Assembly (NCBI GenBank): GCA_016871445.1
Contig: VHDH01000024.1
Coordinates: forward strand, 1-35,876
Length of the DNA: 35,876 nucleotides
Direction: 5' to 3'
From: Verrucomicrobiota bacterium
Lineage (GTDB): Bacteria > Verrucomicrobiota > Verrucomicrobiia > Limisphaerales > SXTU01
The translations under genes were made by a program, and so were the position numbers. Numbering within the stretch: position 1 is the first letter of the stretch; every line of letters starts with the position of its first letter. The notes beneath the pieces were generated by a model that made no database searches, had not been told where the DNA came from, and was given only the letters and a program-made list of their open reading frames with translations. Of this stretch, positions 1-35,876 are shown piece by piece.

Positions 1-14
1 CCGTCCGTAACCCC

Positions 15-2195
15 ATGTGTTCCCACTTTGTCGCTTCGCTTGCCGCTATCTTCGCCTTCGCCCACCTCGCCGCCGCCGCGCTGCGCGCGTTGCCGGCTGG
101 GCAATTGCCGAATGATGTGCGCCTCGCGCCACCGAAGGATTTGAACGGCTATTTCCCCTTTACGCCGCCGAAGTCGAAGGACGCTTGGCCGGAGCGCGCC
201 GCGTTCGTGCAGCGGCAGATGAAAGCCAGCCTCGGCCTCTTGCCCATGCCTAACAAGACGCCGCTTAATGTCGTCATCCACGGCAAGGTCGAGCGCGACG
301 AATACACCGTCGAGAAAGTCTATTTCGAGAGCGCCCCGGGCTTCTTTGTCACGGGCAACCTGTATCGGCCCAAGGGCAAGACTGGCAAGGTGCCAGCTGT
401 GCTGTTCGCGCATGGGCATTGGAAAGACGCGCGCTTGGCCGAAGGTGCAGAGGAAGTCGTGCGCCGTGAAATCGCCATCGGTGCGGAACGGTTCGAGGAA
501 GGTGGGCGCAGCATCTTTCAGTCAATGTGCGTGCAGCTCGCGCGCATGGGTTGCGTGGTCTGGCAGTGGGACATGATGAGCGATTCGGACGCCGTCCAGC
601 TCTCCGCGCTCACCGTCCACCGTTTCGCCAAGCAGCGCCCCGAGATGGCCAAGACCGAGAACTGGGAACTCTACAGCGCGCAGGCTGAGGCGCATTTGCA
701 AAGCATCATGGGCCTGCAAACGCTTAATGCCATTCGCTCGCTCGATTTCGTCCTCGGTTTGCCGGACGTAGACCCCACGCGCGTGGCCGTGACTGGCGCG
801 AGCGGCGGCGGCACGCAGACCATGATTCTCGCCGCGCTTGATTCGCGCATCACGCTGTCCTTTCCCGCCGTGATGGTCAGCACCGCGATGCAAGGCGGCT
901 GCACCTGCGAGAACGCGTCCTTGCTCCGCATCAACACCGGTAACATCGAGTTCGCCGCGTTGGGCGCGCCGCGTCCGCAGGGCATGACCACCGCGAACGA
1001 CTGGACCAAGGAGATGGCGACGAAGGGTTTTCCCGAGCTGCTTGCGCACTACAAGGTGCTCGGTGCGCCGAACAACGTGATGTTGCACCGCGGTGAACAC
1101 TTTCAGCACAACTACAACGCCGTCGCGCGCTCGGCCTTCTTCACCTGGGTCAACCAGCACTTCAAGCTCGGCTTCAAGTCGCCCGTCGTGGAGCGGGATT
1201 ACAAACGCCTCACGCGCGTCGAAATGTCCGTGTGGAATGACCAGCATCCTGCACCGAAGGCCGACGACATTGATTTCGAGCGCAAGCTGTTACGCTGGTG
1301 GACGGATGACGCGGAGAAGCAATTGCAAGCCAGCGTGTCGTCGGTGGACGCGTTTCGCCAGCTCGCGGGTAACGGCGTCGAAGCGATTCTGGGCCGCACT
1401 TTTGCCAGTGCGGGCAAAGTCGCATGGGAGCTAAAGGAAAAGAAAGTTCACGGCAACTACGTGGAGATGACCGGGTTGCTCCGCAACGAAACGCACGGCG
1501 AGGAACTGCCCGTTGCGTGGCTCTACCCGAAGCAGTGGAATGGGCGCGCGGTCATCTGGCTCGACGATTCCGGCAAGGCCGCGCTCTTCAGCGCCGATGG
1601 TTCTGTGAAGCCCGAGGTGAAGTCGCTGGTGGACTCCGGCGCGACCGTGCTGGGCGCGGACTTGCTCTTCCAAGGTGAGTTCAACAAGGACGGAAAGGCT
1701 CCGACGCAGAATCGCGTGGTCGCAAACCCGCGCGAGTTCGCCGGCTACACCTACGGTTACAACCACGCGCTCTTTGCCCAGCGTGCGCATGACGTGCTCA
1801 CGCTGGTGAAATATCTCCGCAGCTACGAGGCGAACCCGAATCATCCCGCACCGAAGAGCGTGGACGTGGCGGGCTTCGGCGGCACCGGGCCTATCGTGGC
1901 GGCGGCGCGCGCGGTGGCACGCGAGGCCGTTGACCACGCGGCGGTGGAGACGGCGGGTTTTCGCTTTGGCAAGCTGACCGATTACCGCGACATGAACTTC
2001 CTCCCCGGCGGTGCAAAATACGGCGACATGCCCGGCCTGCTCGCGCTCAACGCCCCGGCGAAGCTGTGGGTTGGCGGTGAAACTGCGCCTGCCCTCGCTG
2101 CGAAGCTTTACTCCACCGCAAATGCCGCGAACGCGCTGACTTCCTCCGCGACGACCGACCGCGCCGCAGCCGCGAAGTGGCTGCTGGCGCAGTGA
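15..2195 (+). CDS. Secreted alpha/beta hydrolase (acetyl-xylan-esterase-like), two hydrolase modules
   Basis: Probably a carbohydrate or ester hydrolase acting outside the cytoplasm. The first ~22 residues form a signal peptide rich in Ala, Leu and Phe. The first module (about residues 80-390) has the nucleophile elbow TGASGGGTQ with Ser263, an oxyanion-type FAHGHW loop near 131-136, and candidate catalytic His363/His366 in RGEHFQHN. The second module (about 470-726) repeats the pattern in degenerate form: AGFGGTGP near 619-626 has Gly where the serine should be. Proteins of about 700 residues with this layout are common in Verrucomicrobia and Planctomycetes. No in-frame stop precedes the ATG within the few bases visible, so the start rests on the signal peptide. 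The substrate is unknown. Confidence 0.8.
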   Translation: MCSHFVASLAAIFAFAHLAAAALRALPAGQLPNDVRLAPPKDLNGYFPFTPPKSKDAWPERAAFVQRQMKASLGLLPMPNKTPLNVVIHGKVERDEYTVEKVYFESAPGFFVTGNLYRPKGKTGKVPAVLFAHGHWKDARLAEGAEEVVRREIAIGAERFEEGGRSIFQSMCVQLARMGCVVWQWDMMSDSDAVQLSALTVHRFAKQRPEMAKTENWELYSAQAEAHLQSIMGLQTLNAIRSLDFVLGLPDVDPTRVAVTGASGGGTQTMILAALDSRITLSFPAVMVSTAMQGGCTCENASLLRINTGNIEFAALGAPRPQGMTTANDWTKEMATKGFPELLAHYKVLGAPNNVMLHRGEHFQHNYNAVARSAFFTWVNQHFKLGFKSPVVERDYKRLTRVEMSVWNDQHPAPKADDIDFERKLLRWWTDDAEKQLQASVSSVDAFRQLAGNGVEAILGRTFASAGKVAWELKEKKVHGNYVEMTGLLRNETHGEELPVAWLYPKQWNGRAVIWLDDSGKAALFSADGSVKPEVKSLVDSGATVLGADLLFQGEFNKDGKAPTQNRVVANPREFAGYTYGYNHALFAQRAHDVLTLVKYLRSYEANPNHPAPKSVDVAGFGGTGPIVAAARAVAREAVDHAAVETAGFRFGKLTDYRDMNFLPGGAKYGDMPGLLALNAPAKLWVGGETAPALAAKLYSTANAANALTSSATTDRAAAAKWLLAQ

Positions 2196-2253
2196 CGCAT
2201 CACCGCTCTGGGTAAAGCAGTTTTCGTTTCCTCGCTTTTACGTCGGTGGGCGA

Positions 2254-3042
2254 TTACTTCGCCGCGACGGGCCGGCGATGCAACTTGTGGACCGCTGCCT
2301 GATCCGTGCATTTCACCAGCAGCTCGTCAATGCACACATGGGCCGGCCGGCTGGCGCACCAGACGAGGATTTCCGCGATGTCGTTGGCGGTCAGCGGCAC
2401 GACGCCCTCATAGACTTTGTTCGAGCGCTGCTCGTCGCCCTTGAACCGAACCATCGAGAACTCCGTCTCGGCCATGCCGGGGTCAATCGTGCCGACCCGC
2501 ACGCCGGTGCCGTTGAGTTCGAGGCGCAGGGAGCGGGTGATCATGATCTCCGCCGCCTTCACCCCGCAATACACCGAGCCACCTTCGTAAGCCTGCCGGC
2601 CCGCGACCGAGCCGATGTTGAGGATGTAGCTGCCGGGATTCTTGACCATGTAGGGCAGGATGGCGCGCGTCACGCGCATGACGCCCAGCAGGTTCACCTG
2701 CACCATCGCCTCCCAGTCCTCGTCCTTGCCGTTAGCCACGGTGTCGAGCCCGTGCGCGCCGCCGGCATTGTTCACCAGCACATCCACCTGCGAGGTGAGC
2801 GCCGGGATGCCTTCGGCAAACTTGTTCACGCTGCTGGTGCTGGACACGTCGAGCTTGTGAAACACCGCGGTGGGAGCGCCCAGCTTGCGCGCCTCGGCGG
2901 CGACGGCCTCGAGCTTGTCTGTGCGGCGCGCGCCGAGGATGAGATTGCAGCCCTCGGCGGCGAAAGCCCGTGCAGCGGCGGCTCCGAACCCGCTGGAAGC
3001 TCCAGTGATGAGAACCCACTTGTTGGCAAGACGTGCTGGCAT
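2254..3042 (-). CDS. SDR family NAD(P)-dependent oxidoreductase (YdfG-like)
   Basis: A classical short-chain dehydrogenase of 262 residues, the usual length for the family. The cofactor-binding motif TGASSGFG lies at residues 13-20. NNAGG follows the fourth strand, the catalytic Ser is in NIGSVAGR, and the Tyr/Lys pair is in YCGVKAAE. The GARR segment after the second strand suggests NADP(H), as in YdfG, which acts on serine and 3-hydroxy acids; the substrate here cannot be read. It is cytoplasmic with no signal peptide. The gene is divergent from the lipoprotein gene at 3156, and the two share a spacer of about 110 bp. Confidence 0.88.
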   Translation of the reverse strand: MPARLANKWVLITGASSGFGAAAARAFAAEGCNLILGARRTDKLEAVAAEARKLGAPTAVFHKLDVSSTSSVNKFAEGIPALTSQVDVLVNNAGGAHGLDTVANGKDEDWEAMVQVNLLGVMRVTRAILPYMVKNPGSYILNIGSVAGRQAYEGGSVYCGVKAAEIMITRSLRLELNGTGVRVGTIDPGMAETEFSMVRFKGDEQRSNKVYEGVVPLTANDIAEILVWCASRPAHVCIDELLVKCTDQAAVHKLHRRPVAAK

Positions 3043-3155
3043 GATGAGAAGAATTTTGTTTTGTGCGGCGATTTTTTAACGGCCACGCCCGCCGGGTGAA
3101 AGCAAAAAGGCCAGCCAAATCGGCGCTTCCAATCCGCGCGGGGCGTTCTATCTTC

Positions 3156-3476
3156 ATGGAGATGGTCTTATACCGCTTTGTCTTGCTGTTTGCCGCGATG
3201 GGGTTGGTCGTGGGCGGATGCCGAAAGCGCGAATCCACGGCACCCGCTGGGCCACCGCCGCCGCCCGAGTTCGGCAGCTCCGAAAACAACCTCGGCTACT
3301 TGAACGAAGGCGTCCGCAACTTCCAGCAGGCTAACGGGCGCGTGCCCAACGATCTAAACGAACTGGTCACCGGCAAAATGATCGTGCGGATTCCGCCACC
3401 GCCGCCGGGGTTTACCTATGTCATGGATCGCAGCTCCGGCATGGTAACGCTCCAGCCGGGCAGGGCGACGAAGTGA
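3156..3476 (+). CDS. Small lipoprotein next to a pseudopilin gene
   Basis: An upstream in-frame ATG at 3063 exists, but ATG 3156 gives a clear lipoprotein signal: a hydrophobic core and a VVGGC lipobox about 20 residues in, so 3156 is chosen. The mature part (~85 residues) opens with a run of prolines and then reads like the soluble part of minor pseudopilin-associated proteins: a helix with [17 protein letters not shown], then a Pro-rich [12 protein letters not shown] strand. This pattern (helix, gRvP..l.eLv, P.PPG..y) is common in small Verrucomicrobia proteins encoded beside prepilin-like genes. The pseudopilin gene starts about 60 bp downstream, so co-transcription is likely. Function unknown. 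Confidence 0.7.
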
Positions 3477-3538
3477 CCATTGCCAAGCAGCCGGCCGTCT
3501 TCTACGTTGCGCGAGCGTCACTCATCCGATTTCGCCCC

Positions 3539-4276
3539 ATGAGCCATCGCATCCTTTCTCTCCGGCACCGGGCAGGTTCTGCCTTCACCCTCATTGAACT
3601 GCTCGTCGTCATCGCCATCATCGCGATTTTGGCGGGCATGTTGCTTCCTGCGTTGAGCAAGGCCAAGGCCAAGGCGAAGGGCACGAAGTGCATCAATCAA
3701 GTCAAGCAGCTCAGCCTGGCGGCGCGCCTTTACTCGGATGACTGGGACGACCAGATGCTGCCCTACGGGATTCTTTACAGCCCGGTGCAGACCGGCCCGG
3801 TAGTCAGCGGCGGGGTCAACGGCAATGGCAGCAAGGGCTGGCCGGACCTCATGCTGCGTTACACGATGGCCACCAATCTCTACGACTGCCCGGGCAATCC
3901 GCCGAACGTGCGGTTAAACCTCGGCATCAACCTGAATCTCGCCTTCAACACGATGCGTTACGCGCGCGTGGCGCAGCCGGCGGCGACCATCCACTTCGCC
4001 GATTCCCAGCACATCACCAACCCGACCCAGACCGACCCCGATCAGTGGATTGGCCGTCCCGTCTCATGGGTTCACTTCCGCACGCCTAACGACACACTCT
4101 ACATGGCTCCCAACGATGAGACGCGCGTCGTGAACCGGCACGGCGGCCAGGCGATGACGGTCTTTGTGGACGGCCATGCCGAGAGCATGAAGGCCAGCAA
4201 GGTGGGCTTGCAGTTTTGGACCAACGGAGTTTCCAGTCTCGCCAACCCCGACCCGCGTTGGCTGTGGGATCCTTAA
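3539..4276 (+). CDS. Prepilin-type N-terminal cleavage/methylation protein with H-X9-DG tail
   Basis: A pseudopilin-like exported protein of 245 residues. The start at 3539 puts a short basic leader before the type IV prepilin signal: GSA, then [16 protein letters not shown], with Glu at position +5 of the mature chain. Cleavage by a PilD-like peptidase would be Ala/Phe rather than the usual Gly/Phe, which is frequent in this family. The C-terminal part carries [12 protein letters not shown], the H-X9-DG motif of the prepilin-processing-associated family that is expanded in Planctomycetes and Verrucomicrobia. No secretion ATPase or secretin gene is nearby. The role (surface filament or carbohydrate binding) is unproven. 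Confidence 0.88.
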
Positions 4277-4520
4277 AGCAGGATTTTCAAACGGGATTGG
4301 GTTAACCATACGTGTGCCCATGGTCGATTGGCTAAAAGTGGTTTCTCGCTGAGGTCGGACTTATTCCAACCGCCAATGACTGCGGCTCGCGAGTGCCTGA
4401 GTGATGCTTTTTTGTCCGCAATACGACCGCGAAAGTCTGCTCATTCAGCGCAAGGAGTGTAATTGACTATTTTCGGTTGCCACGCCTTAGGTGGCGGAGT
4501 GGCAGGCGGATGTCAGCTAA

Positions 4521-5705
4521 TCACGCTCCCGCAGGCAGCGTGAAGTGGAACGTCGCACCCTGGCCTGGCTCGCTTTCCACCCACACCACGCCGCCGTGTG
4601 ATTGCACAATGTGCTTCACAATGGCGAGGCCGAGGCCGGTGCCGCCGGCCTCGCGTGAGCGGGCCTTGTCCACGCGGTAGAACCGTTCGAACACGCGCCT
4701 TTGTGCCTCGGGCGGAATGCCGGGGCCGTCATCCCGCACCCACAGTTCGATCTGCTCGTGCTCGTTAGGCTGCATGCCGATGACCACCGAGCCGCCTGGG
4801 CGGCCATACTTGATCGCGTTCTCCACGAGGTTGAAGAGCACCTGCTGGAGGCGTTCGGCGTCCGCGTGCGCGACTGCGTGCTCCGGCACCTCGTTACTTA
4901 GCCGCACCTGCTTGGAGGCGGCACGGGATTCGAGGTCGGTGACCACGTGCGCCACTACGCCGCGCAATTCGGCGCGCTGGAGGTTCATCACGATCTGGCC
5001 TGACTCGAGCCGCGAGATGGTGAGCAAATCTTCAATCAAATAGGTCAGCCGGTCGGCGTGCTTCTCAATAGTCTGGAGGAACTTGGTGGCGACCTCGGGC
5101 TTGTCCTTCGCGCCGTCAATTAGCGTCTCGACGTAGCCCGAGATCATAGAAAGCGGCGTGCGCAGCTCGTGGCTGACGTTAGCGACGAACTCGCGCCGAG
5201 TGTCCTCGAGCTGCTTGAGGCGCGTGAGATCGTGGCACACGAGGATGAGGCCCTGCTGTCGGCCGTCGGCCCCGAGAACCACGGCAGAGTTAATTTGCAG
5301 GCTGCGTTTGCCGTCGAGACTGGGTAGTTCCAGTTCGAATTCCTCGACCTGCCCGGAGACCAGTGTGCGGTTGATGAGTTCCTGCACTTCGTGCAGCCGC
5401 AAGGACTCCATCACGGTGCGCCCGCGAATGTCGCCGGTGATGCCAAACAGCCGTTCCAGCGCCTGATTTACCAACTGCACGCGCCCGTCGGCGTCGAGCA
5501 CGAGCACGCCCTCCCTCATGCGGTTGAAGAGCGCCTGCTGCTGGGCCAGTTCGCCCGCACGGGCCTGCTCGAGCTGCTGGCGGAGCGACTCAAAATCCCG
5601 CTGCTGCCGTTCCCGCTCGACCGCAGACTCGCGGCGGATCCGCAGCCAGGCGGCGAAGCAGCCCGCAGCGACAACGAGGGAAAGGATGGTGAGCGTGGGC
5701 CACAT
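4521..5705 (-). CDS. phoR: PhoR-like sensor histidine kinase
   Basis: A membrane sensor kinase of 394 residues. One N-terminal TM segment (about 4-22) is followed by a coiled stretch (30-60) and a PAS domain (about 60-165, LFNRMREGVLVLDADGRV). The HisKA domain carries phospho-acceptor His179 in NVSHELRTPLSMI. The ATPase domain shows the N box (NLVENAIKYG), G1 (DDGPGIP), F box (FERFYRVDKARS) and G2 (GTGLGLAI). The one-TM, PAS, HisKA, HATPase order matches PhoR of the phosphate-starvation system. The response regulator lies just upstream on the same strand, about 114 bp away, so they probably form an operon. No pstSCAB-phoU cluster is in the window, so the phosphate role is inferred from architecture. 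Confidence 0.85.
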   Translation of the reverse strand: MWPTLTILSLVVAAGCFAAWLRIRRESAVERERQQRDFESLRQQLEQARAGELAQQQALFNRMREGVLVLDADGRVQLVNQALERLFGITGDIRGRTVMESLRLHEVQELINRTLVSGQVEEFELELPSLDGKRSLQINSAVVLGADGRQQGLILVCHDLTRLKQLEDTRREFVANVSHELRTPLSMISGYVETLIDGAKDKPEVATKFLQTIEKHADRLTYLIEDLLTISRLESGQIVMNLQRAELRGVVAHVVTDLESRAASKQVRLSNEVPEHAVAHADAERLQQVLFNLVENAIKYGRPGGSVVIGMQPNEHEQIELWVRDDGPGIPPEAQRRVFERFYRVDKARSREAGGTGLGLAIVKHIVQSHGGVVWVESEPGQGATFHFTLPAGA

Positions 5706-5819
5706 CGGTTGGAGAATGGGGGGAGCGGAGGAACGACGTAAAACGTAAAAAGAAATGCGTAACGGATAACAAAGCAGAGCTTCGGGTGCGCTCTATGCAA
5801 TTGGTCCTGTGAATCGGCC

Positions 5820-6500
5820 TCACCCGGCGATGAAGCGATATCCCACGCCTCTTACCGTATCGAGATGCTTCGCCGCTTTTCCCAGCTTCTCGCGTAGCCG
5901 TCTCATGTGCGTATCCACGGTGCGGGTGTCTATGACGTTGTCGTATTCCCACACGTCCTTGAGCAGTTGATCGCGCGACTGCACGCGGCCCCGCCGTTGC
6001 GCGAGGATGGTAAGCAACTTGAACTCCGTGGCGGTTAGTTCCACGCGCTTGTGGCTGACAGTCACGCTGTGCGCGGGAACGTCGAGCACGAGGTCGCCGA
6101 ACCGCATCCGCTCGGCCTTGGCCTCGGTGGCATCGCAGCGGCGCAGCAGACCCTTCACGCGCAGCATCAGCTCCCGCGGGCTGAACGGTTTGGTCAGGTA
6201 GTCGTCCGCACCGAGCTCGAGGCCCAGCACGCGGTCAATCTCCGCCGCCTTGGCCGTGAGCATGATGATGGGGATGCCCGCCGTGGCGGCGTCACGCCGC
6301 AGGAGCTTGCACACCTCCAAGCCGTCCACCTCGGGGAGCATCAGGTCCAGCACGACGAGGTCGGGCAGGGCCGCGCGCGCTTGCTTTAAGGCCTCCGCGC
6401 CGTCGGCCGCCGTGATGACTTCGAAGCCGGCGTTCTTGAGGTTGAACTCCACGAGTTCAACGGCATCCGGTTCGTCATCCACAACCAAAATCTTTGCCAT
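5820..6500 (-). CDS. phoB: PhoB-like OmpR-family response regulator
   Basis: A two-domain response regulator of 226 residues from ATG 6500. A start six codons earlier (6518) is possible, but MAKILVVDDE is the canonical beginning. The receiver domain has the acidic pair in VVDDE, phospho-acceptor Asp52 in VVLDLMLPEVDG, the TAKAAE switch region and the conserved Lys in YLTKPFSP. The C-terminal winged helix has ELTATEFKLLTILAQRRGRVQSRDQLL and DTRTVDTHMRRLREKLG, typical of PhoB/OmpR DNA-binding domains. It is the partner of the histidine kinase downstream. A 7-4-7 direct repeat ~50 bp before the start suggests autoregulation. Confidence 0.88.
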   Translation of the reverse strand: MAKILVVDDEPDAVELVEFNLKNAGFEVITAADGAEALKQARAALPDLVVLDLMLPEVDGLEVCKLLRRDAATAGIPIIMLTAKAAEIDRVLGLELGADDYLTKPFSPRELMLRVKGLLRRCDATEAKAERMRFGDLVLDVPAHSVTVSHKRVELTATEFKLLTILAQRRGRVQSRDQLLKDVWEYDNVIDTRTVDTHMRRLREKLGKAAKHLDTVRGVGYRFIAG

Positions 6501-6547
6501 GTGCGAGTTGGTTAACACGCCGCCCGCAGCGAAACAACGATAAGCTC

Positions 6548-6565
6548 GTAACGAATATGTTACGA
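6548..6565 (-). promoter_or_regulatory. Pho-box-like direct repeat upstream of phoB
   Basis: Read on the minus strand, TCGTAAC and TCGTTAC are separated by exactly four bases (ATAT), giving an 11-bp period. PhoB-type winged helices are known to bind tandem 7-bp half-sites spaced by 4 bp. The repeats end about 48 bp before the phoB start. The same bases also form a palindrome, CGTAAC-6-GTTACG. The half-site sequence differs from the E. coli CTGTCAT consensus, so the assignment is an inference. Confidence 0.4.
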
Positions 6566-6591
6566 AACGGTCACGGTGGCCGTCACCGTTT
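6565..6591 (-). terminator. Hairpin over the end of the potC-like gene
   Basis: An inverted repeat pairs AAACGGT with ACCGTTT (7 bp), then a C/C mismatch, then ACGG with CCGT around a TGG loop. It spans the stop codon of the permease gene. No T run follows on either strand, so it may be a weak or processing stem between the transport operon and phoB rather than a true intrinsic terminator. Confidence 0.35.
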
Positions 6592-7383
6592 CACTTCCGT
6601 CCGCCCGCGCAGAAAGGCCACCGTCACGACCGTCGCCGCCGATACCACCAGGATGAGGCTGGCCAGCGCGTGGATCTCTGGCGTGATGCCGCGCTTCACC
6701 GATGAGTAAATTAGGATGGGCAACGTCGTTGCGCCCGGGCCGGTCGTGAAGAAGCTCACCACAAAGTCATCCAGGCTCAATGTAAATGCCAGCAGACTGC
6801 CGGCCACAATCCCCGGCATCATCAGCGGGAGCGTCACGTGCCGAAAAGTAAGCCACGGCCCAGCGCCGAGGTCGGCGGCGGCCTCTTCGAGCTGCGGGTC
6901 GCAGTCAGCCATGCGCGCACGCACGACGATGGCAATGAAGGGGATTTGCAGTGTGATGTGCGCGAGCGTCATCGTGGTCATGCCCAGTTCGAAGCCAGCG
7001 AGGAACTTGCGCACCAGCGCGAAGAAAAGCAGCAGCGCCACCGCCAGCACGATGTCCGGGATGAACACCGGGATGTGCAGGACATGGTGGAAGAGCCGCT
7101 TGCCGGGAAACTCGTAGCGGCTCATGCCGTAGGCCAACGCCGTGCCGAGGCATGTCGCGAACAGCGTGCTAGTGCAGGCTAACTGCAACGTGTTGAAGGC
7201 GGCGGCGAGGGCGGCTTGGTTGTCTAGCAGGCGCAAATACCAGTCCACGGTGAAGCCTTCCCACATCGTGCCATGGCGCGCCACGTTAAACGAGAAAACC
7301 AGCACCACGGCCAGTGGCGCGTAAAGGAAGACAAAGACCAGCACGGCGGCCAACCCGGTGAGCGGTGAGCGGCGGGTCTTCAT
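6583..7383 (-). CDS. potC: Spermidine/putrescine-type ABC permease (PotC-like)
   Basis: An inner-membrane permease of 266 residues with about six TM segments, starting at ATG 7383, which overlaps the end of the preceding permease gene by 4 bp. A longer GTG-type start is possible but would overlap more. The EAA loop that contacts the ATPase is intact: LEEAAADLGAGPWLTFRHVTLP followed by MPGIVAGSLLAF. The segment LSLDDFVVSFFTTGPGATTLPILIYSSVKRGITPEI is characteristic of PotC/PotI-type permeases. It is the third gene of a potA-potB-potC order. Ligand specificity (polyamine or another small cation) cannot be set without the binding protein. Confidence 0.85.
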   Translation of the reverse strand: MKTRRSPLTGLAAVLVFVFLYAPLAVVLVFSFNVARHGTMWEGFTVDWYLRLLDNQAALAAAFNTLQLACTSTLFATCLGTALAYGMSRYEFPGKRLFHHVLHIPVFIPDIVLAVALLLFFALVRKFLAGFELGMTTMTLAHITLQIPFIAIVVRARMADCDPQLEEAAADLGAGPWLTFRHVTLPLMMPGIVAGSLLAFTLSLDDFVVSFFTTGPGATTLPILIYSSVKRGITPEIHALASLILVVSAATVVTVAFLRGRTEVKR

Positions 7384-8336
7384 GGCAGTGCCACCTCTCG
7401 TCTTCCCCGCGTGACGCGCGTGTGCAGCCATAAACCGGCGCCCATAACCAACAGTGCCACGACTGCGATGGCCGAGCCGTACGGCCAGTCCCGGCTCGCG
7501 CCAAACTGTTGTTGCACCGCGTTGCCGAGGAGCGCGAGCTTTGCTCCGCCCAGCAAGTCGGGGATCACGAACTGACCAGAGGCCGGCAGGAAGACTAGCA
7601 CGCAGCCGGCGATGAGGCCGGGGCGGATTTGCGGCAGCACCACGCTCCAGAAAGCTCGCAACGGTGACGCGCCGAGATCAGCGGCGGCTTCTTCGAGCGC
7701 CGGATCCAACTTTTCCACGCTCGTATAAAGCGGCAGGATCATGAATGGCAAATAGTCACAGACCAGCGCGATCAACACGGCGGGCCAGCCGGGATATAAC
7801 TCTCCGTCGGCTGCCAGCCAGTTGGCGGTACGCAGCCCTCGAGCTATCCAGCCGTCCGGCGCGAGAATGAGTTGCCAGCCGTAGGTGCGCACCAGCAAGT
7901 TGGTCCAAAACGGAATCACCACGAGCGTCAGTGCCGCGCCCTTCCATCGGTGCGGCAGGCCGGCAATGAAAAAAGCCACGGGTAAACCAGCCAGCAGGCA
8001 AAGGATCGCCGTAAGCAGCCCCACGCCCAAGCTGCGCGCCAAAATCAGCGGTTGCACCGGATCAAAACCCAGTGCGCCTTGCCCGAACAGCCGCGCGTAA
8101 TTTTCCGTGGTGAACCGCCAGACGATCTCGCCGTCGTCCCCGCGCTGCGCGAAGCTCATTGCGACGACAAACAGCAGCGGCCCCACAAGAAACAGCATCA
8201 TCCAGGTCACGCTTGGTCCGCACAGCCAACTTGCGCGGCACAGATGCGCGCCAAGCGGCAAAGGCTCACCGAAATGCACTGCTTGCCGCGGTCGGCGGTT
8301 TTTGACCTTGGTTGATTCAGTCGGCGCGGAGGTCAT
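7380..8336 (-). CDS. potB: Spermidine/putrescine-type ABC permease (PotB-like)
   Basis: The first permease subunit, 318 residues. The first TM segment lies near 37-60 after a polar N-terminal extension of about 35 residues (KVKNRRPRQAVHFGEPLPLG) that is longer than in E. coli PotB. The EAA loop reads LEEAAADLGASPLRAFWSVVLP and is followed by PGLIAGCVLVFLPASGQFVIPDLLGG, a strong PotB/PotH signature. The stop overlaps the potC-like start by 4 bp, so the two are translationally coupled, and the ATPase gene ends 47 bp upstream. Confidence 0.86.
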   Translation of the reverse strand: MTSAPTESTKVKNRRPRQAVHFGEPLPLGAHLCRASWLCGPSVTWMMLFLVGPLLFVVAMSFAQRGDDGEIVWRFTTENYARLFGQGALGFDPVQPLILARSLGVGLLTAILCLLAGLPVAFFIAGLPHRWKGAALTLVVIPFWTNLLVRTYGWQLILAPDGWIARGLRTANWLAADGELYPGWPAVLIALVCDYLPFMILPLYTSVEKLDPALEEAAADLGASPLRAFWSVVLPQIRPGLIAGCVLVFLPASGQFVIPDLLGGAKLALLGNAVQQQFGASRDWPYGSAIAVVALLVMGAGLWLHTRVTRGRREVALP

Positions 8337-8382
8337 GGCTAGGGCCGGCGTGCATGAAGCGTGAATTGGTTGATGGCACTCA

Positions 8383-9558
8383 TCAGTCTTCGAGAAGGAA
8401 AAAATTCCCTGGCGAGATTGTTAGCTCAACCGAGTCGCCTGCGTGGAGGGCCACCGAGCGCCGACCCATGTTCAACTCTGTGACGCGCAGCAACGTATCG
8501 CCTACCCGGACCTGCGCGATTGTCTCCGGGCCGCTGGAGCTGATGCTTTGCACGATGCCGAGTAACCGATTGTCACCGGGCTGACCGCCGTCCATCGCAA
8601 TGCGCTCGGGCCGGACGCCCAACCGCAGCCGGCTGCGTTCGGACAACTCGATAGTCGTCGCGGGCAGCTCGATGCGTAGCCGGCCTAGCGGCGTTTCCGT
8701 CTCGAGTAATTGTTTCGTGCGGCGGATTAAATTTCCCTCGAAAAGGTTACACACGCCAATGAACTCGGCCACAAAACTGGTTTTTGGCCGATCATACAAC
8801 TCGTCAGGCGTGCCCAGTTGCACAATGCGACCAGCGTTCATCACCGCCACGCGATCGCTCATCGCAAGTGCCTCGTCCTGATCGTGGGTGACGTGGACGA
8901 ACGTGATCCCAAGTCGCCGCTGGAGTTGGCGGAGCTCGAGCTGGAGCTCTTTGCGCAGCTTCGCGTCGAGCGCGCCCATCGGTTCGTCGAGCAGCAGAAC
9001 AGCCGGCTCGTTGACTAGCGCTCGAGCGAGTGCCACGCGCTGCTTCTGTCCGCCGGATAGTTCGTGGGGGTGTCGGCCTGCCAGCGGCAGGATTTGTGTT
9101 AGCTCCATCACCGACGTCGTGCGCCGGACAATATCGGCTGATGGTAGGCGCTTCATCCGCAGGCCAAAAGCGATGTTCTCGGACACGCTTAAGTGCGGGA
9201 ACAGCGCGTAGTTTTGGAAGACCGTATTGACGGGGCGCTTCCATGCTGGGAGGTGCAGGGCGGGCAGTCCGCCTATGCGTAGCTCACCAGTATCTGGCAA
9301 ATCTAACCCAGCGATGATGCGAAGCAGCGTGGTCTTACCGCAGCCGGACGGGCCGAGCAGCGAGAAGAACTCGCCGCGCCGGATGTTCAGGCTGACTCCC
9401 GCGAGCGCCTCGAACTGGCCAAAGCGGCGGGTCAGCTGCTGGCATTCGACCACAAGGCTGCCGTCGGCGGCATTGGTTTCAGCCGGTTGCAATGGATTAG
9501 TTTTAGTAAACCGGCAAGGTAAGATGAACCAAAATGTAGTGCTGCTGGGCACGGTCAC
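8383..9558 (-). CDS. potA: ABC transporter ATPase (PotA-like)
   Basis: The ATPase of the polyamine-type importer. It has Walker A GPSGCGKTT, a Q-loop in FQNYALFPHLSV, the signature LSGGQKQR, Walker B LLLDEPMGALD, and the switch His in VTHDQDEA. The C-terminal TOBE domain (LGVRPERIA and after) is usual for PotA/MalK-type ATPases and senses or regulates. At most 391 residues. The GTG at 9558 gives about 40 residues before the first ABC motif (ECQQLTRRFG), which is long, so the true start may be a later GTG or TTG codon. It is the first gene of the potABC set, which lacks a potD. Confidence 0.88.
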   Translation of the reverse strand: MTVPSSTTFWFILPCRFTKTNPLQPAETNAADGSLVVECQQLTRRFGQFEALAGVSLNIRRGEFFSLLGPSGCGKTTLLRIIAGLDLPDTGELRIGGLPALHLPAWKRPVNTVFQNYALFPHLSVSENIAFGLRMKRLPSADIVRRTTSVMELTQILPLAGRHPHELSGGQKQRVALARALVNEPAVLLLDEPMGALDAKLRKELQLELRQLQRRLGITFVHVTHDQDEALAMSDRVAVMNAGRIVQLGTPDELYDRPKTSFVAEFIGVCNLFEGNLIRRTKQLLETETPLGRLRIELPATTIELSERSRLRLGVRPERIAMDGGQPGDNRLLGIVQSISSSGPETIAQVRVGDTLLRVTELNMGRRSVALHAGDSVELTISPGNFFLLED

Positions 9559-9622
9559 GACAGCAGCGGGAGCAAGAGACGGGCCCTGGACAAGTCATTT
9601 TTGCAAGGATCGCGCGCATCCT

Positions 9623-10597
9623 TTACGCACCAGAAACTGGCGTGGCTTTGCCTTGGCTGCTGCGCGGTCGGGCGTAAAGCCCAATAACCAGCCCCGCGAT
9701 GATCGCCGCACTGCCCCAGAAATGCCCCGCATGCAACCGTTCGCCAAGCCAGAGCACGGCCACGGGCACGCCCGCGACGGGTTGCGCAAGGATGGTCATG
9801 GCCGTCACGTTTACATCGGTCTCGCGGATGACCACGAGCCACAGGCCGTAGCCAAGACTGGTGCAAATGATGGAGAGATAAGCAACCCATGCCCAAGCGC
9901 TGGCCGGCATTTGTTGCGCGGCCTTAAGGGTGGTGGGACCGTCAATGGCGAGGTTCACCAGCGTGCCGGCTGCAAGAGAGACGGCGAGAAGCTTCATTGG
10001 TCCTACGCGGTCCAGCAGCGGTTTTCCCATGATTGAATAAGCCGCTTCGCTGAGGAACGACGCGATGAACACCGCGCTCGCGGTCAGCCCCGCCCACTTG
10101 AAGTCATCGGCCCATACGCGGTTGAGCAACACGATGCCGACCATGCCGAGGCTAAAGCCAAGCCAGCGCTGCGGGGCAATGTGTTCGCGGAGAAAAACCG
10201 CCGCCGCCACGGCTGTTAGCAACGGCTCCACCGCCATCAGCACGGAGGAATTGCCTGCTGAACCCAGCAGGTTGCCCCACACCTGCAACCGATGCCCAAG
10301 TGTGAAAACGATCACGCCCATCAGCGACGCTCTCCACAGGTCGCGCCCGCTTGGCGTCGCGCCCGGCAGCCATGGCCACACGAGCAACAGGCTCACTGCC
10401 GCACCGCCGAAGCGCAACGTGGCGATGCCGCCGGAGTCCAAATTCGCTTTTAGCGCCTGAATTGCCGAGAGCGAGACAGCCCAAAAGACGTTGAACAACA
10501 AAAGAAGGATGAGGTGCGCCGGTTTCAAGAGCGGCGCAGTGTTTCGAGCGGGGCAGGGTAGGTCGAGTGCAAAGGGGAGGGTCTGCCAGTCGAGCAT
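9623..10597 (-). CDS. EamA/DMT-superfamily transporter
   Basis: An integral membrane protein of 324 residues with about ten hydrophobic segments arranged as two five-helix EamA repeats. Features are NVFWAVSLSAIQALK near the first helix, a central SVLMAVEPLLTAVAAAVFLREHIAPQRWLG, and a closing TILAQPVAGVPVAVLWLGERLHAGHFWGSAAIIAG. The family exports metabolites or amino acids; the substrate is not readable. The start at 10597 shares one base with the stop of the NfeD-like gene (TGATG), which points to translational coupling. A longer start would run deep into that gene. Confidence 0.84.
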   Translation of the reverse strand: MLDWQTLPFALDLPCPARNTAPLLKPAHLILLLLFNVFWAVSLSAIQALKANLDSGGIATLRFGGAAVSLLLVWPWLPGATPSGRDLWRASLMGVIVFTLGHRLQVWGNLLGSAGNSSVLMAVEPLLTAVAAAVFLREHIAPQRWLGFSLGMVGIVLLNRVWADDFKWAGLTASAVFIASFLSEAAYSIMGKPLLDRVGPMKLLAVSLAAGTLVNLAIDGPTTLKAAQQMPASAWAWVAYLSIICTSLGYGLWLVVIRETDVNVTAMTILAQPVAGVPVAVLWLGERLHAGHFWGSAAIIAGLVIGLYARPRSSQGKATPVSGA

Positions 10598-12000
10598 CAA
10601 GCCGCCTCGACCACTGCAACATGCCCGCTGCTGCCGACCACACGAACCTTGCAACCCTTTTCGATGAGGTTGCCCTCGGAGACAACGTCAAGGATGTCAT
10701 CGCCGAACTGCGCCTTGCCTCCCGGGCGCAGCAGGGACACGGTGACGCCGATCTGGCCAAGCCGCTTTTGTTGCTGGTCGGCAATCGTCTGTTGCGTTTG
10801 TGCGCCGCTGACACCCTGGGAAACAAGCGCGGGGTAAAGGGCGGTTTTTGGCAGCCAGCGGCTGAGCAGTAGGATGGCCACGATTGAACCGATCCCGGCG
10901 AGGGCCAGCTGGTTGAGTGGCAATTGGAGCTGCGGTAACGTCGGCAACGTGGGCGCTCCGGGATAGCGGTCTACGAGAGCCATGACCAGCGACAAGAAAA
11001 TGAGGCTAAAACCCGTCAAGCCTAGCACCAGCGTCCCGGGGAAGAAGAACAGCTCCAGCGCCAGTAACGCGAGGCCCACGATGAACACAGCTACCCATTC
11101 CAGTCCAGTTAGGCCGGCGATGTAGCCACCGAAGAAGTAGATCGCAAACGCAGTGACGCCGACGATGCCCGGCAGGCCGAAGCCCGGCGTCTTGAACTCG
11201 ATGTAGATCCCCGCGATGCCGATGATGAGCAGGATGGGCGCGATGGTGTTGATCCACGTGCCGAGCCGCTCCACGCCGCTCGGCTCGACGCGCTTGACCT
11301 GGGCGGCGCTGAGTTCCAGTTGCTTCAGCAATGCTTCCAGATTTTCGACCGTGCCCGCGGAAAGCAGCGGCCGGGCGGGGGTGCCATAATTGCGGGCAGC
11401 CTCCTGATCGGTAAGCGTGAGAATCTGGCCCTTTTCGTTGATGACTTGGTTATCCAGCTTTAACTCGGAAGTCTTCTTCACCATCGCATCGGCGACGGCG
11501 GGATTGTGGCCGTTCTTTTCGGCGTTGGCCCGGACCAACGCACTAATGGCAGAGGAGGCCTTGAGTTCCATTGTCCCCCCGATTTCCTGTGCGCCGCCGG
11601 TGGGTGATGCCATCACCGGGGCCGCCGCACCGATGACACTTTGAGGAGCCATGTAAATTTTCTTCGTCGCAAAGGAAATGAACGCGCCAGCGCTGAATGC
11701 CTTTTTGTTCACGAAGGTCACGGTCTGGCCAGGGAACTTGCCAATGATACCAATGATTTCCTCCGTCACATCCACTCGTCCGCCGTTGGTTTCCATGTCG
11801 ATAACAAGCACGTCAGCCTTAGCCTCCATCGCCTCCTTGACGCCGCGCCGCACTAGATAAGTGAGCGGCGGCATGATGTCTTCGCGAATGGGCAGAACGT
11901 AAACTTTCTTGGAGCCAGTCTCAGGCACGGCGGCTACCGAGACGCTTGGCGCAGACAAGCCGCCAAGAACCATGAGCATCAGCAATAAACCTCTTTTCAT
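10597..12000 (-). CDS. NfeD family membrane serine protease (ClpP-class plus OB domain)
   Basis: A 467-residue envelope protease from ATG 12000, chosen because it opens a clear signal peptide (MKRGLLLMLMVLGG, cleavage after VSVAA). The ClpP/SppA-like domain (about 30-230) has MDMETNGG-like packing (VIDMETNGGRV) and the candidate nucleophile Ser103 in AFSAGAF; a Lys near 148 would be the general base, as in archaeal 1510-N. Several TM segments (about 240-390) precede a C-terminal NfeD OB-fold (about 415-467, IGVTVSLLRPGGKAQFGDD). Long-form NfeD proteins act with stomatin-type proteins in membrane quality control; no stomatin gene is adjacent. Instead the gene is coupled to a DMT transporter. 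Confidence 0.88.
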   Translation of the reverse strand: MKRGLLLMLMVLGGLSAPSVSVAAVPETGSKKVYVLPIREDIMPPLTYLVRRGVKEAMEAKADVLVIDMETNGGRVDVTEEIIGIIGKFPGQTVTFVNKKAFSAGAFISFATKKIYMAPQSVIGAAAPVMASPTGGAQEIGGTMELKASSAISALVRANAEKNGHNPAVADAMVKKTSELKLDNQVINEKGQILTLTDQEAARNYGTPARPLLSAGTVENLEALLKQLELSAAQVKRVEPSGVERLGTWINTIAPILLIIGIAGIYIEFKTPGFGLPGIVGVTAFAIYFFGGYIAGLTGLEWVAVFIVGLALLALELFFFPGTLVLGLTGFSLIFLSLVMALVDRYPGAPTLPTLPQLQLPLNQLALAGIGSIVAILLLSRWLPKTALYPALVSQGVSGAQTQQTIADQQQKRLGQIGVTVSLLRPGGKAQFGDDILDVVSEGNLIEKGCKVRVVGSSGHVAVVEAA

Positions 12001-12082
12001 TGTCCCATTATATCGTAGTGGCCAAACCATCGCAAGCAGGGTGAAAGTGTGAGATCCAGGCGTTTGGTTATGCCTCACCGTT

Positions 12083-13474
12083 TTAAGCCAGAATCTCCCG
12101 CGCCACGTTGCCGTGCACATCGGTCAGGCGGAAGTCGCGGCCGGCGTGGCGGAAGGTCAGCTTCTCGTGGTCCACGCCCAGCAGATGCAACAGCGTCGCG
12201 TGCAGGTCGTGGATGTGCATGCGATTCTCCACCGCCTTGAAGCCAAAGTTGTCCGTCTCGCCGTAGCTCGTGCCGCCGCGCGCGCCGCCGCCCGCGAGGA
12301 ACATGCAAAAGCCGTGCGGGTTGTGGTCGCGGCCGTTGCCATTCTCGCTCACCGGCGTGCGCCCGAACTCGCCGCCCCACACGACCAGCGTGTCCTCCAG
12401 CAGGCCGCGCTGCTTCAAGTCACCGAGCAGCGCCGCGATGGGGCGGTCAATGTCCGCGCCCAGCTTGCGAGTCTGCTCGTCGTGCTGGTTGTGAGTGTCC
12501 CACGGCTGGCTGTTGCCATAATAGACTTGGATGAACCGCACGCCGCGCTCCGCGAGCCGCCGCGCCATGAGGCAGCCATTCGCGAAGTGCCCCTTGCCGT
12601 AAAGCTCCCGCATCGCCGCCGGCTCGCGCGAAATGTCGAACGCATCCGTCGCCGCGAACTGCATCCGGTAGGCTGTCTCCATGGCCTCGATGCGCCCCTG
12701 CAACGCTGCATCCGTGCCGCCGCGCGACGCGAGGTGCTCGCGGTTCATCTCGGCGAGCAGGTCGAGTTGCTTGCGCTGCTCCTCGGCGGGCGTGCGCGGA
12801 TTGTGCAGCCACGGAATCATCGCCTTGGGGTCGAGGTTTGAGTGGTTGATGTAGGTGCCGCCGTGCTGCGACGGCAGGAACGCGCTCGTCCATAAAATCG
12901 AGAACCGCACGGGCCGGCCGGGACAAAGCACGACGTAGCTGGGCAGGCTGGCGTTCTCGGTGCCGAGGCCGTAGCTGCACCACGCGCCCATCGCGGGCAC
13001 GCGCGGCGTCATCGTGCCGTTGTTCATGAGGAGCAACGCGGGGCCGTGGTTCGGGTTGTCCGTGTGGACGCTGCGCAACACGCAGAGGTCGTCAGTGAAC
13101 CGCGCGGTGAGCGGGAGCAAATCGCTGACGGGCAGGCCGGACTTGCCGTGGTTGCTGAACTTAAACGGCACTGGCAGCAGGCCGCCCGTGGGCCGCTCCG
13201 TGCGCAAGTCCGCACCCGCGGGCCGTTGCCCGGCGAACTTGGTCAGGTCCGGCTTGGGGTCAAAGAAGTCCGGCCCGAACGGCCCGCCGTTCATGAACAG
13301 GTGGATGACCCGCTTCGCGCGCGGCCGGAAGTGGGGCAAGGTCTTCGTGGACGCAACGGCATTCGGCAACGCCGTTGCTACACCGGGCAGCGCGGCCATC
13401 AAACCGAGCGTGCCCAAGCCACCGCCGAATCGGGCGATGGCGTCGCGGCGAGAAATAGTAATGGGAAGATTCAT
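12083..13474 (-). CDS. DUF1501 domain protein with Tat signal
   Basis: A sulfatase-fold-like secreted protein of 463 residues. The start at 13474 leaves a Tat-type leader, SRRDAIARFGGGLGTLGLMAALPG, with Arg9-Arg10. The DUF1501 family is recognised from KRVIHLFMNGGPFGPDFFDPKP near the mature N-terminus, NHGPALLLMNNG, RFIQVYYGNSQPWDTHNQHDEQ, and DTLVVWGGEFGRTPVSENGNGRDHNPHGF near the C-terminus. Function is unproven; the family resembles the alkaline-phosphatase/sulfatase fold. It starts 1 bp after the stop of the DUF1549/1553 gene. This pair is the standard two-gene unit of Planctomycetes and Verrucomicrobia, probably for polysaccharide or sulfated-glycan use. Confidence 0.9.
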   Translation of the reverse strand: MNLPITISRRDAIARFGGGLGTLGLMAALPGVATALPNAVASTKTLPHFRPRAKRVIHLFMNGGPFGPDFFDPKPDLTKFAGQRPAGADLRTERPTGGLLPVPFKFSNHGKSGLPVSDLLPLTARFTDDLCVLRSVHTDNPNHGPALLLMNNGTMTPRVPAMGAWCSYGLGTENASLPSYVVLCPGRPVRFSILWTSAFLPSQHGGTYINHSNLDPKAMIPWLHNPRTPAEEQRKQLDLLAEMNREHLASRGGTDAALQGRIEAMETAYRMQFAATDAFDISREPAAMRELYGKGHFANGCLMARRLAERGVRFIQVYYGNSQPWDTHNQHDEQTRKLGADIDRPIAALLGDLKQRGLLEDTLVVWGGEFGRTPVSENGNGRDHNPHGFCMFLAGGGARGGTSYGETDNFGFKAVENRMHIHDLHATLLHLLGVDHEKLTFRHAGRDFRLTDVHGNVAREILA

Positions 13475-13475
13475 A

Positions 13476-15512
13476 TCAATCCACAAACGCCAGTTCATTA
13501 CTGGCCAGCAAGGCTTGGGCATAGGCGGACCAGGCTTTCGCGTCGGTCTCGCGGCCGGTGAGGAAGCGCGTGGCCATGGCGAGTTCCTTCGCGGTCGGCG
13601 GGCGTTGGTAGAGCAGGGCGTGGGCGCGGGTGATGCGGGCGGGCAGTTCAGCGCTGGCTTCTTTCTCGATGCGGCCGGCGAGGGCGTCGGCTTGGGCGAG
13701 GAGAAAGGGGCTGTTGAGCGAGAAAAGTGATTGCAGTGCGGTGGCGGTCTCGGTGCGCGATGCGCTGTGCGCGGCGGGGTCGGGGAAGTCGTGGATGCGC
13801 AGCATCGGCTCCAGCTCGTGGCGGTTCACGGTGCCGTAGAGCGTGCGGCGGCGGTTCTTGTCGGACGTGAGCGCGGTGGCGACGCCGCCGAAGCTGCGGT
13901 CGAGCGTGCCGGCGGTGGCGAGCACGGAGTCGCGCCACGCCTCAAAGTCGAGCCGGCGGCGCGGCACGCGGGCGAAAAGCTTGTTCTCCGGGTCGCGCTT
14001 CTCGGAGTCGGGCGCGAGCGAGCTTTGCTGCCATGCGGCGGAGAGAAGGATTTCGCGGTGCAGCCATTTGATGGACCAGCCGTTCCGGATGAAGCGCACG
14101 GTGAGGTCGTCAAGCAACTCGGGGTGCGTGGGCGCTTCGCCGCTGGGGCCGAATTCACTCGGCGTGTCCACGATGCCGCGGCCGAAGTGGAATTTCCAAA
14201 CACGGTTCACGATGACGCGCGCGGTGAGTGGCGCGGCTTCCTGCACGATGGCTTGCGCGAGTTCGAGGCGGCCGCTGCCCGTGGTGAAACGGCGGGGCTG
14301 GCCGTCCTTCGCGGGAAAGGCGGCGAGGAAGCGGCGCGGGACGATATCGCCGGTGTTGTTCGGGTCGCCGCGTTTCATGAGTTCAAGGTCGCGCGACTGG
14401 CCGGGCTTGAAGTCGAGCACGGTGCCCTTGTTGTTCCCGGCGGGGATGACGAAGAGCGCGGCGTCCTCGACGCCCGTGGCCATCGCCATGTTGAAGTGCG
14501 GCGTGTTCGTTTTGAGGCCGGCGATTTTCTGCTCAATGACGGCGACTTGGTTCGTGAGGTCGGCGGGCGCGGGCTTTTTCTTCTTCAACTCGTCACGTTC
14601 CTTTTCCAGCGCGGCGACGGACTCGCGGGCCTTCTTTACCGGCTGCCAGAACTTGTCGTCCATCGTCGGCACCTCGGCGTGGCGCACGCTCGCGAAAACG
14701 CCGGCGATGCCATAGTAGTCGGCGGCGGTGATGGGGTCGGACTTGTGGTCGTGGCAGCGGGCGCAGGCGATCGTAAGGCCGAGGAACGTGCGGCTGAGGG
14801 TGTCCACATGCTCCTCCCATTCGTCGGCGACGGTGCCCTTGATGATGTCGGGCGGGAGCTGAAGTTCCTTCCAGTAAGTCGGCGCGAGACCGAGGAAGCC
14901 GAGCGCGTGGCGGTCCTCGGGCGGGAAGCCCATCTGGTCGGTGGCGATTTGGCGCATGACGAACTGGTCGTAAGGCATGTCGTCGTTGAAGGCCTTGATG
15001 ACCCAGTCGCGGTAAAGGTGCGCGCCGCTGGTCTTCTCCAGCCACGACGCGGTCTCGTCCACGTAGCGGGCGAGGTCGAGCCAGTAGCGGCCCCAGCGCT
15101 CGCCGTAGTGGGGGGAGGCGAGGAGTTTTTCCACGGTGGACTTATAAGATTCAGGCGACCGAGGGGACCCATGGGATGCGCGCACGTAGGCCTCGACTTC
15201 CTCGGGCGTCGGCGGCAGGCCGGTGAGGTCGAGGTGAAGGCGGCGAATGAGCACGCGCGGGTCGGCGGGCGCGGCGGGCTTCACGCCGGCCCTCTCCATC
15301 TTCGCGAGGAGGAAGTGATCCAGCGGTGTCTGCGGCCATTTGTCGTTGCGGACCTTGGGCAGCGGCGACTCCTTCAACGGCTGGAAGGACCACGGCGTTT
15401 GAGGCGCGACGGGTTTTTTAGTGGCAGGCAGAGTCTGTGCCGCCGCCATGGGAAGCGCGCCAAGCAAAACCAGCGTTTGCAGTCCGGACCAGATGTGGCG
15501 CAGGTGGTTCAT
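13476..15512 (-). CDS. DUF1549/DUF1553 (PSD1) secreted protein with CxxCH motif
   Basis: A 678-residue exported protein with a signal peptide in the first ~25 residues (cleavage near AAAQ). The DUF1549 part (about 60-265) includes RRLHLDLTGLPPTPEEV, HYGERWGRYWLDLARY and CARCHDHKSDP, in which Cys250-x-x-Cys253-His254 has the c-type haem pattern always seen in this family. DUF1553 (about 385-645) includes RVIVNRVWKFHFGRGIVDTPSEFGPSGEAPTHPELLD. The N-terminal planctomycete cytochrome c (PSCyt1) domain found in many relatives is absent, so this is the short form. First gene of a two-gene operon with the DUF1501 protein. The biochemical role is unknown. Confidence 0.9.
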   Translation of the reverse strand: MNHLRHIWSGLQTLVLLGALPMAAAQTLPATKKPVAPQTPWSFQPLKESPLPKVRNDKWPQTPLDHFLLAKMERAGVKPAAPADPRVLIRRLHLDLTGLPPTPEEVEAYVRASHGSPRSPESYKSTVEKLLASPHYGERWGRYWLDLARYVDETASWLEKTSGAHLYRDWVIKAFNDDMPYDQFVMRQIATDQMGFPPEDRHALGFLGLAPTYWKELQLPPDIIKGTVADEWEEHVDTLSRTFLGLTIACARCHDHKSDPITAADYYGIAGVFASVRHAEVPTMDDKFWQPVKKARESVAALEKERDELKKKKPAPADLTNQVAVIEQKIAGLKTNTPHFNMAMATGVEDAALFVIPAGNNKGTVLDFKPGQSRDLELMKRGDPNNTGDIVPRRFLAAFPAKDGQPRRFTTGSGRLELAQAIVQEAAPLTARVIVNRVWKFHFGRGIVDTPSEFGPSGEAPTHPELLDDLTVRFIRNGWSIKWLHREILLSAAWQQSSLAPDSEKRDPENKLFARVPRRRLDFEAWRDSVLATAGTLDRSFGGVATALTSDKNRRRTLYGTVNRHELEPMLRIHDFPDPAAHSASRTETATALQSLFSLNSPFLLAQADALAGRIEKEASAELPARITRAHALLYQRPPTAKELAMATRFLTGRETDAKAWSAYAQALLASNELAFVD

Positions 15513-15829
15513 GAACCAGAGGATAGATGGGTACGGCGTGCGCGCGATTCAATCCAGCGCGTTTTGGGCTGCAGTGGCAAATGCATTACGACCTAACAGC
15601 ACCCGTGCAGTTTGCCCAATAGCGCATGAGGGACGAGCAAATCCACGCGGAAGTCGACCCGACCGGTCGCGAATTCAGTTGTTTGGCTTTGTAGCATATC
15701 CCATAAGAACGACCCTGCTGGCAGACTTCCTAGCCACTTAAACTGATTACATCTCTGCCTCAGTGTATTCGTTAAGCGGGAGTCCCGCCTGAGTACGAAA
15801 AGGCTGTAAATCTTCTGGGATTGGCCCCT
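15513..15829 (-). other. Intergenic spacer between gdhA and the DUF1549 gene
   Basis: 317 bp without a credible gene. One short perfect inverted repeat, GCGGG-AGT-CCCGC, lies at 15776-15788, about 40 bp beyond the end of the glutamate dehydrogenase gene; it lacks a T run, so it is only a weak terminator candidate. The promoter of the DUF1549/DUF1501 operon should lie in the left part, but no convincing -35/-10 pair is visible. Confidence 0.5.
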
Positions 15830-17086
15830 TCAAGGAAACAGGCCCCGCAGTTTTTTTGCCTCGCGGACACGGGTGACGCCCAATGAGAGCGCAGCCATGC
15901 GCATTGAGATTTTTTGTTTTCGGCTCAGGTTTAGCGTTTGCGTGAACGCCGTCTCCAGCAGCCGAAAGAGCTTGTCGGTGATTTCCGTCTCGCCCCAGAA
16001 AAAGCTTTGAAGGTCTTGCACCCACTCAAAATAGCTCACCACCACGCCACCCGCATTGCAGAGAATGTCTGGAATCACAAAAATGTCCGGACGCTGGTCC
16101 AGCACGAGGTCGGCCTCCGGCGTGGTCGGGCCGTTCGCGCCCTCCGCGAGAATGCGGCATCGGATTTGATTCACGTTAGCAGCGGTAATCTGGCGCTCCA
16201 TCGCGGCGGGCACCAAAATGTCACACGGGGTGATGAGTAATTGCGCATTGGAAATGTCCTCACCACCAGGGAAGTGCGTAACGGACTTCGTGCGCGCGAC
16301 GTGCTCCTGCAATTTAACCAAGTCCAACCCGCGTGCGTTTAACGTGCCGCCGAAGGCGTCACTGACGGCGATAATTTTCACGCCGTAGCGCGCGAGAGAA
16401 TACGCGGCGACCGAGCCAACATTACCGAAGCCTTGCACCACGGCGGTCGATTCGCTGGCGTTGAGGCCGATGGTATCCATCGCGCGGTTGGCGAGATAAC
16501 TGACGCCGCGCCCGGTGGCTTCGCGCCGACCGAGCGAGCCACCGATGGCGACGGGCTTGCCAGTGACGACGGCGGGCGTGGCGTGGCCGGCGTGGACAGA
16601 ATAGGTGTCCATCATCCACGCCATGACCTGCTCATTAGTGCCAAGGTCGGGCGCGGGAATGTCAATTTGCGGCCCGATGAAGGAGACGAGTTCTTGGGTG
16701 AAGCGCCGCGTGAGACGCTCCAATTCCGCCACTGACAATTGCGATGGGTCACACGCCACGCCGCCTTTCGCGCCGCCATAGGGGAGATTCATCAGCGCAC
16801 ACTTCCAACTCATCCACATCGCTAGCGCGGCGACTTCCCCGAGGGTGACATCGGGATGGTAACGCATGCCGCCTTTTGTCGGACCCAGCGTGAGATGGTG
16901 TTGCACGCGGTAGCCGGCGAAAACTTCAACTTTGCCGTCATCGCGGCGCACGGGCACTGCGACGGTCAGGGCACGCTTAGGATATTTCAGGCGGTCGCGG
17001 TCGTTCGCCGGGATATCAAGCCGGTCTGCCACAAGGTCGAACTGCTGACAGGCCATGTGGAAAGTCGGGTGGTCGTAAACTTGCAT
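15830..17086 (-). CDS. gdhA: Glu/Leu/Phe/Val dehydrogenase (glutamate dehydrogenase)
   Basis: A 418-residue cytoplasmic enzyme interconverting glutamate and 2-oxoglutarate plus ammonia. The substrate-binding and catalytic region is intact: GPTKGGMRYHPDV, KCALMNLPYGGAKGGV with the catalytic Lys, and IPAPDLGTNEQVMAWMMDTY. The Rossmann domain has VQGFGNVGSVAAYSLARYG, and the C-terminal part has EGANGPTTPEAD and NAGGVVVSYFEWVQ. Length and motifs fit the ~420-residue bacterial/archaeal GDH class (GudB/RocG-like), not the 450-residue NADP E. coli type. It is divergent from mnmA with a ~170-bp spacer. NAD or NADP preference cannot be decided by eye. Confidence 0.92.
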   Translation of the reverse strand: MQVYDHPTFHMACQQFDLVADRLDIPANDRDRLKYPKRALTVAVPVRRDDGKVEVFAGYRVQHHLTLGPTKGGMRYHPDVTLGEVAALAMWMSWKCALMNLPYGGAKGGVACDPSQLSVAELERLTRRFTQELVSFIGPQIDIPAPDLGTNEQVMAWMMDTYSVHAGHATPAVVTGKPVAIGGSLGRREATGRGVSYLANRAMDTIGLNASESTAVVQGFGNVGSVAAYSLARYGVKIIAVSDAFGGTLNARGLDLVKLQEHVARTKSVTHFPGGEDISNAQLLITPCDILVPAAMERQITAANVNQIRCRILAEGANGPTTPEADLVLDQRPDIFVIPDILCNAGGVVVSYFEWVQDLQSFFWGETEITDKLFRLLETAFTQTLNLSRKQKISMRMAALSLGVTRVREAKKLRGLFP

Positions 17087-17258
17087 CGCTCAAGTTGAGC
17101 GCGGCGAAGAAGCGGAGGCAAGGGCGGTAATTAGTTTACGATGCCCTCCAAGCAGCCACGCACGCGCGTTGGCAGTCTGGATTTCTGGACCATGAAAATT
17201 GGTTGCTGCGCATGCCGCCTCCTTTACACCTACACTTGGTCAACCTACGTTCGGCGGG

Positions 17259-18344
17259 GTGTCAGAAACTGGAACAACGCGGGTGATGCTGGGTATGAGC
17301 GGCGGCGTGGATTCTTCCGCGGCGGCGGCGCTGCTTAAGGCGCAGGGTTTCGACCTCGTCGGCGTCACCCTAAAGCTCTGGCCACAAGACTGCGTCAACC
17401 GCGCAGAGGACAAGTGTTGCGGCCCTGAGGCGGTGAAGGATGCGCGCGCAGTCGCGCACCAACTGGGCATCCCCTACTATCTCGTGGACGAGTCGGCGGA
17501 GTTCCAGCGGCAGGTCATCGCTTACTTCGCTGAGGAATACAAAGCCGGCCGCACGCCCAACCCTTGTGTGATGTGCAACGAGCGGCTCAAGTTCGGCACG
17601 CTGATTCACCGCGCCGACCAGCTGGGCGCAAAGTTCATCGCCACTGGCCATTTTGCACGAACAGAGAAGTGCGCGACGACGGGCCGCACCTTGCTCAAGC
17701 GCGGCCGCGACCCGCGCAAAGACCAGAGTTACTTTCTTTTTTCGCTCAAACAGTGGCAACTCCAACGCACGTTGTTCCCGCTCGGTGACAAGACCAAAGC
17801 CGATACGCGCGACGTGGCCCGCGAATGCCAGCTGAAGACTGCGGAAAAGGAGGAGAGCATGGAAATATGCTTCGTGCCCGACAACGACTACGGGAAGTTC
17901 CTCGAAGCGGCGAAGCTCGCGTCGCGGCATCGCGGCGACATCGTGGATGTCCACGGTCGCAAGCTCGGGCAGCACGACGGCATCGAGTTTTACACGATCG
18001 GCCAGCGCAAGGGCCTCGGCATTTCCGCCCCTCAGCCGCTTTACGTTGTGGAATTGGACGCAACGAATAACCGAGTGATCGTAGGTGATGAAACGATGCT
18101 CGACCGGGCTGAGTTCCGCGTCGAGCGATGCAACTGGATTCCGTTTGAGATTCCGCCTGCGACGCTCGAGGTCACGGCGAAGATTCGGTATAACCATCCG
18201 GGCACTCCCGCCACGGTGACCACGACAGCGGGAGGTGGTGCGACGGTGAGACTCCATCAACCTCAGCGCGCCATCACGCCGGGGCAGGCCTGCGTGTTTT
18301 ATCAGGACGATTTAGTCCTCGGCGGTGGTTGGATTTCGCGGTGA
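17259..18344 (+). CDS. mnmA: tRNA-specific 2-thiouridylase MnmA
   Basis: Thiolates U34 of tRNA Lys, Glu and Gln using ATP and relayed sulfur. The PP-loop is MSGGVDSSAAAALL. The first catalytic Cys is in NPCVMCNERLKFG and the second in ESMEICFVPDNDY. GHFAR, KDQSYFLF and the C-terminal DFYTIGQRKGLG-like segment (IEFYTIGQRKGLG) are standard. I chose GTG 17259 because it gives VSETGTTRVMLGMSGG, matching the length and composition of the E. coli N-terminus; TTG 17199 and ATG 17286 are alternatives. The product is 361 residues, normal for the family. No sulfur-relay gene is adjacent. Confidence 0.92.
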   Translation: MSETGTTRVMLGMSGGVDSSAAAALLKAQGFDLVGVTLKLWPQDCVNRAEDKCCGPEAVKDARAVAHQLGIPYYLVDESAEFQRQVIAYFAEEYKAGRTPNPCVMCNERLKFGTLIHRADQLGAKFIATGHFARTEKCATTGRTLLKRGRDPRKDQSYFLFSLKQWQLQRTLFPLGDKTKADTRDVARECQLKTAEKEESMEICFVPDNDYGKFLEAAKLASRHRGDIVDVHGRKLGQHDGIEFYTIGQRKGLGISAPQPLYVVELDATNNRVIVGDETMLDRAEFRVERCNWIPFEIPPATLEVTAKIRYNHPGTPATVTTTAGGGATVRLHQPQRAITPGQACVFYQDDLVLGGGWISR

Positions 18345-18433
18345 GCACAACTCTTGTGCTTGAGTCACCTTCCCTAGCTCGTATATCCCTAACCCGGTGT
18401 CGCGTTGCTCCCAACGCACCAAACCAACCGCAC

Positions 18434-19561
18434 ATGAAGAAACCAAAAATGCGTGCCGTGGGCGTGATACCCAAGCAGCGCCAGGTCGCTCAAATCGAAC
18501 ACGACCACCCCGAGATTTATCGTCCCACGCAACTCAAGGTCCGCACGCTGGATGTGGGTATCTGTGGCACTGATCGTGAAATCTGCACCTTCGTTTATGG
18601 CGCGCCACCCGCTGGCAGCGATTACCTCGTGCTGGGCCACGAGGCACTCGGCGAGGTCATCGAAGTTGGCCCGGCGGTGAAGCACCTTCGAGTCGGCGAT
18701 TTGGTCGTGCCCTCCGTGCGCCGTCCTTGCCCGGATCCGAATTGCCGTCCATGCGTCAATGACCAACAAGATTTTTGCGCGACCGGGAAGTTTAATGAGC
18801 GCGGCATTAACCAGCAGCACGGGTTCATGACAGAGTTTTTTGTGGATGACGAAAAGTACTTCGTCTCCGCGCCCAAGGAGCTGCGCAATTTCGCCGTGCT
18901 CGCGGAGCCACTAACTATTGCTGAAAAAGGGCTCGCCCAGGTTTGGGGAATTCAAAAGCGCCTGCCGTGGGCGTGCGAGGAGCCGGGCCAGCCCAAGGGC
19001 AAGGGCTTGCGCGCCGTGGTTCTTGGGGCTGGTCCCATAGGCATACTCGGAGCCATGACTTGTGTGCTCAACGGTTTTGACACCTACGTCTATTCCCGTT
19101 CACCCAAGCCCAACGACAAAGCCGCGTTGGTCGAATCCTTCGGCGCCAAATACATTTCCATCGCCGAGTGCTCCCCTGCGCAATTGGCTGAGCGCGTGGG
19201 AAATATTGACCTCGTCTACGAAGCCGTCGGTGTAGCGAAAACGTCGTTCGACGTGATGATGCATCTGGGCCTGAACGGCGTGTTTGTGTTTACCGGCATC
19301 CCAGCCCCCGAGGGCCACATCGAGTTGGCAGGTAACCAGCTCATGCGCAATCTCGTGCTAAAGAATCAGGTCGTCCTCGGCACGGTAAACGCAGATAAGG
19401 CTGCATTTCAGGCTGCTATTCGTGATCTCGGTGAATTCAAGCGGCGCTGGCCTGCGGCCTTGGAGAAGGTTATCTCCGCGCGGCATCCGGTGGAGAACTT
19501 CCGCGAACTGCTCACCGGCAAGGCCACCGGCATCAAGAACGTTATCGCGTTTGGTAAGTAA
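18434..19561 (+). CDS. Glucose 1-dehydrogenase, archaeal-type zinc MDR family
   Basis: A 375-residue medium-chain dehydrogenase. The catalytic zinc ligands are Cys44 (VGICGTDREI), His69 and Glu70 (LGHEALGE). The structural zinc lobe has Cys99, 104, 107 and 115. The Rossmann motif is VVLGAGPIGILGAM. GTDREI, the FCATGKFNERGI stretch, GFMTEFFVDDEKYFV and AEPLTIAEKGL match the glucose dehydrogenases of Sulfolobus and Haloferax, which oxidise glucose and related aldoses to lactones with NAD(P). The start at ATG 18434 is chosen because the upstream in-frame extension is low-complexity and overlaps mnmA. The physiological sugar is not certain. It may share transcription with mnmA 90 bp upstream. Confidence 0.85.
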   Translation: MKKPKMRAVGVIPKQRQVAQIEHDHPEIYRPTQLKVRTLDVGICGTDREICTFVYGAPPAGSDYLVLGHEALGEVIEVGPAVKHLRVGDLVVPSVRRPCPDPNCRPCVNDQQDFCATGKFNERGINQQHGFMTEFFVDDEKYFVSAPKELRNFAVLAEPLTIAEKGLAQVWGIQKRLPWACEEPGQPKGKGLRAVVLGAGPIGILGAMTCVLNGFDTYVYSRSPKPNDKAALVESFGAKYISIAECSPAQLAERVGNIDLVYEAVGVAKTSFDVMMHLGLNGVFVFTGIPAPEGHIELAGNQLMRNLVLKNQVVLGTVNADKAAFQAAIRDLGEFKRRWPAALEKVISARHPVENFRELLTGKATGIKNVIAFGK

Positions 19562-19570
19562 ACGCGCCGC

Positions 19571-20401
19571 TCACTTCGCCGCTGGGTGCTGCTGGAAGAA
19601 CTTGGCGATGAGCGCGGGCGCATCACGGTGAAACTCATGCCCGCCGGGATGGATGAACGCGACGAACGGAGTGCCAGTTTTTGATGAATACTCAACGCAG
19701 AGCTTGTCCCACGGCTTGCTATCGGATTCGCAGCCATTGAGCTTGCGCACGGCGCTCATCGTGGCTTTCTGCCACTCGTATTTCACAAGTGGGTCATTCT
19801 CGCCAGCGAGATGCAGCACGGGTTTAGGCTTCAGTTTGTTTTCCCCGCGCATCACAGCCTGTGCAGCAGCGGCCGAGGGCGCGACCGCTGCAAATACTTC
19901 CCCGCGCTCGGCCCACAGCAGATAAGTGAATCCGCCGCCATTTGAGTGCCCGGTGGAGTAAATGCGCCGCTCATCGACTTTGTACTCCTGCTTCAGCTTT
20001 GCGAGCAGGGCATCGAAGAACTTTAGGTCGCGGTCTTCCTGTGCACCCGCGCTGTGCTGCCAGCCAGGCTTCTTGCCCTCGGGATCTGTCAGGCGGCCAG
20101 GGGTGTTTAAGCCTTGTGGATAAACTGAAATGGCAGTTGCCCACTGCTGGTGCATCGCGAAACTGCGCGCGGCATTTTTCATGTTCCCACCGTGTCCGTG
20201 GAAGACGAAGACCACTGGCGCGGCTTTTTCCTTCGCCGAAGCTGGCGCATATATCGCGGCCTCGCGCAAGTCGCCAGCCACCTTGAGTTCCCATTGCTGG
20301 AAGCCGGCGGGTAAGACTCCTGCAGCTGGCGCGGCGTGCAGCCCAGACGCGAGCAATAGAGAGCCAACGAAGACAGGGAAATCAAGGTTGCGGCGTTTCA
20401 T
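19571..20401 (-). CDS. PHB-depolymerase/feruloyl-esterase-like secreted hydrolase
   Basis: An exported alpha/beta hydrolase of 276 residues. A signal peptide covers about 1-25 (hydrophobic core VFVGSLLLASG, cleavage near HAA). The oxyanion loop FVFHGHGGN lies at 66-74, the nucleophile elbow is GHSNGGG with Ser153, the acid is probably in GENDPLV, and the catalytic His is in HPGGHEFHRDAP close to the C-terminus. This is the LpqC/feruloyl-esterase/PHB-depolymerase branch; ester-linked plant or polyester substrates are plausible but not shown. The gene ends 9 bp from the convergent dehydrogenase gene, with no room for a separate terminator. Confidence 0.85.
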   Translation of the reverse strand: MKRRNLDFPVFVGSLLLASGLHAAPAAGVLPAGFQQWELKVAGDLREAAIYAPASAKEKAAPVVFVFHGHGGNMKNAARSFAMHQQWATAISVYPQGLNTPGRLTDPEGKKPGWQHSAGAQEDRDLKFFDALLAKLKQEYKVDERRIYSTGHSNGGGFTYLLWAERGEVFAAVAPSAAAAQAVMRGENKLKPKPVLHLAGENDPLVKYEWQKATMSAVRKLNGCESDSKPWDKLCVEYSSKTGTPFVAFIHPGGHEFHRDAPALIAKFFQQHPAAK

Positions 20402-20496
20402 GCCTACAAAGACGCCAATTGGGTTTGGCCGTTACAAGCGGAAAGAAATCTCCTTCCTTCAAAAGCTTTTTCACCTAATTCTTTCTGACAAAACTT

Positions 20497-21171
20497 ATGG
20501 GCAAAACTTGGTTGGACATCACCGTGGAAATGCGTGACGGCATGGTACAGTGGCCCGGCGACCCAATTTGCCGCGTCGGTCTGCACGTGAAGCTCGGCGA
20601 TCCCATCCCCGGCCAGCCCGGGAAGAAGATCCCCTGCAACCTCACCAAGCTCGCCCTCAGCGCCCACACCGGCACGCACATGGATGCCCCGCGCCACTTC
20701 GTCGCGAACGGCAAGACCATGGAAACTCTTCCGCTCGATGCCGTGATGGGCCCGTGCCGCGTGATTGAGTTGAAGGACAGGGTCGCCATCACCGTGGAGG
20801 AACTCAAGCCGCACAAACTCAAGCGCGGCGAACGCGTGCTGTTCAAGACGCGCAACTCCACCAAGAGTTGGCGCATGGCGAAGACCTCCACCTTCGACAA
20901 GGATTTCATCTACATCCCCGCCCCGACGGCTCAATACCTCGTGGACTGCGGCGTGATGACCGTGGGCGTGGACTACCTCAGCGTGGGCGGCTACAACAAA
21001 GACGGCGTGGAGTGCCATCAGATCATGCTCGGGGCCAAGCGCCCCATCTGGATCATCGAGGGCCTCAACCTGGCGAAGATCAAGCCGGGCAAATACGAGC
21101 TCGCCTGCCTGCCGCTCAAAATCGTTGGCTCCGACGGCGCCCCATGCCGCGCGGCGCTGCGGGCACTGTGA
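20497..21171 (+). CDS. Cyclase family protein (kynurenine-formamidase-like)
   Basis: A 224-residue metal-dependent amidohydrolase-type protein. The family signature HTGTHMDAPRH (residues 57-67) holds the metal-binding His, Asp and His. The N-terminus WLDITVEMRDGMVQWPGDP is the usual opening strand, and DCGVMTVGVDYLSVGGYNKDGVECHQIMLG followed by IIEGLNL is the conserved C-terminal part. Members include KynB and putative polyketide cyclases. No tryptophan-degradation genes are nearby, so the substrate is open. No signal peptide. Confidence 0.86.
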   Translation: MGKTWLDITVEMRDGMVQWPGDPICRVGLHVKLGDPIPGQPGKKIPCNLTKLALSAHTGTHMDAPRHFVANGKTMETLPLDAVMGPCRVIELKDRVAITVEELKPHKLKRGERVLFKTRNSTKSWRMAKTSTFDKDFIYIPAPTAQYLVDCGVMTVGVDYLSVGGYNKDGVECHQIMLGAKRPIWIIEGLNLAKIKPGKYELACLPLKIVGSDGAPCRAALRAL

Positions 21172-21197
21172 GTTAGATCGGACGGAACGGCCGTCTG

Positions 21198-21908
21198 CTA
21201 CTTTAGGTCTTTCCCCGTCGCGAGGCCGCCCACGGTCCAGTCGAAGTTAAACGGGCCGTGGGGCGCGGTGGGGTTGATGTTGTTGTAAAGCGTGTAGGCG
21301 GAATGCCCGTCGGCGAAGAGCAGCGGGACGCCCTCCTTGCCGTGCGCGATGATCTTCGAGCCGAGGGCGGCGGCGTCCGGCGCGGCGTAGCAGGGCATCA
21401 TCACCTTGTCCGCTGGGAAGCCGACCTCCTGCGTCCGGCGTTTGCGGAGCGTGCTGTGGGCGTTGTCATCCCAGTAGTATTGCGTCGGGTAGTAGTAGCT
21501 GGCGGGGCAGGGGAGCTGGTTGGTGGTCATGCCGCCGCCGTTGACGACGACCCAGTCGTGGTTCCACGCCAGCCCCTTGTCGGAGGGGCAGAGGTGGAAG
21601 CCGCTGTTGGTCGAGACGTAACGGTCGAGCAACTGCCAGATGCCGATGAAGGACATGCGCGGCCAGCTCGTGCCGTTGTAGGGAAAAATTTCGTCATAGT
21701 CAGAGGTGTAGAGCAACTGGGAGATGCCCAACTGGCGCAGGTTGGAGACACACTTGGTGGTGCGGGCCTTGACCTTGGCGCGCGACAGGGCCGGCAAAAG
21801 CATCCCGGCCAGGATGGCGATGATGGCGATGACCACCAGGAGTTCAATCAGGGTGAACGCGCGGCGGGAGCGCGGCGGGAGCAGCAAGGCCGGTCGAAGA
21901 TATTGCAT
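21198..21908 (-). CDS. Second prepilin-like protein with an H-X10-DG variant
   Basis: A 236-residue pseudopilin-like protein. ATG 21908 is chosen because it leaves a 17-residue basic leader before the prepilin signal RRA, then [16 protein letters not shown] with Glu at +5. The hydrophobic helix and following [24 protein letters not shown] are nearly the same as in the pseudopilin at 3539, showing common ancestry of the N-termini; the C-terminal parts differ. The tail motif reads [13 protein letters not shown], one residue longer than the standard H-X9-DG spacing. It is convergent with the cyclase gene 26 bp away. Confidence 0.86.
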
Positions 21909-22028
21909 GGCGCGGGTAATGCGAGGCCTGGCCTCTGGTTGGGTGCGATGGGCCGACGCTAATCGGATTTCGCTCCCTGTCAAGCGCGCCGAAGAAATGG
22001 CCGAAGCCGGTCGTGCTGCTGGCCTGGG

Positions 22029-23015
22029 CTACTTCGCTTCCGGGGCGGGCGGCTCCGCCGGTGCATCCTCGTCCGGCAGGTGCTTGCCTTCGCGGCGGGC
22101 GGCGACGATGGAGGCGATGATGGAGGTAAGGATGATGGCCAGCACGATGGCGAGGGAGATGCCGGAGTGGATGTGGATATCCCAGATGCCCAGCAGCATC
22201 TTCACGCCGACGAAGGCGAGGACGATGGAGAGGCCGACTTTCAGGTAGCGGAAGAATCCAATCGCCCCCGCCAGCACGAAGTAAAGCGAGCGCAGGCCGA
22301 GGATGGCAAAGACGTTCGAGGTGAAGACGATGAAGGGGTTCTGCGTGACGGCAAAGATGGCGGGGATGGAGTCCACCGCAAAAATGAGGTCGGTAGTTTC
22401 CACCATCACGAGCACGAGGGCCAGCGGCGTGAGGGCGGTTCGGCCATTCAAGGTGGTGAGAAACCGCTGGCCGTCGAACTCGTGCGCCACGGGGAAGAAT
22501 TTCTTCGCCAGCTTGATGGCCGGGTTTTTCTCAGGATGCACGCCGTCGTCGTCCACGAAAAGCATCTTGATGCCGGTGAAGACGAGGAAGCCGCCCATCA
22601 CGTAGAGCAGCCAGTCGAATTGTTTAATCAGCGCTGCGCCCGCGCCGATCATCACGCCGCGCATGACGAGCGCGCCCATGATGCCCCAAAAAAGCACGCG
22701 GTGCTGCTGCGCCAGCGGCACGCGGAAGTAGGCGAAGATGAGCGCGATGACGAAGACGTTGTCCATCGAGAGGCTTAGCTCGATGATGTAGCCGGTGACA
22801 AAATCGATGGCCTCACCCGGGGGACGGTTGGCTTTGATGAGGCCAGCGAAGGCCATGGCCAAGATGAACCATAGGGCGGTCCAGCCCAGCGCCTCGCGGA
22901 ATTTGACGACGTGTGCCTCGCGGTGGAAGACGCCGAGGTCTAGCGCGAGGAACACCAGCACGGCGGCAACAAAGCCGGCGTAGTGCCACGCGGTGATTTC
23001 GATGATGCTTAGCAA
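22029..23015 (-). CDS. TerC/Alx family membrane protein
   Basis: An integral membrane protein of 328 residues with about nine TM segments. The TerC family is shown by LALDLGVFHREAHVV near the N-terminus, ELSLSMDNVFVIALIFAYFRVPL (acidic residues within a helix, the likely metal site) and VETTDLIFAVDSIPAIFAVTQNPFIVFTSNVFAILGLRSLYF. Family members export Mn(II) or load metal onto secreted proteins. A TTG start at 23015 is needed to include the first helix. The C-terminal tail is charged and Pro/Ala-rich (DEDAPAEPPAPEAK). Upstream I found no yybP-ykoY riboswitch, which often controls this family elsewhere. Confidence 0.9.
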   Translation of the reverse strand: MLSIIEITAWHYAGFVAAVLVFLALDLGVFHREAHVVKFREALGWTALWFILAMAFAGLIKANRPPGEAIDFVTGYIIELSLSMDNVFVIALIFAYFRVPLAQQHRVLFWGIMGALVMRGVMIGAGAALIKQFDWLLYVMGGFLVFTGIKMLFVDDDGVHPEKNPAIKLAKKFFPVAHEFDGQRFLTTLNGRTALTPLALVLVMVETTDLIFAVDSIPAIFAVTQNPFIVFTSNVFAILGLRSLYFVLAGAIGFFRYLKVGLSIVLAFVGVKMLLGIWDIHIHSGISLAIVLAIILTSIIASIVAARREGKHLPDEDAPAEPPAPEAK

Positions 23016-23138
23016 AGTTTTAAGGAGAAGGGAGCAATCGGAAAATCACTGTAAGGGCTGATAAACACAGACGCATTTTAGCGCAGCAGTCACAGATTTA
23101 AGACCACGCTTGGTCTATCCTGCACTTCCGCTCCGTCC

Positions 23139-25709
23139 CTAACCCAGCCGCACTTCCCCCGCCGTCTCCGCCACGCCCACGGCGACAGTGTTGTCACCGA
23201 GGTTGGGGCGCTGGCCCTTGTGCCACCAAAGCACGATGGCACTAGCGATGTAGATAGACGAGTAAGTGCCGGTGATGACACCGCAAAGAAACATGAAGGC
23301 GAAGTCGTTGATCGGCCCGCCGCCGAAGAAAAAGAGCGCCAGAGCGGCGAGGAAGACCGTACCGCTGGTAATGATGGTGCGGCTTAAGGTCTGGTTGAGC
23401 GCGCGGTTCAGGAGGTCCGTGAATGAGCCGCGGATGCCCAGCTTGAGGTCTTCACGAATGCGGTCGAAGATGACTATGGTGTCGTTAATCGAGAAGCCAA
23501 CGATAGTCAGCAGCGCGGCGACGGTTGTCGCGTTAAATTGGCGGCCGTCGCCCCACAGTTCGGTCAGGCAGTAGATGCCAGCGGTCATTAGCACGTCATG
23601 TGCGACGGCCAACACCGCGCCGACGGCGAAGCTAAACTCGTAACGAAACGCGACGTAAACCAGAATACCGAAGAGCGAGAGGGCCAGCGCTAAGAGGCCG
23701 CCCCGCAATATCTCGCCGCCGATGATCGCGCCGACCTGCCGGGACTGTTCGGGCCGGAACTGTGCCTCGGGAAACCCCTTCACCAAAGCGTTTTTCACGG
23801 CCTCGCCCGCGCCGGCGGGTACAGTCACTCGAAGGTTCTCCGTGTTCCTGTTCTGGTTCTTCTGGTAAGAGACCAACGGGTCGCCTACCTTACGTAAGCG
23901 AGCCTCCGGCTTGCCACCGGGCGGCGTTTGCTCCTGATACTCCACCGCCGCGATGAGTTGCCGGAGCTTATCCGTCTCAACGCGCTGGGCGAAGGAGAAG
24001 GTAAGCGCGTCGCCACCAACAAAGTCCACGCTTAGAGTTTGTTTGCCCCGCACCAGAGCGCCGTAACCGAGGCCGATGATGATGATAATCCACGAGGCCG
24101 TGAAGGCGACCTTGGACCACTTCATGAAGTCAAACTTGCTGCCCCTGATCAGATGCAGCATGGCTAGGTTGAGCAGGTTCTTGTTCAGTAACCAATCAAA
24201 GACCAATCGGGTGACGACCAGCGCAGTGAACATGCTTACGGTGATGCCAATGGTGAGTGTGACACCGAAGCCTTTCACCGGGCCAGTCCCGAGGTAGATG
24301 AGGATCACCGACGCGATAAGCGTGGTAATGTTCGAGTCAAAGATAGTGCCAAAAGCACGGTCGTAGCCGGCATTGAGCGCGCCACGCGTGGACTTTCCGG
24401 CGGCCAGTTCCTCACGAATGCGCTCGAAGATGAGCACGTTGGCATCCACTGCCATGCCGATGGTAAGCACGACGCCCGCGATGCCCGGCAGTGTCAGCGT
24501 CGTGCCGATAGAGCACATCACACCCAGCAGTACTAAAATATTCAGCAGCATCGCTAGCGCGGCCACAAGGCCGGAGGTCATATAGTAAACCAGCATGAAG
24601 ACTCCGACGGCAGCGGTGCCGATTATGGCAGAGCGGATGCCGCTTTGAATCGTGTCCTTGCCTAGCGACGGGTCTACCTCTTCGGTGTCGAGCAGGCGCA
24701 CGGGGGTTTGCAGCGGATTCTCCAGCACGTTAGCGAGTTGCCAAGCCTCCTTAAGGTCGAAGTCGCCGTTGATCACGCCGCTGCCGCCTCGAATTGGCTC
24801 GTTGATGACCGGCGCTGAGTATAGCTCGCCGTCCAGCACGATGGCCATGCGTTCGCGGACGTGCTCGGTGGTTAACTGGCCGAAGATTTGGCCGCCTTCC
24901 GTGTTGAACTTGAAGGTGATCTGCGGCCGGTTGGAGACGGGGTCGCGGATGACACCGGCGCGTTCAATGTATTTGCCCGTCAGCCCACGCTCGGCCTTCG
25001 ACTTAACCAGCACGCGGTCAACAAACTCCTGTCCGTTTTGGCCCTTACGTTTTTGGGAAAGCACCTCGTGGCCCGGGGCCATGATGCCTTGCGCTACCAT
25101 TTGGTCGCTTTGCGGATGCACCATGCGAAATTCGAGAAACGCCGGCTTGGTGATTTGGGTGCGGACTTCGTCGCGTTGCTGTTGGTTCAGACCGGGCATC
25201 TGAATCAGAATGCGGTCATCGCCCTCAGCCACGATGATTGGTTCAGATACGCCATACTTGTCCACACGCTTACGCAGCACCTCAATAGCTTGGTTGACGA
25301 GAGACTGCTTGTCTGAGGTGGCTTCGAGCTTGGACGTGTCCAACCCAACAAGGAAAGACGTGCCGCCGCGCAGGTCGAGGCCCAGCTTGAGCTTGCCAGA
25401 GGCGGCGCGTTGCAGGCGGTTGAGGATCGCCCGGTTAGGATCTTGGTCGCCGCTGGCGGCGTAGGCGATGAAGTTGGTCAGTGCGTTGGTGCCAATGGCA
25501 TCACGTAAATTGGCGAAGTTGCGCTCGGGGAACTGTTTGTCCAACTCGCGGGCCTTGGCGACGATGGCGGTAAAGGCGGCGTCTTTTCGGGTGGCTTGTT
25601 CCTCGAAGACGTCAATGAGATTGCGGTCAGCCGGCGGATAGGTCTCGTAAAGTGCCCAAGCTGCCACAAACACGACCAAAATGGCGCGCCAGAAATTATT
25701 GCGTTGCAT
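23139..25709 (-). CDS. secDF: Protein translocase subunit SecDF (fused)
   Basis: A single 856-residue polypeptide joining SecD and SecF, which use the proton gradient to pull proteins through SecYEG. The SecD half has an N-terminal TM helix, the LKLGLDLRGGTSFLVGLD motif after residue 110, the periplasmic P1 region, and VLTIGMAVDANVLIFERIREEL in TM4. The SecF half (from about 530) has TLSVDFVGGDALTF, VGFSINDTIVIFDRIREDL and GGGPINDFAFMFLCGVITGTYSSIYIA. Fusion is seen in several lineages including Bacillus and Verrucomicrobia. An extra segment before the first motif (residues 30-105) is longer than in E. coli SecD. yajC is 24 bp upstream on the same strand. Confidence 0.95.
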   Translation of the reverse strand: MQRNNFWRAILVVFVAAWALYETYPPADRNLIDVFEEQATRKDAAFTAIVAKARELDKQFPERNFANLRDAIGTNALTNFIAYAASGDQDPNRAILNRLQRAASGKLKLGLDLRGGTSFLVGLDTSKLEATSDKQSLVNQAIEVLRKRVDKYGVSEPIIVAEGDDRILIQMPGLNQQQRDEVRTQITKPAFLEFRMVHPQSDQMVAQGIMAPGHEVLSQKRKGQNGQEFVDRVLVKSKAERGLTGKYIERAGVIRDPVSNRPQITFKFNTEGGQIFGQLTTEHVRERMAIVLDGELYSAPVINEPIRGGSGVINGDFDLKEAWQLANVLENPLQTPVRLLDTEEVDPSLGKDTIQSGIRSAIIGTAAVGVFMLVYYMTSGLVAALAMLLNILVLLGVMCSIGTTLTLPGIAGVVLTIGMAVDANVLIFERIREELAAGKSTRGALNAGYDRAFGTIFDSNITTLIASVILIYLGTGPVKGFGVTLTIGITVSMFTALVVTRLVFDWLLNKNLLNLAMLHLIRGSKFDFMKWSKVAFTASWIIIIIGLGYGALVRGKQTLSVDFVGGDALTFSFAQRVETDKLRQLIAAVEYQEQTPPGGKPEARLRKVGDPLVSYQKNQNRNTENLRVTVPAGAGEAVKNALVKGFPEAQFRPEQSRQVGAIIGGEILRGGLLALALSLFGILVYVAFRYEFSFAVGAVLAVAHDVLMTAGIYCLTELWGDGRQFNATTVAALLTIVGFSINDTIVIFDRIREDLKLGIRGSFTDLLNRALNQTLSRTIITSGTVFLAALALFFFGGGPINDFAFMFLCGVITGTYSSIYIASAIVLWWHKGQRPNLGDNTVAVGVAETAGEVRLG

Positions 25710-25733
25710 GGCGGAAAAAGGGAGAGAGCCGTT

Positions 25734-26105
25734 TTATTTCGTGGGCGCGGCAGCCGTGGCCGGGTCAGCCTTGTCAAAGTCCTCGACCACCTGCGCAACG
25801 GCGGACTTGAGAATCTCAAACTTTGTTTCCTCGGAACGGACGCTCAGCGTGCGATCTTTGACGCCGACGACCACCGCAAGGATGCCGCTGGTGGTGACGA
25901 TCTTGTCGCCCTTCTTGATGGCCTTGCGCATTTCATCCTGCTGCCGGGCCTGCTTCTGCTGCGGGCGGATGAGCAGGAAGTAAAATACGACGATCATCAA
26001 CGCTAGCGGGATGAGATTAGTCCACATCGGGGGCGGCGCACCGGCCGGCGCACCCGATGGAGCTGCCTCGGCAGCGAACAATCCAACAAAAGTAAGCAAT
26101 GTCAT
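25734..26105 (-). CDS. yajC: Preprotein translocase subunit YajC
   Basis: A 123-residue membrane accessory of SecDF. One TM segment (about 28-46, LIPLALMIVVFYFLLIRPQ) is followed by the family signature RPQQKQARQQDEMRKAIKKGDKIVTTSGILAVVVGVKD. ATG 26105 is chosen; the in-frame extension to 26183 lacks similarity. Unusually, the N-terminus before the TM is an Ala/Pro/Gly-rich segment following a short hydrophobic stretch (LLTFVGLFAAEA), which may be a second TM or signal-like helix. Gene order yajC-secDF is the common one. It is divergent from the DUF336 gene. Confidence 0.92.
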   Translation of the reverse strand: MTLLTFVGLFAAEAAPSGAPAGAPPPMWTNLIPLALMIVVFYFLLIRPQQKQARQQDEMRKAIKKGDKIVTTSGILAVVVGVKDRTLSVRSEETKFEILKSAVAQVVEDFDKADPATAAAPTK

Positions 26106-26188
26106 AGGCACAAGAGCCTCCGAATCTAAGCAGGAGCCGCCCATTGGCAAGCATAACCTCCGTCCGACTGGGTCTTCGGGCACATCAC

Positions 26189-26229
26189 AAACTTGGGCAA
26201 GTTTTCCTAAGCCAAGGGTCGAACCCTTG
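26189..26229. repeat. Two adjacent perfect hairpins between yajC and the DUF336 gene
   Basis: AAACTT-GGGC-AAGTTT at 26189-26204 is followed by CAAGGG-TCGAA-CCCTTG at 26213-26229. They fill the centre of the 144-bp divergent spacer. Neither carries a T tract. They could be operators, leader stems of the yajC-secDF transcript, or a degraded regulatory element. Confidence 0.4.
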
Positions 26230-26249
26230 CCTCACGCACTTTAGAGGGA

Positions 26250-27926
26250 ATGCTAAAACGAATACGTTACAGCGCTTGCGAAAGGAGAAACGCATTGTGG
26301 ATTGTCAATTTGCTTGCGCTGCCGGGGCGGTTTTCCTTCAACTTGCCGCGAGTGAAGTTAGCTTTTGTACTCGTTGGAGCGCTCTTAGCGCTCCCTTTGC
26401 GGGCCCAGATGACGCTGGCCGAAGTTACGGCTGTGCTGCAGCAAGCCGTCTCGCGTGCGGCGGTGGTAGCTCCCAACGCCGTGGTGGCAGTGGTGGATCG
26501 CGAGGGGTTTGTGTTGGGCGTGTGGAGCGTGAATGGTGCGCCTCCCACTGCGGCGAATCAAGCGAACGCTATTGCGAAGGCCGGCACAGCGGCATTTTTG
26601 AGTAGCGCGCAAAACGCCTTCACCCCGCGCACGGCGGCGATGATCGTACAACAAAATTTCCCGCCGGGCGTGGTCAATAAGCCGCCCGGCCCGCTGGTGG
26701 GCGTGAACTTCAGCCAACTCGCCTTCTCCGACATCAACAAATACAAGCTGCCCGCCGAGGCCGGACGGCTCACGCTTGGTTCCAGCCCCGCTGCGCCGCT
26801 GACGCAAATTCCCACACCGCTCACCGGCGGCCTTGCGGGCACTGCGGGTGGCGTGCCGCTCTACCGTGCGGGCGTGCTGATCGGCGGCGTGGGCGTGGCG
26901 GGCGATGGCGACAACGACCCGCTCAACATCACCGCCTCCACCGTCAGCAGTGCGAAAGTGGATGAAGACGTGGCGCTCGCAGGGCAGGTGGGCTTTGCTC
27001 CGTCGCCCCGCATTCTGGGTAATAAGGTGTTCGTGGACGGCATCGCGCTGGCCTACGTGGCGAGCACGACTTCACTCGGGGTCGTAACACCGCTCGGTGG
27101 CCTTGGGGCGGCGGTTGCGGGCTTTGCGCCGACGGCCAGTCCCGCTGGACCGTTGCCCTACGTGCCAACAACACTCGGCGGCGTCTCTGGAGAAATCCGG
27201 CAGGCCATCATTCCTGACACCACGTCCGCGCTCGTGCCGGCACTGCGGCTCACGGCGGCGGAAGTCACCGCCATCCTCACCGCCGGTGCGAACCGTGCCC
27301 GCACCACGCGCGCGGGGATTCGCCTGCCACGCGGCGTGCCGATGCAGGTCTTTATCAGCGTGGTCAACAATCCCAATGCTGCCGGCACTCCGCCCGTGTG
27401 CCTCGGCACCTTCTGCACCTCGCCGGACACGACGCGCTTCAGTTGGGATGTGTGTGTGCAAAAGGCGCGCACGGCAGTCTTCTTCAGTTCGGACGCGCGT
27501 GGCTTTTCGGCGCGCACCGTAGGCTTCATGGCGCAGGGCACTTATCCACCCGGTATCGCTGGTACCACGCCTGGCATCTTTCTAGGATTGCAGGAGCGCT
27601 TCTCTATTATCACGCCCGGCGGTTCGGTAGCAGCGGTGAACACCTTGAACGGGGCGGCCTTTAACACGTCGGTCGCAGTCAACCCAAACCTGCCCAACGG
27701 CATGACCATCTTCGCCGGCTCAATGCCGCTGTATCGCGGCGGCGTGCTCATTGGCGCGGTGGGCGTTAGCGGCGACGGCATTGACCAGGACGACCTCGTG
27801 GCGGCCTCAGCGGCGGCGGCGCTGGGCGGCATCTTCCTCCCACCGGAGCCAGTGCGGGCGGACCGCAGCCTGCATCGCGGCGCGCGGCTGCCATTGGTAA
27901 AATTTCCCCGCAATCCGGCGTTGTGA
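26250..27926 (+). CDS. Secreted protein with two DUF336 (GlcG/HbpS, haem-binding-like) domains
   Basis: An exported protein of up to 558 residues. A signal-like helix FVLVGALLALPLRAQ lies at about 38-53; GTG 26352 would start it neatly as VKLAFVLV and may be the real start. Domain one (about 54-215) opens with MTLAEVTAVLQQAVSRAAVVAPNAVVAVVDREG, and domain two (about 330-535) with LTAAEVTAILTAGANRARTTRAGIRLP, so the family is duplicated within one chain. Both halves end with a similar phrase, PLYRAGVLIGGVGVAGDGDNDP and PLYRGGVLIGAVGVSGDGIDQDD, the DUF336 signature. Single-domain relatives include haem-binding HbpS and GlcG. Ligand unknown. Confidence 0.82.
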   Translation: MLKRIRYSACERRNALWIVNLLALPGRFSFNLPRVKLAFVLVGALLALPLRAQMTLAEVTAVLQQAVSRAAVVAPNAVVAVVDREGFVLGVWSVNGAPPTAANQANAIAKAGTAAFLSSAQNAFTPRTAAMIVQQNFPPGVVNKPPGPLVGVNFSQLAFSDINKYKLPAEAGRLTLGSSPAAPLTQIPTPLTGGLAGTAGGVPLYRAGVLIGGVGVAGDGDNDPLNITASTVSSAKVDEDVALAGQVGFAPSPRILGNKVFVDGIALAYVASTTSLGVVTPLGGLGAAVAGFAPTASPAGPLPYVPTTLGGVSGEIRQAIIPDTTSALVPALRLTAAEVTAILTAGANRARTTRAGIRLPRGVPMQVFISVVNNPNAAGTPPVCLGTFCTSPDTTRFSWDVCVQKARTAVFFSSDARGFSARTVGFMAQGTYPPGIAGTTPGIFLGLQERFSIITPGGSVAAVNTLNGAAFNTSVAVNPNLPNGMTIFAGSMPLYRGGVLIGAVGVSGDGIDQDDLVAASAAAALGGIFLPPEPVRADRSLHRGARLPLVKFPRNPAL

Positions 27927-27938
27927 CGGGCTGGTGGT

Positions 27939-28733
27939 CTACTGCTTCAGCGCTTTTTTGAGGTTGTCGAGCTGCGTCTCCGCTTTATCGCGCAGGGTTT
28001 GCGAGTCGGCGTTTTTTACGGCTTGCTCTAACAGCCTCTTCGCCTCGTTGTAGTCCTTCACCACGCCGTTCTCGGTGATATAGCGAGTGGCGAGGTCAAA
28101 AGCTGCCTGAGCATCGCCGCTCTCGGCGCGCTTGGTTTGCGCCTCGATGACTTTACGCGTGGTTTCTTCGGCAGACTGAGAGGGCTTGGGGGCGGATGAC
28201 GCACCGGTGGAGGCCGACCCTAGTCCGGTGGATCGGCCGGGGCTTGCCGAGCCGGTGTTTTTATTGGTCGAGGCGCCCAACTTGGCCGCGTGGACTTGAG
28301 CGCGGTTGGCCAACTCGCGGCTGATAGCGTTTTTCCCTTCGATGCCCGTGAGCGAGTAAAAGTATTTTAGGTCGTCGTCGGAGGCCCAGCCCTTGTCAGG
28401 CCCCGCGGAGAGTACGGTGAAACCATTCTTGGGCACGTCCACGTTAAGGCGGTATTCGGTACCCCAAGGGTCTTTAGATTTGTCGCGCGTCTCCTTGCCG
28501 CCCTTCTCCCTCATGTTGTCCTTGAGCCACGCGCCAAAGTTCTCGATCGGCAGGTCCTTGGTCTCGATGAAGTCGCCGGCGAGGGCTTCGGCGATGCCCT
28601 GCATCTCGACGCCCGAGGTAGCGGCGACTTGGACCTTGCCAATGATGTCCAGGCTCTTCTTGAGCGCGTCGCTATTCGCGGCGGCGACGCCGGCGGCGGC
28701 GGCGAGCGGGAGGATTTTAAGCAGCGCGCTCAT
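27939..28733 (-). CDS. Secreted protein with GspG-like C-terminal domain and Sel1/TPR-like tail
   Basis: 264 residues with a signal peptide (ILPLAAAAGVAAA). No prepilin helix is present, but the middle (about 85-125) has KDPWGTEYRL and FTVLSAGPDKGWASDDDLKYF, which is the calcium-loop and DPWG pattern of the globular domain of the major type II pseudopilin GspG. A low-complexity Ser/Thr/Gly linker (about 152-185) leads to a helical tail, SGDAQAAFDLATRYITENGVVKDYNEAKRLLEQAVKNA, resembling one Sel1 repeat. Its ATG overlaps the stop of the upstream cNMP-domain gene by 4 bp (ATGA), so the two are co-translated. Function unknown. Confidence 0.7.
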   Translation of the reverse strand: MSALLKILPLAAAAGVAAANSDALKKSLDIIGKVQVAATSGVEMQGIAEALAGDFIETKDLPIENFGAWLKDNMREKGGKETRDKSKDPWGTEYRLNVDVPKNGFTVLSAGPDKGWASDDDLKYFYSLTGIEGKNAISRELANRAQVHAAKLGASTNKNTGSASPGRSTGLGSASTGASSAPKPSQSAEETTRKVIEAQTKRAESGDAQAAFDLATRYITENGVVKDYNEAKRLLEQAVKNADSQTLRDKAETQLDNLKKALKQ

Positions 28734-30667
28734 TTGGTCGCCGCCTTCTTGCGGAGCGTCACGCTGCGGTTGTCCGAGGCACGTTCGATGGTGAGGCCGG
28801 TTAGGAAGTCGTGGCTCACAAGTTGGAGAAAGCTCGCGCGGTCAAGTTTGAGGCAGCGGCCGTTGCGCAATGCGGTAACGTTCGCGGAGGCGGCGGAGCC
28901 TTGAAGCAGGCTGATTTCGCCGCAGAAATCGCCTGGCCCGAGCGTGGCGACCCGCTGGCCCGCCTTCAGCACGCCAAATTCGCCTTCGTACACGATGTAG
29001 AACGACTCGTTCTGTCGACCTTCACGCAGGATTTCCACGCCGGCCACACAGTCGTGGAAGGTAAACTCGCCCGCAATCTTCATGAGCGCGTGCGGTGGCC
29101 AGTCGGCGAACATCGGGTTCCGCCGCAGGAACGCACAGACCTGCACCGTCTCCTGAATTTTCTTCGCGCCGAGCGTTGAGAGCAGCAGCCGGTCAAAATC
29201 TCGCTTCTTTAGCGCATACAGCTCCGTAGTCTCGAGCGCGATGACTGAACTGGTGCGCGGCACCTGTTGGAGTAGCGCGATCTCGCCGAACACGTCTCCG
29301 CACGTGAGCTGCGCCACGGGCCGGAGCGCGCCGGCCTCGTCCTCCTTCTGCACCTCCACGCGGCCGCTGTGGATGACGAACATCAGGTCGCCTTGGTCGC
29401 GCTCACGAATGATGCGCGTGCCGCGCTTGACGGCGAAGAACTCCATCGCCGCTGCCACCGCCCGAACCTCCGGCTCGGTGAGCTGCGAGAAGAGCAGGGT
29501 GCCGGAAAGGAACTTGACTGAAGCGTCGGCGTCGGGTCGTTGCAGGCCCGCGAAACTCCTTTGCAGGCGTGACTCGGCGGAAGACAGCTTTGGCGTGAGC
29601 AGGCGGTAGCCTGTTTTGCCGACCAGCCAGAGCAGATAAACCAGCGGGGCGGCAACTACCAGTGCGAGCAAGAAGATGATTGTCTGTGCGCCGGGTTGGA
29701 AGAGGACGTTGTCGCCTGTGCTGGCCTGTTGTTTAATCAGCTCGGAGGCGAACCGGAACACGGCGCCCAGCCACAGCAGGGCCCAGGTAGACAGTCCGTA
29801 AAAATAGGAGGCTTCGGAAACTTCCTCCCGCCAGTTGATGAGGTTAGTGAGGAACTTCTGGTTGAGGAACGTGTCCGCGCAACGGGGTAATTCGTGCTGC
29901 TTGCGGAACAGCGCGTGCATCAGCGTATGCGCGGGTGAGCCACCGAACGGAGCGGTCAGCAGCAACGCCGTGACCCAGCTGGCCAGAAAGATGGGCGTGG
30001 AACCTAGCGTCCAGCCCAGCAGCGCCATGCCGAAGGGCACGGCGAGCATTTGCAGCGCAACCAGCACCTCCACGCGCCGGCCGCCCATGAGCGCGTCGCG
30101 CGTGTCCACGCTGAAGAACGGCAGCGCCAAGTCCAGTCGCACTTCGGCCCGATACACCTCACGACCCAGCCCGCTGAGAACGGCGCCAGCCAGAACGTTG
30201 GCGAGACTCAATCCCGCCGATACAGCGAACAGCGCAAGTAACCATCCTCTTGGTTCGGGAATGAGCGGGAGGTTTGCCGCTGCCATGGACGCCGCGCCCG
30301 CCCCAATGAGGCACAGCGCCAGTGCTAATGCGCTAGCCGGCGAGCAGCGGACATTCCAGCGACGGCCACTGGTCACGGTCAACGGCTCGGTGTCGCCTTC
30401 GTAAAGAAAGCCCTTCGCTTGCGCCGCTAACACTAGATCATAGAATGCGCGGATTTTAGGGCGTTTTTCGCCGTTTAGCAGGCGTTGGAGCACCTCTTGC
30501 CCAGTGTGTTGGCCATCGAATTCGGCGAGGATGGCCTCCTGCTGGGCGTTCAGGGCAAGGTATTCACCCCGGTTGGTCTGCTTGAGCAGCCGCGTGCCGT
30601 CGGGCAGATCCTTGCGCTCGAGGGCGGAGGCAAGTCGGAGCTTAACGTCATTTAGCGCGGGCGTCAT
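28730..30667 (-). CDS. Membrane protein: M50-like core without active site plus two cyclic-nucleotide-binding domains
   Basis: 645 residues. Residues 1-92 resemble the PqqD/winged N-domain of peptide zinc metalloproteases (RGEYLALNAQQEAILAEFDGQHTGQEVL). Residues 110-350 hold about six TM segments whose layout resembles M50 proteins: RLDLALPFFSVDTRDALMGGRRVEVLVAL, then PFGGSPAHTLMHALFRK where M50 enzymes have NPxxxxDG, then SYFYGLSTWALLWLG. HExxH is not found, so proteolysis is unlikely. Two cNMP-binding domains follow (about 395-500 and 515-625), each with GDVFGEIALLQ or GDFCGEISLLQ phosphate-binding cassettes. It is coupled to the GspG-like gene by a 4-bp overlap. I infer a nucleotide- or stress-sensing membrane protein; the M50 relation is from pattern reading only. 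Confidence 0.65.
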   Translation of the reverse strand: MTPALNDVKLRLASALERKDLPDGTRLLKQTNRGEYLALNAQQEAILAEFDGQHTGQEVLQRLLNGEKRPKIRAFYDLVLAAQAKGFLYEGDTEPLTVTSGRRWNVRCSPASALALALCLIGAGAASMAAANLPLIPEPRGWLLALFAVSAGLSLANVLAGAVLSGLGREVYRAEVRLDLALPFFSVDTRDALMGGRRVEVLVALQMLAVPFGMALLGWTLGSTPIFLASWVTALLLTAPFGGSPAHTLMHALFRKQHELPRCADTFLNQKFLTNLINWREEVSEASYFYGLSTWALLWLGAVFRFASELIKQQASTGDNVLFQPGAQTIIFLLALVVAAPLVYLLWLVGKTGYRLLTPKLSSAESRLQRSFAGLQRPDADASVKFLSGTLLFSQLTEPEVRAVAAAMEFFAVKRGTRIIRERDQGDLMFVIHSGRVEVQKEDEAGALRPVAQLTCGDVFGEIALLQQVPRTSSVIALETTELYALKKRDFDRLLLSTLGAKKIQETVQVCAFLRRNPMFADWPPHALMKIAGEFTFHDCVAGVEILREGRQNESFYIVYEGEFGVLKAGQRVATLGPGDFCGEISLLQGSAASANVTALRNGRCLKLDRASFLQLVSHDFLTGLTIERASDNRSVTLRKKAATK

Positions 30668-30764
30668 GTATGAGGAAGCTCTTGACGGTTATCAAAACCA
30701 TGGCCGTCAGGCAAGGCGCAAGCGCGTTACCTTGCGTGACCGAAGTCGCGCCGGGCTGGGCTCA

Positions 30765-31784
30765 TCAGTGGAACAAAAGGTCGAGATGTTGTCGGGCCTC
30801 GGCGGTCAACTCCCACTTTCCACCCTTGGTGGTGAGAAATTTACGGCAACCATGTGCGCGTTGCTCTGCTTCATTAACGGTGAGCAAGTGAACTTTGGCG
30901 GTATAGTCCTTCACCTCGGATGGCGCGCGCGGAATAATCTGGCAGGGCACTCCGTTGAAATTCAGCATGATTTCGTGGGCGGCGACACCTTCCCGCTCCA
31001 CCGCCGGATTCGTGCTGACCAGCGCTCGGTGCGCTCGCGCGAAGGGAAAGTCCGCCGCTTTCACCAGAACTCGGCACAGCTCCGTCTGCTTCTGCAAGTA
31101 GTGTGGCAGGCTGAACTTTTCACCGTCGGCGCGTTGGCGCAGCAGCACCGCGCGCGGGTCAAGGCCGAGAAGGTTGCGGCCATTCCAGTTGCCGTGGTCG
31201 TTGCGCAGACCTTTCAGGTTGGACTCGTGCCACGTCGCATAATTTTCGCTGGCGACCAGCGCGATCTCAAAGTGCAGGTGTGCGCGCTCGGCCGCGATGC
31301 GGGTTTTAGTGTTTGTGCTGCGACCCAAAACGCCAAGCGCCTCGCCGGCCCTTACCTTATCGCCTTTGTTCAGGCCATCTTGGATGCTGGCCAAATGCGC
31401 GTATAGGGTGCAGAGGTTCAGCCCGTCTATGCGATGCCGGAGGATGATGTAGTTGCCGTAGTTTGAGAGGCTGGACTTGCGGTTTACGTAAGCCACTGTG
31501 CCCTCGGCGGCGGCGGTCACGGGGTCGATCGGCTCACCCTTTTTGTCTCGCCGCGTCCAGAGGATGTCTATGCCTTCGTGGAGTTGATGACCGTCGGAGC
31601 GCACGCAGCCGAAGGTGCCGGCCGTCCAGGTCTTGCCCGGCGTAGGCGCGAAGTATTTCTCCTCCGCGCCAGGTGTGAAAATTGCTCGGTTGGGCGTGGG
31701 CAGTTGGAAGGGTTGACCCGCCGTGGGTTGACAAAGCAGGCACGGAAGGAGCAGTAGGACGCAACGCACAATCACCTTCACCAC
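30765..31784 (-). CDS. M23 (LytM) family peptidoglycan endopeptidase
   Basis: A secreted zinc peptidase of about 339 residues with a signal peptide (VLLLLPCLLCQPTAG). The LytM domain spans about 60-200, with metal ligands His69 and Asp73 in QLHEGIDI, His130 in TLYAHL, and His169/His171 in AHLHFEI; all are present, so it should be active on peptide cross-links. A C-terminal domain of ~140 residues is not recognised. GTG 31784 and GTG 31781 are both possible; the second gives a 4-bp GTGA overlap with the lipoprotein stop, which favours translational coupling. The cNMP-domain gene lies 97 bp downstream. Confidence 0.86.
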   Translation of the reverse strand: MVKVIVRCVLLLLPCLLCQPTAGQPFQLPTPNRAIFTPGAEEKYFAPTPGKTWTAGTFGCVRSDGHQLHEGIDILWTRRDKKGEPIDPVTAAAEGTVAYVNRKSSLSNYGNYIILRHRIDGLNLCTLYAHLASIQDGLNKGDKVRAGEALGVLGRSTNTKTRIAAERAHLHFEIALVASENYATWHESNLKGLRNDHGNWNGRNLLGLDPRAVLLRQRADGEKFSLPHYLQKQTELCRVLVKAADFPFARAHRALVSTNPAVEREGVAAHEIMLNFNGVPCQIIPRAPSEVKDYTAKVHLLTVNEAEQRAHGCRKFLTTKGGKWELTAEARQHLDLLFH

Positions 31785-32320
31785 TCTTTGGCCTTTTTTA
31801 ACCGCGCTACGGCGAGGTTAAGCCCTTTGCAGATGCGGTCCGTTTCTTCGCGCGTCGCATCTGGGCGAAACACCAGCGAGCCGTTGGCCATATGCCGTTC
31901 CAGCCGCTCAGTGCCGATCCAGCGTGGCTCCGGGAATTGGCTCATGATGGCCAGCCGCTTGCCGCGATAGGACAGCGATAGGCTCTCTAAGATTTGCGTA
32001 CCTTGGCGGTCAAACTTGAGGTGGATGGCGTATTGGCCGGACTGACCCTCCCAGACCTCAGCTCCGATAAGGTGAATTTCGCTTAGCATCGGGCCACTGA
32101 CGTGGAACGTCTGCGGGTTCTCGCGGCCGATCGTCACCTGCCGGCTGGTGCCGAGGATTGGGTCTGCATGCGTCTCTAGGTGTACGCGGATGCTGGCGAG
32201 TTCTTTGGTGCCCTTCTTTCCGCTAGCCCCTGTCGTGCTGGTGGTTTCACACGCGGTTAGCAGCGCCATAAGGGTTAGCGCCAGCAAATAGAGATTGAAG
32301 CGTCCATCGCGGAACTTCAT
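31778..32320 (-). CDS. Predicted lipoprotein of unknown family
   Basis: 180 residues from ATG 32320. Lipoprotein signal: hydrophobic LYLLALTLMALLTAC with lipobox LLTAC, then a Thr/Ser/Gly-rich linker. The mature domain is predicted beta-rich: ASIRVHLETHADPILGTSRQVTIGRENPQTFHVSGPMLSEIHLIGAEVWEG, with a second part QYAIHLKFDRQGTQILESLSLSYRGKRLAIMSQFPEPRW. The pattern (oriented strands, then RLAIMSQFPE..W) is like the secreted SecD-P1-type domains found in other lipoproteins, but I would not assign it. It overlaps the M23 peptidase gene by a few bases, suggesting a shared role at the cell wall. Confidence 0.68.
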   Translation of the reverse strand: MKFRDGRFNLYLLALTLMALLTACETTSTTGASGKKGTKELASIRVHLETHADPILGTSRQVTIGRENPQTFHVSGPMLSEIHLIGAEVWEGQSGQYAIHLKFDRQGTQILESLSLSYRGKRLAIMSQFPEPRWIGTERLERHMANGSLVFRPDATREETDRICKGLNLAVARLKKAKEW

Positions 32321-32321
32321 A

Positions 32322-32336
32322 GTTGGCCCAGCCAAC
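32322..32336. repeat. Perfect inverted repeat GTTGGC-CCA-GCCAAC
   Basis: 6-bp arms with a 3-base centre, lying between the divergent starts of the lipoprotein gene (32320) and the small basic protein gene (32365). It touches the lipoprotein start region. It could be an operator or a leader hairpin of either transcript. Confidence 0.35.
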
Positions 32337-32364
32337 AAAAACAGTTCGGCAAAGTAAAGAAGTT

Positions 32365-32469
32365 ATGGGCAGACAATCCAATAAAGTGCAGAAACGTCGG
32401 CGTCGTAAGGCTTACCTCAAACGCAAGAAGGTCGCGGTAAAGACCAAAGCAGCGGGTAAGAAGTCGTAA
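32365..32469 (+). CDS. Small basic protein, 34 residues
   Basis: An ATG-to-TAA frame coding a 34-residue chain with more than half of residues basic. Key parts are MGRQSNKVQKRRRRKAY, LKRKKVAV and a Lys-rich tail ending GKKS. A purine-rich AAAGAAG sits a few bases before the ATG. An excellent intrinsic terminator begins about 20 bp after the stop, which argues for a real, separately ended transcript. The composition suggests binding to RNA, probably ribosome-associated like other tiny basic ribosomal proteins. I do not recognise a named family with certainty. Its position just upstream of the large structured RNA is notable. Confidence 0.7.
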   Translation: MGRQSNKVQKRRRRKAYLKRKKVAVKTKAAGKKS

Positions 32470-32488
32470 GTGCGACCCGCCGACCCCA

Positions 32489-32514
32489 AACCGCCCGAAG
32501 TCGGGCGGTTTTTC
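32489..32514 (+). terminator. Intrinsic terminator of the small basic protein gene
   Basis: AACCGCCCGA pairs with TCGGGCGGTT (up to 10 bp, 2-base centre, realistically an 8-bp stem with a 6-base loop), followed immediately by TTTCTTTA. It is the strongest classical terminator in the window. Confidence 0.85.
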
Positions 32515-32546
32515 TTTATCCGTACCGAATTTCTCGGCGCGGCTTG

Positions 32547-32576
32547 TTCACAAAAGTCTTTCCCAAACAGTTTAAT
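32547..32576 (+). promoter_or_regulatory. Candidate promoter P1 upstream of the structured RNA
   Basis: TTCACA and TTTAAT are separated by 18 bp, just past the terminator of the small gene. A transcript from here would begin near 32583 and include the overlapping hairpins at 32603-32634. Judged by eye against the housekeeping-sigma consensus. Confidence 0.35.
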
Positions 32577-32602
32577 ACGTGTGCATAGTTTGTTAAGCTG
32601 CG

Positions 32603-32634
32603 CGGGAAAAGCCCGTAAAACCGGGTCTTTATTT
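32603..32634 (+). promoter_or_regulatory. Mutually exclusive hairpins followed by a T-rich run
   Basis: CGGG (32603-32606), CCCG (32612-32615) and CGGG (32622-32625) can form two alternative stems sharing the middle CCCG. The second stem is followed by TCTTTATTTT. This has the layout of a small anti-terminator/terminator switch. The stems are only 4 bp, so it may be chance. Confidence 0.3.
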
Positions 32635-32689
32635 TAGTTTCACAGTTTTTTGCGCAATAAACTGCGGTGAACAAGGTGTGCATATGAAA

Positions 32690-32719
32690 TTGTAGTGGGA
32701 TTGGAAAACTGTGTTAAAG
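32690..32719 (+). promoter_or_regulatory. Candidate promoter P2 of the structured RNA
   Basis: TTGTAG and TTAAAG are separated by 18 bp, with a TGTG extension just before the -10. Transcription would start around 32727, just before the first hairpins. A 9-bp inverted repeat (CACAGTTTT at 32641, AAAACTGTG at 32705) has one arm inside this spacer and could be an operator. Confidence 0.4.
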
Positions 32720-32729
32720 TCATCCCAGT

Positions 32730-33597
32730 TCATTGAAAGAACCGAAGCAGACACGGCGGACGAAAGAATGCCGGAGAAGTTTCGAGGATAATCCCAGGTG
32801 ACTGGGGAAAGGCCGGGACAGGCTGGTTGGCTCGGCCCCTCTGAATGTGCGCCGCAAGGCGTGCGCGAAGAGGCAGAATTCACCAGCTCCTCTGGCGGGC
32901 GTCGCGGCCCGTCACACGCGATCGAGGAGCTTGGCGGCGAGGGGCGATTAGAAACCGCTCCGAGTCGATTCAAGTAACGCCGGCTGGTTTCGGGCCGGTG
33001 TGAATCGCGGTTACCCAGAGGGTATCCGGTTGCTACCGTGAATCAGCACGGGGCGGGCAGCTCTGGCGGTTGTTGTAAGACGGCCGTTAGTCAAAGCCAC
33101 CGAAAGGTGGACAAAACAAGTTCCCGCACCGGGAAGGACATGCGGCCTCGGCAAGGCCCATGAAAACCTTCCGCAACGTCGGCGATGTTACAAACGGCAC
33201 CGCTGGCCTGTGAGCCAAACGCAACCTGAGAGTCAAGAGGCGAGACCCGTGGCACGGGGCAAACGCACTGCCAAAAGCGGTGGCTGTCCCTGCGCTAAGT
33301 GGTTAAGACGCGGACCGTACACACAGTCGTGTCTTGACCTGGTTCGTGGGCCGGTGGCGCAACCATCAGCCCAAGCGAGCTGAAAAGCCTCACTCGAATT
33401 CCAGTCGCCGCAAGGTGCTGGACGGCCCTGCTGCGAGGCCGAAAACTCCGCTTGCCGTGGAGAACAGCGTCGGGAAGCCGGCAGCCCCGCGAGGGCGCGC
33501 CTAATGCCGGTCCGGGAAAGAGAGCGTGGCGCACTCCCATCCCCCGTTTTGCCCCCGTCGGGCCGCAAGGTCTGGCGGGGGCATTCCGTTTTTAGCA
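32730..33597 (+). ncRNA. Large highly structured putative RNA, about 0.87 kb, class not recognised
   Basis: No credible protein lies here. Plus-strand hairpins follow one another. Examples: CCCAG-GTGA-CTGGG (32793), GTGCGCC-GCAA-GGCGTGC (32847) inside CCTCT/AGAGG, AGCTCCT/AGGAGCT (32885/32925), CGATTCA/TGAATCG (32966/33001), CCACC-GAAA-GGTGG (33097), GGTTAAGAC/GTCTTGACC (33301/33331), GCT-GAAA-AGC (33379), a 9-bp GCAA hairpin with one bulge (33400-33422), CCGGCA/TGCCGG (33478/33505). At least six loops are GNRA, and they read as GNRA only on the plus strand, which sets the orientation. The CRI block of RNase P RNA (GAGGAAAGUCC), a tmRNA tRNA-like end and a group II domain V are absent. It could be a stand-alone RNA or a giant leader of the propeller gene downstream. 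Ends are estimates. Confidence 0.6.
33550..33593 (+). terminator. 14-bp GCAA-capped stem with downstream T run
   Basis: GCCCCCGTCGGGCC pairs completely (with three or four G-T pairs) with GGTCTGGCGGGGGC around a GCAA loop at 33565-33568. ATTCCG and then TTTTT follow at 33589-33593. The six-base gap before the T run is longer than ideal, so it may be the last domain of the RNA as well as its terminator. Confidence 0.65.
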
Positions 33598-33766
33598 CCT
33601 GACCATCCCGCCGCGTCTTTTCGCCAACGATGGCAAGCGCTCGGGAACCTGGTTCTGGCAAATGGACTTCGAAGAGTTGCGTCCCAATAAGCTCCGCTGG
33701 CAAATGTCACACAAGAACGCACTCGCCGTGGGAAGTGGCGGCGACCATGCTCGTCCAAGAATGTCC

Positions 33767-35185
33767 ATGAAACTTATCGCGCTGCTAGTCCTGCTGCTGT
33801 CCGCTGTTGCCGCTCGGAGTGCTGGCGTGGTGGAAGACTGGCCGCATTTTCTCGGGCCGCGGGGCGATAACACTTCGCGCGAGACGGGTTTGCTCGACAA
33901 GTTTCCGAAGGACGGCCCGCCCGTGATTTGGCAGCGGGACATCGGCACGGGCTACAGCGCGCCGTCAGTGCGAGGGGATTTGCTGGTGCTGCATCAACGC
34001 GTCAAAGACGAGGAGGTCGTCGAGGCGATGCACCCGGCCACGGGGAATTCCGTTTGGCGGTACGCTTATCCGAGCCGCTATCAAGACCCGTTCGGCTACA
34101 ACAACGGCCCGCGTTGCTCGCCGTTGCTGACCACGAACCGGTGTTTCACCTTCGGTGCGGAGGGCAAGCTGCTTTGCCTTGAGCTCGCCACCGGCAAGCT
34201 CGTGTGGCAGCGCGATACGGCGCGGGACTTCAACGTGCCGGAGGCGTTTTTTGGCGTCGGCTCCACGCCGATACTCGAAGGCGACAAACTCATCGCGATG
34301 GTTGGCGGGCAGCCCAATGCAGGGATGGTGGCCTTTGACGCGGCGACTGGGAAGACGCTCTGGCAGAGCGTGGGCAAAGCCAACTGGGAGGGCGTCACCA
34401 CGCTGGGCTGGAGAGCTGAGCGGCCCTATGAGTGGACGGGACAGGAGAAACTCGCGAGCTATGCATCACCGGTGGCCGCGACGATCCATGGGCGGCGGCA
34501 CATTTTCTGCCTAATGCGGCAAGGCTTGGTCTCTGTGAATCCGACTAATGGCGCGGTGAACTTTACTCGTTGGTTTCAGTCTTTCGCCAATGACTCGGTC
34601 AACGCGATGAATCCTGTGGTGCAGGATGACCTCGTACTGATTTCCGCCGCTTACTACCGGAGCGGCGCGGTGCTGCTGCGCGTGAAGCCGGACGGCAAAT
34701 CGTACGACGAAGTGTGGCGTGACCCGCGCCGACACCCGATGGACATGGATGATCGCGATCCGGCGACGGGCCGGTGGAGGGTGCCCGCGCTTGAATTGCA
34801 CTGGAACACGCCCATCCTGCTGGACGGCCATCTCTACGCGTTCAGTGGGCGCGATGAGCCAGACGCGACGTTTCGTTGCGTGGAGTTCAAGACTGGCAAG
34901 TTGACTTGGAGCCGCGATGAGCGGGCGCAGAAACATCCGCCGCACGGCACGCAACTTCCCGTTTACGGGCGCGGTGCGGCCATTCTTGCGGACAGTAAGC
35001 TTTATGTGCTTGGTGAGTTTGGTTTGTTGGGGATTTTCAGGCCCAACCCTAAGCAGCCGGAGGAACTCGCGCGCTGGCAGGTCCCGATGCTCGGCTATCC
35101 GAGTTGGACAGGGCCGGTGCTGTCACGCGGGCGGCTTTACCTGCGCAGTGAGGACAAGCTGGTCTGCTTCAATTTAGCGAAATAG
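33767..35185 (+). CDS. Secreted PQQ-binding-like beta-propeller repeat protein (BamB-like fold)
   Basis: 472 residues from ATG 33767 (ATG 33761 is two codons earlier). Signal peptide KLIALLVLLLSAVAARSAG. The mature start DWPHFLGPRGDNTSRETGLL is the typical opening of the planctomycete/verrucomicrobial PQQ-like propeller family. Blade repeats are visible as ATGNSVWRYAYPS, ATGKLVWQRDTAR, ATGKTLWQSVGKANWEG and KTGKLTWSRDE. The fold needs no PQQ; members are thought to be periplasmic binding or scaffold proteins. It lies 174 bp after the terminator-like stem of the large RNA, so part of its leader is separate from it. Function unknown. Confidence 0.85.
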   Translation: MKLIALLVLLLSAVAARSAGVVEDWPHFLGPRGDNTSRETGLLDKFPKDGPPVIWQRDIGTGYSAPSVRGDLLVLHQRVKDEEVVEAMHPATGNSVWRYAYPSRYQDPFGYNNGPRCSPLLTTNRCFTFGAEGKLLCLELATGKLVWQRDTARDFNVPEAFFGVGSTPILEGDKLIAMVGGQPNAGMVAFDAATGKTLWQSVGKANWEGVTTLGWRAERPYEWTGQEKLASYASPVAATIHGRRHIFCLMRQGLVSVNPTNGAVNFTRWFQSFANDSVNAMNPVVQDDLVLISAAYYRSGAVLLRVKPDGKSYDEVWRDPRRHPMDMDDRDPATGRWRVPALELHWNTPILLDGHLYAFSGRDEPDATFRCVEFKTGKLTWSRDERAQKHPPHGTQLPVYGRGAAILADSKLYVLGEFGLLGIFRPNPKQPEELARWQVPMLGYPSWTGPVLSRGRLYLRSEDKLVCFNLAK

Positions 35186-35368
35186 CTGCGCCATTCCCTT
35201 TAGTCGCCGGGCTAGCTTCTTCAGCTTCCCCCTTGCGCATTAGCTCAACCATTTTTTCGGTGCAGCCCCGTCGGCCGAAATTCGCCCCCGGTAGCGATAG
35301 CACTTTTCGCTTTTCACCCAGCGCGGCATGCCCTTAAGTCGCTCCCTGATTGTACTGGTTTTGAACTC

Positions 35369-35876
35369 ATGAAAATCGTCCTCGCATACTCTGGCGGCCT
35401 CGATACCTCCGTCCTTCTCTCGTGGATCAAAGAAACCTACGGCAATGCCGAAATGATCGCCTTTTGCGCCAACATCGGCCAGGACGACGAACTCAAGGGC
35501 CTCGAAAAGAAGGCCCGCAAGACCGGCGCGTCGAAGATTTACATCGATGACCTCCAGGACGAATTCGCGAAAGACTTCATCTACCCGATGATGCGCGCCG
35601 GCGCGATTTACGAAGGCCAATACTTCCTTGGTACTAGCATCGCGCGTCCGCTCATTGCCAAGCGTATGGTGGAGATTGCCAAGGCTGAGAAGGCCGACGC
35701 CATCGCCCACGGCGCGACCGGTAAAGGCAACGATCAGGTGCGCTTCGAACTGACCGCCGCCGCGCTCGCGCCCAGCTTGCAGATCATCGCCCCGTGGCGC
35801 GATGAGCGGTATCGCAAGGACTTCCCCGGCCGCCAGCAGATGATTGATTACTGCGCCGCGAAGGGCATCCCCGTGC
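35369..35876 (+). CDS. argG: Argininosuccinate synthase, 5' part (runs off the window)
   Basis: The first 169 codons of the enzyme joining citrulline and aspartate with ATP in arginine synthesis. The PP-loop [12 protein letters not shown] begins at residue 6, with Ser8-Gly-Gly-Leu-Asp12-Thr-Ser14. Further hallmarks are [48 protein letters not shown] and IIAPWRD. The family is about 400 residues, so some 230 residues lie beyond the window edge. ATG 35369 places the P-loop at the normal distance from the N-terminus. No Shine-Dalgarno sequence is evident. The gene is 183 bp after the propeller gene; no terminator or T-box is visible in that spacer. Confidence 0.95.

Follow-up and report, generated by a model that had tools for sequence, protein, structure and literature searches.

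A full-length MISL RNA locus in a Verrucomicrobiota genome, with clustered DnaA-box-like sites just before its putative promoter

Among the large ornate bacterial RNAs are OLE, GOLLD and ROOL, for which cryo-EM structures are available (PMC12286853). These RNAs share with the MISL family (Rfam RF03079) a similar size class, many hairpins and long-range contacts, a comparison that concerns only how such molecules work, and like MISL they are mostly without an assigned function. The original MISL paper reportedly appeared in Nucleic Acids Research in 2017, and in the literature that we searched the term "MISL RNA" was found only in the Ribonanza chemical-mapping work. A second point of comparison is regulatory, and is provided by promoters under the control of the replication initiator DnaA, of which dnaA autoregulation is an example. 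Here we describe a MISL locus in a window of 35,876 nucleotides (the whole stretch of DNA that was analysed) from a Verrucomicrobiota bacterium (GenBank assembly GCA_016871445.1, contig VHDH01000024.1, positions 1 to 35,876 of the forward strand) and compare it with both kinds of system.

A preliminary description of this DNA had proposed that a gene-free stretch of about 0.87 kb represents a new class of structured RNA, and had said that a significant Rfam match to a known class would speak against it. Scanning the window with the full set of Rfam families gave just such a match, with 591.9 bits (E = 1.8e-179) to RF03079 against a curated cut-off of 274.6 bits, and the claim of novelty is thus wrong:

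32786..33537, plus strand: MISL RNA as modelled by Rfam RF03079 (model positions 1-751), from the covariance-model score and counted pairs

The match is complete, covering all 751 model positions, RF03079 is the sole Rfam family that matches the window, and a permissive scan of 32500-33770 returned no other Rfam family even at E up to 1. From this sequence comparison it is close to certain that the gene-free stretch belongs to MISL, which it resembles in its full-length match, its strand and its single copy in the source genome. It differs from the Rfam model in that the conserved element is here ~58 nt longer upstream and ~58 nt longer downstream, and in six helices that are absent from the model structure line, some of which the Rfam seed may already have. 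The earlier placing of the element in the range of OLE, GOLLD and ROOL is apt for size and form as an analogy, but the region has no sequence or structure match to these families at E up to 1, and in contrast to them MISL here is a resident chromosomal gene.

What had been said of the general nature of the element, a large, multi-helix, GNRA-containing, stand-alone structured RNA, is by comparison strongly supported. The segment 32728-33595 folds on the plus strand to -409.8 kcal/mol with a z-score of -5.5 (0/20 shuffles as good) versus -1.5 for the reverse strand, which together with the covariation of its pairs in relatives confirms a long and strand-specific structure, and the plus-strand open reading frames within it are short (up to 59 aa) and mutually overlapping; the stretch is gene-free, as had been noted. 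Its originally proposed borders, 32730-33597, were also right and are better than those of Rfam, given the following features at the two ends:

32712..32720, plus strand: extended -10-like element TG-T-TAAAGT (TG-N-TAnnnT in 28/42 loci of the lineage)
32728..32742, plus strand: hairpin GTTC-N7-GAAC at the 5' end, conserved but not covered by the Rfam model, with 97.6% pairing across 73 relatives
32743..32784, plus strand: 5' domain with closing helix P0 (32743-32747/32780-32784), outside the Rfam model, with double-sided changes in 5/5 pairs
33551..33595, plus strand: intrinsic terminator from the terminator scan, with a 14-bp stem (33551-33564/33569-33582), a GCAA loop (33565-33568) and a T run

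In the 73 relatives the conserved element starts with the hairpin formed by GTTC (32728-32731) and GAAC (32739-32742), which is nearly invariant, hence shows little covariation, and is kept in nearly all loci. At the other end the strong closing stem with its T run was correctly recognized, and 13 of the 14 pairs of this GNRA-capped stem show double-sided changes in the same relatives. The MISL promoter hexamers are weak, and a strict sigma-70 scan called no plus-strand promoter, 32712-32720 included; the start of transcription would lie at ~32727. Because of the conserved 5' hairpin, the terminator and the TG-N-TAnnnT motif that precedes the hairpin, we suggest that the RNA probably spans ~32727 to 33595, or ~60 nt beyond the Rfam model on each side.

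Covariation in homologues had been proposed as a check on the structure, and it is present. Using an alignment of 73 diverse relatives that was made from sequence only, and thus structure-free, we ranked column pairs by mutual information with background correction, and found that 18 of the 20 top pairs, and 35 of the top 50, belong to the Rfam structure or the end hairpins. These 187 Rfam and end-hairpin pairs are 87.9% paired versus 37-42% when slid, double-sided changes occur in 138 of them, and 0/500 shuffles reach the score. Beyond the model structure line we observe six helices, P0 (above) and the five that follow, four of which (PKa to PKd) are pseudoknots:

32902..32921, plus strand: PKa, 32902-32906 with 32917-32921 (TCGCG/CGCGA), 99.2% paired, double-sided changes in 3/5 pairs
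33028..33226, plus strand: PKb, long-range, 33028-33033 with 33221-33226 (GGTTGC/GCAACC), 99.5% paired, double-sided changes in 4/6 pairs
33179..33206, plus strand: outer helix, 33179-33184 with 33201-33206, 89.9% paired, double-sided changes in 4/6 pairs
33208..33326, plus strand: PKc, 33208-33212 with hairpin loop 33322-33326 (CTGTG/CACAG), 96.4% paired, double-sided changes in 3/5 pairs
33430..33468, plus strand: PKd, hairpin loop 33430-33433 with 33465-33468 (GCTG/CAGC), 100% paired, double-sided changes in 3/4 pairs

The 31 pairs of the added helices are 95.5% paired versus 31-42% when slid, with double-sided changes in 22 pairs (359 cells), these counts coming from the alignment on which the helices were also found and being inflated by relatedness. 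Structure lines from cmscan omit pseudoknots, and therefore some of PKa to PKd may already be drawn in the Rfam seed or the original paper. When the added helices were rechecked in 14 members outside the alignment, five of them distant, PKd and PKc held nearly everywhere and PKa and PKb were full or nearly so in most, with some mismatches, while P0 was poorly kept in distant members, where the alignment is uncertain. Taken together, the alignment shows, at the level of predicted pairing, nested helices and four pseudoknots. As for the six GNRA caps described previously, those at 32798 (GNRA in 73/73 relatives) and 33410 (72/73) are essentially invariant, the terminator loop at 33565 has GNRA in 51/73, those at 32854 (30/73) and 33102 (38/73) belong to lineage-specific hairpins, and the GAAA at 33382 is junction sequence and not a hairpin loop.

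Directly upstream of the putative promoter we found a cluster of sites that resemble DnaA boxes and that is conserved at this position in relatives:

32666..32674, minus strand: DnaA-box-like 9-mer GGTGAACAA (reverse strand TTGTTCACC)
32677..32685, minus strand: DnaA-box-like 9-mer TGTGCATAT (reverse strand ATATGCACA), with one mismatch to TTATNCACA

The paired element GGTGAAYAANNTGTGSATA (one mismatch allowed) occurs once in the source genome, and in 5/9 genomes it is present and there only at MISL. Across loci, the density of exact TTATNCACA is 2.45 per kb over the 150 bp that precede the RNA and 0.022 per kb elsewhere in the loci; the 47 exact boxes contrast with 0.8 on average, and 20 at most, for 100 permuted patterns. 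At least one box (one mismatch allowed) lies in the 200 bp before the hairpin in 100/108 loci, with none there in the other 8, and by eye the distant loci L048 and L049 have no box; three control stretches of the same loci carry 0.00-0.04 boxes per locus. In the 108 loci the boxes lie nearly all at -200 to -41, at preferred positions and in consistent orientation, with two to five per locus and mostly two or three. The most frequent octamers before MISL are TTATTCAC (84/115) and TTGTTCAC (57/115). The commonest is TTATTCACC and not the classical TTATNCACA, and the next base is more often C than the A found in the classical box; the second site is often a perfect TTATNCACA. The octamers TTATTCAC/TTGTTCAC recur before dnaA in the same genomes, that of the window among them, at ~55 and ~340 bp, with fixed distances in 9/9 loci that have enough upstream sequence. 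These two DnaA-box-like sites were seen before dnaA in loci L172-L174 and L176-L181 of these Verrucomicrobiota (one seen in L172), a pattern that fits dnaA autoregulation. MISL thus resembles DnaA-controlled promoters in the two or three DnaA-box-like 9-mers that stand immediately before the -35 region and in sharing its octamers with dnaA, and differs in that the product is a large noncoding RNA whose regulation by DnaA is putative. A location of MISL at the replication origin was rejected, as the distance between MISL and dnaA is 0.16-2.2 Mb in six complete genomes.

We propose, with a probability of roughly 0.6, that the MISL gene is a unit of ~870 nt, timed by DnaA, whose product is a compact RNA that acts in trans. 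In this proposal the single-copy unit would have a promoter of its own and stop at an intrinsic terminator that likewise belongs to it, DnaA would bind the upstream sites and so time or adjust MISL synthesis with replication or growth state, and the transcript would fold compactly, locked by tertiary contacts, and act in trans as an accessory RNA or as an RNP, not as a leader for the next gene. That MISL is a DnaA-controlled large RNA coupled to replication or growth, with a heavily pseudoknotted and tertiary-locked core, we put forward more tentatively, at somewhat less than even odds. If true, this would be a kind of bacterial RNA with its synthesis tied to the initiator of chromosome replication. 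The family is already catalogued, and the DnaA-box cluster upstream of it is new to us; it could serve as a testable regulatory handle for MISL, the first that could be found, and the defined ends together with the extra pseudoknots offer a full-length construct for MISL structure work.

Control of the MISL promoter by DnaA is the simplest reading of the cluster, and a rather likely one, but two other accounts of the same sites deserve attention. The preference for C where the classical box has A might instead reflect another regulator that favours TTATTCACC-like sites, with DnaA uninvolved, an idea that we consider unlikely although still worth bearing in mind, because the same octamers recur at fixed distances before dnaA in all nine loci and the second site is often a perfect classical box. 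It is more doubtful still that the cluster serves mainly as a site of DnaA titration or recycling, like datA or DARS, with the adjoining RNA independent or incidental: the two to five boxes per locus and their distance from dnaA in complete genomes would suit such a role, but the boxes hold a fixed spacing to the RNA start and come no closer than ~-41, as for a promoter regulator, and the RNA itself is under strong selection.

Alternatives to a trans-acting RNA concern its surroundings and its kinship, and for the first of these the neighbouring genes are informative:

32365..32469, plus strand: small basic protein gene (34 aa), the upstream neighbour and not part of the RNA, from the open reading frame and terminator scan
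33662..35185, plus strand: PQQ/BamB-like beta-propeller gene (start codon uncertain), downstream, without conserved linkage to MISL

The small basic protein gene has its own terminator stem (32488-32511), its product has no Pfam or NCBIfam match, and homologues occupy the same place in 10 loci and are kept also where MISL is lost. In Limisphaerales-type genomes a divergent lipoprotein gene precedes MISL, as does the small basic protein gene in the genus of the window and some others, and cysK lies downstream in 18 loci; in Opitutales MISL stands between a divergent hrpB and typA. A fixed partner gene was rejected, no neighbour being common to both orders. A giant riboswitch or attenuator, that is, a cis-acting leader controlling the same-strand gene downstream, might be suspected from the next gene in the window, which is on the same strand, and from the many loci in which typA or cysK follows on that strand. 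We hold this to be very improbable, as the element ends in a conserved intrinsic terminator, the gene that follows it varies from order to order, and neither typA nor cysK adjoins it in the window; since the flanks change while RNA, promoter and terminator stay, a leader for any one gene is disfavoured. MISL is very likely a stand-alone unit with its own predicted promoter and terminator. Size and multi-helix form alone would also agree with a divergent housekeeping RNA such as RNase P, tmRNA or 6S, to which we give almost no credence and which was rejected: all three are encoded as separate genes elsewhere in the same genome with scores above their cut-offs, the RNase P RNA being on another contig with no RNase P model match at 32500-33770, and RF03079 alone matches the region at E up to 1.

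Indirect evidence on the transcription of MISL comes from viral contigs. Three IMG/VR contigs, L169 (1-806), L170 (1-480) and L182 (1-315), carry part of MISL in sense joined, at different breakpoints, to the 5' end of three different ssRNA-phage (Leviviricetes) genomes with a maturation protein; L169 contains a replicase (PF03431, E = 3e-42) and a full-length MISL match of 543 bits. The same arrangement is seen in L190 (IMG/VR, 15111 nt), in which positions 1-165 are a MISL 5' fragment joined to a tail-sheath-like ORF of a dsDNA phage. A pattern for the 3' end of MISL picked out L169 and two long viral contigs besides. For comparison, 56 viral contigs with RNase P showed no levivirus in a weak test by tblastn with few query proteins. 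Such joins arise when reverse transcriptase, on reaching the 5' end of one RNA, continues on another that is abundant. It is always the 5' part of MISL that stands in sense at the 5' end of the contig, with varying breakpoints, which agrees with template switching onto an abundant RNA, and carriage of MISL by RNA phages was rejected; the contigs are probably chimeras that report an abundant MISL transcript and not phage genes, although some joins may have arisen by recombination in vivo. Since RNA is the sole material from which ssRNA-phage genomes can be assembled, MISL RNA would have been there too, and the contigs thus point indirectly to transcription of MISL.

MISL was found in at least 45/97 relatives of the same order and in at least 24/289 genomes sampled across the phylum, two of these MISL carriers lying outside the class, both counts being lower bounds as few candidates were scored per genome, and a 20-base core pattern was found in at least 118 stretches of named genomes. 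Six genomes of the same genus that lack a MISL match still have both the lipoprotein gene and, with its terminator, the small basic protein gene, and in none of the six does an intact MISL come after the latter. At the syntenic site in one of them, G010 (L253), there remains a degraded stretch from the 3' part of MISL (blastn E = 4e-17 to the L012 copy), which nhmmer with default filters missed and blastn found, while in G051 (L258) stretches like the promoter/box region (E ~1e-4) and the terminator stem (~1e-5) are left and the RNA body is missing. Incompleteness of the genomes was rejected as the cause of absence, the syntenic site being present and empty. Judged from these sites, MISL is a resident gene with more than one loss behind it. 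Having disappeared repeatedly from the same site, it must be dispensable to some species, and close relatives in which the loss is clean provide natural knock-outs for comparison. Among the matches listed, every record whose title gives a group gives Verrucomicrobiota, apart from a single MAG under the name Proteobacteria, and the family may also occur outside Verrucomicrobiota. The titles of two MAG records with MISL, Proteobacteria (L159) and Akkermansia muciniphila (L141), look wrong or doubtful. Almost all other genomes have one MISL, and G251 has two different copies, C5 and C33 (502 and 405 bits).
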